The notes beneath the pieces are model-generated. The model worked only from the letters and a program-made list of their open reading frames with translations. It did not search any database and had not been told where the DNA came from. From Fodinibius salipaludis (lineage in GTDB: Bacteria; Bacteroidota; Rhodothermia; Balneolales; Balneolaceae), in assembly GCF_002287075.1 (NCBI RefSeq), contig NZ_NSKE01000001.1:248001-312000 (forward strand): a stretch of DNA of 64,000 bases. The letters are read 5' to 3'. Each line of letters begins with the position of its first letter. Within the stretch, counting starts at the first letter, position 1. The position numbers and the translations under genes are program-made. Positions 1 to 64,000 of this stretch are shown one piece after another.

Positions 1-589
1 CAGCTATGATTACAAAGAATTTAGTGGAATCATACATCGCCAGTTCTACATGGAAACTGGCGCCGGGGCGAAGTTCCGAAATTTATGGGACGGCCTCTGG
101 GGGGCGTCAATTAGGTGGGATAAGAAATTTCAGCTCATAAACCGAATTTCATGGAGTCACCTTTATACCAAACGGCAGAGTTCCCAGGAACACCGGGGTG
201 ATCCTCCTTACGGTGCAGATGGTTATTATGGCAATAGTACCTACCGTAGCGGATGGACTTACCATGGCCGAACCATCGGAAACCCGTTAATGTTTACAGA
301 TGGCATTGGCATAGGAATAGATAATAATATCGTTATTGCTCACCAGTTTGACTTGGGGGGAGAAATCGGAAAAGTTGACTATTCTTTTACTGGAACATAT
401 AGCAGGAATTATGGATCAAGAAACACAGTAGGTTTTACCGGCCGTCGAGACCAGTATTCTTTACTGTTGCAAACTTCAGTGAATATAAAGACCAATATGA
501 ATTTAAAACTGGATTTGGCCTATGACACTGGTGAGCTATATCCTGACCAAATAGGTGGGATGGTTAGTTTATTCTATAAAATTCGATAA
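1..589 (+). CDS. Wzi-like outer-membrane capsule-assembly protein, C-terminal part (partial)
   Basis: The reading frame is open from the first base (codons start at base 2) and stops at 589, so this is the 3' end of a gene whose start lies outside the window; the ATG at 50 is only an internal methionine. The visible 195 residues have alternating polar/aromatic beta-strand texture and end in a short strand finishing FYKIR, as outer-membrane barrels often do. The stretch around YRSGWTYHGRTIGNPL resembles what I recall of the capsule-assembly Wzi family, whose members are outer-membrane beta-barrels that help hold surface polysaccharide. The glycosyltransferase and possible flippase-like genes just downstream fit a surface-polysaccharide setting. 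Family assignment is from memory of the motif; another barrel porin is possible. Confidence 0.55.
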   Translation, partial: SYDYKEFSGIIHRQFYMETGAGAKFRNLWDGLWGASIRWDKKFQLINRISWSHLYTKRQSSQEHRGDPPYGADGYYGNSTYRSGWTYHGRTIGNPLMFTDGIGIGIDNNIVIAHQFDLGGEIGKVDYSFTGTYSRNYGSRNTVGFTGRRDQYSLLLQTSVNIKTNMNLKLDLAYDTGELYPDQIGGMVSLFYKIR

Positions 590-709
590 TTATTGGTTGT
601 GTTTTTTTGCTTATCTACCCTACTACATTATCAATAAACTTCCCTATCCGATTGGCAACTCAGAGACATCTATCCAATGAATAAACTTACCCACTTATCC
701 CGAGTCGCC

Positions 710-1669
710 TTAAGATGTAGCCTTCTGGGTAGAATCTGTCTCTTCTTTTTTTATCAAACTTCCTTTAAATGCTAAAAAAGAATAGAGTCCCAAGTTCATT
801 AGTTTTGTTAACACATTGCTTGCCAATAATATTCCAGCAATTCCTGCTCCCGAAATGTTCAAGAATTGGGATATCTCCAAACTTGCGCCAATAAATAATA
901 AATCTCTACTCGGTAAGAACGGTATACGTGTGGAAATAATCTTAATACCCATATAAGTAAACCAAATATATAAAGGTACTTCAGGCATAACTACCATCCA
1001 CTGAATAATCTCTACACTATAGACAAACAGTAATCGAGCTAAGTGTATGCCAAATATTTTGGATGCCATCCCCGAGGACATTGTGATGATATAATGCCTA
1101 AAGTAAATTAGTGAGGCTAATATTAATACAACAGCTATTGCACCATAATAAAAATACTCTCGGTTAACTTCGATAATCTGCTGCAAATTTAACTGACTAA
1201 CATATAAGAAAATAGATAACAATACCGCTGCAACCAACGTCGAAGTAACTGAAGAAATAATATTATTGTCTTTAATTACTCCAAAAATATACCCTGAAGA
1301 TTCTTTAAGATTCTTTTTTGCCCAGATAAAAAAGTAAGCCTCTCCTGAATAACCAAGCACATCTGCATTATAGATTTTCTTCTGTATGAAGACTGGTAAT
1401 CCTTTTTTAAAAGAAAAATTGAGGGACGTGCCATATATAAATTGTTCAGACACTGGTAAAGCGAAATACAAGAATAAAAATAACACATAGAACCACGGTG
1501 TCACAGGTAGGGATTCCCAAACCCGCTGCCATCCAATTTCAGTAAGCTGATAAATCAGATATCCAATAACTATCGCAATAAAAACATACTGCAATGTTTT
1601 AGATATTCGTTTACCTGTCTTTGTCCTCCAAAAAGACAGCCATCTTTTTTTAAGTTTAGAAAAGGTCAA
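710..1669 (-). CDS. Multi-pass membrane protein, possible flippase-like (YbhN/LPG-synthase TM type)
   Basis: A 319-residue protein with a basic N-terminus (KLKKRWLSFWRTKTGKR) followed by about seven hydrophobic helices, the first near residues 27-42, and a short basic C-terminal tail. Length and layout match the lysylphosphatidylglycerol-synthase transmembrane / YbhN-like group, often found beside glycosyltransferases in polysaccharide loci and suspected of lipid-linked substrate flipping. Sequence identity to that group is not obvious to me, so the function is a guess from topology and context. The start is a TTG at 1669; no ATG lies upstream or near the N-terminus and no strong ribosome binding site is visible. 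Gene 1799-2821 lies upstream on the same strand. Confidence 0.4.
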   Translation of the reverse strand: MTFSKLKKRWLSFWRTKTGKRISKTLQYVFIAIVIGYLIYQLTEIGWQRVWESLPVTPWFYVLFLFLYFALPVSEQFIYGTSLNFSFKKGLPVFIQKKIYNADVLGYSGEAYFFIWAKKNLKESSGYIFGVIKDNNIISSVTSTLVAAVLLSIFLYVSQLNLQQIIEVNREYFYYGAIAVVLILASLIYFRHYIITMSSGMASKIFGIHLARLLFVYSVEIIQWMVVMPEVPLYIWFTYMGIKIISTRIPFLPSRDLLFIGASLEISQFLNISGAGIAGILLASNVLTKLMNLGLYSFLAFKGSLIKKEETDSTQKATS

Positions 1670-1798
1670 TATATCTGTCTAACGGAATTTAGATAAAGCA
1701 GTTTTTACTGCGATTATTTTTATATGAGAAGATATTTGGCAGGACATAAAGAAGTTCATCAATAAAAGAATGTGAACATTTGGATTTTAGGTAAAACC

Positions 1799-2821
1799 TT
1801 ATGGAAGATTCTTTAGTCGGCTTTGACTATCTCCTAAATTTGGGAGTTGTTTCTTAACCAACCGATTCCACGTCCGCTCGGAAAATTCAAAAAACGGCTG
1901 TTTTTCATGATACCACCCAAAGTGCAAGCAATATGGAGTGGTTTTTAAGTAATCGCCTTTTCCGGGGATGAGTGAAAATAAATTAATCAGTAACTTGCGG
2001 AGTAAGTTGCTCTTTAATCCCCTAAAACTATACACAAATCGGTCGCTGTAATATTTGCAGACTACATACTCGAAATCTGCATCGTGGGACGTCAAATCCG
2101 AAATATAGTCTAATTGCGGACTGGTATGCCCCTGCAGCCAAGGATATACGGGCAAATCGAGCTTGGACATGGCCATAGCCATGCTCCACTCACAGGATTC
2201 TTCACTGCGCCCCTGCTCCAAAGTGCGACTGCGAAAATGAGTTTCATCTTTGCGGTCCAGCATTTTTTGAGCCAATTCACACACTTTTTTGGTCAAGCTG
2301 TAATCCTGAGCGTAGACCATTCCTGTTTGTACGCGGCTCAAATAAGTAAGTCCAAAATGGTCCAAGGTACGCTTTCGACGCCGAAATAAAATATCAGCGA
2401 CGATACCGATATTCTTGGGCCCACCAAAGAAATTATCCGAAATTTGTGTTCCCGTTATGGTAAACGGATAGGGTTCAAAAGACTTCCACAAATTTTCGGG
2501 TTCTTTGCACCAAATAATATCGCTGTCGAGAAAAATATTTTTCTCAAAAAACATAAATTCATGCAGATGATGCTTAAAACCGACAATAGAAGCATGCTTT
2601 TCGGACAAAGTATGGATATAATCAAACACCCCTGTTAGCCCGTGCTCTTCGAGAATATTTTCGTGCTTTTCTGTACAAGCTAATGCCACAGGCCGATCTT
2701 CATCATACCGGCGTAGTGATACTACAGAAGCCACGGCATGCTTTAAGTAGCGTGGATGGCCATAGGTAGCATATACGTATCCCTCCGGGGCTAACCGCTT
2801 TTGTTGTACTGATTTTAACAT
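1799..2821 (-). CDS. GT-A-type glycosyltransferase-like protein
   Basis: A 340-residue soluble protein. The N-terminal half reads like a nucleotide-diphospho-sugar transferase: an early beta strand (YVYATYGHPRYLKHA), then a hydrophobic strand leading into FLDSDIIW near residue 100, a DxD-type motif that binds the metal-sugar nucleotide in GT-A enzymes. The C-terminal half has aromatic-rich stretches and PYCLHFGWYHEK, where a histidine could help bind metal as in GT8-like enzymes. Sugar donor and acceptor cannot be read. The possible flippase-like gene follows 129 bases downstream on the same strand and the Wzi-like gene ends nearby, so surface polysaccharide assembly is a reasonable inference. 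Start ATG at 2821. Confidence 0.6.
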   Translation of the reverse strand: MLKSVQQKRLAPEGYVYATYGHPRYLKHAVASVVSLRRYDEDRPVALACTEKHENILEEHGLTGVFDYIHTLSEKHASIVGFKHHLHEFMFFEKNIFLDSDIIWCKEPENLWKSFEPYPFTITGTQISDNFFGGPKNIGIVADILFRRRKRTLDHFGLTYLSRVQTGMVYAQDYSLTKKVCELAQKMLDRKDETHFRSRTLEQGRSEESCEWSMAMAMSKLDLPVYPWLQGHTSPQLDYISDLTSHDADFEYVVCKYYSDRFVYSFRGLKSNLLRKLLINLFSLIPGKGDYLKTTPYCLHFGWYHEKQPFFEFSERTWNRLVKKQLPNLGDSQSRLKNLP

Positions 2822-2875
2822 ACAAGTAAATTAGTTTGATACGAATATAATGGGATGACACCTCTTTATTAAACC

Positions 2876-3502
2876 TTATTTAGCCGCTCTCTTACGGAGA
2901 GTTTCCAAAAGGGAATCGTATCCTTTTTTACGAATCACATTTTGAAATTGACGCTTGTAAGATCCGGCTGTTGAGACATCATCAATAATCATATCTGTAA
3001 CTACCCATTGATTGCTTTGCCCATCGTATTTCATCTCATAACTAACGGGAGTCCGTACCTTTTCGAGCTGGGCTAAGGTTTTAACCGTGGCAGAACTGTC
3101 CTGTACTTTAATCTGCTCATATTTTACATCAGCCCGATAAATATCCAGCTTATTCAATGATTGGTCACGAATTATAGTCGAAAAGAGATCAACAAATTCA
3201 GTTCGCTGCTCTTCCGACAATGTATCATAAGTAGCTTGCAATGCCTGCTGTGCCATAGTCCGATAATCAATAACTCCGTTGATAATATCTTTCAATGTAT
3301 CACGCTGCTCCTGTGTATATTCTGTCCCTTTAGGACCAAGCAAATCTTTAATTTCCTCATCACGCTCTTCGAGCAAGTTACGTACCGTGGAACTATCTAA
3401 TTGGGCAAAACCGTCTGTAGGATTTAAAAACACAAATCCCAAAAAGATGGATAGAAATACTATGGAAAGTTTATTTAGTGAAGTAATCATATTAATTCTC
3501 AT
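2876..3502 (-). CDS. mlaC: MlaC/Ttg2D-like periplasmic phospholipid-binding protein
   Basis: A 208-residue protein with a signal peptide (hydrophobic residues 13-28, likely cleaved after GFAQ) and an MlaC-type body: a helical region containing IINGVIDYRTMAQQAL, then EEQRTEFVDLFSTII, then a beta-rich part ending QWVVTDMIIDDVS, typical of the toluene-tolerance Ttg2/MlaC fold. MlaC shuttles phospholipids through the periplasm between an outer-membrane complex and the MlaFEDB ABC transporter. Only a TolC-like gene lies upstream, overlapping by 11 bases; mlaF, mlaE and mlaD are not in the window. A second in-frame ATG at 3490, just after the upstream stop, is an alternative start. Confidence 0.75.
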   Translation of the reverse strand: MRINMITSLNKLSIVFLSIFLGFVFLNPTDGFAQLDSSTVRNLLEERDEEIKDLLGPKGTEYTQEQRDTLKDIINGVIDYRTMAQQALQATYDTLSEEQRTEFVDLFSTIIRDQSLNKLDIYRADVKYEQIKVQDSSATVKTLAQLEKVRTPVSYEMKYDGQSNQWVVTDMIIDDVSTAGSYKRQFQNVIRKKGYDSLLETLRKRAAK

Positions 3503-4880
3503 TCGAAAGTTCTAAAATTGGCAGACCGGATTTACGATATAATTCAGCAATATTATTATTGAAATTAAAAACTTCTCGTTTCAGCTGAACCCGAAGCTCC
3601 AGTTCTTTTTTCATTGCATCGATCAGGTCCTTTGTATCTCCCATACCAAAATCATAATCAAGTTGTTCCTGGCGAAGCCATTTCTTACTGGTTCTGTGGG
3701 CCTCATCTGTCTTGTCAACTTTAACTTTAGAGAGTGAAGTCTCTTTATAAGCCTGATTAATCCCTAAAACTATACCATCAACGGCAGCGTCTTTTAAATA
3801 TTTTGCCTGGCGATACTGTATTCTTCCTTTTTCAATATCTGCCTTAATACTTAAAAAATCGAGATTCTGTCGGATACCAAATCCAAATGAACCCGAAGCA
3901 TAGTTTGAATTATTAATAATGAAAGGATTGCTCTGCCGCGGACGGTTAGGAGTATTTGCATAACTTCCGTTTAGTCCTATATAAAGGGATGGATAATTCT
4001 TCTGCTTCTGTGCTTTCATACCGTATTCAGCAGCATCAATACCCGCTTCGATGGCATCAATCTCAGATCGGTTAGCCAGAGCATATGACCGATAATAATC
4101 TATTTCTCTGAGCTCTCCTGCAACGGGATCTAAAAAATTACTATCGGGCATATAAACCGTATTTTCATCAGCATTAAGTACATAATTCCAAATACGTTGG
4201 GTTGTTTCTGCTTCTTCACGCACTTCGGCTGCCCGAATATCAAACTCTGACTTGAATATCTTGAATTTGAATAACTCTGATTCATCAAATTCAGTATCGC
4301 CATCCTCCTGTTTTTCCTCAATTTGTCGCTCAATCTTATCAATCTGGTTTTGCGCCTCATCAAGCAATACCAAAATTTCATTCGTCAATAAATAGCTTTG
4401 ATAAAGCTCAAACAAACGAAGACGCACATTAGCCTTTTCCTTTTCAAACTGCTTTTGAGCAGAAACAGCAGCAGATTTAGCAGCTTTAACAGCATTTTTA
4501 AGAGCTCCCCAGGCAAAAATAGGTTGAACGGCAGATACTTCTGCCCGGGTAAATACAGCCCAGTTTTCCCAATCATTTTCAAGATTCGGATCAAGATAGT
4601 ACTGATCCTCAGGTAAATTCGTCTGGCTAATTACCCCGGGGACAATTCCATGCTGGGTGCTAAGTTCAAAACGCGGAAGGTATCGTTGAGACTGTGCCTG
4701 ATTAATCTGATTATTTGCAAGATCTACTTTTCGCTGCTCGAACTCAATTTGTCCCGAATTTTCAATTCCTCTCTCGATAAATGATTCAAGCGACACTTTT
4801 ACAGTATCCTGCCCAACTGTTATCATTGGAAGCAAAAAAAAACAGAAAAGTAATGCCGGTATATATTGTTTCATGGTCAT
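3492..4880 (-). CDS. TolC-family outer-membrane efflux protein
   Basis: A 462-residue exported protein with a signal peptide (residues 1-23, ending TVGQ) and two long helical coiled-coil regions separated by short strand regions (around SLYIGLNGSYA and SGSFGFGIRQNL), the duplicated pattern of TolC-type outer-membrane channels. Such proteins form trimeric channel-tunnels that receive substrates from inner-membrane pumps with adaptor proteins. The partner is not encoded here; the RND operon near 33 kb has no channel gene of its own, so this could serve it, but that is only inference. It overlaps the MlaC-like gene, suggesting co-expression. Start ATG at 4880, with a second ATG two codons in. 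Confidence 0.8.
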   Translation of the reverse strand: MTMKQYIPALLFCFFLLPMITVGQDTVKVSLESFIERGIENSGQIEFEQRKVDLANNQINQAQSQRYLPRFELSTQHGIVPGVISQTNLPEDQYYLDPNLENDWENWAVFTRAEVSAVQPIFAWGALKNAVKAAKSAAVSAQKQFEKEKANVRLRLFELYQSYLLTNEILVLLDEAQNQIDKIERQIEEKQEDGDTEFDESELFKFKIFKSEFDIRAAEVREEAETTQRIWNYVLNADENTVYMPDSNFLDPVAGELREIDYYRSYALANRSEIDAIEAGIDAAEYGMKAQKQKNYPSLYIGLNGSYANTPNRPRQSNPFIINNSNYASGSFGFGIRQNLDFLSIKADIEKGRIQYRQAKYLKDAAVDGIVLGINQAYKETSLSKVKVDKTDEAHRTSKKWLRQEQLDYDFGMGDTKDLIDAMKKELELRVQLKREVFNFNNNIAELYRKSGLPILELSNEN

Positions 4881-4939
4881 AATGTTAGAATAGAAATATT
4901 ATATCTATCAACGAATAACCTGCAAATTTATTTAAATAA

Positions 4940-4968
4940 AAAGCCCCTCCCATTGGGAAGGGGCTTTT
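4940..4968 (-). terminator. Rho-independent terminator after tRNA-Ser
   Basis: A GC-rich hairpin (AAAGCCCC...GGGGCTTT, one bulge, ATT loop region) lies directly past the 3' end of tRNA-Ser on the minus strand and is followed there by a T-rich run. Confidence 0.8.
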
Positions 4969-4975
4969 ATTAGAG

Positions 4976-5062
4976 CGGAGGGAGAGGGATTCGAACCCCC
5001 GAGACCCATAAGGGCCTGCCGGTTTTCAAGACCGGTGCATTCAACCGCTCTGCCATCCCTCC
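4976..5062 (-). tRNA. tRNA-Ser (anticodon UGA)
   Basis: On the minus strand an 87-nt class II tRNA can be folded. The acceptor stem GGAGGGA pairs with TCCCTCC, the anticodon arm is CCGGT-CTTGAAA-ACCGG giving anticodon UGA, a long serine-type variable arm follows, and the T arm contains GGTTCGAATCC. The discriminator base is G, as usual for serine tRNAs. CCA is not encoded in the DNA. A terminator follows immediately; atpG ends 17 bases upstream, so the tRNA may be transcribed with or just after the ATP synthase operon. Confidence 0.97.
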
Positions 5063-5079
5063 AAGTATTAAAAAACTAC

Positions 5080-5973
5080 TTATGCTTCTTCAAGAGCCTG
5101 TGCACCCGAAATAATTTCAGAAATTTCGGTCGTAATTGCACTCTGTCGTGCCCTGTTGTACTCAAGCTGAAGATCTTCCTTCATTTCCTGAGCATTTTCT
5201 GTAGCATTATCCATCGCAGTCATCCGTGCGCCCTGTTCTGCAGCATTCGACTCCAGAATAGCTCTCCAAAGTTGTAAATTCAAGTGCAAAGGTAACAGTT
5301 TTTGGAGAATATTTTCTACATCCGGCTCAAAAATATATTCGGTAGAAGACATATCTTCTTCCTCATCCTCATCTACCAATTTTGTCGGATCAATAGGTAA
5401 AACAGACTCGACAATCCTGTTTTGAGCAATTACAGACTTAAACTCATTATAGGCCACCTTAACTTTGTCAAAGGTCCCTGATTTAAAATCATTAACAACT
5501 GATTTCATAATGTCAGTTGCTTTACTAAAAACAATTTCATCCCAAAAACCGGGATATTCCGCTATAACATTATAATTACGCTTACCGAAATATTTGATCG
5601 CCTGTCGGCCAATACACATTAGTGACAAGGTGCCACTTTCATGATACTCACTGTACTCATTGCTAATTGTATCTTCAACAGCTTTAAACAAGTTGTTATT
5701 AAAAGCACCGCAAAGACCCCGATCAGAACCAACAACAATAAATAAAACATTATCTGTCGATTCAGGCGTACGTAGCAGTACATTATCTTCACTGGAATTT
5801 TCGACCAGACGTCCCACGACTTCTTTCATTTTGGAAGCATAGGGACGCGTTTCAACAATGCGATCTTGCGCTTTGCGCAACTTAGCAGCAGCCACCATCT
5901 TCATGGCACGGGTAATCTGCTGCGTATTTTTAATCGATTCTATCCGGTTTCGTATGTCGCGAAGATTAGCCAT
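5080..5973 (-). CDS. atpG: ATP synthase F1 subunit gamma
   Basis: A 297-residue protein forming the central rotor shaft of F1. The N-terminal helix has the family hallmark RIESIKNTQQITRAMKMVAA, the middle has VGSDRGLCGAFN, and the C-terminal helix includes ENAQEMKEDLQLEYNRARQSAITTEISEIISGA, all typical of AtpG. An acidic insertion (DEDEEEDMSS) around residues 196-205 is a minor family variation. It is the last gene of the ATP synthase operon, 3 bases after atpA. Confidence 0.98.
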   Translation of the reverse strand: MANLRDIRNRIESIKNTQQITRAMKMVAAAKLRKAQDRIVETRPYASKMKEVVGRLVENSSEDNVLLRTPESTDNVLFIVVGSDRGLCGAFNNNLFKAVEDTISNEYSEYHESGTLSLMCIGRQAIKYFGKRNYNVIAEYPGFWDEIVFSKATDIMKSVVNDFKSGTFDKVKVAYNEFKSVIAQNRIVESVLPIDPTKLVDEDEEEDMSSTEYIFEPDVENILQKLLPLHLNLQLWRAILESNAAEQGARMTAMDNATENAQEMKEDLQLEYNRARQSAITTEISEIISGAQALEEA

Positions 5974-5976
5974 GAA

Positions 5977-7599
5977 TTATGCTTCCTCTTCTTGTGCAGC
6001 GTTAAGTTGATCGATTACCGTTTTGGCAACTTCCATTAACTTATCACCAAAATCTTCATCAAGATTTCCTGATTCAGCAAGCTCAGCCATCTCATCATCA
6101 TATTTGACGTGGACCGTCTCGATGTATTCTTCCTCAAACTCCTGGATTTGATCGACATCCAGTTCGTCAAGAAGACCTTCACTGTTTATTTTAAGCAGTG
6201 CTATTTGATCTTCGACCGGACGCGGCTGATAAATATCCTGCTTCAAGAGTTCAACAGTGCGCTCACCACGTTTGAGCTGTCGCTGTGTAGCGGGATCAAG
6301 ATCGGAACCAAACTTTGCAAAAGCTTCAAGCTCTCGGTACTGAGCTAAGTCAAGTTTCATCGTTCCTGAAAGCTTCTTCATTGATTTTACCTGAGCAGAA
6401 CCACCAACACGAGATACCGAAGTACCAACGTCAATAGCGGGACGTACCCCGGAATTAAACAGATCTGTGTCAAGGAAAATCTGTCCGTCAGTAATTGAAA
6501 TCACATTTGTTGGAATGTATGCTGATACGTCACCGGCCTGAGTCTCAATAATTGGCAATGCAGTCAATGACCCTCCCCCCTTCATCATGGGTTTTAACTC
6601 TTCAGGCACATTATTCATCTGCTTGGCAATTTTATCATCATCAATAATCTTTGCAGCACGCTCCAACAGACGACTGTGTAGATAGAATACATCACCGGGA
6701 TATGCTTCACGCCCTGGAGGTCGCTTAAGTAGAAGCGAAAGCTCACGATAAGCAACGGCCTGCTTTGATAAGTCATCAAAGACTACCAAGGCATGACGGC
6801 CTGTATCACGGAAATATTCACCAATAGCCGCCCCTGCGAAAGGTGCAATGTAACGCATTGGAGCAGATACACTTGCCGGAGCAGAAACTATGGTTGAGTA
6901 GTCAATAGCGTCATTATCTTCCAACGCCTTTGCAATACCCGCAACCGTAGAACCCTTTTGACCAACGGCCACATAAATGCAGTGTACCGGCTTATCGGTG
7001 TCTTGTGTTTCTTTTTGGTTGATAATCGTGTCAATAGCAACAGATGTTTTACCCGTTTGGCGGTCACCAATAATTAGCTCACGCTGTCCTCGACCAATGG
7101 GGATCAACGAGTCAATGGCCTTAATTCCTGTTTGTAGCGGTTCTTTTACCGGTTCACGATAAATTACACCGGGAGCTTTACGCTCAAGTGGAATTTGAAT
7201 AGTATCACCGGAAATAGGTCCCTTACCATCGAGTGGACGTCCAAGAGGATCTATAACGCGTCCGAGAAGTCCATCCCCAACATTTATAGAAGCAATACTC
7301 TTGGTTCGTCGAACAGTATCCCCTTCTTCAACCACGCTGGTTCCTCCAAAGAGAACTACACCAACATTGTCTTCCTCAAGGTTAAGTACCATTCCACGAA
7401 TCGAGTTACCATCCTCATCTATGGAATCAGGCAAATCAACAAGTTCACCGGCTTGTACTTTGGATAACCCATACACACGGGCAATACCATCCCCTACCTC
7501 GAGGACTGTTCCCACATCATAGGTGTCTGCCTCATCGTCGAAGCCGGATAGTTGTTTACGTAATATTGCTGATACTTCGTCTGGTCTAACTTGACTCAT
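5977..7599 (-). CDS. atpA: ATP synthase F1 subunit alpha
   Basis: A 540-residue non-catalytic nucleotide-binding subunit of F1. The P-loop is GDRQTGKTS near residue 178, and the family signature region [17 protein letters not shown] is intact. The N-terminus ([13 protein letters not shown]) is the usual beta-barrel lead-in. The C-terminus is somewhat longer than in E. coli and rich in Asp/Glu. The partner catalytic beta subunit is not in this window. It lies between atpH and atpG, 33 and 3 bases away. Confidence 0.98.
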
Positions 7600-7632
7600 T
7601 GGTTCAAATGTTATTTAAAACGTCTTTAATTT

Positions 7633-8181
7633 CTATTCTACAGTTGTTGACAATAACGATTCTTCAAGCTCTTTAAGCTTGTGCTTAACCGTTCCGTCTA
7701 TTACTGTGTCCTCAATACGGATAGCCATACCACCTTTTAAATCTTCATCAACAGTGATATTCATATCCACATTTTTTTGTGTTTTTTGCTCCAGGTTTTT
7801 GTGAAGCAGTTCTTGCTGCTCATTGCTTAATTCCCGAGCGACAAATACCTCCACAGTAATGATGCCGGCATGCTCTTTATACTTCTCAATAAAAGCCTCA
7901 GTAACCTGATCTAACAGATTTATGCGATCTTTACGAGATAACAACTTCAGAAACAGCTTAGTTGGCTCTTCAAGCTCATCAAAAAAGATTTTTTCCAAAG
8001 CCTGTATCTTGTCATCAAAATTAATAACAGGACTTCGCAAAAATAGAACTAAATCCCGCGATTCTTCCAACGTATTATGGATGTACTCGATATCATTTAG
8101 TAATTCATCGACCTCATCCCGTTCCTTGCCCAACTCAAGAAGGGCGGTCGCATATCTTCGGGCTGCTTTTGTTATAGGCAT
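7633..8181 (-). CDS. atpH: ATP synthase F1 subunit delta
   Basis: A 182-residue peripheral-stalk subunit. The N-terminal helical bundle begins ITKAARRYATALLELG, the standard AtpH opening, and the C-terminal part has DEDLKGGMAIRIEDTVIDGTV, matching the conserved GGxxIRxxDxVxDGS-like motif. It links F1 alpha to the b-subunit stalk. It is 6 bases after atpF and 33 before atpA, in normal operon order. Confidence 0.97.
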   Translation of the reverse strand: MPITKAARRYATALLELGKERDEVDELLNDIEYIHNTLEESRDLVLFLRSPVINFDDKIQALEKIFFDELEEPTKLFLKLLSRKDRINLLDQVTEAFIEKYKEHAGIITVEVFVARELSNEQQELLHKNLEQKTQKNVDMNITVDEDLKGGMAIRIEDTVIDGTVKHKLKELEESLLSTTVE

Positions 8182-8187
8182 CTAACT

Positions 8188-8703
8188 TTAGTTTTTTGAG
8201 ATGTCTTTTATAAAGCTATCTACCAGCTTATTATTCTTTTTCTCATCCAATTCAGCATCAATGATCTTTGATGCTGACTGTATGGCCAAATGTGCAACCT
8301 CATCACGAAGCTCCATCATAGCACGTTTCTTTTCTTGCTCGATCGTTTCACGAGCTTGTTCAAGAATTTGCTCAGCCTCTTCCTTGGATTTTTCTATACG
8401 TTCTGCACGGAGCATTTCAGCTTCTTCGATAGCTTCTTTGCGGATTTCTTTTGCTTTTTTCTCAGCTTCCCGCAATGCTTTTTCATTATCCTTTGAAATC
8501 TTTTCGGCACGTTCTAATGCCTGTTCAGCTGATTCCAAAGAGTCCTTGATGCGTGTTTCACGCTCTTGAAGCGCGTCCATAATTAATGGCACCGCATACT
8601 TACTCATTAGGACAAGAAATAATATCAGCGAAATTGCTACCCAAATAGCGAAACCGCTACTAAAGGAGAGTATTCCTCCTCCGCCTGCTAAAAATAGCAT
8701 CAT
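8188..8703 (-). CDS. atpF: ATP synthase Fo subunit b
   Basis: A 171-residue peripheral-stalk subunit: one N-terminal membrane helix (about residues 14-33, SGFAIWVAISLILFLVLM) followed by a long charged helix rich in Glu, Lys and Arg that would dimerise as a coiled coil and reach delta at the top of F1. Length is typical. A single b gene is present, with no separate b'. It sits 23 bases after atpE. Start ATG ATG at 8703; the exact choice between the two is unimportant. Confidence 0.97.
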   Translation of the reverse strand: MMLFLAGGGGILSFSSGFAIWVAISLILFLVLMSKYAVPLIMDALQERETRIKDSLESAEQALERAEKISKDNEKALREAEKKAKEIRKEAIEEAEMLRAERIEKSKEEAEQILEQARETIEQEKKRAMMELRDEVAHLAIQSASKIIDAELDEKKNNKLVDSFIKDISKN

Positions 8704-8726
8704 AGTTTATAGTTGAATAATTATTA

Positions 8727-8984
<258 letters not shown>

Positions 8985-9008
8985 TTATGTGATAAAAATA
9001 AATTGTTG

Positions 9009-10043
9009 TTATGCGTGCGCTTCAATTCCTTCATCATGCGCATGCTCTTCGGCCGCCATTCCAATAAATACTGCCGAAAGAAGTGTAAAAATATATGCCT
9101 GCAAAACACCCACAAAAGCCTTAAGTGCATAGAGCGCAACGGTAAGTGGTACAGAGAATAAGCTCATACCAACTCCGGCCGCAGCTCCGAAAATATCAGT
9201 AAAGATAAAAATCAATCCCAGAATACAAATGATCATAATCTTACCGGAGAGCATATTTGCAAACAAACGTACTGCGAGCGCAAAGGGCTTAGTGAAGAGT
9301 CCAATAATTTCAATAGGTGTTAGAATGATACGCATCCAGCCGGGAACGCCGGGAAACCAAAAAACATGCTCCCAGTGATCCTTTGTACCATTCCACTGAG
9401 TAATAAAGAATGTAAATGCCGCTAATACACCGGTAACCGTAATATCAGCAGTTGCTGTTGCTCCCCAGGGCAACAATCCAAAAAGATTCATAAATGATAT
9501 CCCGATAAATACAGTAAACAAATAGGGGACAAATTTCTGATATTTATTATCAGGGATATTTTTCTTTGCAATATCATCGCGGACAAATACAAAAACAATC
9601 TCAAACAAATTCTGAAACCAGCCTTTCGGCTCAGTCTTACGCCCTACTCCCTGCCGGTATCTGCGAGCCATTGCAATGGTTATCCAAACTGTTAATATCA
9701 GCCCGAACCAAACATACATCAAATGCGAAGTGATAGATAAATCCAACGTAATTTCCGCCCCATTAGCGGGCATTAATGCACCATCCTTCTCAACAAACTC
9801 ACCGGACTCAACAGCACTTTCTGTGCTGCTATAGACAAATAAATCACCTTCAACCAAAAAGATACGAGGCAGGGGAACATAATATCCCAAAACCGCCAAC
9901 TCATGATGGTCGACGACTTTTCCTACAACGTCAATAGGAGCACTATCGGAATCTTGTGCAGCTTTATCCGAGGCTTCTGTTAATGGGGTGAAGAAGAGAA
10001 CCAGTAAGAGTGTTACGAACAGTCGGCGGAAGGCCCTTAGCAT
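9009..10043 (-). CDS. atpB: ATP synthase Fo subunit a with exported N-terminal extension
   Basis: A 344-residue membrane subunit carrying the proton half-channels. The first about 25 residues look like a signal peptide (RRLFVTLLLVLFFTPLTEAS), followed by about 80 hydrophilic residues before the first core helix (HLMYVWFGLILTVWITIA). This long exported N-terminus is, as I recall, usual in Bacteroidota AtpB. The essential arginine is in AVRLFANMLSGK, and the last helix region carries VGVLQAYIFTLLSAVFIG. It lies 6 bases after the AtpI-like gene and heads the structural Fo genes. Confidence 0.97.
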   Translation of the reverse strand: MLRAFRRLFVTLLLVLFFTPLTEASDKAAQDSDSAPIDVVGKVVDHHELAVLGYYVPLPRIFLVEGDLFVYSSTESAVESGEFVEKDGALMPANGAEITLDLSITSHLMYVWFGLILTVWITIAMARRYRQGVGRKTEPKGWFQNLFEIVFVFVRDDIAKKNIPDNKYQKFVPYLFTVFIGISFMNLFGLLPWGATATADITVTGVLAAFTFFITQWNGTKDHWEHVFWFPGVPGWMRIILTPIEIIGLFTKPFALAVRLFANMLSGKIMIICILGLIFIFTDIFGAAAGVGMSLFSVPLTVALYALKAFVGVLQAYIFTLLSAVFIGMAAEEHAHDEGIEAHA

Positions 10044-10049
10044 TAAATT

Positions 10050-10433
10050 CTAATTATCAGTTTCAAGTAGTTTGTTGATTGAAATAATCTCGATTACAGA
10101 GTGGAAAATATAAGAAATTATGAAGCTAACTGTAAAGTAAATTTGATGAATTTTTGTAGTCTTCAAAATCACCACCAAAGCAACTAAAACCAAGAGAAAT
10201 CGAAGGCCCAGAGATATATAATATCGGGTAATAAATTTTGCGCTTTTTTCTGTCTTAACTCCTTTTATGACAAAAAAATTACTACCAACAAAAACAAAAC
10301 TTAACAAAAAACCGGTGCTCACAGCTAAGTAATATTGTAACCCCGAAAGAAAAGTAACTCCCAATATTATTAGAAAAGCAACGAGTGAATTCAATAAAAA
10401 TCTGTGCGCCAACTTTTGCACCTTCCGATCCAA
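10050..10433 (-). CDS. AtpI-like membrane protein of the ATP synthase operon
   Basis: A 127-residue protein with four predicted membrane helices (roughly residues 14-28, 32-53, 70-90 and 98-116) and a short polar end. Size, topology and position directly upstream of atpB match the ATP synthase protein I (AtpI) group, which assists c-ring or Fo assembly, but the sequence is poorly conserved so the call rests partly on context. The start is a TTG at 10433; no ATG is available nearby. AtpZ lies 15 bases upstream. Confidence 0.65.
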   Translation of the reverse strand: MDRKVQKLAHRFLLNSLVAFLIILGVTFLSGLQYYLAVSTGFLLSFVFVGSNFFVIKGVKTEKSAKFITRYYISLGLRFLLVLVALVVILKTTKIHQIYFTVSFIISYIFHSVIEIISINKLLETDN

Positions 10434-10448
10434 TACGCCTCTTCTATT

Positions 10449-10658
10449 TTATTTCTTATTTAATCGATTGCTTAGCCTGAATATCAGTATGAAAATATTT
10501 GTAATACCCACAAGGCAACCGATCAATAGCAGCCAAGGGCTGAGACCGAAATAACCGTCCAGCCAGTATCCCAAAAATATAGGAATCGATAGTGCGGCTG
10601 CTATTTCCCCCCCCAACGAAACATATTCTAAGTAATCAGTCGGTTTTTTACTCGTCAA
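10449..10658 (-). CDS. AtpZ/AtpI-like small Fo-associated membrane protein
   Basis: A 69-residue protein with two membrane helices: LGGEIAAALSIPIFLGYWLDGYFG then PWLLLIGCLVGITNIFILIF. The pattern GxxxxxxIxxGxxxGxxLD between helices is typical of the small 'F0F1-ATPase subunit / AtpZ' family found at the head of atp operons, implicated in Fo assembly or Mg2+/Ca2+ handling. It starts at TTG 10658, overlapping the bactofilin stop by 4 bases (TTGA). An eight-G run in codons 15-18 (plus-strand C run 10607-10614) is a potential slippage site. Confidence 0.8.
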   Translation of the reverse strand: MTSKKPTDYLEYVSLGGEIAAALSIPIFLGYWLDGYFGLSPWLLLIGCLVGITNIFILIFRLSNRLNKK

Positions 10659-11152
10659 TCCTTTTTAACCTTAGATTTTCCTTTAGAAACAGATTTGTCT
10701 GACTTATCATCTTTTGACTTAGAGCTTCCCAGCTTTGAAGATAGACCACTACCGTTTTTCTTGATCTCTTCTTTTATATCTTCGCTCATATGGAACGAAC
10801 CGTTTATCTGTGATCCTTCTTCAGCCAAAATTGTTTTCGTATAAATATCTCCTTCAATAGTAGCTGACTTGCGAAGAATGAGCTTGTTGGTAACACGTAC
10901 TTCGCCATCAATATTGCCGGCGATATCAGCATCAACTGCTTCAATATTACCCTTAACTTTACCTGTTGATGAAACAATAACTTTGCCTTCCGCTTTTGCC
11001 TCTCCATCAAGGGTACCAGCAATGCGAACATCATTTTTGGTTTCCAAGGTACCTTTAAGTTCGGTGCCTTCACTTATCATATTTACTGAGGGTAAATTCT
11101 TACCGGATTTATTAGCACTCATAGATTCGTTTTCTTTCTTATTATTAAACAT
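10655..11152 (-). CDS. Bactofilin (polymer-forming cytoskeletal protein)
   Basis: A 165-residue protein with a central right-handed beta-helix made of short repeats (TELKGTLETKNDVRIAGTLDGEAKAEGKVIVSSTG and so on), flanked by a disordered N-terminus and a Lys/Ser-rich C-terminal tail. This is the bactofilin architecture: membrane-associated filaments that localise cell-wall enzymes. The upstream neighbour is an M23 peptidase, a pairing known in several phyla where the bactofilin positions the peptidase to shape the cell. It overlaps AtpZ by 4 bases, so shape and ATP synthase genes are in one transcription unit. Start ATG at 11152; a second ATG follows seven codons later (MSANKSGK). Confidence 0.92.
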   Translation of the reverse strand: MFNNKKENESMSANKSGKNLPSVNMISEGTELKGTLETKNDVRIAGTLDGEAKAEGKVIVSSTGKVKGNIEAVDADIAGNIDGEVRVTNKLILRKSATIEGDIYTKTILAEEGSQINGSFHMSEDIKEEIKKNGSGLSSKLGSSKSKDDKSDKSVSKGKSKVKKD

Positions 11153-11159
11153 AAATTTC

Positions 11160-12014
11160 TTAAGATTTTATTAAATACGTATTCGGATTCTGGGGTACTC
11201 CATTTTTCCAAATTTCCAGATGTAAATGAGGACCGGAGCTTAATACCCCTACATCACCTGCTGTTCCCAAGATATCACCTTTTAAAACAATATCACCGAT
11301 AGATTTTGAAACGCTTGCCGCATGCTTATACACCGTAATAATACCATTACTATGCTGAACATGCAGCACATAACCATAATTGACTGTCCAATCCTGGTTA
11401 ATAATTGCTCCATCGGCTATTGCTTTAAAAGATGTTCCCTGCTTTGTAGCAATATCAATACCGTAATGTCCATTTTCGGGCTTAAATCCCCGGGTAAATG
11501 TACCGTCAACAGGGTAATCTGTCGGGAATTCAGGTGCCTGCTCAAATATGTTCGAGAAAATTATCTCGTTTTGAGACAGCACTCCCTTATTACTTACTTC
11601 AGATGTAAAGTCAAGTTCCGACTTTTTTTGATTCCCTGATTGCATTGCCACGGAACTTCCTTCGTTAATAGAAAAAGCAGTATCATCACCTGTAGTAATA
11701 ACTTCCTGCATCTCTGCCAGCTGCGTATCACGTGCTTCTAACGAATCCCTGAGAGCCTGTACTTTTTGGGATACCTCAATAACTCGCTCACGCAGCTGAG
11801 CATCCTGCCTATTATAAAGCAGACCACTAACAGGCGTAAACATCACAAATAGTAGTACAATAATGGTAACTGTCAGCAACGAGATATAAAACAGATTCCA
11901 CAGCCTTGAAGGTTTAAAATTGTAGGATGTGGAAGATTCCGGATCATCATCAAAAATAACGAAAGTCAGATCCTGATCTTGGTTTTTAAATAACCTTTTC
12001 AGAAATTCAAGCAT
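11160..12014 (-). CDS. Membrane-anchored M23 (LytM-like) metallopeptidase
   Basis: A 284-residue protein with a short cytoplasmic N-terminus, one membrane helix (LWNLFYISLLTVTIIVLLFVMF, about residues 40-61), a predicted coiled coil (VQALRDSLEARDTQLAEM), then a C-terminal LytM/M23 domain. Zinc-ligand motifs are intact: NGHYGIDIA (His and Asp) and GPHLHLE (HxH), so an active peptidoglycan endopeptidase is likely. It precedes bactofilin by 7 bases; bactofilin plus M23 pairs are known cell-shape modules. Start ATG at 12014. Confidence 0.9.
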   Translation of the reverse strand: MLEFLKRLFKNQDQDLTFVIFDDDPESSTSYNFKPSRLWNLFYISLLTVTIIVLLFVMFTPVSGLLYNRQDAQLRERVIEVSQKVQALRDSLEARDTQLAEMQEVITTGDDTAFSINEGSSVAMQSGNQKKSELDFTSEVSNKGVLSQNEIIFSNIFEQAPEFPTDYPVDGTFTRGFKPENGHYGIDIATKQGTSFKAIADGAIINQDWTVNYGYVLHVQHSNGIITVYKHAASVSKSIGDIVLKGDILGTAGDVGVLSSGPHLHLEIWKNGVPQNPNTYLIKS

Positions 12015-12026
12015 GGAACCTGTGGT

Positions 12027-12350
12027 TTATGCTTCGGGTGTTGGTCCGCGATAGTTAAATGGAACATCTATATCATCATTACTATTTGATATCGCCCCAT
12101 TTTCATTCTCATAACGCTTAATGTTTTCAGAAAGAGCATTCATCAATCGCTTTGCATGATCCGGGGTAAGCACCATTCTTTTTACCACCTTTGCTTTGGG
12201 GGCACCCGGCATAACGGAAATAAAATCAAGAATGAATTCAGAAGGCGAATGCGATATCATTACCAAATTGGAATACGTGCCGGAGGCTTCTTCCTCGGGC
12301 AGTTCAATTTGAATCTGTCCCTGCTCAAAATCTTTTGTTTGATCGGCCAT
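12027..12350 (-). CDS. DUF3467-family protein
   Basis: A 107-residue soluble protein with acidic N-terminus (IQIELPEEEA) and the conserved core YSNLVMISHSPSEFILDFISVMPG followed by AKVVKRMVLTPDHAKRLMNALSENIKRYE, which I recognise as DUF3467. The function is unknown; it is often a single-domain protein in Bacteroidota and others. It is the first gene of the run leading through M23, bactofilin and the atp genes (12 bases to the peptidase gene), so it is presumably co-expressed with them. Confidence 0.85.
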   Translation of the reverse strand: MADQTKDFEQGQIQIELPEEEASGTYSNLVMISHSPSEFILDFISVMPGAPKAKVVKRMVLTPDHAKRLMNALSENIKRYENENGAISNSNDDIDVPFNYRGPTPEA

Positions 12351-12383
12351 AATAAAGAGGTTACAAATTAGATTTGCCGTTTA

Positions 12384-13376
12384 TTATTCACTGGAATCTA
12401 AAAATCCGTGTTTGTCCATCCATTCATCGTTATAAATCTTTGAAACATAACGCGTACCACTATCCGGCAGAATGATAACCATGACATCATCTTCACCAAA
12501 GTCATTGTTTCGGGCGTATTCAAGAGCCCCGTACACAGCAGCGCCACACGATCCACCAACAAACAGGCCTTCCTTCTTGGCCAGCTTCCGCGTCATTTGA
12601 AAAGCATTTTTATCATTCACTTGGACAACCTCATCCAGCAGATCAAAATCCATATTTTCAGGGATAATATCTTCTCCTATCCCCTCTGTCAGGTAGGGAT
12701 GAATTTCATCTTTATCAAATTCACCAGTTTCAAAATAATGTTTGTAAACTGAGCCCTCGCTGTCAACACCAATAGTTTTAATATCAGCGTTCTGTTCTTT
12801 CAGATATTTTGAAGTCCCCGATACGGTTCCACCGGTACCCATTCCCGCCACATAGTGTGTTACGTTACCTTCGGTTTGCTCCCAAATTTCAGGACCTGTG
12901 GTTTCGTAATGAGCCTGGGTATTACTCGGATTATCGTATTGATTGGGATAATATGAATTGGGTATTTCTTTGCTCAAACGTTTCGCAACGGAATAGTAGC
13001 TTTGAGGATCGTCGGGTTCCACATCCGTAGGACAAATCTTGACTTCGGCCCCCAGAGCACGTAAGAGATCTATTTTGGACTTACTCTGTTTGTCAGTGGT
13101 CGTAAAAATACAGTCGTACCCTTTAATAGTAGCAGCAAGCGCCAATCCCATACCAGTATTTCCGGATGTTCCTTCAATAATCGTCCCCCCCGGTTCTATA
13201 AGGCCTTGCTCCTCGGCATCTTCAATCATTTTGAGCCCTATCCGGTCTTTCACACTTTGTCCCGGATTAAAATATTCTACCTTTGCCAGTATAGTTCCTT
13301 CAAATTCTTTTGCGACCTTATTTAGTTTTACCAGCGGTGTATTGCCGATGGTATCTAATATGGAATTGTAATACAT
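12384..13376 (-). CDS. PLP-dependent cysteine synthase / cystathionine beta-synthase family enzyme
   Basis: A 330-residue fold-type II PLP enzyme. The PLP lysine is in NPGQSVKDRIG (about residue 43) and the phosphate-binding loop is EGTSGNTGMGLA. The first residues SILDTIGNTPLVKLN are standard for O-acetylserine sulfhydrylases, but the end IILPDSGTRYVSKIYNDEWM is more like cystathionine beta-synthase catalytic domains. It could therefore make cysteine from O-acetylserine or condense serine with homocysteine; no CBS regulatory domain is attached. It is transcribed toward the DUF3467 gene, 33 bases away. Start ATG at 13376. Confidence 0.85.
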   Translation of the reverse strand: MYYNSILDTIGNTPLVKLNKVAKEFEGTILAKVEYFNPGQSVKDRIGLKMIEDAEEQGLIEPGGTIIEGTSGNTGMGLALAATIKGYDCIFTTTDKQSKSKIDLLRALGAEVKICPTDVEPDDPQSYYSVAKRLSKEIPNSYYPNQYDNPSNTQAHYETTGPEIWEQTEGNVTHYVAGMGTGGTVSGTSKYLKEQNADIKTIGVDSEGSVYKHYFETGEFDKDEIHPYLTEGIGEDIIPENMDFDLLDEVVQVNDKNAFQMTRKLAKKEGLFVGGSCGAAVYGALEYARNNDFGEDDVMVIILPDSGTRYVSKIYNDEWMDKHGFLDSSE

Positions 13377-13571
13377 CTTATAATTCGTATGGTTGCTATT
13401 TCGATAAAAGTTGAAAAAGTGTAAGCGTCGGAATATAGGAATTTTGAATTGTCTACTCGAAAAAAGATTTAAATTACATTGTTGATTCAGACTAATTAGT
13501 TTAAAAAGTTCTTTATTCGAAGGAACAACTCTGTTATCTTCCTCAAAAATTAACGTCTAAGAAAACTATAT

Positions 13572-13838
13572 ATGTTTGTAGAACAGAGAAAGCCAAAAGA
13601 TTTTGACTGTGGATACAATCTCGATCGGATGATTGATTCACTGCCGCGCATTGAAGATGAAGAAGAACGGATAGAATATGCCGAACGTGCAGTAGGACTC
13701 ATAAAACAAAGTCATCCAAACTGGGTTGATGAAGACGGGAACAGCAAAGCCGCCTGGGATCACTTTTTTGAATTAGCGGATTATGATCCTAATGAATACG
13801 GCATTTATAATCCCTATAATAATTCTGAGAACAGCTAA
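13572..13838 (+). CDS. Small acidic DUF4290-like protein
   Basis: An 88-residue soluble protein rich in Asp/Glu. DCGYNLDRMIDSLPRIEDEEER followed by AAWDHFFELADYDPN resembles the N-terminal core of DUF4290 proteins from Bacteroidota (YGRNIQKM... IEDREER... LWDHLF), but this one is much shorter than the family's usual length, so it may be a compact version or only a look-alike. No function is known. It is divergently oriented from the cysteine synthase gene and ends 24 bases before the converging acetyltransferase. Start ATG at 13572. Confidence 0.65.
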   Translation: MFVEQRKPKDFDCGYNLDRMIDSLPRIEDEEERIEYAERAVGLIKQSHPNWVDEDGNSKAAWDHFFELADYDPNEYGIYNPYNNSENS

Positions 13839-13862
13839 GACGCCCAATAGTTATACAAACTA

Positions 13863-14417
13863 CTATTCGGCAACAACAGCTTCTACCTCGTTGAAGTGAA
13901 AATCGTTTTCCAGTAAACCAAAAAAGAGTTTATCACAATACTCATCATTTTTGATGACGTGCTCTCGCAGTTGCCCTTCTTGCTGGAATCCAAGTTTTTC
14001 AACACTTTCTATCCATGTGGTGTTAAAATCAAAGGCTGCTGTTCCAACCTTGTGCATTCCTTTCTCATTAAAACAGTGAGACAGTACAATTTTCAAAGCT
14101 TCCACATCATAACCCATGCCGGCATACTTGCGATCACCAATTGTGCAGTTCACGAAACAACGCTTGTTGTATTGATCGATAGCATGAATATCTACGATAC
14201 CGATAAGCTTATTATTTTCAGTTAAATGTATCTCGAACAATTCATTGGTTTCATTTCGCTCATCCAAAACGGACTTTATTCGTTTTAAAAACGCTTCAAA
14301 ACTCTCATACTGATGGGGATAATCAGAATCGTAATAATTTAACTCCCTATCATTATTCCATTTATAGTGGATGGATACATTCTGAAGGTCAAACTCCTTT
14401 ATTTCTACCATAGACAT
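13863..14417 (-). CDS. GNAT-family N-acetyltransferase (RimJ/RimL-like)
   Basis: A 184-residue protein of GNAT fold. The acetyl-CoA-binding loop region is GDRKYAGMGYDVEALKIVLSHCF, followed by GMHKVGTAAFDFNTTWIESVEKLGFQQEGQLREHV, the typical RimJ/RimL pattern (N..S...LGF..EG.LR). Such enzymes acetylate protein N-termini, antibiotics or small amines; the substrate is not readable. It converges on the DUF4290-like gene. Start ATG at 14417 or two codons later. Confidence 0.85.
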   Translation of the reverse strand: MSMVEIKEFDLQNVSIHYKWNNDRELNYYDSDYPHQYESFEAFLKRIKSVLDERNETNELFEIHLTENNKLIGIVDIHAIDQYNKRCFVNCTIGDRKYAGMGYDVEALKIVLSHCFNEKGMHKVGTAAFDFNTTWIESVEKLGFQQEGQLREHVIKNDEYCDKLFFGLLENDFHFNEVEAVVAE

Positions 14418-14630
14418 CTGGATCTAAATGATTTTAGACTTTATATGAAATATTATCGGTTGGATTTCCTTAATCTTAATGCAGACAGGCAAACTCATTA
14501 ATGAATTATATAAAAACGCTTTTATCTACATAAACTGACCCAACAACAGTTAATTATCATTATGGAAATATCAATTTTCAATTTATATTGAAACTTATGA
14601 AAGCTGATATTGAATAACTGTAATTACTCC

Positions 14631-16088
14631 ATGAATGATAATCCTTTATCAGATTTAAAAGATCATTTACCATCTTCGGTTACCCGTTTTAATAAGTCGG
14701 AGTACAATGATTTTTTAGACAATCTCTTCAAAAGCTCCACTGCAAGATACGCTACATTCAGTTTTCCAATCCATTCTATTGATCCCCTGGCCTATCTGGA
14801 AATGTGCTGGAAGGAAGATGACTTTCAGTATTACTGGGAAAAGCCAAATGATGAATTTGCTATTGCTGCAGGTGGTGAAATTACGTCGGTTACAGCCTCC
14901 GGTCCAAATCGATTTAACGGAATCAATAACAAGGTTAGCACTCTTGGTCAACAAACAGCTGAGTTTTCGACAATATCTCACCCTTATTCAGGAATGTTTC
15001 TGCTTGGCGGTTTTTCCTTTTTTGATCAAAATAACGACGATCTCTGGGAAGACTTCCCTCCGGCTTCGTTTTACCTTCCAAGATGGATGATTATAAAGGA
15101 TGGAAAATTTACGCTGGCTACATTCTCGATTGATGTAAATGCATTTAGTGCAGCCCATGAACTAAATAATTATATCACTGATCAGCTTGATCAACTTAAT
15201 GCTACCTTAGAGCAAAAAAAGTCGGACGGCAATACGCATCAAAATGGAGAAGCTTCACCAACACTCCTGCCCAAGCAAGAATCCGATTACCAGAAATGGA
15301 CTGATTCGGTTATAAAGGCTAAAGAACTCATTAGAAAAAACACCTTTGAAAAAATTGTTTTAGCACGTAGTATAAAAGTCCCTAAGAGTACTGCAATTCC
15401 ACCAACCCAAGTTGTTAACAGCCTCCGCAAACAGTATACAAACTGCTATAATTTTTTAATCCACAAGCCATCCGGTAACACATTTTTAGGATCTACTCCT
15501 GAGAGATTGATGTCTGCCCGAAATAAGTTACTCCTCACCGAAGCACTGGCGGGAAGTATAGGACGAGGGAATACAGCCACAGAGGATGCTTTCTTAGAAA
15601 ATAAATTATCTGGAAATGGTAAAGACCAAAACGAACATAATTTTGTAGTTCAAGATATCGAAGAACGACTGGAGCCTTTTGTAAAAGAATTGAGCCGGAA
15701 TACAACACCCGAGGTCAAAAAATTATCGAACGTACAACATCTTTATACCCCTATCCGGGCACAATTAAATGAGAAATCAACCATTCTGGAGGTGCTCGGT
15801 CAGCTGCATCCTACACCGGCCGTGGGCGGATATCCCTGGGAAAAAGCGGCTCCCTTTATTAAAGATCTTGAACATTTTGAACGCGGAAGATATGCCGGCC
15901 CTATTGGATGGATAAACAGCAAGGGGAATATGGAATTTGCTGTTGCTATCCGCAGTGCTTTATGTACTAAAAACCATGCACACTTATTTGCGGGATGCGG
16001 AATTGTTAAGGATTCTGATCCAGCAACCGAATGGGAAGAAACAAATCTCAAGTTGAAGCCAATGCTTTCGGCCCTGCAATATGACTGA
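14631..16088 (+). CDS. menF: Isochorismate synthase
   Basis: A 485-residue enzyme converting chorismate to isochorismate, first step of menaquinone synthesis. The C-terminal chorismate-binding fold carries NTFEKIVLARS, FLGSTPERLM, LTEALAGSIGRG, LHPTPAVGGYPW and FERGRYAGPIGW, all standard. I start at ATG 14631 (MNDNP) rather than the upstream TTG at 14610, which would add only seven atypical residues. The stop overlaps the menD start by 8 bases, indicating translational coupling. Could in principle feed salicylate or siderophore synthesis, but the following men genes settle the pathway. Confidence 0.95.
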   Translation: MNDNPLSDLKDHLPSSVTRFNKSEYNDFLDNLFKSSTARYATFSFPIHSIDPLAYLEMCWKEDDFQYYWEKPNDEFAIAAGGEITSVTASGPNRFNGINNKVSTLGQQTAEFSTISHPYSGMFLLGGFSFFDQNNDDLWEDFPPASFYLPRWMIIKDGKFTLATFSIDVNAFSAAHELNNYITDQLDQLNATLEQKKSDGNTHQNGEASPTLLPKQESDYQKWTDSVIKAKELIRKNTFEKIVLARSIKVPKSTAIPPTQVVNSLRKQYTNCYNFLIHKPSGNTFLGSTPERLMSARNKLLLTEALAGSIGRGNTATEDAFLENKLSGNGKDQNEHNFVVQDIEERLEPFVKELSRNTTPEVKKLSNVQHLYTPIRAQLNEKSTILEVLGQLHPTPAVGGYPWEKAAPFIKDLEHFERGRYAGPIGWINSKGNMEFAVAIRSALCTKNHAHLFAGCGIVKDSDPATEWEETNLKLKPMLSALQYD

Positions 16089-17778
16089 CCGACACCACGG
16101 TAATATAGCTTTACAATGGACCAACATTTTTTTTCAAGCACTTTCTAAGTATGGTGTTAAACATATTGTGGTATCTCCCGGCTCCCGCTCTACCCCGTTA
16201 ACACTGGCGGTAGCTTCAAATCCACACCTCCAGAAGCATGTTATATTGGATGAGCGATCCGCAGCTTTTACAGCGCTGGGCATTGGCAAAGCTACCGATA
16301 CTCCTGCCGTTTTAATCTGTACTTCAGGAACTGCTTTAGCCAATTATTATCCGGCCGTCATTGAAGCCCGGCAATCAGGCGTACCCATGATTTTAGTCAC
16401 CGCCGATCGCCCCCCACACCTGCGAGCCACCGGAGCCAATCAAGCTATCGACCAGCTCAAAATTTTTGGAGATTACCCGGTCTTTTTTCATGAGGTTGGC
16501 GAACCCGAATCTGGTACAAAAGATCTGCAGCGATTAAACATATTGGCAAAGCAATCGGTATCCTTATCCCGAGAAAAACGGGGACCTGTACACTTGAATT
16601 TCCCATTTCGCAAGTCGCTGGAACCGACGGATGAAATGCTGAAGAAAATTGAAAAGGAAAATAAGAATCTACCAAATTCAACTGCTGAAAATAAAAATAC
16701 TTCTACTGCTCTTAGCCTGAGTACTTCACTACAAAAAATACTTTCATCCGTCCGAAAACCGCTCATTATTATCGGTCCCACAGCACCCTCTGATGATGTG
16801 GATTCTATTTCTAAACTTGGGGATAAACTTGATGCTCCTGTCCTCACTGAATCTTCCATTGACAGTCCCAATACCATCCGTGGCTTTGCAGGAATTTTAC
16901 GCAACAAGGATAGACGTAACCAACTTGAACCGGATGTAATTTTACGCTTTGGATTTCAGCCTACAAGTAAAAGTCTGGCTACCGCTTTAGAAGAGTGGAA
17001 TCCCCAGCACCATTTTCATTTTTCAAGTACGAATGCCTGGCAGGATGCCACCTTTTCGGGCGCAGAACGCATTGCCTGGATGGGGCAAAAAATTCATATT
17101 GAAAATATTACAACGAATACTGGCACAACCTGGATAGAAAATTGGAAGCAAACCGAACATGAGTTTGCCAATTATTATCAAAAAACAATTAACCGGTACG
17201 CACAATTAACTGATGGCAGTATATATCATCAGTTAACACCACAAATCCCGGAAGATCACTTTATCGCCGTTTCTAATTCTTTTCCCGCCCGCGATGTTAA
17301 CCTTTTTGGTCAACATACAACGAACTTGCCGCTCTTTGTAAATCGCGGAGCCAGCGGTATCGATGGCATCACGTCAACAGCTTTAGGAGTATCAAAGGGA
17401 TTAGAAAAATCAGGCGTGCTTTTTACCGGCGACCTGGCCTTCTTGCACGATACTAACGCCCTGCTTAACCATAAAAACTTAGCTCAATCCTTAGTTGTCG
17501 TAGTTATTAATAATGGCGGAGGATCCATTTTCAGGATGCTGCCTATCCATAACAATAAACAACATTTTGAGCCCTATTTTGAAACCCCTCAAAACGCTAA
17601 TATCAGAACGCTCGTCAGTGCTTATGATATCCCACATTATTTGATAAGTTCGCTCTCTGAGCTTAAAAAAATGGACCTCGCATCCATTACAGATCAAAAT
17701 AAGGGCCTCTCTGTTATCGAGTGCCAAACCGACGCAGAGGCCTCTATGGAATTACGAAATCAACTCTGGAATTTCTGA
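16081..17778 (+). CDS. menD: SEPHCHC synthase (2-oxoglutarate decarboxylase-type MenD)
   Basis: A 565-residue thiamine-diphosphate enzyme joining isochorismate and 2-oxoglutarate. The N-terminal Pyr domain opens with YGVKHIVVSPGSRSTPLTLA, the MenD hallmark, and has the catalytic-Glu strand region HVILDERSAAFTALGIGKAT. The C-terminal PP domain has the ThDP motif GDLAFLHDTNALL...VVINNGGGSIFRMLP. Length is typical. Overlaps menF by 8 bases; menH starts 2 bases after its stop. Confidence 0.97.
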   Translation: MTDRHHGNIALQWTNIFFQALSKYGVKHIVVSPGSRSTPLTLAVASNPHLQKHVILDERSAAFTALGIGKATDTPAVLICTSGTALANYYPAVIEARQSGVPMILVTADRPPHLRATGANQAIDQLKIFGDYPVFFHEVGEPESGTKDLQRLNILAKQSVSLSREKRGPVHLNFPFRKSLEPTDEMLKKIEKENKNLPNSTAENKNTSTALSLSTSLQKILSSVRKPLIIIGPTAPSDDVDSISKLGDKLDAPVLTESSIDSPNTIRGFAGILRNKDRRNQLEPDVILRFGFQPTSKSLATALEEWNPQHHFHFSSTNAWQDATFSGAERIAWMGQKIHIENITTNTGTTWIENWKQTEHEFANYYQKTINRYAQLTDGSIYHQLTPQIPEDHFIAVSNSFPARDVNLFGQHTTNLPLFVNRGASGIDGITSTALGVSKGLEKSGVLFTGDLAFLHDTNALLNHKNLAQSLVVVVINNGGGSIFRMLPIHNNKQHFEPYFETPQNANIRTLVSAYDIPHYLISSLSELKKMDLASITDQNKGLSVIECQTDAEASMELRNQLWNF

Positions 17779-17780
17779 AA

Positions 17781-18596
17781 ATGGAACAGATTTCGGTCAA
17801 CAATCAAGAATATGCAGTGTATGTTCACCAACACAATGATACGCTACCCTACCTATTGATGCTACACGGCTTTATGGGTGATCATCGTGTTTTTGATCAT
17901 CTTATTGATGAGCTTTGCGAATTATATAATCCAGTAACTATAGACTTGCTCGGACATGGAGCATCTTCAAACCCCAGCGACCCTTCGAGATATAATGAGG
18001 ATAATCAAATTAAAGATATTGTAAGCATTATCCAGACGAAAAATCTTTCTCCGCTTTTTTTATACGGTTACAGCATGGGCGGACGATTGGCTCTCAAAGT
18101 AACTTTAAATAGTCCATCGTTATTTAATGGATTAATTTTGGAAAGCACCAATTGTGGCATTTCAGATTCCCAAAAAAGAAAGGAGCGACAAAAGGCAGAT
18201 GGAGCGAGAGCCCGACAAATCAAAGAAGACTTTGAACAATTTTTAGCAGATTGGAGTAAGCTCAATCTATTTAAATCACCGCTCCCTGTGGACAAATCTC
18301 TTGCCAGAAAATATCAACACATTCAACACGATCAGTCACCCGGTGCCCTCGCAGCTTCTCTAAACGGATTCGGAACCGGAAGCATGTCTCCTGTCTGTCA
18401 TAAACTATCAGAATTGAATTTACCCACTCTCTTACTGGGAGGCTCGGCCGATGAAAAATACCAAGGGATCAATCAGTATTTGGCAGACCAACTTCCAAAT
18501 GCTACTTTCTGGTCTATTAAGGCAGGACATCGTATCCATCTAAATAACCCATCAATATTGACTAACAGGGTAAATGATTTTTTAAGAAGTCTATAA
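17781..18596 (+). CDS. menH: MenH-like alpha/beta hydrolase (SHCHC synthase)
   Basis: A 271-residue alpha/beta hydrolase. The nucleophile elbow is LYGYSMGGRLAL (Ser), preceded by LLMLHGFMGDHRVFDHL and IDLLGHGAS, and the late His is in KAGHRIHLNNPS. MenH eliminates pyruvate from SEPHCHC; here the position between menD and menB is strong support. ATG 17781 is chosen because it lies 2 bases after the menD stop and directly precedes the strand MEQISVNNQEYAVYVH; a longer reading from 17721 would overlap menD with arginine-rich non-homologous sequence. Confidence 0.9.
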   Translation: MEQISVNNQEYAVYVHQHNDTLPYLLMLHGFMGDHRVFDHLIDELCELYNPVTIDLLGHGASSNPSDPSRYNEDNQIKDIVSIIQTKNLSPLFLYGYSMGGRLALKVTLNSPSLFNGLILESTNCGISDSQKRKERQKADGARARQIKEDFEQFLADWSKLNLFKSPLPVDKSLARKYQHIQHDQSPGALAASLNGFGTGSMSPVCHKLSELNLPTLLLGGSADEKYQGINQYLADQLPNATFWSIKAGHRIHLNNPSILTNRVNDFLRSL

Positions 18597-18605
18597 ACAG
18601 AATTT

Positions 18606-18633
18606 CTCAATACTCATTACTCAACACTCACTA
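18606..18633 (+). repeat. Four-unit degenerate heptamer array before menB
   Basis: Four consecutive 7-base units, CTCAATA, CTCATTA, CTCAACA and CTCACTA, end 5 bases before the menB ATG. The unit period is exact and the CTCA part is invariant. There is no Shine-Dalgarno sequence here. A comparable four-unit array precedes mazG. Confidence 0.75.
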
Positions 18634-18638
18634 CTACC

Positions 18639-19472
18639 ATGAATTGGAAAACTGTCAGCGAATATGAAGATATCACATTCAAAAAATCAAATGGCGTAGC
18701 GCGCATTGCCATCAACCGACCTGATCTTCGCAATGCTTTTCGTCCCAAAACCTTATTCGAGCTTCAGGATGCTTTTCTGGACGTCCGCGAAGATTCAAAC
18801 ATCGGCGTAGTACTGCTTACGGGCGAAGGACCTTCCCCGAAAGATGGCAAGTGGGCATTCTGTTCCGGTGGCGATCAGAACGTACGCGGCAAGGCCGGAT
18901 ACAAAGATGACACCGGAACGCCTCGGTTAAATGTGTTGGACTTACAACGCCTGATTCGCTTTATGGGTAAAGTTGTTATTTGTGTTGTTCCCGGCTGGGC
19001 CGTGGGCGGCGGACACAGTCTGCATGTGGTCTGTGATCTTACTATTGCCAGTAAAGAAAACGCGATATTCAAACAAACTGACGCCGACGTGGCCAGCTTT
19101 GACGGGGGGTTCGGCTCTGCCCTGTTGGCGCGCCAAGTGGGACAAAAGAAAGCGCGCGAAATCTTTTTCCTCGGCCGTAATTACTCTGCTCAAGAGGCTT
19201 ACGATATGGGGATGGTCAATGCCGTAGTTCCACACGATGAACTCGAAGAAACGGCCTACCAGTGGGCACAGGAAATTCTTGAAAAAAGTCCCACAGCTAT
19301 TCGCATGATTAAATATGCCTTTAACCTGGTGGATGATGGTATGGTTGGTCAGCAGGTATTCTCCGGTGAGGCGACGCGTCTGGCCTACATGACCGACGAG
19401 GCCGCCGAAGGACGCGACGCTTTCCTCGAGAAACGTAAACCTAACTGGGATGATTATCCTTGGATTGGATAA
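18639..19472 (+). CDS. menB: 1,4-dihydroxy-2-naphthoyl-CoA synthase
   Basis: A 277-residue crotonase-fold enzyme that closes the second ring of the naphthoquinone from o-succinylbenzoyl-CoA. Typical motifs: [30 protein letters not shown] (oxyanion region), [40 protein letters not shown] and the C-terminal [13 protein letters not shown], which is the MenB-specific ending. menC, menE and menA are not in the window. Base use is noticeably more GC-rich than the preceding men genes. A decayed copy of its 3' end lies at 20122-20295. Confidence 0.97.
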
Positions 19473-19598
19473 CGAAGTTAACACTTAGAGACAGTATTCA
19501 CTAAGTTTTTCTCACAACAGTAGCTCACATGCGAATGATAAAACGGTGAATTAGGTTCACTATATAAGTGAGGACTATAATCACTAAAAATTGCGACC

Positions 19599-20078
19599 AT
19601 GTTATCATCAAGAGTATTTGTTGTTATAATTTGTGCCACTGCATTGTTCTTCTGTCATTCAGAAACTAAAGCACAAGCTAATCCTGATAGCGAAAACAAT
19701 TTTGGGCTCGGCCTTATCTTAGGAGAACCGACGGGACTCTCAATCAAATCCTGGAATGGCGATCAATCCGCTTTTAGCATCGGTGCTGCCTGGTCACTTT
19801 CGGAAGATGAAGCCCTTCACTTGCATGCCGATTTTCAGCTGCATTCCTGGTTTGAGAATATCGAACGCGGAAGACTTGCCTTTTACTATGGTATTGGCGG
19901 ACGTGTTATTTTTACAGATGACGCAAAAATTGGAGTCCGGGTTCCACTTGGATTGAACTATATCTTTGATACCCTCCCTTTTGATCTGTTTGTAGAAGCA
20001 ACTCCTATCCTTGATTTTACTCCTAATCTCGAACTTGCCGGCAATGGTGGAGTTGGAATACGGTATTATTTTAATTGA
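19599..20078 (+). CDS. Small outer-membrane beta-barrel-like protein
   Basis: A 159-residue exported protein: signal peptide of about 26 residues ending TKAQA, then repeated amphipathic strands (NFGLGLILGEPTGLSIKSW, SAFSIGAAWSL, RLAFYYGIGGRVIF, KIGVRVPLGLNYIF) and a final GVGIRYYFN ending in an aromatic, typical of small outer-membrane barrels of the FCB group. No specific function is readable. It sits between intact menB and the menB remnant, so it may have arrived with, or been flanked by, that duplication. Start ATG at 19599. Confidence 0.7.
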   Translation: MLSSRVFVVIICATALFFCHSETKAQANPDSENNFGLGLILGEPTGLSIKSWNGDQSAFSIGAAWSLSEDEALHLHADFQLHSWFENIERGRLAFYYGIGGRVIFTDDAKIGVRVPLGLNYIFDTLPFDLFVEATPILDFTPNLELAGNGGVGIRYYFN

Positions 20079-20121
20079 TCGAAATAAAATCAGATAGCAA
20101 TAAAAAAAGCCCGCTACATAA

Positions 20122-20295
20122 CGCATAATTAAATATTCCTTTAATCATCTTGTGGACGATGGCATGGGTTTCAGCAGATGTTCACTGGTGAAGCCACGCG
20201 ACTGTACTACATGACCAACGAGGCTGTTAAAGAACGTGATGCCTTCCTTGAAAAAACACAAACCAAATTGGGATGATTATTCTCAGATTGGCTAA
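20122..20295 (+). pseudogene. Decayed duplicate of the menB 3' end
   Basis: Read with two frameshifts this stretch encodes [39 protein letters not shown] and KPNWDDYSQIG-stop, closely matching the last about 55 residues of MenB ([13 protein letters not shown]... [19 protein letters not shown]... [11 protein letters not shown]). One frameshift follows GMG and one follows the FLEK segment. There is no start and nothing upstream resembles the rest of menB, so it is a dead 3' fragment, probably left from a tandem duplication or homologous exchange. The same 330-base gap (20079-20408) otherwise holds only a terminator. Confidence 0.88.
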
Positions 20296-20350
20296 CTCGA
20301 TAAATAGTTTTTGATTTAAAAAAATATTGGTGTTATTTAATGCATAGAAA

Positions 20351-20380
20351 ACAACCCAGTAGTTTGGGCTACTGGGTTGT
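20351..20380 (-). terminator. Hairpin terminator after the 32-residue microprotein gene
   Basis: A perfect 12-bp stem (ACAACCCAGTAG with CTACTGGGTTGT, six-base loop) lies 29 bases past the microprotein stop on the minus strand, followed by TTTTCTATG. Moderately T-rich tail; likely transcription end. Confidence 0.7.
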
Positions 20381-20408
20381 TGGATAATTTAAAGGTTAAA
20401 ATTAGTGA

Positions 20409-20507
20409 TTATTCTGGTGTTGACCGATAATGGGCAGGAATAGTCTTGCCATTTCGCTTATGCTTTTTGACATAGACTTTTTTCTTCCCATTGCTAGTTT
20501 TAGCCAT
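20409..20507 (-). CDS. 32-residue basic microprotein
   Basis: A very short gene: MAKTSNGKKKVYVKKHKR followed by NGKTIPAHYRSTPE. It is preceded by an unusually strong ribosome binding site for this genome, GGAGGTG at 20514-20520, 6 bases before the ATG, and is enclosed by two perfect hairpin terminators, so it is its own small unit downstream of nrdJ. About a third of the residues are Lys/Arg/His and there is no hydrophobic segment; nucleic-acid or ribosome binding is plausible but unproven. The motif VKKHKRNGKTIPAHYRS resembles short KxHxRNGKxVxxHYR segments I recall in other small bacterial and phage proteins. Function unknown. Confidence 0.75.
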   Translation of the reverse strand: MAKTSNGKKKVYVKKHKRNGKTIPAHYRSTPE

Positions 20508-20546
20508 TTTTAACACCTCCTTTCTATTTTTAGTTAGGATTTATTA

Positions 20547-20580
20547 ACAACAAAAGCCCGTTAAAGCGGGCTTTTGTTGT
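20547..20580 (-). terminator. Terminator after nrdJ
   Basis: A perfect 14-bp stem (ACAACAAAAGCCCG with CGGGCTTTTGTTGT, six-base loop) begins 22 bases past the nrdJ stop on the minus strand. The longest T run follows on the plus strand, so on the minus strand it works mainly through its stem and the T-rich stem end. Confidence 0.75.
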
Positions 20581-20602
20581 TTTTAATTATTTGCTTTAGT
20601 AA

Positions 20603-23600
20603 TTACGAGCAACCGGTGGTTGATCCACAGGTAATGCACTTCTGACAGGTTCCATTACGGACCATCGTCATACTACCGCACTCAGGACAAGAATCACCGG
20701 TATAACCCAGCTCCTTGGCCTTTTCATAATCGCTCTGATAACTGTCGTCATCAGCTGCGGATTGTGCCTGTTTCGTGGGTTGTGATTCCACCACAGTTTC
20801 GGGCTGATCAGAACTCCCATTGTTATCAGGTTGCTTAGGAGTATCAACCTTATTTGCTTTTCCCCTAGCTTGTTTTTCCTCTTCAGAAGGACGCATCTTG
20901 CGCGTCATCACTTCTTCCGCAGGAACATGCGCCAGATCATCGCGACCGAGATACGTAACGGCAAGCTCACGGAAAATATAGTCAATCACAGAAGTCGTCA
21001 TTTTCACATGTGGACTTCCACTAACCGTTCCACTTGGCTCGAACTTTGTAAATGTAAAGGCATCCACAAACTCTTCGAGCGGTACGCCGTGCTGCAGGCC
21101 AAGAGAAATTGCAATCGCAAAACAGTTGGTCAGGCTTCTAAATGCCGCTCCTTCTCGGTGCATGTCAAGGAATATTTCACCAAGCTGGCCATTTTCATAT
21201 TCACCGGTTCGCAAGTACACGCTCTGCCCACCAATTTTCACCTTCTGGGTATATCCATTTCGGCGGCTGGGCAAGCGTTTACGCTCAGCCACATATTTAT
21301 GAACAATCCGCTCAGCAGTTTCTACTACCTTATCTTGTTCTGCCTTCGTTTCCTCATCCAGATCTTCTTCATCCAGATCCTCAAAGACATCACTGAGACT
21401 ATTCAGCGGCTGACTCAACTTGGAGCCATCACGATACAAGGCATTGGCCTTCAGCATCAGCTCCCATGAGTCCATGTACGCTTCCTTAAAGTCTTCAACC
21501 GTTGCCTCATTCGGCAAGTTAATCGTCTTCGAAATGGCGCCCGAAACAAACGGTTGCGCAGCTGCCATCATGCGGATGTGCCCTTTGGGTTTAATGTATC
21601 GCGTTCCGATACGTCCACAGCGGTTAGCACAATCGAAGACCGGCAGGTGCTCATCTTTCAAGTGTGGAGCCCCTTCAACGGTCATTGTACCGCAGACGTA
21701 GTCGTTGGCTTCCTGAATTTCTTCTTTGGTAAATCCAAGATGCTTGAGGACATCAAACTGAGGATTCGCCAACTGCTCATCAGAAAGACCAAGCTCTTCT
21801 TTACAGAAGTCTTCGCCCAAGGTCCACTGATTAAAGGCAAATTGAATCTCAAAACTGCTTGGCAGCGCTTCTTCAATAGCGTCAAGCTGTTTGTCATCGA
21901 ATCCTTTTTCACGGAGACTTTCCTCATTAATATGCGGACAGCCATCCAGCGATCCATGTCCCTTGGCATAGTTAATAATTTCTTCACGCTCTTTGGGACT
22001 GTATCCAAGATTCTCCAGCGCTTTGGGCACACATTGATTAATAATCTTAAAGTGTCCACCGCCGGCAAGTTTCTTGAATTTCACCAGCGCAAAGTCAGGC
22101 TCAATTCCGGTGGTATCACAATCCATTACCAGACCAATTGTTCCGGTCGGTGCAATTACGGTAACCTGCGCATTACGATAGCCGTGCTTCTCACCCATTT
22201 TAACAGCTTCATCGGAATCTTCGCGAGCAGCCTTAAGAAGATTTTCGGGACATTCATTCGCATCAATGCCCATTGGCTTTACGGTTAGATCCTCGTACTC
22301 ATCGGGATCCACATTATAGGCCGCGCGTTTGTGATTTCGGACTACTTTGAGCATCGGCTCTTTATTAGCTTCAAAACGCTCGAAAGTACCGAGCTCTTTA
22401 GCCATTTCTGCACTCGTTTTATAAGCATTCATATGGATGATGCTCATCAATCCACCCGCAATAGCACATCCTTCATCACTGTCATACGGCACGCCTTGCA
22501 CCATCAGTGCTGCGCCTAAGTTGGCAAATCCAAGACCAAGCGTACGATATTTGTACGATAGATCTGCAATTTCTTTAGATGGGAACTGTGCCATCAGTAC
22601 AGAAATCTCCAGTACGACCGTCCACAAGCGAGAAGCATTACGGAGTGACTCAACATCAAATTCCTTGCACTCATCCGTTTTAAAATATTTCATCAGGTTC
22701 AATGACGCCAGATTACAGGCCGTGTTATCAAGGAACATATATTCCGAACACGGATTACTTCCATTAATCGGTCCGTCATTGGGACATGTGTGCCACTCAT
22801 TAATAGTATCGTGATACTGTGCTCCCGGATCGGCGCATGCCCAGGCAGCATTCGAGATCTGATCCCAAAGTTCACGGGCCGGCATCGTTTTATGCGGTTC
22901 TGGCTCGCGTCCTTCTTCGGCGGCCTTCCGCTTTTCGGTTCTCCAATAAAGGTTCCAGTCGTCGTCATTTTTGACGGCTCGCATAAACTTATTGGGGATG
23001 CGTACGGAGTTGTTTGAATTTTGTCCGCTTACCGTGCGATACGCTTCAGAATCCCAATCCGTATCATAAGTATCAAATTCCAGATCGGTATATCCTTGTG
23101 CAGCCAACTGAACAACCCGTTCAATATAATTGAGCGGTACCTGATCTTCCTTCGCTTCCTTAATAGCTTTACCAAGCTCTTTGTTTTTAACGGGATCGCG
23201 ACTTACCGCCCCATTAAAAGTACGTCCATCAATTTCAACCGGTTCGTTACAAAGCTTAATGATTTTCTTGAGATGCTTCTCCAAAATCTTGGAGCCGGCA
23301 ACCATAGAAGCAACTTTTTGCTCTTCCCGAACTTTCCAATTTACATATTCTTCGATATCGGGATGATCAAGATCCAGCGTTACCATCTTGGCTGCGCGCC
23401 GTGTGGTTCCACCAGACTTAATAGCACCGGCAGCCTTGTCGCCAATCTTCAGAAAGCTCATCAATCCGGATGACCTGCCACCACCGCTCAAGGGCTCTCC
23501 CTCACCGCGAATTTTTGAGAAGTTACTTCCCGTTCCGGAACCATACTTAAAGAGTCGCGCTTCGCGAACCCACAAGTCCATAATGCCTCCCTCATTGACG

Positions 23601-24232
23601 AGGTTGTCATCGATACTCTGGATAAAACAAGCATGCGGCTGTGGATGCGTATAAGCATCTTCTGACTTTGTCAGTTCTCCTGTTTTTCCATCTACATAAT
23701 AATGACCTTGTGACGGACCATTAATGCCATATGCCCAATGTAAACCGGTATTAAACCATTGGGGACTGTTAGGTGCCGCCATTTGATTGGCCAGCATATA
23801 GCTTAATTCGTCATAAAAAACCTTGGCTTCTTTTTCAGAATCAAAATAATCGTGTTTCCATCCCCAATACGTCCAACAACCGGCAAGACGATGAAATACT
23901 TGGCGGCTGTCATACTCTCCGCCATAATAATCATCTTCATCAATCCCTTCCTTTTTCATCGCTTTCTCATCGGCTTCTGATCGCTGCAACCACTCCGGTA
24001 CTCCTTTTTCTTTTACTTTCTTTGTGATTTGTGGGACGCCCGCCTTGCGAAAATATTTTTGGGCAATTACATCTGTTGAAACCTGTGACCAGGTTTCAGG
24101 TACAATCAATTCTTCCATTGAAAAAACAATGGATCCATCGGGATTTTTTATCTCCGATTTGCGGCTCTCAAAATTCATATCTCCAAATGGACTGTCCCAC
24201 TCCTCTTGTGTATAAAATCGTGTAAATTTCAT
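20603..24232 (-). CDS. nrdJ: Adenosylcobalamin-dependent (class II) ribonucleotide reductase
   Basis: A 1209-residue enzyme making deoxyribonucleotides with an adenosylcobalamin-generated radical. Visible signatures: [26 protein letters not shown] near residue 230, the active-site [11 protein letters not shown] around residue 495, [35 protein letters not shown], and the C-terminal redox cysteines in [29 protein letters not shown]. It belongs to the long NrdJ type with a Cys-rich tail. No oxygen-dependent nrdAB or class III genes are in view. It lies beside the B12 uptake genes but has no cobalamin riboswitch; DnaA boxes lie upstream instead. Start ATG at 24232. No intein or frameshift seen. 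Confidence 0.96.
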
Positions 24233-24364
24233 ATTACTAACTCCGGTTTACTTTAATAGTTTTTTACTTAACTGGAAGGCTCTGAAAAAGCACAAAATCA
24301 TGTCGTTTTCTTCTAATTAAATATAAAGGAATGCGACGATGGAACAAGTCAAAAAGCCCAAAAC

Positions 24365-24463
24365 TTTTCCACAAAATGCAGAAGTTATCCACAATAGATC
24401 ATGATATTTGACGTAATTTTTTCAGACTTTTTTATCCGGTATAAGAAAAATTGTGGATAACTT
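24365..24463. promoter_or_regulatory. DnaA-box cluster upstream of nrdJ
   Basis: Two perfect DnaA boxes (TTATCCACA at 24385-24393 and its reverse complement at 24452-24460) sit inside a 14-bp perfect inverted repeat, AAGTTATCCACAAT (24382-24395) and ATTGTGGATAACTT (24450-24463). A third near-match, TTTTCCACA, is at 24365-24373. They lie 133-231 bases upstream of the nrdJ start. DnaA is known to bind such boxes in the E. coli nrdAB promoter, so replication-linked control of nrdJ is a reasonable inference. The rest of the 385-base gap (24233-24617) shows only the btuB terminator. Confidence 0.6.
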
Positions 24464-24560
24464 TCATGAATCCTATTACTGGGGAGCCAAAGCTCACCTA
24501 AGGTGCTTTTCAAGTCCAACTTCTATTGGTCAGCAAATAGTTATTCATCCCAATAAAAAA

Positions 24561-24594
24561 AGCCTCCTTTCATCAGAATTTATGAAAGGAGGCT
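24561..24594 (-). terminator. Terminator after the BtuB-like receptor gene
   Basis: A perfect 13-bp stem (AGCCTCCTTTCAT with ATGAAAGGAGGCT) lies 24 bases past the receptor stop on the minus strand and is followed there by seven T residues: a textbook intrinsic terminator. Confidence 0.92.
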
Positions 24595-24617
24595 AAAATA
24601 AGCTGAGGGATTTTTTT

Positions 24618-26819
24618 CTATAATTGATACTGCAACTTGATAAAGTATCCTCGACCTCGGGTATTATAACCGTTAATCTCTTGATAATCAGTATTAAAAA
24701 GATTCTCTACTTTTAGTAGTGTAGATAGATTTTCTGTAACTGAATAGCCCACCGTGGCATTTGTTACATTATAACCCGAAACATCACTACGATCCAGGGC
24801 TCCATTCGGACCTAAGCTTGCACTGTAATACACATCATCTCTGGATCCAACATATCGGGAATCAATTTTAAATCGCAGTTTATCAGTAGCTAAATACGAT
24901 GCACTGACAAAGGCATTCACCGATGGACGCCGAGTTAAGCCTTCAATCTCTTTTTCTTCGGTTACATAGGCTCCGCTCTCATATATTTGTACGTGATTTC
25001 CTCCCGTATATGCTGCATCAATGTCATCTGGTGAAAACGTTATTGTTGATCTGGTGAGAGATACGTTTCCTCGTAGAGTAAGTTTGGGAGTTATTCTCGC
25101 TGAGGCTGATGCTTCAAGTCCTGATACCTGCTGCTCAGAAGCATTAATATACGTATCTCCGAGATAGTCTGAATCCGGAAAGCTTGCACTTAAATTTTCG
25201 ATCGCGGTATCGCCATTCCATAAGTACACGTATTCAATGACATCATCTACTACTGTTTTAAAAGCAGACAATTCAAAAGAAAACTGATTGCCTACCTCTT
25301 GCTTCCATCCAAGCTCGTAAGATACCGATGACTCGGGGTCCAGATTTTCATTGCCCCGGTTTGTATAACTTCCCGCGCTTTGTGACGGTGAATAAAGTTG
25401 GTAGAGTGAAGGGGCGTTAAATCCACTGGTTATTGCACCATATAAAAGCGTGGATTCGGTCACCTGAAGTTTGGGATTCACTTCATACGTAAAGTGAGAT
25501 CCAAACTCATCGTGATGGACCAATCGTCCTCCCAATCCTAATGAAAATAACTCTAACTGATCGGCAATTAATCCTCCATTAAGATTGGACTGGGCATACC
25601 CGTTATAAATAATTTCCTTCAATCCTAATGAATCTAAATCGGTTGTCGATTCATACACTCCAAATTGCGACCGACTATACACATAATTTCGAGTAGACAT
25701 CGTTTGTCGCGATGCGGAAGCACCGGCAACAAATCGAATATGATTCCCATCTATTACGGCCTTCAATTCATTTTCCCAGAGTGATCCTTCGGCATTAAGC
25801 TCTGTATAAATCCCGTCATACGTATCATTGGGACTCACAAGGGACGAATCGTTTACAAAATCTCTGTTTAAATCTGAATAGGCACCCTGGAACTCTAAAG
25901 CTACCTGATCTGATAATTCCATGCCACCCCCAAAATTAAACAGATCGCGCTGAAATTCGGTGTAGGCATTACTATCATCCTGATAAGCACCCTGATCAAC
26001 GTCACTGCGCTGATCTACACGTCTATAAGATGCATATAAATCATACTGATCAGTCGAATACCCAAGCTTACCCACTAAATCAAGTTTATTAAAATCATCC
26101 TGATCCTGTGGATTAAACGTATTGGTGCCGGATGTCGTATCAATGGTTGCATCAAACCCGTTGGTCAGCCGAAAGTTGGCACCCAAATTCGCGTACCATC
26201 CCCCATCAGTAGTATAATTAGCAAAAAGGCTGTTTGTAGTGGAATACGTTCCTTCGCCAAATCGCCCGTGTTTGGTTTCTGCATTTACATTAAATCCTTC
26301 TGCTCCTTCCTTTTTTGTAATAATATTAACAACTCCGCCAATAGCCGAGGAACCATAGAGCGTGCTATGTGATCCGCGGACAATTTCGATGCGCTTTATT
26401 CCGGTAAGTGAAAGCTCCGAAAGATCAATAGAATTATTATTGGTAGAAGGATCACTGATTCGAACGCCGTCAATCAATACAACTGAATGATTGGAATTGG
26501 CATTGCGGATAAATCCCTGCTGCAGCGAGCCCGGCGTTTGTCCCGCTCCTATCATATGTACACTTTGCTGTTGCGCCAACAGCTCACTGACATTTGCATA
26601 TGCAGCATTCTGAATATCCTCCTGTGAAATAACAGTAACATTGCGCCCTACCGACTGCGGGGACTGCTCGTATTTACTGGCACTGATTATAATTTCGTCC
26701 AGCTCATAGATTGTAGAGTCGGTTTCTACATCGTTTTGTTGAGCCAGCGTTGGCACAGATATCCAAAGAAAAGCCACCAAGGCACAAAGCCCTGAAAGTA
26801 ATCGTTTAGTTATGGTCAT
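24618..26819 (-). CDS. btuB: BtuB-like TonB-dependent cobalamin receptor
   Basis: A 733-residue outer-membrane receptor. Signal peptide ends VPTLAQ; a TonB-box-like stretch TIYELDEIIISASK follows; the plug domain contains VLIDGVRISDPSTNNNSIDLSEL and RIEIVRGSHSTLYGSSAIGGVVNIITKK, and the barrel ends with the strand GRGYFIKLQYQL. BtuB-type plugs look like this, and the cobalamin riboswitch upstream makes a corrinoid the likely substrate, taken up with TonB energy and passed to BtuF. The leader between the riboswitch hairpin and the ATG at 26819 is 111 bases long. Exact corrinoid specificity is not readable. Confidence 0.9.
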   Translation of the reverse strand: MTITKRLLSGLCALVAFLWISVPTLAQQNDVETDSTIYELDEIIISASKYEQSPQSVGRNVTVISQEDIQNAAYANVSELLAQQQSVHMIGAGQTPGSLQQGFIRNANSNHSVVLIDGVRISDPSTNNNSIDLSELSLTGIKRIEIVRGSHSTLYGSSAIGGVVNIITKKEGAEGFNVNAETKHGRFGEGTYSTTNSLFANYTTDGGWYANLGANFRLTNGFDATIDTTSGTNTFNPQDQDDFNKLDLVGKLGYSTDQYDLYASYRRVDQRSDVDQGAYQDDSNAYTEFQRDLFNFGGGMELSDQVALEFQGAYSDLNRDFVNDSSLVSPNDTYDGIYTELNAEGSLWENELKAVIDGNHIRFVAGASASRQTMSTRNYVYSRSQFGVYESTTDLDSLGLKEIIYNGYAQSNLNGGLIADQLELFSLGLGGRLVHHDEFGSHFTYEVNPKLQVTESTLLYGAITSGFNAPSLYQLYSPSQSAGSYTNRGNENLDPESSVSYELGWKQEVGNQFSFELSAFKTVVDDVIEYVYLWNGDTAIENLSASFPDSDYLGDTYINASEQQVSGLEASASARITPKLTLRGNVSLTRSTITFSPDDIDAAYTGGNHVQIYESGAYVTEEKEIEGLTRRPSVNAFVSASYLATDKLRFKIDSRYVGSRDDVYYSASLGPNGALDRSDVSGYNVTNATVGYSVTENLSTLLKVENLFNTDYQEINGYNTRGRGYFIKLQYQL

Positions 26820-26930
26820 AATTTAAAATTGTAGGTTACAAATGATGATTAATTCATCACTCGTACCTTTGGGTATAAAACTTGGAAGGTATAAATACGT
26901 TCTGATAGCCAGAAACGATATTTACTCTTC

Positions 26931-26948
26931 GCTTTTCTCCCGAAAGCT
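26931..26948 (-). promoter_or_regulatory. L13-type hairpin after the btuB riboswitch
   Basis: AGCTTTCGGGAGAAAAGC on the minus strand folds as GCUUU/AAAGC with a seven-base loop CGGGAGA. It lies 16 bases past the riboswitch core and is identical, base for base, to the hairpin after the btuF riboswitch. The loop's CGGG can pair with CCCG in loop L5 of the riboswitch, as in the L5-L13 kissing loop known for this class. Confidence 0.65.
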
Positions 26949-26964
26949 ACGAATGCTGTGCGTT

Positions 26965-27128
26965 GGCAGGTCTTCTGGCTTGTTCCGCTTCTGACAACCT
27001 TCCCGTCCCATCCCGGTTAAACCGAGAGAAACAGTGGTTCAAGAAAGATCAAAAGGTTATGGAACTCACAGCATCGGGGAATGCTCCGGATTTTCCCGAA
27101 AATTATCGAGAGCACCGGATTCCCTTTT
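26965..27128 (-). promoter_or_regulatory. Cobalamin riboswitch upstream of btuB
   Basis: On the minus strand the order is GGGAATCCGGTG, then the P5 hairpin GAGCAT-TCCCCG-ATGCTGTGAG, then AACCACTG, GGGAAGG and finally GCCAGAAGACCTGCC, the B12 box. This is the conserved core of adenosylcobalamin riboswitches. It should repress btuB when the coenzyme is plentiful. The L5 loop CCCG matches the downstream hairpin loop CGGG. Confidence 0.95.
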
Positions 27129-27130
27129 AA

Positions 27131-27159
27131 TCCCATCCCAAAACATTTTTAGGATGGGA
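27131..27159 (-). terminator. Terminator of the btuFCD operon
   Basis: A stem TCCCATCC with GGATGGGA, extended by A/T pairs, lies 48 bases past the btuD stop on the minus strand and is followed by TTAAAA, directly ahead of the btuB riboswitch. It would separate btuFCD transcription from btuB. Confidence 0.65.
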
Positions 27160-27206
27160 ACCAATGCACGAGCCGAAAATACGAGGTGCGCTGAATAAAT
27201 CAAAAC

Positions 27207-28241
27207 CTATTGCGGTAATTTCTGATTTTTCTTCAATGCTTTTAGCAGCTCTTTTATAGATGTAAAACAATTTTTATTCTCTTTTGAAATGATTTCCCAT
27301 TCAAACGCTTCTTGTTTTGTACGGGCCTCAACCTGAAGAGCTGTTCCGTTGTTTTCGACTACCTTATATCCCTCGCGCTCAAGGGCGCGGCGCGTCCAAA
27401 ATACAGGTACGGCATCACCGGTTAAATAAACAGCCTCTTTATTTGGATTATGCAGCGTAAAAGAGCCGGTACTGCGATCAAAATCAAAACTGTCTTTTTC
27501 AAAAACAGATTCAAAGGTGCCATCCAAAACAAGATCTTCGGGCGTACCGGTAATAACTTCTCCCTCCCTGTTAATGAGCCACAAGCTGTCGGCCGCTTTC
27601 AGGGCCAGATCCAACTCATGAGTAGACAACAAAATACCCTTTTGGGTATCATGAGTTAGCTTTCGCAGCAACCGAATAATTTCTACCCGGTTCGGGAGAT
27701 CTAAATGCGCCGTAGGCTCGTCGAGCAATACCGCCGAAGTATCCTGTGCCAATGCCCTGGCAATCATCACCTTTTGCCGTTCTCCATCACTGAGATGCAA
27801 CACATCTCTGTCGACAAACTGCTCAATCCCTGCGGACGCAATTGCCCATTCTACTATTTCTTCATCTTTTTTATTAAGGGATCCAAACCAACCGGTATAG
27901 GGCGACCGTCCGAATGCCACCAACTCATAAACACTAATATTCCCGATCGTAATACGGTCGGTCAAAACGGTACTTACTTTTTGCGCAATTTCTTTTACTG
28001 CAAGTTGATTTAAATTCTTTCCATTAAGTAATACATCTCCATCCAATGGATTATGCAGGTTAGCTAACGTTCTAATTAGCGTAGATTTTCCCGATCCATT
28101 AGGACCCAACAGACATACAACCTCTCCACCATGCAGCGCCACATTTATATCAGATGCCACAACCGTAGCAGACTTACGCCCTTTTCCGGGAAATCCTATA
28201 TCCAATTCATTTGTCGATATGATGGAAGACTGTTTACTCAT
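27207..28241 (-). CDS. btuD: Cobalamin ABC importer ATP-binding protein with C-terminal extension
   Basis: A 344-residue ABC ATPase. Walker A GPNGSGKST (about residue 47), signature LSDGERQK (about 152), Walker B AVLLDEPTAHLD and switch STHELD are all intact. It powers corrinoid import through BtuC. Beyond the usual about 255-residue ATPase there is a further 90-residue tail (from about FESVFEKD) containing AVPVFWTRRALEREGYKV, of unknown role. ATG 28241 overlaps the btuC stop by one base (TGATG); a TTG one codon earlier is possible. Confidence 0.9.
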   Translation of the reverse strand: MSKQSSIISTNELDIGFPGKGRKSATVVASDINVALHGGEVVCLLGPNGSGKSTLIRTLANLHNPLDGDVLLNGKNLNQLAVKEIAQKVSTVLTDRITIGNISVYELVAFGRSPYTGWFGSLNKKDEEIVEWAIASAGIEQFVDRDVLHLSDGERQKVMIARALAQDTSAVLLDEPTAHLDLPNRVEIIRLLRKLTHDTQKGILLSTHELDLALKAADSLWLINREGEVITGTPEDLVLDGTFESVFEKDSFDFDRSTGSFTLHNPNKEAVYLTGDAVPVFWTRRALEREGYKVVENNGTALQVEARTKQEAFEWEIISKENKNCFTSIKELLKALKKNQKLPQ

Positions 28242-29317
28242 CAAAATGAAGCCTGCAGGTTTTTGCGCTGGATGATTACCCAGATAACAACGGGCGATCC
28301 TACCATCGATGTAACAGCACTAATGGGCAGCGTTGTTGTTGAGCCCGGCACTTGAGCAATGATATCACAGCCAAGCAATAGTATAGCTCCCATCAATAAT
28401 GTGGCCGGAATGAGTACCCGGTGATCATTCGTTCCCATCAAGGATCGAGTAAGATGAGGAACAGCGATGCCCACAAATCCAATGGGACCACAAAATGCGG
28501 TGATTCCACCCGCCAACAAACTGGTACTCACGATAATCCAGATACGAGAACCAGAAACCGACAGCCCCATACTTCGGGCATAATTTTCCCCCAGCAAGAG
28601 TCCATTCAACGGTTTTGAAAGTGCCATCGCAATTCCAATCCCAACAAATGCAACAACGGCCAATATCCACAACTGATCTAAAGGCACACCGCCAAGACTC
28701 CCGAACGTCCAGATGAGATAATCCTGAATCTGCTCGGGTCGGCTAAAGTACTGCCAGATACTTACCAACGCGATCGTCAGGTTCCCAATCATCAATCCGA
28801 TAATCAACAGTGTTACATTATCGCGAACTTTAATAGAAATAAGAAGAATCAACAGTAACACAGCAGCCGATCCCAAACTGGCGGCAATCACAATAATCCA
28901 ACTGCCGAATGCCGACAGTTGCTGAATGGCAAAAATACTGGTAATAGTTCCACCTGCCAGCATTACAATAGCAACACCAAGACTTGCTCCTGCAGTAATA
29001 CCCAGTACCGACGGACCTGCCAGCGGATTGCGAAAAAGTGTTTGCATGAGCAACCCACCTATTGACAATGCACTGCCGGCTAAAACGGCCGTTATGGCCC
29101 GGGGAATGCGGATGTTAATGATAATTTTATTCCAAACCTCACTTGCGGCCTCTCCCCCAACCAAAATTTGGACAATATCCCCAAGAGGAATATCAACTGA
29201 TCCCAGTACTAAGTTAACCAGCAGAAGTACTAAAAGAATGACAATCAACAGTCCAAAATAAAGCGGACGAATACCTGTCTTATGTTTTGGCGTTATATCT
29301 GCAGTTTCGTTGGCCAT
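28241..29317 (-). CDS. btuC: Cobalamin ABC importer permease (FecCD/BtuC family)
   Basis: A 358-residue inner-membrane permease with about ten helices. FecCD-family motifs are present: RIPRAITAVLAGSALSIGGLLMQTLFRNPLAGPSVLGITAGASLG near the N-terminal third and GFVGIAVPHLTRSLMGTNDHRVLIPATLLMGAILLLGCDIIAQ near the C-terminus. It forms the translocation channel with BtuD. ATG 29317 overlaps the btuF stop by one base (TGATG), and its own stop overlaps btuD in the same way, so the three genes are translationally coupled. Confidence 0.92.
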   Translation of the reverse strand: MANETADITPKHKTGIRPLYFGLLIVILLVLLLVNLVLGSVDIPLGDIVQILVGGEAASEVWNKIIINIRIPRAITAVLAGSALSIGGLLMQTLFRNPLAGPSVLGITAGASLGVAIVMLAGGTITSIFAIQQLSAFGSWIIVIAASLGSAAVLLLILLISIKVRDNVTLLIIGLMIGNLTIALVSIWQYFSRPEQIQDYLIWTFGSLGGVPLDQLWILAVVAFVGIGIAMALSKPLNGLLLGENYARSMGLSVSGSRIWIIVSTSLLAGGITAFCGPIGFVGIAVPHLTRSLMGTNDHRVLIPATLLMGAILLLGCDIIAQVPGSTTTLPISAVTSMVGSPVVIWVIIQRKNLQASF

Positions 29318-30507
29318 CAATCAATTTTCTGATAGTAATAAAGCTGGTGATCGGGCAGCTGCTGCGGATGGAATATTTTGATTAAATCGGCCAGTACCAT
29401 TTCGGGATGTACTACACCCGACTCCCAAAAATCATTGCCGCCGGACGGGCTCATCCGCTTGTTATTATTATATATTTGCCCCGTTTGGAATGGTTTAAAG
29501 TCCTTAAACCGAGAATCTTTTGCCAGAATATCCTCTTTTGAGTTTACTGCTCCGGGATTAATCCACATATCGGCCTGCAATCCAATTTCATAAACCACTT
29601 CAAAACTCTTACGCAATCCTCCGGCCTCATCCGAATCGAACCATGAATAATCCGCTCCGGCATCCCTCAAAAACTGAGCGGTATAGCTTTCTCCACCCGA
29701 CACAAACCACGCTCCTTTATAAGGCATATTATTGATAACCAATGGCTTATCATTTATGCCCTTCACCTTGGATTTTAAACTGTTATATTGTTTTGCGACC
29801 GCACTAAATTTTTCGTTAGCCTGATTCTCCATGTTCAGCAGCGCAGCCAGTACTTTAACCCATTCTGCCTTGCCAAGTGGCGTTGTTTCCAACCACTCTG
29901 AGTTAACCATCACATCAATATCAGATTCCATCAAAATTTTTACATTATCGAACTGTGAGGACTGTCCGCCGGAAATCATCAACAAATCAGGATTCATCGA
30001 CAGTATCTTTTCCTTGTTTAGTTCCCCTTGCGGCAGGCTCACCATTTTACCCTCCTCCAGCTGGCTTCGAATATCCTCACTATAAACATAGTCCCCACCT
30101 ACCATTCCGGTCATGATATCCGTTGCATCAAGCATTTCTGCCAACCCGATATGCGTCGTAGAAGTGGCCAAAAGACTTGTTATTGGGATGGGAATCTCCG
30201 TCGTATTCTCAACCTCTACTTCATCAGTAAGGTCGCGCGGCACTAACGAATATCGCAGCGTATCAACCTGGTTTTGAAAGGGTTTTAGAATCTCCAGCAA
30301 CTTATAGTTATGGTGATACGTAATCCGAAATCCTTCTGCATATTCTGCATGCACAGAATCAGCGAAATGTACCTGTTCAATGTTATTAGAATGAGATTCC
30401 GGATCGGCATTTTTTTCAGGGCCACATCCACCAATCAGTAGGAACGAAATTACCCATACAAATAAAAGTATAGGGGGGTAAAAAAAGCGTAAGTGTGATC
30501 TATCCAT
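29317..30507 (-). CDS. btuF: Cobalamin-binding lipoprotein of the ABC importer
   Basis: A 396-residue solute-binding lipoprotein. The N-terminus has a hydrophobic signal ending LLIGGC with the lipobox cysteine near residue 28. The body has two lobes joined by a long helix; PITSLLATSTTHIGLAEML, NPDLLMISGGQSSQFDNVKIL and the C-lobe DMWINPGAVNSKEDILAKD fit the class III binding-protein (BtuF/FecB) fold. It captures corrinoid in the periplasm for BtuC. The cobalamin riboswitch directly upstream, with its hairpin ending 7 bases before the ATG, supports the substrate. Confidence 0.9.
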   Translation of the reverse strand: MDRSHLRFFYPPILLFVWVISFLLIGGCGPEKNADPESHSNNIEQVHFADSVHAEYAEGFRITYHHNYKLLEILKPFQNQVDTLRYSLVPRDLTDEVEVENTTEIPIPITSLLATSTTHIGLAEMLDATDIMTGMVGGDYVYSEDIRSQLEEGKMVSLPQGELNKEKILSMNPDLLMISGGQSSQFDNVKILMESDIDVMVNSEWLETTPLGKAEWVKVLAALLNMENQANEKFSAVAKQYNSLKSKVKGINDKPLVINNMPYKGAWFVSGGESYTAQFLRDAGADYSWFDSDEAGGLRKSFEVVYEIGLQADMWINPGAVNSKEDILAKDSRFKDFKPFQTGQIYNNNKRMSPSGGNDFWESGVVHPEMVLADLIKIFHPQQLPDHQLYYYQKID

Positions 30508-30514
30508 GGATTTG

Positions 30515-30532
30515 GCTTTTCTCCCGAAAGCT
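30515..30532 (-). promoter_or_regulatory. L13-type hairpin overlapping the btuF ribosome-binding region
   Basis: The same 18-base AGCTTTCGGGAGAAAAGC as at 26931-26948, here 19 bases past the riboswitch core and ending 7 bases before the btuF ATG. Its loop CGGGAGA contains a GGGAG that may serve as Shine-Dalgarno, so pairing with L5 of the riboswitch could block translation. Confidence 0.65.
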
Positions 30533-30551
30533 TGTTTCCGTCATCAATACC

Positions 30552-30703
30552 GGCAGGTCTTCTGGCTTACTCCACTTTTAACAACCTTCCCATCCAATAA
30601 TTATCAGGACAGTGGTTTATGAAGGATCAAAAGCTGTCGGAGCTTACAGCAGCGGGGACTGCTCCGGACTTTCCCAAATTAGGGTACACCGGATTCCCGT
30701 TTT
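30552..30703 (-). promoter_or_regulatory. Cobalamin riboswitch upstream of btuFCD
   Basis: On the minus strand the conserved elements are GGGAATCCGGTG, GGAGCAGTCCCCGCTGCTGTAAGCTCC (P5 region, loop UCCCCG), AAACCACTG, GGGAAGG and GCCAGAAGACCTGCC (B12 box). It controls the importer operon. The remaining bases up to 30917 (about 215) contain no gene I can support and no clear promoter. Confidence 0.95.
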
Positions 30704-30917
30704 AACTGTATTTCAAACGAAATACAGACCTGTATTGAATCAGTAAGTAAAATTAATTTCTGCTCTTGATAATAACGGTATTAATATTGAGAAGCCAATT
30801 TAGAATGAACTTGATAATGAACTTATCTTTAAAGATTAAAGCATGTAATAACACTTCCATTTCTGTATCACTCTTTTATATTACCATTCTAAACATTTCA
30901 CCAATTTAACAACTATT

Positions 30918-32582
30918 ATGATCAAACGATTGGGTACGCTCTTTTTAGGCTTATTTCTTGGATTTTTACTGGCTTTCACCTCCGTACACTTTATAAATGA
31001 TGATATTACGCCCAAGGTGGTTTCGGAGGCCTCGAAATTAATCGGTATTGACTTTACCGCGGCAGAGCGGGATTCAATGATCGCTGAACTCGAATCCAAT
31101 AGAGACTCATATCAAAGCATTCGAGATCTCAAACTCGATAATGGTATTCCTCCGGCACTGAATTTTAATCCCATTCCACCGGGAAAAATTATCAATAAAA
31201 CAGATCAACCGATCGACTGGAATTTGCCGGAGGATGTGAACCTTCCGGATAACCGATCTGATCTCGCTTTTTACACCGTTGAAGAGCTCGCATCGTTAAT
31301 TAAACAACAGAAAATATCTTCAGTTGAACTGACAAAATTCTTTCTCAAGCGTATCACCCAACATGGCGATACGCTTGAGGCCATCATTACTGTTACTGAA
31401 GAAATGGCTCTGGAGCAGGCCAAAAAGATGGATCAGGAACTTGCTAATGGAAACTATCGAGGGCCGCTTCATGGTATTCCGTACGGACTTAAAGATTTAT
31501 TTGCTGTTGAGGGATATAAAACCACGTGGGGAGCAATCCCTTACAAAGATCAACAAATAAATGAAACAGCAACAGTAGCCAAAAAACTGGAAGAGGCCGG
31601 AGCAGTTTTAGTAGCAAAGACAACCTTGGGTGCTCTGGCTTTTGGAGATGTTTGGTTTGATGGCAAAACCCGAAATCCCTGGAATCTTGAGCAAGGATCA
31701 AGCGGATCATCAGCAGGTTCTGCAGCAGGTACCTCGGCGGGACTCTTTCCCTTCGCTATCGGAACCGAAACCTGGGGATCTATTATTTCTCCATCCAACA
31801 GAACCGGAACAACCGGATTGCGCCCTACCTTTGGACGCGTAAGTCGACACGGAGCTATGGCATTGAGCTGGAGCATGGATAAAGTTGGTCCCATTACTCG
31901 TTCTGTCAAAGACGCCGCTCTCGTTTTTGATGCTATTCACGGCCCGGATGGAAAAGACCAAACGGTGTTTGATCTTCCCTTTAACTACAAATCAGATATT
32001 GATGTCAGTGATTTAAAAATCGGATACTTGGAATCTGCATTAAAAAGTGATTATGACAATAGGCAGCGAGACAGTCTTACACTGGCAAAACTGGAAGAGC
32101 TTGGCGCCGAACTCATTCCCATTCAGTTGCCGGACTATCCTGTCTCGGATCTCAGTTTTATTTTAACAGCTGAAGGGGCAACCGCTTTTGATCAGCTTAC
32201 TCTCAGCAACAAAGATGATGAGATGGTTCGACAAGGAAAATCAGCCTGGCCGAACCTATTTCGATCCGCACGTTTTATCCCGGCGATAGAATATATTCAA
32301 GCAAACCGAGCCCGCCAAGTACTCATCCAAAAAATGGATTCGGTGATGCAGCAAGTGGATATGTACGTCTCTCCCACCTACGGGGGCAACAACCTCTTGC
32401 TTACTAATTTAACGGGACATCCCTCAGTCATTGTCCCCAACGGCTTTACGGATGAAGGACAGCCCACAAGTATTACATTTATTGGGGATCTATTTGATGA
32501 GGGACGCATTTTAGGTGTTTCGCAGAAATATCAGCAGGCGACAGATTTCCATACCAAGCATCCCAAAATGTTTACTCAATAA
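30918..32582 (+). CDS. Membrane-anchored or exported amidase-signature enzyme
   Basis: A 554-residue amidase. The Ser-cisSer-Lys triad is visible: Lys in GIPYGLKDLF (about residue 192), the Gly/Ser-rich GSSGSSAGSAAG (about 261-272) and the nucleophile in GTETWGSIISPS (about 289). An N-terminal hydrophobic segment (LGTLFLGLFLGFLLAFTSV) suggests an anchor or uncleaved signal, so hydrolysis occurs outside the cytoplasm. It resembles GatA but export and the lack of gatB/gatC nearby argue against a tRNA amidotransferase role. Substrate unknown. A terminator follows. Confidence 0.88.
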   Translation: MIKRLGTLFLGLFLGFLLAFTSVHFINDDITPKVVSEASKLIGIDFTAAERDSMIAELESNRDSYQSIRDLKLDNGIPPALNFNPIPPGKIINKTDQPIDWNLPEDVNLPDNRSDLAFYTVEELASLIKQQKISSVELTKFFLKRITQHGDTLEAIITVTEEMALEQAKKMDQELANGNYRGPLHGIPYGLKDLFAVEGYKTTWGAIPYKDQQINETATVAKKLEEAGAVLVAKTTLGALAFGDVWFDGKTRNPWNLEQGSSGSSAGSAAGTSAGLFPFAIGTETWGSIISPSNRTGTTGLRPTFGRVSRHGAMALSWSMDKVGPITRSVKDAALVFDAIHGPDGKDQTVFDLPFNYKSDIDVSDLKIGYLESALKSDYDNRQRDSLTLAKLEELGAELIPIQLPDYPVSDLSFILTAEGATAFDQLTLSNKDDEMVRQGKSAWPNLFRSARFIPAIEYIQANRARQVLIQKMDSVMQQVDMYVSPTYGGNNLLLTNLTGHPSVIVPNGFTDEGQPTSITFIGDLFDEGRILGVSQKYQQATDFHTKHPKMFTQ

Positions 32583-32606
32583 TTATTCACAAAACCTATT
32601 TCTTCA

Positions 32607-32640
32607 AAGGCTGCATGATTAACATTCATGCAGCCTTCTT
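32607..32640 (+). terminator. Terminator after the amidase gene
   Basis: A perfect 12-bp stem (AAGGCTGCATGA with TCATGCAGCCTT, seven-base loop) starts 24 bases after the amidase stop and is followed by CTTTATT. Confidence 0.85.
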
Positions 32641-32662
32641 TATTCATCATTCCTAAAAATTG

Positions 32663-32671
32663 CCCCCCCCC
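32663..32671. repeat. Nine-C homopolymer tract upstream of the RND operon
   Basis: Nine consecutive C residues, about 94 bases before the adaptor start. A run this long is prone to slippage and could alter promoter spacing. Confidence 0.7.
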
Positions 32672-32764
32672 TCTTAAAAACCCTGTAACTTTTTTTCTGA
32701 TCTGTCCGTAATGTAAAGCAGATCGTTCTTAATTGAAAAATCTTTCAAAACCAGAAAAAATTAC

Positions 32765-33820
32765 ATGAAGACGTTAATAAATTGGGTTGTTTTAGGATCA
32801 CTGTTTTGCCTGTCAATTACTGCAAGTTCTTGTAGTTCAGAATCACAGTCAAAAAATGTAAGTGACGAGGATTCCACTTCTGCCATTCCGGTTGAAATTG
32901 CCAAGGCTACCAACGGCGATATTTCAGCTTACTACTCAAGCACGGCTACACTTGAAGCTGAAAATAAATCAACGGTAGTATCGAAAGTCAGGGGAATGGT
33001 AAAAGAAATAAGGGTTGAGGAAGGCGATTTTGTAAATGCTGATGAGGTACTTGCTCAATTAGAGGATGAGCAGTTAGAATTAGAAGCTGAGCGGGCTAAG
33101 GCTACCATGGATCGCCTGCAGAATGAGCTCAACCGAAAAGAAGAACTATTTAAGAAAAATCTTATCAGTGCCCAGGAATTTGAAAACGCCAAATTTGAGT
33201 ACCAGGCTCAAAAATCAGAATACCAATTGGCCCAACTAAAGATTAAGAACTCAAAAATTCGAGCTCCCATAAGCGGGGTTGTATCAGATCGACTTATCAA
33301 GGTTGGCAATATGATTAACACTGATCAAGAAGTATTCGAGATTACTGATTTCGATCCCATTTTGGCTGTTCTAAAAGTTCCGGAACATGAAATGTCAAAA
33401 ATCCAGAAAGGTCAACAAGCTCTACTTCAAGTCGATGCCATTAAAAACGAATCGTTCGAAGGCAAAGTCTTGCGCGTAAGTCCCACAGTAGATCCCCAAA
33501 CAGGTACTTTTGAAGTCACCGTATCTATCAAGGATGAATCAAAACAACTAAAGCCGGGCATGTTCGGGCGCGTGCGTATTGTGTACGACACCCATCAAAA
33601 TGCCCTAATGATACCCAAGAATGCTGTTATCGAAGAAGATGGTATGAGCAGTGTATATGTTATTAAAAACAACCTGGCTCACCGAAGAACTATCAATACC
33701 GGTTATTCCAACGGAGACAATATCGAAGTGCTCGATGGTTTAGCACCTTCTGATACTGTAGTCACTATTGGACAAAGCAGTCTCCAGGATAGCGCTTTGG
33801 TTGATATTGTATCCTTATAA
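32765..33820 (+). CDS. RND efflux periplasmic adaptor lipoprotein
   Basis: A 351-residue membrane-fusion protein. A signal with lipobox-like ITASSC near residues 18-23 anchors it. The lipoyl half-motifs flank an alpha-hairpin (EAERAKATMDRLQNELNRKEELFKKNLIS); the second half is KIRAPISGVVSDRLIKVGNMI. A beta-barrel (VLRVSPTVDPQTGTFEVTVSI) and membrane-proximal domain follow. It should link the two RND permeases encoded downstream to an outer-membrane TolC-type channel, which is not in this operon. Start ATG at 32765; permease gene 1 starts 37 bases later. Confidence 0.93.
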   Translation: MKTLINWVVLGSLFCLSITASSCSSESQSKNVSDEDSTSAIPVEIAKATNGDISAYYSSTATLEAENKSTVVSKVRGMVKEIRVEEGDFVNADEVLAQLEDEQLELEAERAKATMDRLQNELNRKEELFKKNLISAQEFENAKFEYQAQKSEYQLAQLKIKNSKIRAPISGVVSDRLIKVGNMINTDQEVFEITDFDPILAVLKVPEHEMSKIQKGQQALLQVDAIKNESFEGKVLRVSPTVDPQTGTFEVTVSIKDESKQLKPGMFGRVRIVYDTHQNALMIPKNAVIEEDGMSSVYVIKNNLAHRRTINTGYSNGDNIEVLDGLAPSDTVVTIGQSSLQDSALVDIVSL

Positions 33821-33857
33821 CTAACATTAGCTTATCATTATCTAAAAGGGATTCACT

Positions 33858-36800
33858 ATGAAATTGATTGACTTTTCTATCCGCCGCAAGGTAACCATTG
33901 CCATGTTTACCATAGGTATTATCCTTTTTGGGATGGTTTCACTCAGCCGATTGAATATCAACCTGCTTCCAGAACTCAGCTATCCGACACTTACTGTGCG
34001 AACTGATTTTGAAGGTGCTGCTCCTGCGGAAGTCGAAAACCTGGTGAGCAAACCTATTGAGGAAGCATTAGGAGTTGTAAAGAATGTACAGCAGGTCCGC
34101 TCTATTTCTCGATCCGGCCAGTCTGACGTTACCCTGGAATTTGCCTGGGGTACCGACATGGATTTCGCCAGTATCGACGTGCGCGAAAAGCTCGATGCCT
34201 TGCAGCTTCCGCTGGAGGTAGATCGCCCGGTTATACTTCGTTTTGATCCCTCTCTGGATCCCATTATGCGGTATGCTTTTTATATCAAGGATAAAAACCC
34301 CGACCAGCCCAAAAATGTTGACTATGCAAGTTATCAGGCAGAGGAATCGGTTGAACAAATAAGCAAACTCAAACAACTGCGTCGATACGCCGATGAACAG
34401 ATAAAGAAGGATTTGCAGTCTGCACTTGGAGTTGCCTCCATTAAAATAAGCGGCGGATTAGAGGAAGAAATAGAGGTGGCTGTCAATCAGGATCGGATGT
34501 CACACCTTGGAATTTCGATCGACCAAATTACACAGGTGCTCGGAGCTGAGAATGTCAATTTATCCGGGGGACGACTGGAAGAAGGTACGCAACAATATCT
34601 TGTGCGGACGCTCAACCAGTTTCAGTCTGTCGAGAATATCAAAGATGTTGTCATTAGCAGTCAGGATGGCAATCCCATTTATTTAAAAGACCTTGCCGAA
34701 ATCAGCCAAAGCTATAAAGAACGAGAAGCTATTACCCGGCTCAATGGCCAAGAAGCAGTAGAAATAGCCATTTATAAAGAGGGTGACGCCAATACGGTCA
34801 ATGTTGCCAAGAATGTAGAAGCTCAGATGCAAAATCTGTCTGAGCGTCTTCCCGAAGGAATGGAAATGACTAAAGTGTTTGATCAATCTACGTTTATTTC
34901 TTCTGCGGTCAGCGAAGTTGTTGATGCCGGAATAATTGGCGGGATTTTGGCCATCATTATCCTGTACCTGTTTCTTCGCAACCTCTGGGCTACCGTTATT
35001 ATTTCTTTGTCGATACCGGTGTCGGTCATTGCCACTTTTAACCTGATGTACGGTAATGATATTACTCTTAATATTATGTCACTCGGTGGTATTGCACTGG
35101 GTATCGGCTTGCTGGTTGATAACTCCATTGTGGTGCTTGAAAATATTGCACGTCACCGTGAAATGGGGAAAAACCCTCTAAAAGCTGCCAGTGATGGTGC
35201 GGGAGAAGTAGGGATGGCCGTAGTTGCTTCTACCCTCACAACCATTGCTGTATTCTTTCCCCTTGTTTTTGTTCACGGTATAGCGGGGCAGCTTTTCCGT
35301 GATCAGGCGCTGACGGTAACGTTTTCTCTGCTGGCTTCATTAGTCGTTGCGATAACATTAATCCCGATGCTTTCTTCACTGGCAGGACGAGAAAAATCAG
35401 AAGTTGAAAAGCCAAAGCTGAAAGAGCCTAAAACAAAAGTAGGCAGCTGGATGCGGACAGCCCGGATATTCACTTTTGAGACCGTCCCAAGCTATATCGT
35501 AAAGGGTGGGTCTAAAGTTATTAGCGTTATCAGCAAGGGGGCTATGTTTATTTTAAATCCCATGTTAAACGCTTTTGAAAAGTGGTTTGACTCGCTGGAA
35601 GATAAATATCCCACTGTTTTACGATGGTCATTACGCCACCGCTTCGTGGTTATTTCCTTCGCCTTTTTAAGTCTTTTGGGTTCACTAATGCTGGTACCAC
35701 AGCTGGGTATGGAACTTATTCCCTCCCTTTCACAAGGGGAATTTAATGTAGAGTTTAATCTTCCTCCGGGAACTCCTATTGAACAGACCGACCGAGCCCT
35801 CCAGAAAGTTCAGCAGGCTGCTCGTGATATTGACCCCATACGAACCACTTTTGCCGTGGCGGGAACCGGTAACCAGATGGATGCTAATCCCAACCAGGGA
35901 GGCGAAAACTGGGGCGAACTGAATGTTACTTTAGCCAGCGGTGCGGGTCGTTCTCTGGAGGAAACCACCATGGATGAACTGCGGACCGATTTACAGCGTA
36001 TTCCAGGTTTAAACTACAAGTTTTCACGACCCGCTCTGTTTACCTTTAAAACCCCGGTTGAGGTAGAAGTATCCGGTTATAACTTGGATGATCTGAAAAA
36101 GGTCAGTGACCATATTCTCGAGAAACTGTCTTCTAATGGACGTTTTGCCGACGTAAAATCTACCATGGAGCAAGGCAATCCCGAAATTCAAATTACCTTT
36201 GATCGTCCAAAGGCAGCATCTCTTGGTTTGCAAGTGCATGAAGTTGCTGATCTTATCGTCAGTAAAGTACGCGGAGACGTGGCAACACGCTATTCCTGGC
36301 GAAATCAAAAAATTGATGTGCTGGTCCGTGCAAAAAAACAGGATCGCTCATCAATCGAGGATATTGAAAATATCATCGTTAACCCTAACAGCGGATCCCC
36401 AGTTCCACTATCGAGTATTGCAAATGTAGAAGTTGCCACCGGGCCGAGCGAAATCCGCCGGGCAGCACAACAGCGCGTAGCTCTCGTATCCGCTAATTTA
36501 AACTACGGTGATCTTGCCACTGCTGCGGAAGAAATTCGCAATATTATTGATGAAACAGCAATTCCAATGGGAATACAGGCACAAGTAACCGGTCAAAACG
36601 AGGAGATGGCTGATTCATTCCGGTCCCTCCTTTTTGCCCTATCACTGGCAATATTCTTGGTCTATCTGGTGATGGCTTCACAATTTGAATCCCTGCTTCA
36701 CCCCTTTATAATTCTGTTCACTATTCCACTGGCACTGGTTGGGGCTATTCTTGGTCTGTGGATTACGGGATCAACCATCAGCGTCGTCGTATTTATCGGA

Positions 36801-37145
36801 TTAATTCTGCTGGCCGGAATTGTGGTAAATAATGCCATTGTGCTGGTAGATCTGATCAACCAATACCGCGAGCGAGGGATGAATAAAATAAAGGCCATCC
36901 TTGAGGGCGGTAAATCACGGCTGCGCCCTATTATCATGACGACACTAACAACGACGCTCGGACTTTTACCATTAGCAATAGGATTCGGGGATGGCGCCGA
37001 GCTAAGAGCACCGATGGCCATTACGGTTATTGCGGGGCTCATCATCTCGACCCTGCTTACCCTCATCATAATACCAACGATGTACGCAATTATGGATCGC
37101 AAAGTGTATAAGAAGCAACCGGCAATAGAACAATCAGAAAATTAA
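33858..37145 (+). CDS. RND-family efflux permease 1
   Basis: A 1095-residue inner-membrane proton-driven pump of the AcrB/HAE type, with two repeats each of one helix, a large periplasmic loop and five more helices. The helix-4 relay motif is LGIGLLVDNSIVVLENIARH, and the second half has LAGIVVNNAIVLVDLINQYRERG. Between the halves, about residues 515-590, there is an extended loop (EKSEVEKPKLKEPKTK and amphipathic helices) that makes the protein longer than E. coli AcrB. Substrate class not readable. A second permease gene follows 18 bases later. Confidence 0.93.
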   Translation: MKLIDFSIRRKVTIAMFTIGIILFGMVSLSRLNINLLPELSYPTLTVRTDFEGAAPAEVENLVSKPIEEALGVVKNVQQVRSISRSGQSDVTLEFAWGTDMDFASIDVREKLDALQLPLEVDRPVILRFDPSLDPIMRYAFYIKDKNPDQPKNVDYASYQAEESVEQISKLKQLRRYADEQIKKDLQSALGVASIKISGGLEEEIEVAVNQDRMSHLGISIDQITQVLGAENVNLSGGRLEEGTQQYLVRTLNQFQSVENIKDVVISSQDGNPIYLKDLAEISQSYKEREAITRLNGQEAVEIAIYKEGDANTVNVAKNVEAQMQNLSERLPEGMEMTKVFDQSTFISSAVSEVVDAGIIGGILAIIILYLFLRNLWATVIISLSIPVSVIATFNLMYGNDITLNIMSLGGIALGIGLLVDNSIVVLENIARHREMGKNPLKAASDGAGEVGMAVVASTLTTIAVFFPLVFVHGIAGQLFRDQALTVTFSLLASLVVAITLIPMLSSLAGREKSEVEKPKLKEPKTKVGSWMRTARIFTFETVPSYIVKGGSKVISVISKGAMFILNPMLNAFEKWFDSLEDKYPTVLRWSLRHRFVVISFAFLSLLGSLMLVPQLGMELIPSLSQGEFNVEFNLPPGTPIEQTDRALQKVQQAARDIDPIRTTFAVAGTGNQMDANPNQGGENWGELNVTLASGAGRSLEETTMDELRTDLQRIPGLNYKFSRPALFTFKTPVEVEVSGYNLDDLKKVSDHILEKLSSNGRFADVKSTMEQGNPEIQITFDRPKAASLGLQVHEVADLIVSKVRGDVATRYSWRNQKIDVLVRAKKQDRSSIEDIENIIVNPNSGSPVPLSSIANVEVATGPSEIRRAAQQRVALVSANLNYGDLATAAEEIRNIIDETAIPMGIQAQVTGQNEEMADSFRSLLFALSLAIFLVYLVMASQFESLLHPFIILFTIPLALVGAILGLWITGSTISVVVFIGLILLAGIVVNNAIVLVDLINQYRERGMNKIKAILEGGKSRLRPIIMTTLTTTLGLLPLAIGFGDGAELRAPMAITVIAGLIISTLLTLIIIPTMYAIMDRKVYKKQPAIEQSEN

Positions 37146-37163
37146 AACGGGGGAACTGCTATT

Positions 37164-40100
37164 ATGAAATTCACTGATCTTTCGTTACGGCGGCCGGTAA
37201 CTACGATGATGATTTTTATCAGCTTTGTAATTATCGGAATCATTGCCAGCCGGATGGTGCCGCTGGAATATTTTCCCGATATCTCTTTTCCCGGAGCGTA
37301 TGTTTCTGTTCCCTATCAAAACTCTACCCCCGAAGAGATCGATCGCAATATTACCCGGCCGATCGAAGAAGCTATTGCAACCATTAGCGGTATCGAGCGG
37401 ATAAGCTCAACCTCCAGTGAAAACCAGGCCGGTATTTTTGTACAGTTTAAGATGGGATCGGATATCAGCCTTAAAGCTATGGAGCTCAAAGAAAAGATTG
37501 ATGGTATTCGAAACCAACTCCCGGACGATTTAGAACGCTTTACCGTCAATAAATTTTCCGCGCAGGATAATCCGATGATGAACCTGCGGATTTCCAGTGA
37601 GCGGGATCTTTCAAACGCCTATGAACTCTTAAATCGTAATCTCAAACAACGTATCGAACGCATTCAGGGCGTAGCCCAAGTAGATCTGTACGGAGTTGAA
37701 CAAAGACAAATCAGAATTGAGCTGATTCCCGATCGACTCAAATCACACAACATCAATCTTAATGAACTTGCTCAAAGGTTGCGGCAAAGTAACTTTTCGG
37801 TAACCGCCGGAAAAGTCGAAGATGCCGGTAAACGTTACCTGGTACGTCCAACGGGAGAACTTACCAAACCCGCAGAATTTGCCAATCTTGTTGTCGGACC
37901 CGATAATCTGAAGCTACGAGATATCGCAACGGTTGGCTATGGAAGCCCCGAACGCGATTACGGTCGCCACCTTGATCAAAAATATGCCATCGGGCTGGAT
38001 GTCTTTAAAGAATCAGGTGCCAATACAGTGGAAGTTGGCGATCGCGTGATAGCTGAAATTGATGAAGTCAACAAACTGCCCGAAATGCAGGGTATCAATA
38101 TTTTTGAGATGCATAACCAGGCGACGGGTATAATCAGTTCGCTTACCGAGCTCTTCAAAGCCGGGTTGTTAGGGGCCCTATTTTCTGTCATCATCCTTTA
38201 CCTGTTTTTGCGACGCATCAGTACAACGTTAATTGTAGCCTTGGCCGTCCCCTTCTCACTTGTCGTTACACTCGGACTGCTTTACTTCATGGAACTTTCG
38301 CTCAATATCCTATCCATGATGGGGCTGATGCTCGCCGTTGGTATGCTGGTTGATAATGCGGTAGTAGTAACTGAAAACATTCATCGCAACCAAAATCTGA
38401 TGGATGACAAAACTGAAGCCGTAAAACGTGGCGTTAAACAGGTGGGAATGGCTGTTACCGCAGGTACATTAACTACAATTATTGTATTTCTGCCCAATAT
38501 TATCAGTGAAGATTCAATGATCGCTATTCAGCTCTATCATGTTGCTATAACGATTATTTTAGCGCTTTCAGCATCACTCTTGATTTCGCTCACTGTTATC
38601 CCCCTGTTGACTTCTAAAATAGCACCACCCGAAAAGAAAGAACAAACAGATTGGGTTGATAGTCTGCAGGATTGGTACGGTGGCATGCTCAGCTGGTTAC
38701 TCAAGCGCAGATACCTCTCTGTAGCCCTCATATTAGGCACACTTTTAAGCGTTGCTGTACCGATGAATGCCGTTAATGTAGAAATGTTTGGATCCTCAGA
38801 ATCCCGGGAACTTCGGTTACACTATAACCTTAATGATACCTATACCCTCGAAACCGTAGAGAAATCCGTAAGCCATGTCGAAGAATTTCTCTACGCCCAC
38901 AAAGAAGATCTCGAAATTGATGCCGTCTATTCCTATTTTGAAACCGGTTCTGCAACTTCAACTATCCTGTTAACGGATGAGGACGATGCTCAAAAAGATG
39001 TTACGATTATCAAAGAAGAAATCGAAGAACAAATGCCAAAAATTGCCATCGGCGATCCCTCTTTTGAATACCAAGATCGTACCGGCGGTGAGCAACTGCG
39101 TGTTTTTGTAATTGGCGAATCAACTGAAGTACTTGCGGATCTTGCAGAGGAGGTCGAACGACGCTTGCAAGACGTACCGGGCCTTGCTGATGTTCGATCA
39201 GAGGCCGAAACCGGGACCGAAGAAGTTCAGGTTCAAGTAAATAGAGAACGGGCGCGTAATATGGGAGTATCCTCTCAACAAGTGGCCAACCTGGTTTCCA
39301 ATTCCATGCGTGGGATGAATTTACGCCGAGTCCGTGGCGAACATGGAGAAACAGATGTCGTACTGGCCATTCAGGAATCTGACCGAAAGACGATTGAAGA
39401 CCTTATGCAACTGCCGGTAAATATTGACAATGGGGAATCGGTACAGCTGGCATCATTGGCTGATTATAAGATGGATCGTGGTCCGAGAACAATACAACGA
39501 GAAAATCGCCAAACATCACTTGGGATTACCATCAACCTTGACGATATAACAATGGATAAGGCCCAAGAGCGTATATTTCCTGTTTTAGACCAAATCAATT
39601 ATCCTTCCGGCTACGGATGGAGCAAAGGGCGAAGTTTTCAGCAGGATCAGGAAGCAATGGACGAGATGATCGTTAATATACTGTTAGCGATGTTTTTGAT
39701 CTATTTAGTGATGGCTTCGCTTTTTGAATCGGTTCTATTTCCCTCCAGCATTATCACCTCCATATTTTTTGGAATCGTTGGGGTCTTCTGGTTTTTCTTT
39801 ATTACCGGGACAACCTTCTCCTTTATGGCAATGATTGGTATTCTCATTCTGATGGGTATTGTCGTCAACAACGGTATTGTTTTGATAGATCACATTCACC
39901 AGCTGCGAGAGATGGGATCATCCAGGTTTGAAGCCATCATACAGGGCTGTAAAGATCGAATGAGACCTATATTAATGACGGCCGGAACAACCGTTCTTGG
40001 GCTGGTTCCGCTCTGCTTTGGTACTACTCAAATTGGCGGTGATGGTCCACCCTACTTTCCCATGGCACGAGCGATCGTCGGCGGACTCACCTTTTCTACG

Positions 40101-40196
40101 GTGGTTACTCTCGTCATTTTACCAGCAATCTATCTTATCCTCGATGATGTAAAACTATGGGGAAATCGTGTTTGGCAAAAAGGGCGAAGTAAATAA
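37164..40196 (+). CDS. RND-family efflux permease 2
   Basis: A 1010-residue RND permease, clearly paralogous to but quite different from permease 1. Motifs: LRRPVTTMMIFISFVIIGIIAS at the N-terminus, MLAVGMLVDNAVVVTENIHRNQ in helix 4 and ILMGIVVNNGIVLIDHIHQLRE in the C-terminal half. With one adaptor and two different permeases the operon recalls MdtABC, where two B and one C subunit form a mixed trimer, so a heteromeric pump is plausible but not shown. GGGGGAACT precedes the ATG at 37164. A terminator follows the stop. Confidence 0.93.
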   Translation: MKFTDLSLRRPVTTMMIFISFVIIGIIASRMVPLEYFPDISFPGAYVSVPYQNSTPEEIDRNITRPIEEAIATISGIERISSTSSENQAGIFVQFKMGSDISLKAMELKEKIDGIRNQLPDDLERFTVNKFSAQDNPMMNLRISSERDLSNAYELLNRNLKQRIERIQGVAQVDLYGVEQRQIRIELIPDRLKSHNINLNELAQRLRQSNFSVTAGKVEDAGKRYLVRPTGELTKPAEFANLVVGPDNLKLRDIATVGYGSPERDYGRHLDQKYAIGLDVFKESGANTVEVGDRVIAEIDEVNKLPEMQGINIFEMHNQATGIISSLTELFKAGLLGALFSVIILYLFLRRISTTLIVALAVPFSLVVTLGLLYFMELSLNILSMMGLMLAVGMLVDNAVVVTENIHRNQNLMDDKTEAVKRGVKQVGMAVTAGTLTTIIVFLPNIISEDSMIAIQLYHVAITIILALSASLLISLTVIPLLTSKIAPPEKKEQTDWVDSLQDWYGGMLSWLLKRRYLSVALILGTLLSVAVPMNAVNVEMFGSSESRELRLHYNLNDTYTLETVEKSVSHVEEFLYAHKEDLEIDAVYSYFETGSATSTILLTDEDDAQKDVTIIKEEIEEQMPKIAIGDPSFEYQDRTGGEQLRVFVIGESTEVLADLAEEVERRLQDVPGLADVRSEAETGTEEVQVQVNRERARNMGVSSQQVANLVSNSMRGMNLRRVRGEHGETDVVLAIQESDRKTIEDLMQLPVNIDNGESVQLASLADYKMDRGPRTIQRENRQTSLGITINLDDITMDKAQERIFPVLDQINYPSGYGWSKGRSFQQDQEAMDEMIVNILLAMFLIYLVMASLFESVLFPSSIITSIFFGIVGVFWFFFITGTTFSFMAMIGILILMGIVVNNGIVLIDHIHQLREMGSSRFEAIIQGCKDRMRPILMTAGTTVLGLVPLCFGTTQIGGDGPPYFPMARAIVGGLTFSTVVTLVILPAIYLILDDVKLWGNRVWQKGRSK

Positions 40197-40224
40197 TCCT
40201 GTAACCATACTCCGAGTAACAGGT

Positions 40225-40260
40225 AAGATTCCCGGTATCTTATAAATATCGGGGATTTTC
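40225..40260 (+). terminator. Terminator after the RND operon
   Basis: A hairpin AAGATTCCCGGTAT with ATATCGGGGATTTT (G-U pairs tolerated) starts 29 bases past the second permease stop and leads into TTTTCTTTATTT. Confidence 0.75.
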
Positions 40261-40318
40261 TTTATTTCAGATACCAGTCAGATTGTTTACTTTCCTTTTT
40301 TTAATAAAAAGTAATATT

Positions 40319-41047
40319 GTGAGCAATATAACCTTTCAGGAGACCTTCAAAATAAGGGCATCAGAAATTAACTTTAATCAGCGGGCAACGTTACCTGCCA
40401 TCTGTAATTTACTCCAGGAAGTTGCCGGAAATCATGCCCGCGAGCTTGAATTTGATATCACCGACCTTCAAAAAGATGAACTTACCTGGGTATTGCATCG
40501 ACTTCATGTAAAAATGGATCGCTTCCCTGAGTGGAGAGAAACGATTACGATAAAAACCTGGCCATCGAGCGGTGATGGCCTACGCGCTTATCGTGACTTT
40601 TTAATTAAGGGAGAAAACAACAACGTTATCGGCAGATCATTGAGCTATTGGCTCATCATGAATATCCAAAGTCGTCGCCCTGCTCGAATCCCGAAAAAGA
40701 TTCTTGAGATGGCCCCTGATAATACTGATCACGTCCTTCCTGTCAATGACCCCAATTATTCCGAATTAGATCATCCGGATTATTCACAACAATTTAAAGT
40801 TCGAAAAACAGATCTTGATCTCAATCGCCACGTGAATAATGTTCATTTTATTGAATGGGCCCTTTCATGTTTACCGGAAGTTTCGTCTGTCAATGAAATC
40901 GATATTCGGTTTATGGCAGAGTCGGTTGCGGGAGATGTTGATATTGCTGAGGCAAAAAAACATTCTTCCGATTCAAGTAACCAATATTATCATCAGATTC
41001 GAAGAGCATCTGACAATAAAATTTTAGCCAAGGCAATATCCAATTAA
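40319..41047 (+). CDS. Acyl-ACP thioesterase
   Basis: A 242-residue hotdog-fold thioesterase with two tandem hotdog domains. Conserved features: FKIRASEINFNQRATLPAICNLLQEVAGNHA at the N-terminus, LTWVLHRLHVKMDRFPEWRETITIKTWPS, and in the second domain LDLNRHVNNVHFIEWAL, which carries the Asn and His active-site pair. It releases fatty acids from acyl carrier protein. I prefer the GTG at 40319; a TTG at 40283 would add twelve hydrophobic residues not usual for the family. Converges on the aldo/keto reductase gene. Confidence 0.9.
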   Translation: MSNITFQETFKIRASEINFNQRATLPAICNLLQEVAGNHARELEFDITDLQKDELTWVLHRLHVKMDRFPEWRETITIKTWPSSGDGLRAYRDFLIKGENNNVIGRSLSYWLIMNIQSRRPARIPKKILEMAPDNTDHVLPVNDPNYSELDHPDYSQQFKVRKTDLDLNRHVNNVHFIEWALSCLPEVSSVNEIDIRFMAESVAGDVDIAEAKKHSSDSSNQYYHQIRRASDNKILAKAISN

Positions 41048-41049
41048 AA

Positions 41050-41076
41050 TGCCCAACACTTTCAAAGTATCGGGCA
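41050..41076. terminator. Shared terminator between converging genes
   Basis: TGCCC...GGGCA with inner ACTTT/AAAGT pairs lies between the thioesterase and reductase stops and is flanked by A/T-rich runs on both sides, so it can end both transcripts. Confidence 0.65.
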
Positions 41077-41110
41077 CTTAAAAATATATTTGCACTTCTC
41101 TAAGTAACGT

Positions 41111-41929
41111 TTAGCCCCAGTTAGGTGCAAAACTTGGATCAACAAGACGCATCGACTTCTCAAGCTGATCAATACGTTCAAAATCCTCGTCTTCGAGAAA
41201 GAAATCGAAAACATCAAAGTTTTCACGCAGATGCTTTTCACTTGAAGCTTTTGGAATAGCTACAACATTTTCCTGCTCAATTAACCAGCGCAAAGAAATT
41301 TGTGCGGGAGATTTTCCATACTTTTCAGCAATCTCCTGCAATTCTTCATTTTCCATCACTTTGCCTTGTGCCAATGGACTGTATGCAGTAATCATGATGT
41401 CATTTTCGATTCCATAATCAAGCAGATCAAGCTGATCTATAAAAGGATGAAACTCAACCTGATTACAAAATATTGGGGCACGAATTTCTTCTTTTACTTT
41501 GGTAAGCAAATGCAGGGGAAAATTACTGACTCCAATATTCATCGCTTTTCCCTGGTCACGAAGCACCAGCATGGATTCAATCGTGGCACGCAGATCATAC
41601 TGATCATTCGGCCAGTGAATCATAAGCAAATCAACATAGGGAGTATCTAACTGTCGCAGCGTCTCCTCTGTAGATTGAAGCACATCATCAGCTTCGAGAT
41701 TCGTATGCCAAATTTTTGTACTTAAAAAGATATCTTCGCGAGGCACATTTGAAACGTTCAGCGCCTCAGCTATCGCTCGCTCATTTTTATACATTTGTGC
41801 GGTATCGATATGTCGATAACCAATTTCAAGTGCTTTCCGTACAATTTGTGAACACTCTCTATCGTGAAGTTTGTACGTTCCAAGACCAATTTCGGGCACT
41901 TCAAGACCCTGAATATTTTTGTATTGCAT
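41111..41929 (-). CDS. Aldo/keto reductase
   Basis: A 272-residue NADPH-dependent reductase of the TIM-barrel AKR family. The catalytic tetrad is visible as Asp and Tyr in YRHIDTAQMYKNE, Lys in FLSTKIW and His in LLMIHWP. The signature GVSNFPLHLLTKV and the cofactor-binding IPKASSEKHLRENFDVFDF are present. It resembles the YafB/DkgB 2,5-diketogluconate or methylglyoxal reductase group; substrate uncertain. Start ATG at 41929. The next 291 bases (41930-42220) contain nothing I can name. Confidence 0.93.
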   Translation of the reverse strand: MQYKNIQGLEVPEIGLGTYKLHDRECSQIVRKALEIGYRHIDTAQMYKNERAIAEALNVSNVPREDIFLSTKIWHTNLEADDVLQSTEETLRQLDTPYVDLLMIHWPNDQYDLRATIESMLVLRDQGKAMNIGVSNFPLHLLTKVKEEIRAPIFCNQVEFHPFIDQLDLLDYGIENDIMITAYSPLAQGKVMENEELQEIAEKYGKSPAQISLRWLIEQENVVAIPKASSEKHLRENFDVFDFFLEDEDFERIDQLEKSMRLVDPSFAPNWG

Positions 41930-42220
41930 TTGTATTAAAAGGAGTACTCCATTCTTGTTAGGATTAAAATCACTGTTTCAACAGTTTAAAATACATTATG
42001 ATTCATTGAAAATAGAGAAAGTAGATTAGATCAAAAAATCTATTATTTATTATGCGGTTTTCATAACATATTTACCTCTAAAAAAACACTACAATTCCCT
42101 TCCTGCAGCCTATGAGGTGTATTCTGGCCCCACGGGTAATATAAGCTGTGCAAAAATATAATTCGGCATAACAAATAATCATTCAACTAATACTACTGCG
42201 AAATACTAAAAAGAGTTTTT

Positions 42221-45178
42221 CTACTTAATCAAAGTCATTTTTCGGGTAAACACCTCATTACCCACTTCAAAACGGGCAATATAAATACCACTCGGCATGT
42301 TACTGGCATTCCAGGTTTCTTCGTGTGTTCCCGCTTCCACCATTCCATCAACTAATGTAGCTACTTTTTGACCAATCATATTCCAGATTGTCAATTTCAC
42401 TTCCATATCCTCGGTTATTTCGTATGGAATTGTGGTCGTAGGATTAAATGGATTGGGATAATTAGGATTCAACTTAACAGATTCAGGCAGATCTGTTCCA
42501 TTTGATGTTTCAAAATTTGGACTCATCGAGAGTACAAACCGGGGATCTTTTTCACTGGCTTTTCTTTTATTCAAGAGCTCTTGGTTCTCAATGGTTTCTT
42601 TTTGTCCGGTTGATAAAAGTGTAAACTGATATTCCCGAGCAGTACGAAGATCAATTTCTCTATCTGTTTCCTTATCAATAAGCTTGACATCCCATTCATC
42701 GGGAAGATTATCAATATCATCCCATCGAAAGGTCAATTTCGTACGCCCATTGGCATCAAAAGAAAGTGGAATCTCCAAATTACTTTCTAAATCCTCAGGC
42801 AACACATTTTTCTGAAGTCGTGTATTACCATGAGTACTGAATAGGTTAATTGAATTGGGATTCAAAGACAACAACTTATAGGCATCAAAACGATCTAACT
42901 CTACAGTGCCGTTATCACTGAATTCGAGCGTATAGGTGTCAAAATATTCTTCTCCATGCAATCGTACATCAAATGCAAAAGAATCATCAGTGCTATTCTT
43001 GTATAATTCAGTACCAGTATTTGATTCTAATACACTTTTATCAAAAGTAAATGTTTCTTCATTCATTTCATTGGTAAAACGCACAAAGAATGCCTGAAAA
43101 GGAGCGATCAGACCATCATCAGATAACGTAATATATTTACCGTTCCCACCATCTGCTTCGTGATCCCAAACATATATATTCGCATTCACATCAGGATCAA
43201 CATCTTCCAAAGCATCAATTAAGGCTCCAACAGAAATATCTGTCCCAAATGGATTACCCAATAGATTCCAACCTTCATCACCATCTATTCCACGCTCTCC
43301 GTCGAAGTCACGCGCTGACACCGTTACATTAACCCTATTGCTGTTCTCAACTCCATCAGTAGTAATAACTTTTGAAAACCCACCTTGTATACCCGGAGAA
43401 TTAGACTCTTTATCTTCAGGTACATATACGATATATCCTTTCCCCGGTGACATATTATTTGACATATCAGAAGGAACCGTAAATGACCGCTGGTCCTCAG
43501 ACCAACCTGCTAAGGTTAGATTACCTGAAGGATCATCCGAGCCCGGAACACCCTGTATCCGTAAGTTACCGAACAGATCAGCAAAAGAAGTATTTTCGGT
43601 AGGCGTTGAAATCATTCGCCATCCCGCCGAACCTCGAATACCCTTTGCATATTTTGAGCCAAAGGCCTTTCCATCAACTTTAGTACCGGGAGATAATAAT
43701 ATACTTTTATCACTAACAGTGGAATGATCTACAAAATCACCTGTAATCTCCGGATCCCTGACAATTGACTCGTTATTATTTGCAGAAGGATAATCTAAGT
43801 TTATCACATCATTACCTTCTGAATCTTCAAGTCTTATAATATCCCCACCGTTATCCAAACTTAGTGTTGCGGATTCACTACTACGTTGAATCAATGCACC
43901 ACCATAATTACCTTCGGTATTTACGTCATCATCACCGCTAAAAAGAACTAAAGCACGGTTGCCCGGTAATACCGTACCGTCAGGAAAAGTATGCTTTAGA
44001 TCCGATTCCTGAAAAACTTTCCATCCACTAATATCTATATCCGAATCCTGATTATTTACAAACTCAATAAATTCACCAGTACGAGCACCACTACCATCAG
44101 CAGGATTAGCATATATCTCATTAATCACGATATCAGGGATATCATCATCTTTAATGGTAAGCGTCAATACATCCGGACCAATGATAGTACCATCAGAAAT
44201 ATTTTGGAGCTGAAAAACGGCCTTTTCAGGGCCCTCAAACTCACTGTCATTTTCTAAGTTTAGTGTAACAGTTTTGGTTGTCCCATCTCCTTCACTACTT
44301 CCAAAGCTGATAGTTTCTGTACTGAATTCGCTTCCCGTCTCATTATAAAAATCATCACCACTTTCGGCTGTACCGGAACCACTCAGATAAGCTATATCTA
44401 CATCGACAGCTTGATTATTGGACTCCACCAATTCGACCGTAAGTTCTGCAGTAGCACTATTCTCCAATACATCTATAGCTGAAGTATTAAATGCAACAGT
44501 GGGGAGATCAACTAATGAAAAAGAAGATGTATTAAAAGCTATACTTTGATCACCTGTCCCCTCTGTAGTTAACCAATTATTTTCAACTTTTCGAATTTCT
44601 TCTTTCAGGGTCGAAAGGGTTGCTTCCCTTGGACCTACATATTCTCCATTCTCATTAATGTTAGAAAGAGCTGTAGTACCATCATTTAACCCCATATTAT
44701 TTAATTCACTGTCATCCCAAGCATCATCATTTGTAATAGCAAACAAAAAAGAAGAAGGGTTGTCGTCAGACGTGCTCAAATAAAAATATAACTCGTCATC
44801 TCCATTCGTTAAATTAAAATTACCTGATATATGAGAAACCGTTCCGTCGTCTGAAGCCGTTTCAGAATCAGGATTAATTACAACTACTTTTCCGGCATTA
44901 AAACCTCCTTGCGGTACTGTATAAGAATATACGCCTTCATTTCCACTGAAACTTTCAGATCTGCCATCCCAAGAACGGTCGGTAAAATAAATGGTGGTTC
45001 CGGATGGAATATCAACAAAAGTAGTTATTGCAAAGTTATCATCCCCATCAGAATTAACACCAATAACAGCTAAATCTCCTGTTGACTGGCCATACCCCTC
45101 CTGTAGGGCAACGCCCAAAAGAAGTATAACTACAAGAAATATTTTTAGAAAAGGATTACTCGGTAGCCCTATTCCCAT
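42221..45178 (-). CDS. Type IX-secreted surface protein with Calx-beta and lamin-tail domains
   Basis: A 985-residue secreted protein. The N-terminal signal (FLKIFLVVILLLGVALQEGYGQ) is followed by a domain beginning GDLAVIGVNSDGDDNFAITTFVDIP, then a Calx-beta-like domain (about 225-350, AIDVLENSATAELTVEL), a lamin-tail-domain-like region (IVINEIYANPADGSG...EFIEFVNN, about 352-430), a beta-rich region with GWRMISTPTENTSFADLFG, and a C-terminal type IX sorting domain (NYPNPFNPTTTIPYEI... GIYIARFEVG). The sorting domain should target it through the Por system to the surface or medium. No enzymatic motif found; an adhesin or matrix role is a guess. Confidence 0.88.
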   Translation of the reverse strand: MGIGLPSNPFLKIFLVVILLLGVALQEGYGQSTGDLAVIGVNSDGDDNFAITTFVDIPSGTTIYFTDRSWDGRSESFSGNEGVYSYTVPQGGFNAGKVVVINPDSETASDDGTVSHISGNFNLTNGDDELYFYLSTSDDNPSSFLFAITNDDAWDDSELNNMGLNDGTTALSNINENGEYVGPREATLSTLKEEIRKVENNWLTTEGTGDQSIAFNTSSFSLVDLPTVAFNTSAIDVLENSATAELTVELVESNNQAVDVDIAYLSGSGTAESGDDFYNETGSEFSTETISFGSSEGDGTTKTVTLNLENDSEFEGPEKAVFQLQNISDGTIIGPDVLTLTIKDDDIPDIVINEIYANPADGSGARTGEFIEFVNNQDSDIDISGWKVFQESDLKHTFPDGTVLPGNRALVLFSGDDDVNTEGNYGGALIQRSSESATLSLDNGGDIIRLEDSEGNDVINLDYPSANNNESIVRDPEITGDFVDHSTVSDKSILLSPGTKVDGKAFGSKYAKGIRGSAGWRMISTPTENTSFADLFGNLRIQGVPGSDDPSGNLTLAGWSEDQRSFTVPSDMSNNMSPGKGYIVYVPEDKESNSPGIQGGFSKVITTDGVENSNRVNVTVSARDFDGERGIDGDEGWNLLGNPFGTDISVGALIDALEDVDPDVNANIYVWDHEADGGNGKYITLSDDGLIAPFQAFFVRFTNEMNEETFTFDKSVLESNTGTELYKNSTDDSFAFDVRLHGEEYFDTYTLEFSDNGTVELDRFDAYKLLSLNPNSINLFSTHGNTRLQKNVLPEDLESNLEIPLSFDANGRTKLTFRWDDIDNLPDEWDVKLIDKETDREIDLRTAREYQFTLLSTGQKETIENQELLNKRKASEKDPRFVLSMSPNFETSNGTDLPESVKLNPNYPNPFNPTTTIPYEITEDMEVKLTIWNMIGQKVATLVDGMVEAGTHEETWNASNMPSGIYIARFEVGNEVFTRKMTLIK

Positions 45179-45304
45179 ACACTATTTTTTAGAAAATGGA
45201 CAATTATGCAATTGTATATCATTAACTAATTACGTGTTTTTCGTAATCTTTTTCAAAAAATTAGAACACTATATACAGACTTATACATTTTTTAATGAAA
45301 AAGA

Positions 45305-46204
45305 TTACAATTTTTGCAACCTGTTTCTACTTTTCTGTTTCAAAACACCCAGTGTGTTGGTATTCATTTTTGTAATCATCTCATATTTTTCCCGGGCCAG
45401 AGTAAGTTGATCTGTCTTTTCCAATAGTCGTGCTCTATTATATTGGAATATGATGTTCTCCGGATAACGAGCAGATAATGCTTCTAAATGCTTCAATGCC
45501 TTTTTATCCTGTCCCTCCCGTTCATACAAATATGCCAATATCATTTGGGCGTCATTCCTCACGTAGCTATCCGACTTTGCCGCTTTTTCCAAAGCATCAA
45601 ATCCCTCCTGCATATCGGCTGACATTCCTATCATGTTAGCAGCCCATTTCAATCCATTAGGTACGCTGCCTGCCATGTAGTAAAACATGCCTTTGCCAAT
45701 TAATGCTTTGGGATCGTCGGCATTAAGTTCCAAGAGCTGTCGCGTATATTTAAATCCTGTCATTCCACTTTCCAGGGCCTCCTTGTAGTTCTGCTCCGCA
45801 GCGGCTACTAAACTACGATATCCATACAAACCACTCAGCATTAATACCATTGTGGTATCACTGGAGTTTTTATTGAGCTGATTTTTGCTAATCTCAATGG
45901 CCTGCTGGGATCGTTTCAGAAACTGATCGGCCGCTTGAGACGAATTATTACCAAAATAATACTCCCAGAAAGGAATCATTGCCTCAAAAAAATAAGCCCT
46001 TGAATCACCGGGCTTTTTCTGTTGAAGCTCCCTAAAAACAGAACTGGCTTCTATCCAGTCAGTCCGATAAAAAGCATCAATCCCATTCTCCAGTTTTTGC
46101 TCATAGGATAAAGAATCCGCTTTAATACCGGTGGGAGCAGCAACTAAATTACTCGAGATAATGCTGCATAAAATTAAAAACCACAATAGCTGAATCAATT
46201 TCAT
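45305..46204 (-). CDS. Exported TPR-repeat protein
   Basis: A 299-residue protein with a signal peptide (LLWFLILCSIISSNLVAAP) and several helical-pair repeats of tetratricopeptide character, such as AFYRTDWIEASSVFRELQQKKPGDSR near the start and LKHLEALSARYPENIIFQYNRARLLEKTDQLTLAREKYEMI near the end. Such proteins scaffold complexes in the periplasm or outer membrane. Specific partner unknown. The strongly basic C-terminus (KQKSRNRLQKL) is notable. It is upstream of the type IX cargo gene, separated by 126 bases. Confidence 0.75.
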   Translation of the reverse strand: MKLIQLLWFLILCSIISSNLVAAPTGIKADSLSYEQKLENGIDAFYRTDWIEASSVFRELQQKKPGDSRAYFFEAMIPFWEYYFGNNSSQAADQFLKRSQQAIEISKNQLNKNSSDTTMVLMLSGLYGYRSLVAAAEQNYKEALESGMTGFKYTRQLLELNADDPKALIGKGMFYYMAGSVPNGLKWAANMIGMSADMQEGFDALEKAAKSDSYVRNDAQMILAYLYEREGQDKKALKHLEALSARYPENIIFQYNRARLLEKTDQLTLAREKYEMITKMNTNTLGVLKQKSRNRLQKL

Positions 46205-46318
46205 ATACTCGGGACTTCTGTTTTTATATCACATCATTAGGTAAAGCTAAAAATCTATATGATCTTATATATCAGAAGCCAAACAATATATTGAGATAGA
46301 AGCGTTCGGGCTACCTGT

Positions 46319-47629
46319 TTATTCATCATCAAAATGCATTTCGCCCAACAAACCTTCGGTATGGGCAACAGCTACTGCAACCGCAGCATCACCGGTTATA
46401 TTCACCGCCGTTCTGCACATATCCAAGATTCTGTCAACTCCCAAGATGAGGGCAATACCTTCGACGGGAACCTGTATAGCCTGTAAAACAATAACGAGCA
46501 TAATAATCCCCGCACCGGGTACTCCTGCAGCACCTATGGATGCCAATGTAGCGGTGAGCACAATTGTTATCTGCTGAGCGATTCCCAAATCCATCCCCAA
46601 TGCCTGCGCAATAAATACCGCAGCTACAGCTTGGTAGAGACTGGTTCCGTCCATATTAATAGTCGCTCCTATGGGTAGAACAAAGCTGGAAACCTCTTCA
46701 TCCACACCTACATTTTTTTCGACGCGCTCCATTGTTACGGGTAGCGTAGCTGCACTGGAGCTGGTACTGAATCCCAAAAGCATTGCGGGACGAATAGCTT
46801 TAAAAAAGTCACGCAACTTCATCTTGCTAAAGAGCTTAAACAGTCCGGAATATACGATCATCAAATGCAAGAATAATCCTAAGATAACAACGAAGGTATA
46901 CCAGAACAGTGCTCCCAGCAGGTCCAGTGCCTGACCAATGTCATCACCCGCAAGATCTACAATCACTCCCGCCATGAGGGCAAAAACGCCATAGGGAGCA
47001 ACTTTCATTATTAAGTCTACTATTTTGATAATGACCTCATTCAGGGAATCAAAAAAGTTGATTAGCGACTTACTTTTCTCGGATGGTATCTGCATGAGAC
47101 CAATCCCCATTAGAAGTGCTACAAAAACAACCTGAAGCATATTGCCATTGTCAGAAGCGGCCTGGAAAAAGTTTTCAGGAACAATATCTACCAAAAACGA
47201 CATTGGGCTTCGATCCAATACTTCCTGAGCGGATTGATCGGCTCCCTCAATATTTTCCTGATAACCTGACATCAGTTGTTCCTGAGTCTCAACCGGTAAA
47301 AAGTTTCCGGGCTGAATAACATTTACTACGGTCAATCCAATTGTAATCGCCAGCATAGTAGTAACAATATAGATGCCAATAGTTTTACCGCCCATTCGTG
47401 AAAGCTTGGCAATATCGTTCAGGCTAGTCACCCCTACAATAAGAGAAGCTAAAATCAGCGGTACGGCAATAAGTTTCAACAGATTTATAAATATCGTACC
47501 GAAGGGTTGTATATAGTCAACCGTAAAGTCAGAAAAGCCCCCAACACTGGCCACCAATCCCCATATTAATCCCAGTACAAGTCCAATTATTATTTGCCAG
47601 TGCAGTCGTTTATACCATACTTTTTTCAT
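46319..47629 (-). CDS. Dicarboxylate/amino-acid:cation symporter (DAACS family)
   Basis: A 436-residue inner-membrane symporter of the glutamate-transporter fold. HP1 serine-rich motif SSSAATLPVTMERVEKN and the NMDGTSLYQ motif in helix 7 are intact, as is GAAGVPGAGIIMLVIVLQ in HP2. These import glutamate, aspartate or C4-dicarboxylates with Na+ or H+. Its start overlaps the DUF92 gene stop by four bases (ATGA), indicating coupling. The insertion of about 40 residues (residues 107-150) is within the family's normal variation. Confidence 0.95.
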   Translation of the reverse strand: MKKVWYKRLHWQIIIGLVLGLIWGLVASVGGFSDFTVDYIQPFGTIFINLLKLIAVPLILASLIVGVTSLNDIAKLSRMGGKTIGIYIVTTMLAITIGLTVVNVIQPGNFLPVETQEQLMSGYQENIEGADQSAQEVLDRSPMSFLVDIVPENFFQAASDNGNMLQVVFVALLMGIGLMQIPSEKSKSLINFFDSLNEVIIKIVDLIMKVAPYGVFALMAGVIVDLAGDDIGQALDLLGALFWYTFVVILGLFLHLMIVYSGLFKLFSKMKLRDFFKAIRPAMLLGFSTSSSAATLPVTMERVEKNVGVDEEVSSFVLPIGATINMDGTSLYQAVAAVFIAQALGMDLGIAQQITIVLTATLASIGAAGVPGAGIIMLVIVLQAIQVPVEGIALILGVDRILDMCRTAVNITGDAAVAVAVAHTEGLLGEMHFDDE

Positions 47630-48435
47630 GCAAAAAACAATTTTGAAATTATTGCCAGTAAGCCGCCGAAACCTGTCGAAATTGTATTTACTAAATTATT
47701 CGAAAAATCAATTTCTACATCGACAGCCGGTAACATTACCGAACGTTTATTCTGTTGAAAAAGAGCACCAAGATAAGAATCAATAAGACATCCCAAAACG
47801 GCAGCTATAAAAATGCAAATAAAAACGGAAAAATGAAGTGAAAAAACGTAAACACTAATACCCGAAATCATTACAGCAGCAAAAAAAGCCGCTGTTGTCC
47901 CTTTTATACTTACGCCCCCATCCGTCCCGGGCTTTACCTGTTCAAAAGTTGTTATCAAATAGGTACTATTCGAAGTTCTGCTGCCAATCTCTGTAGCCCA
48001 AGTATCAGCTGCAGCTGTAGCAATTGCAGCTATGGCTCCAATCAAAAAAATCGGGGCATTAAAAATGGTAACAAATATCAGGAAAGTAACCAGCCAAAAT
48101 CCATTTGCCCAAACTTGTAACCCATCTCTTCTAACACTTTGTGAAATATTTTCTGCACGCCACTTTGATCGATTTGAAATAACAGTGCTACTTACAAAAA
48201 ACAGTAATAACACTATAGCCAACTTCCATCCACCGAGTCCAAAAGCAAAAGTGCCAATAACAGTTGCTGCAAACATACCATCGAGTGACAGGCTGCGAAA
48301 GAAAAAGGCTGCGAAAGAAAAAGGGGCGGCTAACAAAACCCCAAGCAGTATATTCCACTGCTGTGTGGTATTAGCTGCAGTTATAAATACGACAACCGCT
48401 ACAAATAAGAATAAAGCATTCAGCTTGCGATCCAT
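47626..48435 (-). CDS. DUF92-family integral membrane protein
   Basis: A 269-residue protein with about seven membrane helices. FFFRSLSLDGMFAATVIGTFAFGLGGWKLAIVLLLFFVSSTVI and AAAADTWATEIGSR are DUF92 hallmarks; the latter pairs with GGVSIKGTTAAFFAAVMI. Plant VTE6, a phytyl-phosphate kinase, belongs here, so a role in isoprenoid-alcohol phosphate metabolism is possible but unproven in bacteria of this kind. Overlaps the symporter gene by 4 bases and follows the DUF3098 gene by 20. Confidence 0.85.
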   Translation of the reverse strand: MDRKLNALFLFVAVVVFITAANTTQQWNILLGVLLAAPFSFAAFFFRSLSLDGMFAATVIGTFAFGLGGWKLAIVLLLFFVSSTVISNRSKWRAENISQSVRRDGLQVWANGFWLVTFLIFVTIFNAPIFLIGAIAAIATAAADTWATEIGSRTSNSTYLITTFEQVKPGTDGGVSIKGTTAAFFAAVMISGISVYVFSLHFSVFICIFIAAVLGCLIDSYLGALFQQNKRSVMLPAVDVEIDFSNNLVNTISTGFGGLLAIISKLFFA

Positions 48436-48455
48436 CGGGCCAATTCAAAAGATTG

Positions 48456-48698
48456 TCAGGATTTTTTTGAGGAGCCCCAATCGTGTTTAAGGATAGCAAC
48501 AATAACGGCTGCATAACCGCTCATAATAACAATCGGAGAAACATAAAGTGATATAAAACCTTCTACTTCATTTTCAAGATACATCGCAGAAAAGCCGATA
48601 ACAACCAGCAACAATCCCAAAGCCAGAACTTTATAATTCCAGGCATCGAAAATCATCGGTTGCTTAGAACTACTGCGTCCGTGTTTTTGTGATCCCAT
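48456..48698 (-). CDS. DUF3098-like small membrane protein
   Basis: An 80-residue protein with a short basic N-terminus and two membrane helices (NYKVLALGLLLVVIGFSAMYL and YVSPIVIMSGYAAVIVAIL). The arrangement FDAWNYKVLALGLLLVVIGF is like DUF3098 of Bacteroidota. In that group it is often found near cell-division genes; here it precedes DUF92. Function unknown. Confidence 0.7.
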   Translation of the reverse strand: MGSQKHGRSSSKQPMIFDAWNYKVLALGLLLVVIGFSAMYLENEVEGFISLYVSPIVIMSGYAAVIVAILKHDWGSSKKS

Positions 48699-48855
48699 TG
48701 TGAATAAACATTTTTAAAATACGTTATCAATGAATGAACAGTGTAACGAAAGAAGTTCTATTTTCTTTCATCTCAATTCAGCGGCTAAAGTAACGATTGA
48801 TTTATTGAGCTACAAAAATACTGTAAAAGTATAGAAGTTACCATGATCAATATCG

Positions 48856-48864
48856 CCCCCCCCC
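48856..48864. repeat. Nine-C homopolymer tract upstream of maf
   Basis: Nine consecutive C residues about 103 bases before the maf start, in a 268-base gap that otherwise shows nothing recognisable. Length and offset resemble the tract upstream of the RND operon. Confidence 0.7.
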
Positions 48865-48966
48865 ATTTTACCAGATAGTTCTTATTTTAAATGACTCATT
48901 TAAGATGTATCCTCTTTTAATATGGAAATATTGATTTAATTATTTAATTAAACTCCCCCTTTCATT

Positions 48967-49593
48967 TTGGAAACCATTATCCTTGCCTCCGGAAGTCCCC
49001 GACGAAAAGAGCTTCTGCAAAAAATAGGTATTACTTTTAAGGTACACGCCAGCAAAGTTAACGAAGACTATGAGTCCCATTGGTCCCCAAACCAAATTGC
49101 AGAAACTCTTGCTGAACGAAAAGCCCGAGACATCGCTCCCAAATATGGTAATGCATTGATTATAGGTGCTGATACAATTGTGACCCATAACGGTAAAATC
49201 CTTGAAAAGCCTGCTACTCCATCAGAGGCAAACACAATGCTGCGGCAGTTAAGTGGGCATTCACATAAGGTGTTAACGGGCGTATCGTTATTAAAAACAG
49301 ATGCCTCAAATAACATAACTGACCACAGAACGTTTGTTGAGACAACAAATGTGATATTTGGGGAATTAAACCCAACACTCGTCAACGCTTACGTGGCAAC
49401 AACAAATCCGATGGACAAAGCCGGAGCGTACGGAATTCAAGATCCACACGGCACCCTATTCGTTGAAGCAATAGAAGGAGATTATTACAATGTAGTGGGA
49501 TTTCCGCTTCACAGATTTTATAATATATTGACATCATTTGCACCAAAGCTCCTGTCGCAGCAAAACCTTTATCAGTATTCCGATGACTCTTAA
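48967..49593 (+). CDS. maf: Maf-family nucleotide pyrophosphatase
   Basis: A 208-residue enzyme. LASGSPRRKELLQKIGI is the Maf opening, and DTIVTHNGKILEKPAT with SGHSHKVLTGVSLL and KAGAYGIQD carry the conserved active-site residues. Maf proteins hydrolyse non-canonical or modified NTPs (for example dTTP, UTP or 5-methyl-UTP types), a house-cleaning role once linked to septum formation. The start is a TTG at 48967, directly at the conserved METIILASGSPR; no ATG is upstream in frame. The TPR gene overlaps its end by 11 bases. Confidence 0.95.
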   Translation: METIILASGSPRRKELLQKIGITFKVHASKVNEDYESHWSPNQIAETLAERKARDIAPKYGNALIIGADTIVTHNGKILEKPATPSEANTMLRQLSGHSHKVLTGVSLLKTDASNNITDHRTFVETTNVIFGELNPTLVNAYVATTNPMDKAGAYGIQDPHGTLFVEAIEGDYYNVVGFPLHRFYNILTSFAPKLLSQQNLYQYSDDS

Positions 49594-51526
49594 ATCCTTT
49601 TTGAAAAGAACCTTGCTTTTGGCTTTCCTTTCGGTGGGAATACTTTGCCATCAACCGGGATTTGCCCAAGATAACGAAAGGTATTTTAATGCCGACCAAC
49701 TGCTCAAGGAGCAAAAATACGAGGAAGCGGCTAAACAATTTGAACAGCTCTATAATAAAGAGCCACAACGCTACTTGTATCTAAATAAACTTATCGAGAG
49801 TCTCATCAATCTCAAGAAGTATAAGAAAGCTATAACAATATTAGAAGAAGCCGTTCAAGATGGCCGGCATCGTCCGCAAGCAAAAATTCAATTGGGAGAG
49901 ATATATCACACCAGCGGCAATATTGAGCGTGGAATACAGATCTGGAACGATATCCTTAAAAATTACCCGGACAACCAACAAGTATATTTGAATGTTGCCC
50001 GTAAGGCCAGCGATCGGAGAGAATACGATAAAGCCATTGATATTTATAAGGAGTTGCAATCCTTCTCGGGGCAATCAAATCTTATTTCCTCGGAACTGGG
50101 AGAAACCTATATGCAGGCAGGCAACTATGAAAAAGCAATGCGTGAATTTCTCGAATTAGTACAAGAAAATCCCAAACAGCTTAGTTATGTACAGCGTTGG
50201 CTCATGCGCTTCCGGGATGATCATATTTATGATGTGGCAATCCTCGAGATCTCTGACTTTTTGGATGAGCTTTCCCCCTCTCATCCCAGCTATAATAATC
50301 TTCAACAGCTGGAAATATGGTTGCTGATGGAGCGTAAGCTTTTTAAACGAGCAGTAGCAACGGCAAAAAATATTGAGCAGGAATCATCAAATCTTACCTA
50401 TAGCCTCTACAATATTGGATCTAAATTACTGGCTGAGCAAAAGTTTGAGCTCGCCGGAGAAGCTTACTCTTATTACATAGACAATAATGTAGCATCTCTG
50501 GCAAACAGAAGCCGCGAAGAGCTGGCCAACGTATATATGCAGTGGGCGCAATACCTCGAAAATCATAATTTGGACCTTAATTCAACTCCCTCATCTCTTT
50601 ATCAGAAAGCTTTTTCTACCCTTAATACCCTTCGTACTAACGCCCCTAATTATCATCGCATGGATAAGGTATTGACCACGCTAAGTGAATTATCGCTGGA
50701 TGTCCTCCATGCACCTGACAAAGTCGAAAAGTTCCTTAGTGAGCTACAAAATTTATCCGGCGGAGAACAAAAAAAGTCCAGACAAGCATATTTAGAAGGA
50801 CGCTTACATCTTTATGATGAAGAATATACACGCGCACGAGTTTCTTTCTCAAAAAGTAATAAACAGGAACGCATTGGAAATTTGGCTGAAAAAAATCGCT
50901 ATTACCTGGCATTAACCGACTTTTTTGCCGGGGATTACGAGTTTGCCAAAATCCAACTGAATGCACTCGAACGGCAAACCACCTCCTATTATGCCAACGA
51001 TGCCGTTCAGCTGCGACTGTGGATTCAAAAAGGCTTACAGGCCGATAGCACAGGATCAAAAATTGAACCTTTCGCTAAGCTCATTGAACACCTTTCTCGC
51101 GGCGAACAACAGCAAAGTATCGCTACCCTGGAACAGCTATTTCAAAAAGACCGCCAAAATCCATTAATTGGATACGCCCTACTTGAATTAACGACCAAAA
51201 AAAAGAAACAGAATGCCGCATTTATCTATCGTGCCTTGACCACTCATTTAGAAACGCAGGGCGATAATACTGCACTTCGAGAACAACTTCTGTGGGTAAA
51301 AACACGGATGGCCGATCAGCTGATAACAAATAGTAATATAAATATTGGGCAGTTACAGTTAACCGATAAACAAACTCAAATATTGGGCGATAACAATCTT
51401 GAAATTCCACAAACAGTAGATCAATTGCTATCCCTTTACGAAAAGCTTTTACTACAATTTCCCAATGGATTTTATGCCACATTTGCACGCGACCGCATTC
51501 AGGAACTTGAAGAAATACAGGTCTAA
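49583..51526 (+). CDS. Exported TPR-repeat protein
   Basis: A 647-residue protein: signal peptide (FLKRTLLLAFLSVGILCHQPGFAQ) then about 600 residues of helical tetratricopeptide repeats (for example YEEAAKQFEQLYNKEPQRY, YDKAIDIYKELQS and YEKAMREFLELVQENPKQ). Likely a periplasmic or outer-membrane scaffold. I choose ATG 49583, which gives a clean signal peptide; an upstream TTG reading would add sequence lying inside maf. Overlaps maf by 11 bases and ends one base before the next start, so the genes from maf through the next gene are coupled. Confidence 0.85.
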   Translation: MTLKSFLKRTLLLAFLSVGILCHQPGFAQDNERYFNADQLLKEQKYEEAAKQFEQLYNKEPQRYLYLNKLIESLINLKKYKKAITILEEAVQDGRHRPQAKIQLGEIYHTSGNIERGIQIWNDILKNYPDNQQVYLNVARKASDRREYDKAIDIYKELQSFSGQSNLISSELGETYMQAGNYEKAMREFLELVQENPKQLSYVQRWLMRFRDDHIYDVAILEISDFLDELSPSHPSYNNLQQLEIWLLMERKLFKRAVATAKNIEQESSNLTYSLYNIGSKLLAEQKFELAGEAYSYYIDNNVASLANRSREELANVYMQWAQYLENHNLDLNSTPSSLYQKAFSTLNTLRTNAPNYHRMDKVLTTLSELSLDVLHAPDKVEKFLSELQNLSGGEQKKSRQAYLEGRLHLYDEEYTRARVSFSKSNKQERIGNLAEKNRYYLALTDFFAGDYEFAKIQLNALERQTTSYYANDAVQLRLWIQKGLQADSTGSKIEPFAKLIEHLSRGEQQQSIATLEQLFQKDRQNPLIGYALLELTTKKKKQNAAFIYRALTTHLETQGDNTALREQLLWVKTRMADQLITNSNINIGQLQLTDKQTQILGDNNLEIPQTVDQLLSLYEKLLLQFPNGFYATFARDRIQELEEIQV

Positions 51527-51527
51527 T

Positions 51528-52799
51528 ATGATGCTACGCTCCTTTTTGATATCGCTAATGTTTGTTCTCTTTGCAAGCCTGCCGGGATTGGCTCAGGACA
51601 AGCTTTTTATTCCGATGGATGCCTCCCAAACCAACCATATTAAAGCCTATGGGATCATTTTCAATAATCTACAGGATGGTAATTCGTCACAGTGGCTGCT
51701 CAATTATAAGGGAGGTAGTTTTATAACAAATTATTCTGAGGACCTGGTCAAAAAATCCCATCTCAGAAATGTAAAAATCGAGGTGATATCAAATTCCGAG
51801 GCTGCCCAAATCATCAGTCAGGTAGAACAGCCCGATGCCAATACTTCTGTCATACAGCTGGATAAGGCTCCCAAAATTGCCGTATATACGCCCAAGCAAG
51901 CGCTGCCCTGGGATGATGCTGTTACTATGGCCTTGAACTATGCAGAGGTTGAATATGATAAAGTCTGGGATCCCGAAGTGTTGAATGGAAAACTTTCGGA
52001 GTATGATTGGCTGCACCTGCATCACGAAGATTTTACCGGACAGTATGGTAAATTCTGGGTCTCATCGCGTAATCAGCCATGGTACATTAAACAGGTACGC
52101 AAAATGGAAGCTATGGCTCAGGAATTAGGATTCAATAAAGTAAGCAATGAAAAAAAAGCAGTGGCAGCAAAAATCAAAGAGTATGTCGGCAACGGTGGAT
52201 TTATGTTTGCCATGTGCTCAGGCACTGATACTTTCGACATCGCACTGGCAGCACAGGAAGTTGACATCGTGCCCACCCAGTTTGACGGCGATCCCATGGA
52301 TCCCAATGCACAACAGAAACTTAACTTTGAGAACACTCTGGCATTCACTGATTTTATACTCAGTTCTGATCCCGCAGAATACGAACATGCAGATATCGAT
52401 GTTCCTGTTCAAATTGATGAGGTAGATCAATCAATCGACTTTTTTACACTTTTTGAATTTTCGGCTAAGTGGGATCCGGTACCCACCATGCTAACTCAAA
52501 ACCATGTTAGCAGCATTCGCGGGTTTTACGGACAAACAACGGCGTTCCAGAAGGATAAAATCAAAGAATCGGTTGTCATTTTAGGTGAAAGTCCGGGCCG
52601 GAATATGGTCAAATACATCCACGGTAATTACGGACAGGGAACTTTTACCTTTTATGCCGGTCACGATCCCGAGGATTATACGCACCGCGTGAATGATCCG
52701 CCCACAGATTTGAGCCTACACACCAGCAGTCCCGGCTATCGGTTGATTTTAAATAACATCCTGTTCCCCGCCGCTAAAAAGAAAAAACGAAAAACGTGA
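51528..52799 (+). CDS. Conserved exported protein of unknown function
   Basis: A 423-residue protein with a signal peptide (SFLISLMFVLFASLPGLAQ). I recognise a conserved Bacteroidota family: IPMDASQTNHIKAYGI, LNYKGGSF, PWDDAVTMALNYAEV, SEYDWLHLHHEDFTGQYG, GGFMFAMCSGTDTFDIALAA, TLFEFSAKWDPVPTML and TFYAGHDPEDYTHRVNDPP. Databases often label such proteins asparagine synthetase B, but I see neither the N-terminal Cys amidotransferase nor the ATP-binding synthetase motif, and the protein is exported, so that label is doubtful. MCSGTD with HLHHED could be a metal or catalytic site. Starts one base after the TPR stop. Confidence 0.8.
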   Translation: MMLRSFLISLMFVLFASLPGLAQDKLFIPMDASQTNHIKAYGIIFNNLQDGNSSQWLLNYKGGSFITNYSEDLVKKSHLRNVKIEVISNSEAAQIISQVEQPDANTSVIQLDKAPKIAVYTPKQALPWDDAVTMALNYAEVEYDKVWDPEVLNGKLSEYDWLHLHHEDFTGQYGKFWVSSRNQPWYIKQVRKMEAMAQELGFNKVSNEKKAVAAKIKEYVGNGGFMFAMCSGTDTFDIALAAQEVDIVPTQFDGDPMDPNAQQKLNFENTLAFTDFILSSDPAEYEHADIDVPVQIDEVDQSIDFFTLFEFSAKWDPVPTMLTQNHVSSIRGFYGQTTAFQKDKIKESVVILGESPGRNMVKYIHGNYGQGTFTFYAGHDPEDYTHRVNDPPTDLSLHTSSPGYRLILNNILFPAAKKKKRKT

Positions 52800-52839
52800 T
52801 TCAGAGCTCAGCAGAAAATTAGCAATAGACCATAATTTT

Positions 52840-52867
52840 TAATTCCTAATTCTTCATTTTTAATTCA
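52840..52867 (+). repeat. Four-unit degenerate heptamer array before mazG
   Basis: Four consecutive 7-base units, TAATTCC, TAATTCT, TCATTTT and TAATTCA, end two bases before the mazG ATG. Same layout as the array before menB, though the unit differs. No Shine-Dalgarno sequence. Confidence 0.7.
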
Positions 52868-52869
52868 CA

Positions 52870-53640
52870 ATGGCAGACAGCAGAAAACCGACCCAAAATT
52901 TTGATGACCTTGTTGAAATCGTCCAGATTCTCCGTGACGAATGTCCGTGGGACCGTAAACAAACTCACCAAAGTATTAAGGATAACCTCATTGAAGAAGC
53001 GTATGAGACCATTGAAGCCATTGACAATGAAGAGTTTGAAGAGCTCGAAAAAGAGTTGGGGGATGTTTTATTACACGTCGTTTTCCACAGCCGCATGGCT
53101 GAGCAAACCGATACGTTCTCTATCAGCAATGTGATTTATTCAATTCAGGAAAAACTCATACGCCGCCACCCGCATGTTTTCGGGGATGAAGTAGCCGAAG
53201 ATGAAGAGCAAGTGGCCGAAAACTGGGAAAACATCAAAATGAAAGAAGGCAAAAAATCGGTACTGGATGGAATCCCCAAACCGCTTCCCGCCCTCATCCG
53301 TGCCCAGCGTATGCAGGAAAAAGCAGCAAATGTGGGATTCGACTGGCCGGAGTTCTCCCAGGTTTGGGAAAAACTCGAAGAAGAGCTCCAGGAATTTAAA
53401 GAAGTATTAGAAGAAGGCGACTCACAAAAAAGTCGGGAAGAGTTTGGCGATCTGCTTTTCTCTTTAGTAAATGCCGGACGCTTTTTCGATCTCAATGCCG
53501 AAGACAGCCTTCGGTCAACGAACAAAAAATTCATCCGGCGATTCCAATACATCGAAAAACAACTTGATCAAGAAAATAAAACGCTGTCTGATGCTTCGTT
53601 GAAAGATATGGACAGCTATTGGAACGAAGCAAAAAAATAA
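52870..53640 (+). CDS. mazG: MazG nucleoside-triphosphate pyrophosphohydrolase
   Basis: A 256-residue all-helical enzyme with two MazG domains. The first has LRDECPWDRKQTHQSIKDNLIEEAYETIEAI and ELEKELGDVLLHVVFH, giving the EExxE and ExxD metal ligands; the second repeats the pattern (EELQEFKEVLEEGDSQKSREEFGDLLFSL). It degrades all (d)NTPs, removing oxidised or unwanted nucleotides and perhaps tuning ppGpp responses. Together with maf it makes a nucleotide-sanitation pair around the two exported proteins. Start ATG 52870. Confidence 0.95.
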   Translation: MADSRKPTQNFDDLVEIVQILRDECPWDRKQTHQSIKDNLIEEAYETIEAIDNEEFEELEKELGDVLLHVVFHSRMAEQTDTFSISNVIYSIQEKLIRRHPHVFGDEVAEDEEQVAENWENIKMKEGKKSVLDGIPKPLPALIRAQRMQEKAANVGFDWPEFSQVWEKLEEELQEFKEVLEEGDSQKSREEFGDLLFSLVNAGRFFDLNAEDSLRSTNKKFIRRFQYIEKQLDQENKTLSDASLKDMDSYWNEAKK

Positions 53641-53851
53641 AATATCCATTAGCAGGTCTTCGATTTAAGACTAAAAAGTATTAAATTAAATAGCTACAGG
53701 TAAACGCTGTTAACCTAACTTTCGTTAAGTAATATAATTATTGGGTTTATTGGTTGATAGCATTCAACTTATCCCTGATTTTTAGATCTGTTTTTATTAC
53801 ATTTAACCGAAACAAAAAGTATATATTCAATCCAAAATTTCGGAGTATAGA

Positions 53852-55015
53852 ATGGCTGAGAGTACAAATACAGAAATTGATTTAAGTCAGTATCCGCACA
53901 TAAATAAAGGACTTGCAGGCATCGTTGCCTTTAGCAGTACTAAAAGTTTTATCGACGGAGAAAAAGGAGAACTTATCTATGCCGGGTACGACATCGATAC
54001 GTTGGCAGAAAATGCGAGCTTTGAAGAGGTTTGCTTCCTTTTATGGAATGACCGTCTTCCTAACCAGGAAGAACTGGATGGATTAAATACTAAGCTCCAA
54101 AATAATCGTGAGTTACCCGAGCCGGTTTTAAATTATATTAAAAGCACTTCCAAGAATGCTGAACCTATGGCCGTGCTTCGGACAGCCGTTTCTATGCTCG
54201 GTGATTTCCATGAAGTGCAAACCGACGATGATAAGGAATTCCGTCTTAACCAAGCTATTTCCATAACAGCTAAAATTCCAACGGTAATTGCTGCTTTTGA
54301 TCGTGCCCGAAACGGTAAAAATATTGTAGCCCCTCTCGATGAAAAGAGTACGGCTTATAATTTTCTTTACATGCTCAATGATGAAGAACCGGGCGAAAAG
54401 GCGGAACAAACAATGAATCTCTGCCTTATTTTGCACGCTGAGCATGGTATGAATGCTTCAACTTTTACAAACCGAGCTATCTGTTCAACCGAATCAGATA
54501 TGTATTCTTCGGTAACAGGTGCTATCGGTGCTCTTAAAGGCCCCTTGCATGGCGGAGCCAATCAACAGGTTATGAACATGTTGATGGATATTGAGGAAAA
54601 AGATGCTGATCCTGTTGAATACGTGCACGGACGATTGGAGCGCAAAGAAAAAATCATGGGCTTTGGTCATCGTGTGTATAAAACCATGGATCCCCGAGCT
54701 CGAATTTTGCGTGGTATGTCAAAAGAACTTTCCGAAGAGACCGGTCACGAAAATCTTTATGAATGGTCAGAGGCTATTCTGAAGACAATGAAGGATGAAA
54801 AGGATATTGATCCCAACGTTGATTTCTTCTCAGCCACCGTATATTACTCTATGGGCATTAAGCCTGATCTTTATACTTGTATCTTCGCTATGAGTCGCGT
54901 ATCCGGCTGGACGGGGCACTACATTGAACAAGCCGAGAACAACCGTCTTGTTCGTCCCCGTGCCATGTATGTTGGCGAAAAGAATAAAGACTGGGTCCCG
55001 GTTGAAAATCGATAA
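53852..55015 (+). CDS. gltA: Citrate synthase
   Basis: A 387-residue enzyme condensing oxaloacetate with acetyl-CoA at the entry of the TCA cycle. The conserved catalytic strand LKGPLHGGANQQVMNML (His), GFGHRVYKTMDPRARIL (His) and DFFSATVYYSMGI (Asp region) are intact. Length is that of the short Gram-positive/archaeal-type enzyme, also shared with 2-methylcitrate synthases; without neighbours from the methylcitrate cycle, citrate synthase is favoured. A GGAG lies 7 bases before the ATG. A terminator follows. Confidence 0.93.
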   Translation: MAESTNTEIDLSQYPHINKGLAGIVAFSSTKSFIDGEKGELIYAGYDIDTLAENASFEEVCFLLWNDRLPNQEELDGLNTKLQNNRELPEPVLNYIKSTSKNAEPMAVLRTAVSMLGDFHEVQTDDDKEFRLNQAISITAKIPTVIAAFDRARNGKNIVAPLDEKSTAYNFLYMLNDEEPGEKAEQTMNLCLILHAEHGMNASTFTNRAICSTESDMYSSVTGAIGALKGPLHGGANQQVMNMLMDIEEKDADPVEYVHGRLERKEKIMGFGHRVYKTMDPRARILRGMSKELSEETGHENLYEWSEAILKTMKDEKDIDPNVDFFSATVYYSMGIKPDLYTCIFAMSRVSGWTGHYIEQAENNRLVRPRAMYVGEKNKDWVPVENR

Positions 55016-55043
55016 TCCATTGGATTCTTTGTCTTAAATATTC

Positions 55044-55070
55044 AGCCCCGAACTTTTTCGGGGCTTTTTT
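55044..55070 (+). terminator. Terminator after citrate synthase
   Basis: AGCCCCGAA pairs with TTCGGGGCT around a four-base loop, followed by six T residues and ATTTTC. Starts 29 bases after the stop. Confidence 0.93.
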
Positions 55071-55110
55071 ATTTTCTTTTTAAAACGTTATTAGTCCAAA
55101 TTCCTCTGCC

Positions 55111-56538
55111 TTGAGTATTAAAGAAATACAACAGCAACAGCTTATACGTTTATTAAAAACTGCCCAAAATACAGAATTTGGTCAGCAGTACGATTTGCAA
55201 TCCATCAATGCCTTTGATGAATTCACTGACCGTATTCCCATATCATTTTATGATGATATTAAGTTGCAAATAAAAGAGCTTAAACAGGGAAAGAGTAATA
55301 TTTTTTGGCCCGGGAAAGTGAATAAATATGCCGTATCGGCCGGTACCTCAGGCGAAGGAAAACACCTGCCCTTAACAGATGCAAGACTTGAAAGCGATCG
55401 GAATTTTATGCAGAAGGTCGTGTTAAATTATCTTAAAAAAAACCCCAATATTTTCGATCTTTGGGGCAAACATATAAGCATCCCGGGAACGCTGGAAGAA
55501 AAAGATGGTTTCCAAATTGGGGAGATCAGCGCTTATACTGCGCAACAAGCGCCATGGTGGTTAACCCCGTTCCAGCTTATTGATCCTATAAAGCTCAGTC
55601 AACTTCCGTTCAATCAAAAAGTAAACCAAACTGTTGATGAAGCGTTAGACAGTGATATACGCGTAATTACTGCCGTACCAAGCTGGATATTGACTATGTT
55701 TAAGGAGGTGCTCGATAGAACTGGAGCATCAAGTATTCGTGAAGTCTGGCCGAACCTTACCCTGCTCGTCTGCGGCGGTGTAAAACTGGCAAACTATAAG
55801 CCCCATCTCGAGAAACTTATGGACAAACCTGATGTCAGTTTTGTAGAAACATATGGTGCTTCGGAGGGCTACTTTTCATTTACTGATGACTGGAATAGAA
55901 CAGATATGAAACTCGTTGCCGATAATGGCATCTTTTATGAGTTCATTCCCAATCCCCTCCCCGACCAAGACGCAATGGCCGTGCAAGAAACGGTACCACT
56001 TTGGGAGGTAGAACCCAACACCCCCTATGCCATGCTGGTTACCACTAACTCGGGACTATGGCGATACACCTTAAACGATATAGTAGAGTTTACACAGACC
56101 GATCCACCACGGATTAAGGTAATGGGACGCGTAAGTGAAATGCTCGATGACTATGGCGAAGCCTTGTACGCTTATGAAGCCGAAGAAGCGTTAAAAAACA
56201 TATCACAAGAAATGGATATTGAAATTGGCAATTTCACTATTGGTGCCACTCTTCAAGAAGGAGCAGCTGCTCCACAACACTTTTGGTTCATCCGTACACC
56301 GGAACAACTTCACCGTGATACATTAGATCGACTTGCCCAAAACATTGACCGAGAAGTACGAGAAATCAATCGTCACTATGCCATTCGCAGAGAAAGTAAT
56401 GCTCTCGGCCTTCCCAAAGTCTATTCCATCTCACAACAACAGATTAACAATTGGCTGGCCAGCAAAGGAAAAGATAAAGCGCAGGGTAAATTACCGGCTA
56501 TTTTACGGGATGAGGAAGATATCGATTTTTTTAAGTAA
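55111..56538 (+). CDS. GH3-family acyl-adenylating enzyme
   Basis: A 475-residue protein of the ANL superfamily. ILRTAQNTEFG-like LLKTAQNTEFGQQYDL near the N-terminus, SAGTSGEGKHLPLTD (phosphate loop; GH3 proteins have xGTSxG) and ETYGASEGYFSF (A5-type, Glu binds adenine/AMP-Mg), then LWRYTLNDIVEFTQT and the C-terminal hinge MGRVSEMLDDYGEALY are GH3 features. Plant members conjugate auxin or jasmonate to amino acids; bacterial members are poorly known and may activate an acid for amide formation. Start TTG at 55111 (MSIKEIQQ); no ATG candidate upstream in frame. Confidence 0.88.
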   Translation: MSIKEIQQQQLIRLLKTAQNTEFGQQYDLQSINAFDEFTDRIPISFYDDIKLQIKELKQGKSNIFWPGKVNKYAVSAGTSGEGKHLPLTDARLESDRNFMQKVVLNYLKKNPNIFDLWGKHISIPGTLEEKDGFQIGEISAYTAQQAPWWLTPFQLIDPIKLSQLPFNQKVNQTVDEALDSDIRVITAVPSWILTMFKEVLDRTGASSIREVWPNLTLLVCGGVKLANYKPHLEKLMDKPDVSFVETYGASEGYFSFTDDWNRTDMKLVADNGIFYEFIPNPLPDQDAMAVQETVPLWEVEPNTPYAMLVTTNSGLWRYTLNDIVEFTQTDPPRIKVMGRVSEMLDDYGEALYAYEAEEALKNISQEMDIEIGNFTIGATLQEGAAAPQHFWFIRTPEQLHRDTLDRLAQNIDREVREINRHYAIRRESNALGLPKVYSISQQQINNWLASKGKDKAQGKLPAILRDEEDIDFFK

Positions 56539-56561
56539 CAATTTAATTTTCCAATGATCAC

Positions 56562-56607
56562 GAGGGGAATTTTTATAAAAGGTTCTAAAATTATCCCCTC
56601 CTATTTT
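56562..56607 (+). terminator. Terminator after the GH3-like gene
   Basis: GAGGGGA pairs with TCCCCTC, extended by A/T pairs, and is followed by CTATTTTTT. It lies in the 100-base gap between the converging GH3-like and exchanger genes and may serve both. Confidence 0.65.
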
Positions 56608-56638
56608 TTGAGCATAGGGTATTACGTTACCGTAACCT

Positions 56639-57580
56639 TTACCATAAATATCCCCTAATAAAAAACAGCAGATATACCAGAACTAAAACCATTCCACCCC
56701 ACCGGGGAATAGATTTTTGGATCATCAAAAAAGCCACAAATAATACCGCCGCCAGTGATAGTGGCAGATAAAAGCTAAATACTTCAAAGCTTATAGGTAC
56801 CGGACGAATTATCGCAATCACTCCGGCATTGCATAAGAAAAACGCCAGTACCGATCCCACCACATTGCCAAATGCAATTTCAGGACGTCCTTTCAGAGCT
56901 GCCGGCAGCTCTCGTGCAACCTCTTCGATACTTACTAAAAGCGCTACAATTGTTATTCCAAATAACGTGTCTGATAATTCAAATCCATCCATAAGTTCCC
57001 TGGATGCCCATACGATCCATTCACTGCCCACTATAATTGCAACCAACGATCCTGCGAGCATAATAATCGATTGCCACTGACTTAGATTTGTCCCTTCCTC
57101 TACAGCCTCGGCTGCCTCACCGGTGGGCTGAACGTCTAATCCTCTTCGCGCCAGATAAATCAAATACCAGACAGCAGTACAGTATGCCAATAATAATATA
57201 ATTCCGTCAAAACGAGACAGTTGCCCGTCAAAGCTGAGTAATCCAAACAATACCACAGCAGCAACTGTTACAAGCGGAATCTGCATCGGAACTTCTTTGA
57301 ATTCCATAGGAGCAAAAAGCGCAGTAATCCCCAGTGCTAAAGCCACTGCAACCATTGCCGAACCTATTATAGTACCGACAGCAATACCGGTAACTCCCTC
57401 ATAAGATGCTACTGCTCCCAATCCCAAATTTTCCGGATCAAATCCAATTACAATAACGCTGATTAAAAAAGTAGAAATCCCAAATCCAACAGAAGTACCA
57501 ACCGTTGCCTCTACCAACTTTTCAGAAAAAAAGACGATCATTAGTAATCCGGCAACAAAAACGAATAAGGGAAATATCAC
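56639..57580 (-). CDS. Cation/Ca2+ exchanger (CaCA superfamily), diverged alpha repeats
   Basis: A 313-residue protein with about ten membrane helices in two inverted halves separated by an acidic loop (EAAEAVEEGT), as in bacterial YrbG-type Na+/Ca2+ exchangers. The alpha-repeat centres are unusual: IGFDPENLGLGAVAS in place of the typical GTSLPELATS, and ALLVSIEEVARELPAALKGRPEIAFGNVVGSVLAF in place of GTSLPELVTS. Acidic residues are still present at the equivalent positions, so transport may work but with changed ion choice. GTG start at 57580. Confidence 0.85.
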   Translation of the reverse strand: MIFPLFVFVAGLLMIVFFSEKLVEATVGTSVGFGISTFLISVIVIGFDPENLGLGAVASYEGVTGIAVGTIIGSAMVAVALALGITALFAPMEFKEVPMQIPLVTVAAVVLFGLLSFDGQLSRFDGIILLLAYCTAVWYLIYLARRGLDVQPTGEAAEAVEEGTNLSQWQSIIMLAGSLVAIIVGSEWIVWASRELMDGFELSDTLFGITIVALLVSIEEVARELPAALKGRPEIAFGNVVGSVLAFFLCNAGVIAIIRPVPISFEVFSFYLPLSLAAVLFVAFLMIQKSIPRWGGMVLVLVYLLFFIRGYLW

Positions 57581-57690
57581 GATATGCTATATAACTCGCT
57601 TTATATTTTTATTCCAAAAAAAGAATTTTCTGAGTTAAAGGGAAATTGCTAACACAACCTGATAGTCAACAATATGGTAAGCTAACATAG

Positions 57691-57726
57691 AAAAGGCCGG
57701 CAATCTACAAGATCACCGGCCCTTTT
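57691..57726 (-). terminator. Terminator after leuS
   Basis: AAAAGG-CCGG with CCGG-CCTTTT stem on both strands, starting about 28 bases past the leuS stop on the minus strand and ending in a T run. Confidence 0.85.
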
Positions 57727-57754
57727 ATAAATTAGGTTTATCGAATTTTCAAAC

Positions 57755-60355
57755 TTACTTTACCACCAAATTTACAATACGTTCGGGGACAAAAATCTCT
57801 TTCACGAGGTTTCCGTCCTCTAAATATTTCTTCACATTCTCTTCAGCCTTTGCCTCAGAAAGTACAAACTCCTTATCCTTGGCCTTCTCACGAGGTACAT
57901 GAATCTCTCCACGCACTTTCCCATTTACCTGGATGGGATAAAGCTGCGTATCAGAAATCAAATACTCCTCGTTAAACTCCGGCCATTCGGCATAGGTGAT
58001 AGACTCATCATGACCGAGTTTGCTCCATAACTCTTCAGCGATATGCGGCGCAAAGGGAGACAACAGCTTAATAAAAGGCTCTAAAACAGCCTTTGGATGT
58101 TGGTCCCATTTATTTGCTTCATTTACAAAAATCATCATCGCAGAAATAGCTGTGTTAAACGAAAGCTCCTCAATATCTCCGGTTACTTTCTGGATGCATT
58201 CATGCAGTACCTTCAGCTGCTCTTTAGATGGATCACTATCTATAACAGATTCTTTCAATCCTCCACTGTCTTCATCAATCATCAATCGCCAAACACGTCC
58301 CAGAAAACGATAAACGCCATCCACATCTTGGGTGCTCCATGGCTTAACCTGCTCTAATGGCCCCATAAACATCTCGTACAGTCGCATAGAGTCCGCACCG
58401 TACTGATCCACAATGTCATCGGGATTGACGACATTACCGCGTGATTTCGACATCTTGTGCGCTTTGGCATCTACGGTGATTTCTGTGTCTTTAATCACAA
58501 AATTATCACCTTCTTTCTCTACCTGATCTTCACTGAGCTTTACGCGTTCGACCTCCGCTACCTCATCGGCAGCATCAGCAGAAATCCAGTTACCGTCTTT
58601 TTTAAAACCGGTAAACTCCATCTCACCTAAAATCATCCCCTGATGTACCAATCGCTGGAACGGTTCTTTAGTGGATACCACGCTGCAATCATACAACACC
58701 TTGTGCCAAAATCGTGCATATAACAGGTGCAACACGCTGTGCTCGGCCCCACCGACATACATATCCACCGGCATCCAATAGTTTTCTTCATCCGGATCTA
58801 CGGGACCTTCACTAAATTCAGGGCTACAATATCGCAGATAATACCAGCATGAGCCCGCCCACTGCGGCATGGTATTCGTTTCCCGCTTGGCCGGCTTACC
58901 GGTTTCGGGATCTTTGGTATTGACCCAGTCGGTCGCCTTAGCCAGTGGTGGCTCACCGTCCTCGGTAGGTTCAAAGTCATCCATTTCGGGCAACGTTACC
59001 GGTAAATTGTCTTCGCCAACCGGTTTGGGTTCGCCATCAACATGAATAATGGGAAACGGTTCGCCCCAATAACGCTGACGCGAAAATAGCCAATCGCGCA
59101 GTTTATAATTGACGGCCTTTTCTCCACGATCAACTTTCTCAAGCCAATTCGTAATTTCTTCAATTGCCTCATCAACAGGCAAACCATTTAATGAAATCTC
59201 ATCATTCTCAGAGTTAACGAGGGTCCCCTCTTCGGTATCAGTATAAGCCCCTTCAGAGACATCGCCACCTTTAACCACTTCGATAATATCCAGATCAAAC
59301 TTTTGGGCAAATTCCCAATCCCGGTCATCATGTCCCGGCACCGCCATAATTGCTCCGGTTCCGTAAGTTACCAACACATAGTCGGCAACCAGGATGGGGA
59401 TTTCTTCTCCTGTAGCGGGATTAATAGCACTGGCTCCGGTAAAGACACCCGTTTTTTCATCACTAAGCTCGGTGCGTTCCAAATCTGATTTTCGCGCCGC
59501 CTCTTCCTGGTATGCTTGAACGGCCTCTTTCTGATCGTCGGTCGTAATTTTATCCACTAAATCATGCTCAGGCGCCAATACCATGTACGTAGCACCAAAA
59601 ATAGTATCGGGACGCGTAGTAAATACCCTAATCTCTTCATCATAATTAGCCACCTCAAAATCAATATTGGCTCCGATGGATTTTCCAATCCAGTCGCGCT
59701 GCATCTTTTTAGTCGATTCCGGCCAATCCAAATCATCAAGTCCCTCAAGCAAACGATCAGCATATTCAGTTATTTTCAATACCCACTGACGCATCGGCTT
59801 TTTGACTACCGGAAAGCCACCAACTTCACTTTTACCATCAATCACTTCCTCATTGGCCAATACCGTTCCCAACTCAGGACACCAATTTACCGGCACATCG
59901 TCTTCATAGGCTAACCCTTTTTCATAGAGCTTCAGAAAAATCCATTGGGTCCATTTGTAATAATCCGGATCGGTAGTGTTAACTTCACGATCCCAATCAT
60001 AACTAAACCCCAAATCCTGTAGCTGCTCGCGGAAACGATTTACGTTTTGCTGAGTTGTATCTCTGGGATGAGTTCCTGTCTTCACCGCATATTGCTCTGC
60101 TGGCAATCCAAAAGCGTCCCATCCAATGGGATGTAAGACATTAAAACCGTTCATCCGCTTGTAACGCGCCAGTATATCAGTAGCGGTATACCCCTCCGGA
60201 TGACCTACGTGCAGCCCTGAACCACTGGGATATGGAAACATATCCAGTACATAATACTTGGGCTTGTCGTGATCTTCCGGCGTTTTAAAGGTCTTATTTT
60301 CCTGCCAATATTCCTGCCACTTAGATTCAATATCTTCCGGCTTGTACGAACTCAT
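57755..60355 (-). CDS. leuS: Leucyl-tRNA synthetase
   Basis: An 866-residue class I synthetase charging leucine tRNA. The HIGH-type motif is [16 protein letters not shown] (about residue 41-57), the CP1 editing domain has [19 protein letters not shown] with the conserved threonine-rich editing region, and the KMSKS loop is [10 protein letters not shown]. The anticodon-binding domain and C-terminal [15 protein letters not shown] complete it. Length is typical. Start ATG at 60355. Confidence 0.98.
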
Positions 60356-60442
60356 TCAGTTACTGATTATAAATTTATTATTGGTTGATTATGTAATAGA
60401 ACGCGGATAGCGCTATTGCAATAAAATTTCTTTAACTGCTAT

Positions 60443-60520
60443 ATGTCATCTTGAATTTAGTTCAGGATCTACTTCACCCATTTCCGAATTCCATATTCTG
60501 AAAGAAGTTCAGAATGACAT
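60443..60520. repeat. REP-like inverted repeat in the leuS/nptA gap
   Basis: Two imperfect arms, ATGTCATCTTGAATTTAGTT and its near reverse complement ending AGTTCAGAATGACAT, are separated by about 25 bases. The arms look like variants of the GTCATTCTGAACTTGTTTCAG repeat I recall from many intergenic sites in FCB-group genomes. The rest of this 282-base gap (60356-60637) shows nothing else. Confidence 0.65.
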
Positions 60521-60637
60521 GATTGTTGATATTCAATTATTCAATAACAATCTGCCAGATCCGTTTCACCTGCATTCTATTGTCCAATTCATTAGTCGCC
60601 AAAAATAAGCAAAATTTGGACTGGTTTGAAGAAAGTA

Positions 60638-62377
60638 TTATCCCCTCTCCTCAATCACTCTTTCATAGGCAGCCTTCACCTTAACACCCGCAAGAGCTTC
60701 ATTTACGTTAAAGAGATGATCACCAATTTTCTCCAATCGATTCAGATAATCCAAGAATACAAATCCTACCTCATTTGAGTAGGTGTTTTTCTCAAGCTGG
60801 GCGTAGTGGAACTCTAATAAATCATCGCGACAATCATCAATAGCATCTTCGATTGCAATAGATTTATCAAGATTGATTTCCCCATTATCTTTGTCCAGAT
60901 TTTCCCGGACATTTCGAACGGCATCGTGTACTAAATCAAGCAGCTCATTTAATTTTTTCATTGCAGGATCGGGGAGTTCTCGTCCCTCATTTTGCATTCG
61001 CTCAAAAGTTTTAGACATCTGGAAATAGATATCCGCTACACGCTCAAGATCATTAATCATACTGTGCATTCCTCGTATGCGACGTGTAGCATCTTCAGTG
61101 AGGTTATAACTGGAAATCTTAGTGAGGTACTCAGCAATTTCCAATTCAATATTATCTGTTATCCCCTCCCTTTTTTCAATCTTATCTAAGAATTGATCCT
61201 GCCGGTTCTGTTTGTTAAACAACAATCCTTGCATGCTAAAGTGCATTTTTTCAATCAGCTTAGCGAATAATTGAATTTCTTTATGTGCTTGAGACATCGA
61301 CAACTCGGGAGAAGACATCATACCCGAAGAGATATACTGTAACCGATGCTGTGTATCCTCTTTTTCTTTCTGATATTTTTCAATAATTCGAACAATATAA
61401 GGCACAAAACCAACCAACAATAACACATTAAGCACATTAAACACCGAATGGAACAGTGAAAGAGCCAGCGTGGCATTAGCACGCCCAATTTCGCTTGTTG
61501 CATGAAGAATAGACCCTGACTCAGGCACAAAATAGCTCATCAAAGAATCAACCCCCATTAAAAAGGGATCAATTAAAATCATCATCCAGATCACTCCAAA
61601 CATATTAAAGACGAAGTGAAAACGGGCGGCCCGTTTGGCATACACATTCCCTACCACGGCGGCAATATTCGCAGTTACTGTAGTTCCGATATTTTCACCC
61701 AATACCATCGCGGCTGCTATTGGGAAATCAATCCATCCCTCAAATAACATAACAAGGGTAATTGCCATAGCTGCTGAGGATGACTGGGTAACCAGGGTGA
61801 GTATTGTACCGGCAATCACAAAAATAACGATGGACGCAAAGCCAAACTCCGTAAACTGATCCAAAAACATAAACATCTCTGGATTCTCCTGAATATTGGG
61901 CACCCCATTTTTAATAAAATCAAGACCAATAAACAGAATACCGAATCCGATCATCGCTTCGGCAAGGTTGCGCAGCTTCTCGCGGCCGAAAAAGATGAAA
62001 GGAAAAAAGACACCGATTAACATCATGGCAACTGAAGTAATCTGCATCTTAAACCCAAAAATAGAAATCATCCAGGCGGTAACCGTTGTACCTATATTGG
62101 CTCCCATTATAACCCCTGTGGATTCCATAAAAGTAATCAAACCAGCATTCACAAAACTCACCACCATCACCGTTGTGGTAGAAGATGATTGTGTGATTGA
62201 TGTAGTAGCAAACCCGGTGAGAATACCCCGAAACCGAGTGCTGGTCATTCCTTTGAGAATAGCCCGAAGCTTATTACCTGCAACTTTCTGAAGACCATCA
62301 CTAAAAACCTTCATGCCGTAGATGAAAATTCCCAATGCCCCGATAAGCTGCAGAAAATCCCAAAACGTATACGTCAT
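60638..62377 (-). CDS. Na+/phosphate cotransporter with PhoU-like C-terminal domain
   Basis: A 579-residue protein. The N-terminal half has inverted repeats with the QSSS motifs TSITQSSSTTTVMVVSFVNAG and TLVTQSSSAAMAITLVM and two GANIGTTVTA/GENIGTTVTA stretches, the NptA/SLC34 phosphate-binding pattern. From about residue 350 the chain becomes cytoplasmic and helical, resembling PhoU (DLERVADIYFQMSKTFERM; LNRLEKIGDHLFNVNEALA). It imports phosphate with sodium; the PhoU-like part presumably senses or gates. Start ATG at 62377. Confidence 0.92.
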   Translation of the reverse strand: MTYTFWDFLQLIGALGIFIYGMKVFSDGLQKVAGNKLRAILKGMTSTRFRGILTGFATTSITQSSSTTTVMVVSFVNAGLITFMESTGVIMGANIGTTVTAWMISIFGFKMQITSVAMMLIGVFFPFIFFGREKLRNLAEAMIGFGILFIGLDFIKNGVPNIQENPEMFMFLDQFTEFGFASIVIFVIAGTILTLVTQSSSAAMAITLVMLFEGWIDFPIAAAMVLGENIGTTVTANIAAVVGNVYAKRAARFHFVFNMFGVIWMMILIDPFLMGVDSLMSYFVPESGSILHATSEIGRANATLALSLFHSVFNVLNVLLLVGFVPYIVRIIEKYQKEKEDTQHRLQYISSGMMSSPELSMSQAHKEIQLFAKLIEKMHFSMQGLLFNKQNRQDQFLDKIEKREGITDNIELEIAEYLTKISSYNLTEDATRRIRGMHSMINDLERVADIYFQMSKTFERMQNEGRELPDPAMKKLNELLDLVHDAVRNVRENLDKDNGEINLDKSIAIEDAIDDCRDDLLEFHYAQLEKNTYSNEVGFVFLDYLNRLEKIGDHLFNVNEALAGVKVKAAYERVIEERG

Positions 62378-62560
62378 TATTCGTTTGTTTATATGCTAAT
62401 CTAAATTAAATGGGATTGTATCCCGAAAAAACAGCGCGGGTAAATATAACAGATATCAGCATTTTTTAACAGAAATAAAAGAACAGAAATCAATCCCATT
62501 AGTATTAAACAACACATTACTTTATACTACTTTTATAAGGCAGATTAAACTTCGCAAATA

Positions 62561-63205
62561 ATGGTGTTCTTCAGTTTCAACAAGTTTAGAAAGTATATAT
62601 CTACTATTTTTCTGGTGCTTCTGGTAACCGTCTCCATTTCCTGTGCCCAAGCTCCGGGTAATCAATCAGACGTAGACTGGCTTATTGAAGCTCTTGAAAT
62701 CGAAAGTGAATCGACCATCGCTGATATCGGAGCGGGAGACGGCGACCAAACACTGGCGATTGCCAAGCATCTCGCTGCTAAAGGTACTATTTACAGTACT
62801 GAGCTGGGAGCCGACAGACTTGAGGAGCTAAAAGAAAAGGTCCAGAATTCCAATTTCGATAATATATCCGTTCTCGAAGGACACCCCGATAAAACAAACC
62901 TCCCCGAGCAGTGCTGTGACGCCATATTTTTGCGACGCGTTTACCATCATATCACAAATCCCAAAACCTTTAACGCCAGCCTGTTCAAATCTCTTAAACC
63001 CGGTGGACGCTTGGCCATTATTGATTTTGAACCTCGTGGATCTGAAGCTGATCCTGAAGGAAGATCATCCGGCAGTCAACATGGCGTAACAGCCGAAACT
63101 GTAGTAGAAGAACTAAAAAAAGCAGGATTTTCGCTTATTGACTCTAAAAAAGGTTCGGGAAGAGATATCTACGTAGTAATGCAAAAACCAAACAGGAATT
63201 CCTGA
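62561..63205 (+). CDS. Class I methyltransferase-like protein with lipoprotein signal
   Basis: A 214-residue protein. The first 28 residues look like a lipoprotein signal (FLVLLVTVSISC with lipobox Cys). The rest is a class I SAM-methyltransferase fold: motif I STIADIGAGDGDQTLAIA, post-I IYSTELGADRL, an aromatic/acidic motif II region CCDAIFLRRVYHHI and motif III LKPGGRLAIIDF. SAM is not known in the periplasm, so either the signal is not used, or the fold has another role. ATG at 62561 is well placed for the signal; no later start before the fold is convincing. Confidence 0.85.
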   Translation: MVFFSFNKFRKYISTIFLVLLVTVSISCAQAPGNQSDVDWLIEALEIESESTIADIGAGDGDQTLAIAKHLAAKGTIYSTELGADRLEELKEKVQNSNFDNISVLEGHPDKTNLPEQCCDAIFLRRVYHHITNPKTFNASLFKSLKPGGRLAIIDFEPRGSEADPEGRSSGSQHGVTAETVVEELKKAGFSLIDSKKGSGRDIYVVMQKPNRNS

Positions 63206-63317
63206 GTTTTATCAACTGAGGATTAGTTCCTAAATCTGACCTCATATTTCTTTATCCGTTCAATAATTCTAAGTAGATTGTTTGTATCAATTCCTACCAA
63301 ACGAACGGAGGTTGACT

Positions 63318-63659
63318 ATGAGTTACGGACACGTGAAATCGGGTGATCGTATCAACCTGCAAACACTACGCGAAGAACTGGAAGTAGACACCACCTACGC
63401 CTTGGTCAAGACGGACAAAATGGAGGTTATTCGTATGGCATTGCATAAGGGAAAAGTTGTTGATCGACATACTGTTGACAGCGAAATATCTGTATTATGT
63501 CTGGATGGAGAAATCTTATTCCATATTGACAGTACAGCGGAAACACTTACCAAGGATGACTGGCTCTATTTAAAGGAGGGCCAACCCTTCTCGTACAGTG
63601 TAAAAGAAGATACTATCCTTTTGGTCACCATTGTTTTTGGAGAACGAGAGTCAAATTAA
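63318..63659 (+). CDS. Small cupin-like protein
   Basis: A 113-residue all-beta protein. MALHKGKVVDRHTVDSEISVLCLDGEILFHIDS and LYLKEGQPFSYSVKEDTILLVTIVFG are cupin half-motifs; one His (in VDRHTVDSE) could bind metal, but the full metal motif is not complete. No specific role is readable. GGAGG lies 8 bases before the ATG at 63318, which is why I do not use the in-frame TTG at 63282. Confidence 0.8.
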   Translation: MSYGHVKSGDRINLQTLREELEVDTTYALVKTDKMEVIRMALHKGKVVDRHTVDSEISVLCLDGEILFHIDSTAETLTKDDWLYLKEGQPFSYSVKEDTILLVTIVFGERESN

Positions 63660-63758
63660 CCTATGGCCAGATATTATGGCTCCAGTTTATTCTGTTTGAT
63701 CGCCGAAAAGGACTGAGTAATTTATTTTTCTGTTCTAATTGAGCCCCCTATATAAAAT

Positions 63759-64000
63759 ATGCAACCCAAAAATATTATCATTATTGGCGGCGGACTTTGC
63801 GGTTTTACATCAGCCTATCTGCTTGCCAAAAAAGGAATCAAAACAACAATTCTCGAAGCACGTGATCGACTCGGGGGACGTATTCATACCCTGCGCAACG
63901 ATGGCGAAGCTCCTATTGAAATGGGGGCCACCTGGCTGGGTAATAAGCATCATCACTTGCTGGAGCTTCTGGATGAATTGAATATCGACACCCATGAACA
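63759..64000 (+). CDS. FAD-dependent amine oxidase-like protein, N-terminal part (partial)
   Basis: The reading frame opens at ATG 63759 and runs off the end of the window with 80 codons visible. It begins with a strand and the dinucleotide-binding IIIIGGGLCGFTSAYLLAKKG, continues TTILEARDRLGGRIHTL (the Glu that binds ribose and the RxGGR motif), then GAPIEMG-like EAPIEMGATWLGNKHHHLLELLDEL. This is the N-terminus of a monoamine-oxidase or phytoene-desaturase type flavoprotein. Amine oxidase is favoured by the GGR-to-GATWLG spacing. Substrate unknown. Confidence 0.85.
   Translation, partial: MQPKNIIIIGGGLCGFTSAYLLAKKGIKTTILEARDRLGGRIHTLRNDGEAPIEMGATWLGNKHHHLLELLDELNIDTHE

Follow-up and report, generated by a model that had tools for sequence, protein, structure and literature searches.

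The Microprotein Gene and Its Expression Signals

A gene of only 32 codons that lies directly behind a ribonucleotide reductase (RNR) gene and is preceded by an outstandingly strong ribosome binding site raises the question of whether it encodes a real protein and, if so, what this protein does. The locus belongs to Fodinibius salipaludis (GCF_002287075.1) and was studied within a 64,000-nt stretch of contig NZ_NSKE01000001.1 (248,001–312,000), hereafter the window, to which coordinates refer unless another locus is named. The gene (20409..20507, minus strand), as defined by ORF translation, family homology, and purifying selection among homologues, encodes 32 amino acids followed by a stop codon (MAKTSNGKKKVYVKKHKRNGKTIPAHYRSTPE). 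Its product bears 10 Lys/Arg and 2 His among the 32 residues and has no cysteine, and the gene is present in a single copy in the genome, whose assembly is 98.9% complete.

The Shine–Dalgarno sequence AAAGGAGGTG (20514..20523, minus strand) precedes the ATG by 6 nt and is perfect over 10 nt, all ten bases matching the complement of the 16S rRNA 3′ end. The longest match in the other window genes is 5 nt (38 ORFs of at least 200 aa, with any candidate start admitted within the first 40 codons of each), so that the exceptional strength ascribed to this site in the initial annotation is confirmed. The two perfect hairpins said to bound the gene were also recovered by folding. The first, located between nrdJ and the microprotein gene (20546..20581, minus strand), is terminator-like with a perfect 15-bp stem; it was detected as well by a repeat finder (90% over 20 nt) and by a terminator scan, which called it on the plus strand only. 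The second, 3′ of the gene (20350..20381, minus strand), has a perfect 13-bp stem (repeat finder, 100% over 13 nt). Their z-scores are −8.2 and −6.3, respectively, and none of 200 shuffles was equally stable. The downstream hairpin is a probable terminator, in which TTGTTTTCT comes after a GC-rich core (minus strand), although it is terminator-like by eye only and received no call in the terminator scan of the window. That it serves as the microprotein’s own terminator, as initially claimed, is therefore plausible from its appearance but was not backed by the scan.

A Conserved and Mobile Family of Small Basic Proteins

The 32-codon gene is a real protein gene, because it has homologues in many phyla and the substitutions among these homologues are strongly synonymous-biased. 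The initial proposal of a real product was to stand or fall with such homologues, and they exist: pN/pS is 0–0.34 in 14 equal-length homologue pairs (a set that leaves out the window peptide paired with L078 and with L083, for which one of the aligned sequences included the stop codon), and the copies at loci L073 and L074 differ by 11 synonymous and 0 non-synonymous changes.

The microprotein is a member of a conserved, uncharacterised, and mobile family of basic proteins of 32–42 residues, which follow the pattern MAKT..GKKKVxVP.H....HYRSTPN and bear two short VxVPxHxR-type repeats predicted to be beta strands. An alignment of 26 family sequences contains twelve invariant columns. The AlphaFold2 model of the microprotein (pLDDT 82, pTM 0.34) has four short strands, and a fold search of this model against the PDB gave nothing below E 6. 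No match to the microprotein was found in the PDB by sequence, in Pfam, in NCBIfam, or by PADLOC, and Rfam recognised no family in 13 family loci. The window protein does match PHROG 21154 over its full length (E 2.3e-4, profile positions 11–46 of 47), as do 7 of 10 tested relatives at E < 0.001, the best being Marinitoga camini virus proteins (3.6e-23). However, PHROG 21154 consists of phage proteins of unknown function and does not include the link to RNR and NrdR described below, whereas the window copy resides on a chromosome. The window copy is not virus-encoded: no phage gene was recognised in the segment between nrdJ and menB, while viral copies are found elsewhere.

A profile scan of 84,980 species yielded 24 family loci, and further members were found by profile in viral contigs, on a Marinobacter plasmid, in Marinitoga phages, on a Synechocystis plasmid, and in Bacillota. 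At least seven phyla have members: Balneolota, Bacteroidota, Pseudomonadota, Desulfobacterota, Bacillota, Cyanobacteriota (on a plasmid), and Thermotogota (as a phage host). The distribution is patchy: members reside in temperate phages, on plasmids, in islands, and here and there on chromosomes. Canonical members are present in 4 of 201 Halomonadaceae genomes, and members occur in 5 of 249 genomes of one Bacillota order and in 3 of 341 and 2 of 295 genomes of two gammaproteobacterial orders; the window’s own family has 2 of 92 genomes with a match at E < 0.01, and a sample of the phylum has 5 of 394 at E < 1e-4, weaker matches (e.g., 16 of 21 in the phylum sample) not being counted as members. 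Repeated loci (L002/L042/L075, L043/L081, L044/L142, L045/L143, L088–L091, L135–L139, L150/L151, and similar) were counted once. Another Balneolaceae genome has a 63%-identical homologue, preceded by a gene that by eye resembles lon. Several members are missed by genome annotation (no feature under H1 and H10).

Arrival of the Gene behind nrdJ

Synteny with nrdJ, which the initial annotation singled out for checking, was found in none of the 11 other genomes of the genus, all of which keep a terminator-like hairpin after nrdJ without the peptide; what stands instead is that family members elsewhere follow RNR operons unrelated to this one or have NrdR boxes upstream. In the window, what is probably the 3′ arm of the original nrdJ terminator (20099..20115, minus strand; repeat finder and congener comparison by eye) is 449 nt away from its partner arm at 20565–20581. 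Because these halves are adjacent in the congeners (by eye) and the DNA between them has a G+C content of 35% (window 42%, nrdJ 46%, menB 50%), the intervening segment of about 450 bp (20116..20564) is read as acquired by insertion into the nrdJ terminator, and the microprotein as a recent arrival at this place. The segment holds the peptide gene, its hairpins, and a broken C-terminal menB-like gene fragment (20129..20295, plus strand), which is similar to the intact menB (18639–19472) but is not a copy of it.

The microprotein gene was probably picked up from another bacterium. Its nearest homologues are those of Thalassobacillus (78% identity) and Salibacterium (75%), both of 32 aa and with strong ribosome sites of their own (AGGAGGTGA and AAAGGAG, respectively); among the aligned members, the length of 32 aa is common only to the window peptide, L078, and L083. 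The tree (37 columns) is mostly unresolved, and no starred set contains the window protein. The highest identity, the equal length, and the ribosome site speak for a possible Bacillota-type donor, from which the exceptional Shine–Dalgarno sequence may have been inherited. Such a site would be carried by any recent arrival of this type, so that the high expression suggested in the initial annotation is only one reading of it. The menB fragment could instead mean that the donor was a relative of the host, and both origins could have occurred in series. More generally, a ribosome site of exceptional strength may be a sign that a gene has recently come in from a different phylum.

Association with Ribonucleotide Reductase Genes

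Directly upstream of the microprotein gene and co-oriented with it lies nrdJ (20603..24232, minus strand; Pfam/NCBIfam), which encodes a class II (B12-dependent) RNR of 1209 aa; nrdJ ends at 20603 and the microprotein start codon is at 20507, with a gap of 95 nt. The order nrdA-nrdB-peptide is observed in Halomonas (L066, L067, L069, and L070, i.e., all four canonical Halomonadaceae members), where the peptide gene follows nrdB by ~200 nt, and the order nrdA-nrdB-ferredoxin-peptide in Neptuniibacter (L071); Pfam matches confirm RNR in the window and at L069, L070, and L071. Family members follow, therefore, RNR operons in three lineages with unrelated RNR types (class II and two class Ia), the Halomonadaceae adjacencies being counted as one lineage. 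Since the NrdA and NrdB proteins of Halomonas and Neptuniibacter, which represent two distant class Ia types, are only about 30% identical, the adjacencies look as if they arose independently. Of the 47 canonical loci examined (each spanning at most ~16 kb, with near-copies among them; the window outside the count), none beyond the five named contained NrdA, NrdB, or NrdJ, and 10 of the 11 Bacteroidota/Balneolota copies have no RNR link, the eleventh being the window copy. Wherever the peptide gene adjoins RNR genes, a terminator-like hairpin stands between them, so that the two would not necessarily be co-transcribed.

The association extends to a divergent relative in Halomonadaceae with the pattern KSVIKRVYVPTHVR.LPNGE.V.VPGHY. 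Matches at E 1e-4 or better are present in 85 of 201 genomes of this family, and the divergent relative accounts for those inspected in the 81 genomes that remain beside the canonical four. At 24 of 40 loci (from 40 of the 81 genomes, taken mostly from the top of the list), nrdB lies upstream on the same strand, 36–4674 nt away; one of the 24, L179, has only a broken nrdB-like tail. In L069, the canonical and the divergent peptide stand in tandem behind nrdAB. As for L179, its broken C-terminal nrdB-like tail is found within 200 nt upstream of the divergent peptide, as if the two had moved together.

NrdR Boxes Upstream of Stand-Alone Copies

NrdR has been described as a repressor of RNR genes that binds a pair of 16-bp boxes lying 15–16 bp apart (PMC12051234), and topA as a further NrdR target (PMC4409342). 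The idea of NrdR boxes in this family came from some of the same sequences, as pairs had been seen by eye in Rheinheimera-type leaders; the box pairs of L083, of the SinR-linked copies, and of Marinitoga had not been spotted by eye before the scan. The 500 nt upstream of all copies were scanned with an NrdR box consensus, at a threshold of at least 22 of 32 matches and a spacer of 14–17.

Among the 21 stand-alone copies (those without adjacent RNR) from groups in which NrdR is expected, 10 have a box pair, namely, L063, L064, L072, L073, L074, L083, L084, L140, L141, and L152, with p of 0.0005–0.009 each (Markov shuffles). The best pair, that of L074, reads ACACACTATCTTGTGT – 15 nt – AAACTATATATTGTGT. 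The nrdA promoters used as positive controls scored 25 and 26. Among 222 control windows, five attain a score of 22: three are nrdA promoter regions (L069, L070, L071), one lies on the other side of the L069 region, and one in L079, without RNR. About 300 scrambled palindromic consensus strings gave a mean of 0.94 loci and a maximum of 9, so none reached 10. Spacers of 15, 16, and 17 bp were represented by 5, 4, and 5 loci, respectively, and all other spacers by 0–4 (22 bp by 4). L077, with one strong box (14) and a second one by eye, scored 20 and was counted as a miss, and L153, a near-copy of L152, was left out of the count.

No pair reached the threshold at the other 11 of the 21 stand-alone copies (including that of the Synechocystis plasmid), at the six copies directly behind RNR, or at ten Bacteroidota/Balneolota copies. 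For the window copy, the best box score is 16/32 (p 0.999), which places it outside the NrdR regulon by this test. Each of 7 tested genomes from Gammaproteobacteria/Bacillota encodes NrdR itself, and each of 5 from Bacteroidota/Balneolota lacks it; these five include the window’s genome, which at 98.9% completeness has no match to TIGR00244 (NrdR). A Marinitoga phage copy found later has a box pair of 23/32. Of ten further viral copies, which represent a distant subfamily (KKIVPVK...HRRSTPN), nine are without a box pair, the exception being of the Marinitoga type, and none has RNR within the DNA examined. Box pairs were likewise absent from all 24 divergent Halomonadaceae windows scanned (of 26 loci; L094 and L104, near contig ends, were left out). 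As the viral copies found later mostly lack box pairs, the NrdR-box link is restricted to part of the family.

Possible Function

Part of the family is coupled to RNR both statistically and physically. The reading preferred here, though held tentatively and at less than even confidence, is that the microprotein acts as a small regulator or accessory of RNR and is expressed in step with it. The peptide would then be made when RNR is made, i.e., when dNTPs are short, and would act on a target that class I and class II systems share, such as the catalytic (alpha) subunit, the nucleotide pool, or DNA. A class II RNR like that of the window is not known to have a beta subunit, so the radical-generating subunit would be a less likely shared target than the alpha subunit or the dNTP/DNA side.

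Bacteria have other small proteins that are encoded within RNR operons or take part in controlling RNR: the accessory proteins NrdH, NrdI, and YfaE, and the repressor NrdR. However, these possess redox or regulatory domains and known folds, whereas the microproteins have 32–42 residues, no Pfam model, and, in the window copy, no cysteine. Yeasts have the small RNR regulators Sml1, Spd1, and Dif1, which the microprotein would resemble if it acts on the catalytic subunit; they are eukaryotic and longer, and the likeness is one of working only, with no sequence relation implied. A bolder version of the same reading, according to which this mobile family of at least seven phyla and phages directly tunes RNR or the dNTP supply, is switched on via NrdR when dATP falls, and is a counterpart in working of the yeast regulators, we regard as rather doubtful. 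In either version, dNTP control would gain a previously unannotated component that travels with phages and mobile elements; members occur in culturable marine bacteria (Rheinheimera, Halomonas, Marinobacter). A search confined to the open-access literature turned up no report of a comparable small protein associated with NrdR or RNR.

Nearly as likely as an RNR-coupled regulator is a basic nucleic-acid-binding protein carried by temperate phages and integrative elements and engaged in replication, recombination, or DNA protection, for which the RNR link would only time expression to DNA synthesis or low dNTP. The 12 Lys, Arg, and His residues of the window peptide fit such a role, and so do the genomic contexts: integrases, recombinases, or lysogeny genes near L041, L064, L068, L077, L140, L141, L210, and L211 (by eye), phage recombination regions (in Marinitoga viruses, beside recT), and the defence-like islands L142 and L143, with nucleotidyltransferase genes resembling CBASS (by eye). 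By eye, the viral copies are placed within lysogeny regions, with integrase or recombinase genes next to them, and in view of these neighbourhoods and islands, the gene seems to travel as cargo. Against a nucleic-acid-binding role, where Halomonas and Neptuniibacter carry the gene on the chromosome after nrdAB, its nearest neighbour is not an integrase (by eye), and the fold search found no nucleic-acid-binding fold.

In one subgroup, the peptide might instead be the partner of an upstream protein, in a toxin–antitoxin or nuclease–cofactor pair. Five copies (L041, L063, L064, L140, L141), found in Marinobacter and on its plasmid, on a viral contig, and in two gammaproteobacteria, follow an ORF of ~93 aa, which we take to be SinR/Cas2-like, near integrases, recombinases, or DNA methylases. 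The peptide gene starts ~10 nt after this ORF in L041, L063, L064, and L141 (L140 has an early-ending version), and at all five loci box pairs lie upstream of both genes (scores 21–25). Such a pair is nevertheless improbable as an explanation: the five gammaproteobacterial or viral loci are closely alike, the partner is seen at no other copy, and Pfam, NCBIfam, and PADLOC gave no match to the ORF. With NrdR-box pairs upstream, the SinR/Cas2-like ORF is a second candidate NrdR target.

There is similarly little to be expected of a ribosome- or translation-associated role, as the initial annotation had proposed alongside contact with RNA or DNA. The protein is small and basic with a strong ribosome site, and well-folding leaders in Halomonas and Rheinheimera could serve autoregulation, but the family, at the frequencies given above for the window’s family and phylum, is too patchy for a ribosomal component, and no ribosomal gene was recognised among the neighbours (by eye). 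Finally, a chance ORF or functionless relic, which absence from all 11 congeners and the adjoining broken menB fragment might suggest, is made very unlikely by the occurrence, in several phyla, of close homologues whose differences are biased towards synonymous sites.

Further Features of the Loci

A conserved leader RNA is not claimed for the family: the Halomonas and Rheinheimera leaders fold well, with 4 double-change pairs each, but comprise 3–4 sequences with a covariation term near or above zero, and the window copy has no such leader. In the Rheinheimera-type loci L073 (6162–6374) and L074, a conserved cysteine-containing ORF of 71 aa, with no Pfam match, follows the peptide. In three Bacillota genomes (L144, L145, L146), a conserved protein of ~450–480 aa is encoded divergently from the peptide, that of L146 having no Pfam match, and repeated TGTCAC motifs seem to lie between the two genes (by eye). 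L071, L081, L082, and L086, from different phyla, share a motif like GCTTGGTGTTGAC 35–50 nt upstream of the ATG (by eye). In the window itself, Rfam found only one tRNA and two cobalamin riboswitches (26948–27180 and 30535–30748, minus strand), the former of which precedes a TonB-receptor-like gene (24618–26819, by eye), so that B12 uptake stands beside the B12-dependent nrdJ.

Follow-up and report, generated by a model that had tools for sequence, protein, structure and literature searches.

The nrdJ promoter region

Within the window, the whole 64-kb stretch of DNA that was analysed, nrdJ (20603–24232, minus strand) encodes a class II, B12-dependent ribonucleotide reductase (RNR) of 1209 amino acids, which matches NF005736 with 1998 bits against a cut-off of 1737. 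Its regulatory region is bounded by the terminator (24561–24594, minus strand) of an upstream TonB-receptor-like gene (24618–26819) and contains a 14-bp perfect inverted repeat, AAGTTATCCACAAT/ATTGTGGATAACTT, with arms at 24382–24395 and 24450–24463 and 54 nt in between. One arm holds a distal exact DnaA box, TTATCCACA (24452–24460, minus strand), and the other a proximal exact box (24385–24393, plus strand; TGTGGATAA in the nrdJ sense), which is nearly invariant in Balneolaceae and is the first box of a direct doublet. The second doublet box, TTTTCCACA (TGTGGAAAA in the nrdJ sense; 24365–24373, plus strand), starts 20 bp from the first and is the most conserved element of the region. The repeat, the two exact boxes, and the near-match TTTTCCACA reported in a sequence-only reading of this DNA were thus all confirmed in position. 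Only two exact TTATCCACA boxes occur in the 64-kb window, both at nrdJ, and they lie 67 bp apart from start to start, corresponding to ∼6.4 helical turns; it is this start-to-start spacing, not the 54-nt gap between the arms, that measures their phase.

A putative −33 element, TTG (24345–24347, minus strand), falls in a conserved column block 17 nt downstream of the doublet, and a putative −7 element, TATATTTAA (24317–24325, minus strand), is conserved among nrdJ promoters, giving by comparison a Bacteroidota-type promoter of the form TTG-N19-TAnnTTT. A generic sigma-70 scan returned no promoter upstream of nrdJ on the nrdJ strand, as expected since the promoters are Bacteroidota-type, and both elements are therefore assigned from conservation as the probable nrdJ promoter. 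Relative to it, the centres of the doublet boxes are estimated to lie near −58 and −78.

Conservation of the boxes upstream of nrdJ

Matches of the nrdJ type were present in 122 of 129 Balneolales genomes, and the upstream DNA was compared for 90. In the 450 nt preceding nrdJ, an exact box was found at 66 of 69 loci in Balneolaceae (0.40 expected), 14 of 19 in other Balneolales (0.09 expected), 10 of 19 in other Rhodothermia (0.02 expected), and 2 of 40 in other classes of the phylum (0.13 expected), counts that are not independent, as the nrdJ sequences are related by descent. The same interval held no exact box at 47 further named nrdJ loci, mainly from Ignavibacteria and Planctomycetes (0.20 expected), and no exact box was found in control regions either within 1500 nt downstream of nrdJ (0/27) or inside the gene (0/27). 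Chance occurrence of the boxes is ruled out, with observed numbers far above expectation and above reversed controls, and in the alignment the boxes are kept while most of the DNA between and around them is not conserved. The persistence of the boxes at orthologous genes, by which the sequence-only reading had proposed to judge its own claim, is therefore seen throughout Balneolales and in other Rhodothermia.

In Balneolaceae, the nearly invariant core is the direct doublet TGTGGATAA-N11-TGTGGAAAAG(T/A)A.TT, followed ∼17 nt later by a TTG-N19-TATATTT promoter. The gap from the end of the doublet to the −33 TTG is 17–19 nt, the second doublet box lies 137–205 nt before the nrdJ start codon except in a few Balneolaceae genomes, and nearly all promoters compared in this family carry a TGTGGAAAA box at the proximal position. 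Scanning for the doublet pattern gave matches in 79 of 89 Balneolaceae genomes and none for the reversed control; class I RNR operons were among the additional matches. In some genomes (for example, G035, G030, and locus L257), a third, in-phase TTATCCACA-like box fills the gap of the doublet and creates a 10-bp repeat. Boxes at nrdJ are paired with 2-bp gaps in other Balneolales families, and they persist in other Rhodothermia, often as two boxes ∼150 bp apart, where nrdJ itself is only ∼54% identical in its best segment.

The inverted distal box, by comparison, is confined to the genus of the window, a member of Balneolaceae near Aliifodinibius, where it is present in 12 of 12 genomes (as TTATCAACA in G017) at a spacing of 65–68 bp, or 98 bp in G018, which has a local duplication; in most other genera, a distal box or doublet lies 160–183 bp upstream in the same orientation. 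The inverted pair, taken by the sequence-only reading as the key element, is thus real but restricted to one genus, and the conserved element is the direct doublet, which includes the box that had been described as a near-match. Looping across about five helical turns, which had also been suggested, finds no support: the boxes of the window are spaced by 67 bp, this spacing varies (65, 67, 68, and 98 bp), the inverted box occurs in one genus only, and sister genera have a same-orientation distal box 160–183 bp away.

The doublet at class I operons and at other loci

The genome of the window also encodes a class I RNR in a metE-nrdB-nrdA operon, which is preceded by a cobalamin riboswitch (130 bits) and, just upstream of the riboswitch, by the doublet TGTGGAAAA-N11-TGTGGAAAAG. 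The second box was present at all 15 riboswitch-bearing class I loci, as exact TGTGGAAAA at 11 and with one mismatch at four, and its distance to the riboswitch aptamer is near-constant among these 15 loci. A promoter corresponding to that of nrdJ lies directly before the aptamer and, since the riboswitch must be within the transcript, the class I doublet lies outside the transcript, upstream of the promoter. In addition, the doublet precedes a class I RNR with an ATP-cone NrdB in two small genomes (G089 and G090) that have no nrdJ orthologue. DnaA-box control, to judge from these shared doublets, would not be special to the class II enzyme. The proposal of DnaA-linked control of a class II RNR accordingly keeps its support from the conserved boxes at nrdJ but loses its limitation to class II, since class I operons carry the doublet together with a riboswitch.

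These loci also bear on the possibility that the boxes form a DnaA titration or reactivation site, similar to datA or DARS, which adjoins nrdJ by chance and exerts no control over it. Several strong boxes do lie in the intergenic region, and DARS1 and DARS2 of E. coli are likewise located upstream of genes (PMC11317965); against this, the distance from boxes to promoter is fixed over the family, and a position-bound site would not be expected to recur, as the doublet does, in front of the class I operon and of the RNR in genomes lacking nrdJ. This explanation is considered quite improbable.

Copies of the nrdJ-type promoter with the doublet were also observed at five loci of the same genus, namely L134 (3980–4620, minus strand), L137 (1050–1600, plus strand), L138 (700–1720, plus strand), L135, and L136, where they precede a segment of ∼200 nt with hairpins and a small open reading frame (for example, …GKTLIFRAWITHPDTGERIYPKNGRAFPIW…). 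The segment, which matched no Rfam family, is followed by Pycsar-type genes in L134 and has tRNA genes nearby in L134 and L138; possibly, it is a mobile or defence element with a borrowed RNR promoter. Another recurrent doublet, TGTGGAAAA-N11-TGTGGAAAA, lies between a gene of the nucleoside-phosphorylase family and a gene of ∼260 amino acids in L139 (993–1021), L140 (4051–4079), and L141 (4083–4111). The ∼260-amino-acid product gave no Pfam match in L139, the locus searched, and the doublet possibly marks a further DnaA-linked nucleotide gene.

DnaA boxes in the dnaA promoter and the probable origin

In pattern searches of the whole genome (3.58 Mb, 39 contigs), the exact box occurred 58 times and the reversed control pattern 29 times. 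Pairs of exact boxes no more than 100 bp apart are limited to three loci: the nrdJ promoter (contig C1, 272385/272452), the probable oriC (contig C6, 5597/5664), and the dnaA promoter (contig C35, 35730/35827). Twelve of the 33 near-boxes on contig C6 fall in a single 500-bp bin at the probable oriC (5480–5900), which is flanked by a D-Tyr-tRNA deacylase gene and a DinB-family gene, with dnaA on another contig. Box clustering in AT-rich DNA might also suggest that the nrdJ region is itself a replication origin or its remnant, a reading with hardly any probability, as the far denser cluster is that on C6, dnaA lies on a different contig from nrdJ, no GC-skew switch is seen at 24.4 kb, and nrdJ and dnaA are 0.77 Mb and 2.03 Mb apart in the record coordinates of two single-contig relatives. 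With no dense cluster at a GC-skew switch, the nrdJ region was rejected as oriC.

The dnaA promoters at 30 Balneolaceae loci carry two or more of the 9-mers seen at the RNR genes, with little variation in spacing, mainly as the variants TTATCCACA and TTTTCCACA, both of which are also found in the probable oriC. The shared occurrence of these two variants at dnaA, at the probable oriC, and at the RNR promoters is the main evidence for DnaA as the binder. The same genome that carries the nrdJ boxes encodes an orthodox DnaA with a box-recognition motif: the protein matches TIGR00362 with 534 bits, carries the motif GGRDHSTVIHA in domain IV, and can be aligned to the domain IV structure 1j1v. Alternatively, an RNR-dedicated regulator of another kind could read a sequence resembling the DnaA box, with DnaA not involved. 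E. coli DnaA prefers boxes 2–3 bp apart and binds far less well when the gap is one base pair longer (PMC11317965), a double-box rule from which the 20-bp doublet spacing departs; the boxes at nrdJ in the window and in Balneolaceae are separated by 11 bp, and those in the dnaA promoter of the window genome by 2 bp. The TGTGGAAAAG box and the bases after it are, moreover, more conserved than a plain DnaA box. Such a regulator is nevertheless unlikely given that the same 9-mers, including TTTTCCACA, are shared by the dnaA promoter and the densest cluster of boxes detected, that some genomes place a third in-phase TTATCCACA-like box between the doublet boxes, and that domain IV of DnaA is orthodox.

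Other regulators of RNR genes

No NrdR match exceeded the cut-off in 39 relatives or in 117 genomes from the class, compared with positive results in 9 of 14 control genomes; weak NrdR matches mostly coincided with the coordinates of NrdA, that is, with the NrdA ATP-cone. Control of the RNR genes by NrdR was ruled out on this absence of nrdR from the 117 class genomes. Similarly, Rfam searches of the window, L031, and L046 gave no cobalamin riboswitch between the promoter and nrdJ, so riboswitch control of nrdJ was set aside for these loci, as the sequence-only reading had anticipated. Two cobalamin riboswitches do occur elsewhere in the window (26948–27180 and 30535–30748, both minus strand), upstream of TonB-receptor-like and substrate-binding-protein-like genes, and a B12 uptake cluster thus adjoins nrdJ. 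With NrdR absent and no riboswitch at nrdJ, the inputs visible in the sequence are DnaA boxes at all RNRs and B12 at class I only.

This arrangement is not universal in Rhodothermia. Five genomes of one family of the class (G142, G147, G187, G148, and G165; family f12) have no boxes near nrdJ or nrdBA and no NrdR, and AdoCbl-II riboswitch matches are found upstream of both the nrdJ-type RNR and nrdB-nrdA at loci L341–L343, L345, and L350–L354.

Proposed regulation by DnaA and B12

The conserved element is very probably a DnaA-binding regulatory module of the RNR promoter, through which DnaA would adjust RNR transcription while B12 would choose the enzyme. The core of the proposed module comprises two boxes in the same orientation, TGTGGATAA-N11-TGTGGAAAAG, 20 bp or roughly two helical turns apart, and a distal box 67–180 bp further up would help the doublet. 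DnaA, whose amount and ATP/ADP state follow the replication cycle, is predicted to occupy the doublet and thereby to adjust RNR transcription, with one module serving both class II nrdJ and class I nrdBA. The cobalamin riboswitch would shut off the class I operon when B12 is present, so that DnaA would report the demand for dNTPs and B12 would pick the enzyme where both RNRs exist. The position of the doublet upstream of the −33 element would suit activation by contact with RNA polymerase, which may occur when DnaA is low to intermediate, and high DnaA-ATP could bring about repression. Because the gap of the doublet can be filled by a third box to give a 10-bp repeat, a short DnaA filament on the doublet would be a reasonable model. 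A direct wiring of replication start to the supply of DNA precursors is suggested by this arrangement.

On a wider scale, it is judged somewhat probable that Rhodothermia, a class of marine and salt-loving bacteria, lost or never had NrdR and that DnaA is the general transcriptional regulator of RNR in the class. One promoter module would then have stayed with the function while the enzyme changed among two divergent types of class II nrdJ, a class I enzyme encoded with metE, and a class I enzyme with an ATP-cone NrdB; a B12 riboswitch, added as a second layer, would pick the enzyme.

Comparison with known systems and implications

A cobalamin riboswitch on a B12-independent class I RNR operon, turned off with B12 where nrdJ is present, is known as the Streptomyces-type switch. 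The operon described here resembles it in that B12 is predicted to silence the B12-independent enzyme in a genome that also has nrdJ, and differs in also carrying metE and in being preceded by a DnaA doublet shared with nrdJ. In E. coli, the nrdAB promoter has one strong and one weaker DnaA box, an arrangement proposed to coordinate dNTP synthesis with replication (PMC8203912, PMC11317965); DnaA activates the promoter at low levels and represses it at high DnaA-ATP, and the data favour DnaA setting the level of RNR expression over its timing (PMC8203912). Both systems have DnaA boxes of the consensus type ahead of an RNR promoter, one strong and one weaker. E. coli nrdAB, however, is of class Ia, has a 3-bp box gap, and is also acted on by NrdR, Fis, and IciA, whereas the boxes described here stand at class II and class I genes, have an 11-bp gap, and are conserved across a class in which NrdR is absent. 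The doublet would act like the E. coli double box but is arranged differently. Regulation of RNR genes by DnaA has also been proposed in B. subtilis and Caulobacter, and DnaA binds the class III nrdDG of E. coli (PMC8203912, PMC11317965); a link of DnaA to RNR transcription is shared with these cases, and no single module acting on both class II and class I was found in the literature searched.

A literature search found no described case of a class II RNR controlled by DnaA, which is weak evidence as subscription journals were mostly outside its reach, and no paper on Balneolota together with the DnaA box. Control of class Ia RNR by DnaA in E. coli is already known, and the new elements would be the class II RNR and the module shared between class I and class II.

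Most of what is known about how cells keep dNTP supply in step with replication comes from NrdR and E. coli. A class that lacks NrdR and carries DnaA boxes at RNRs of different classes provides an evolutionary argument that the coupling of DnaA to RNR is selected in itself, and would offer a clean system in which to test if DnaA controls when RNR is expressed or only how strongly.
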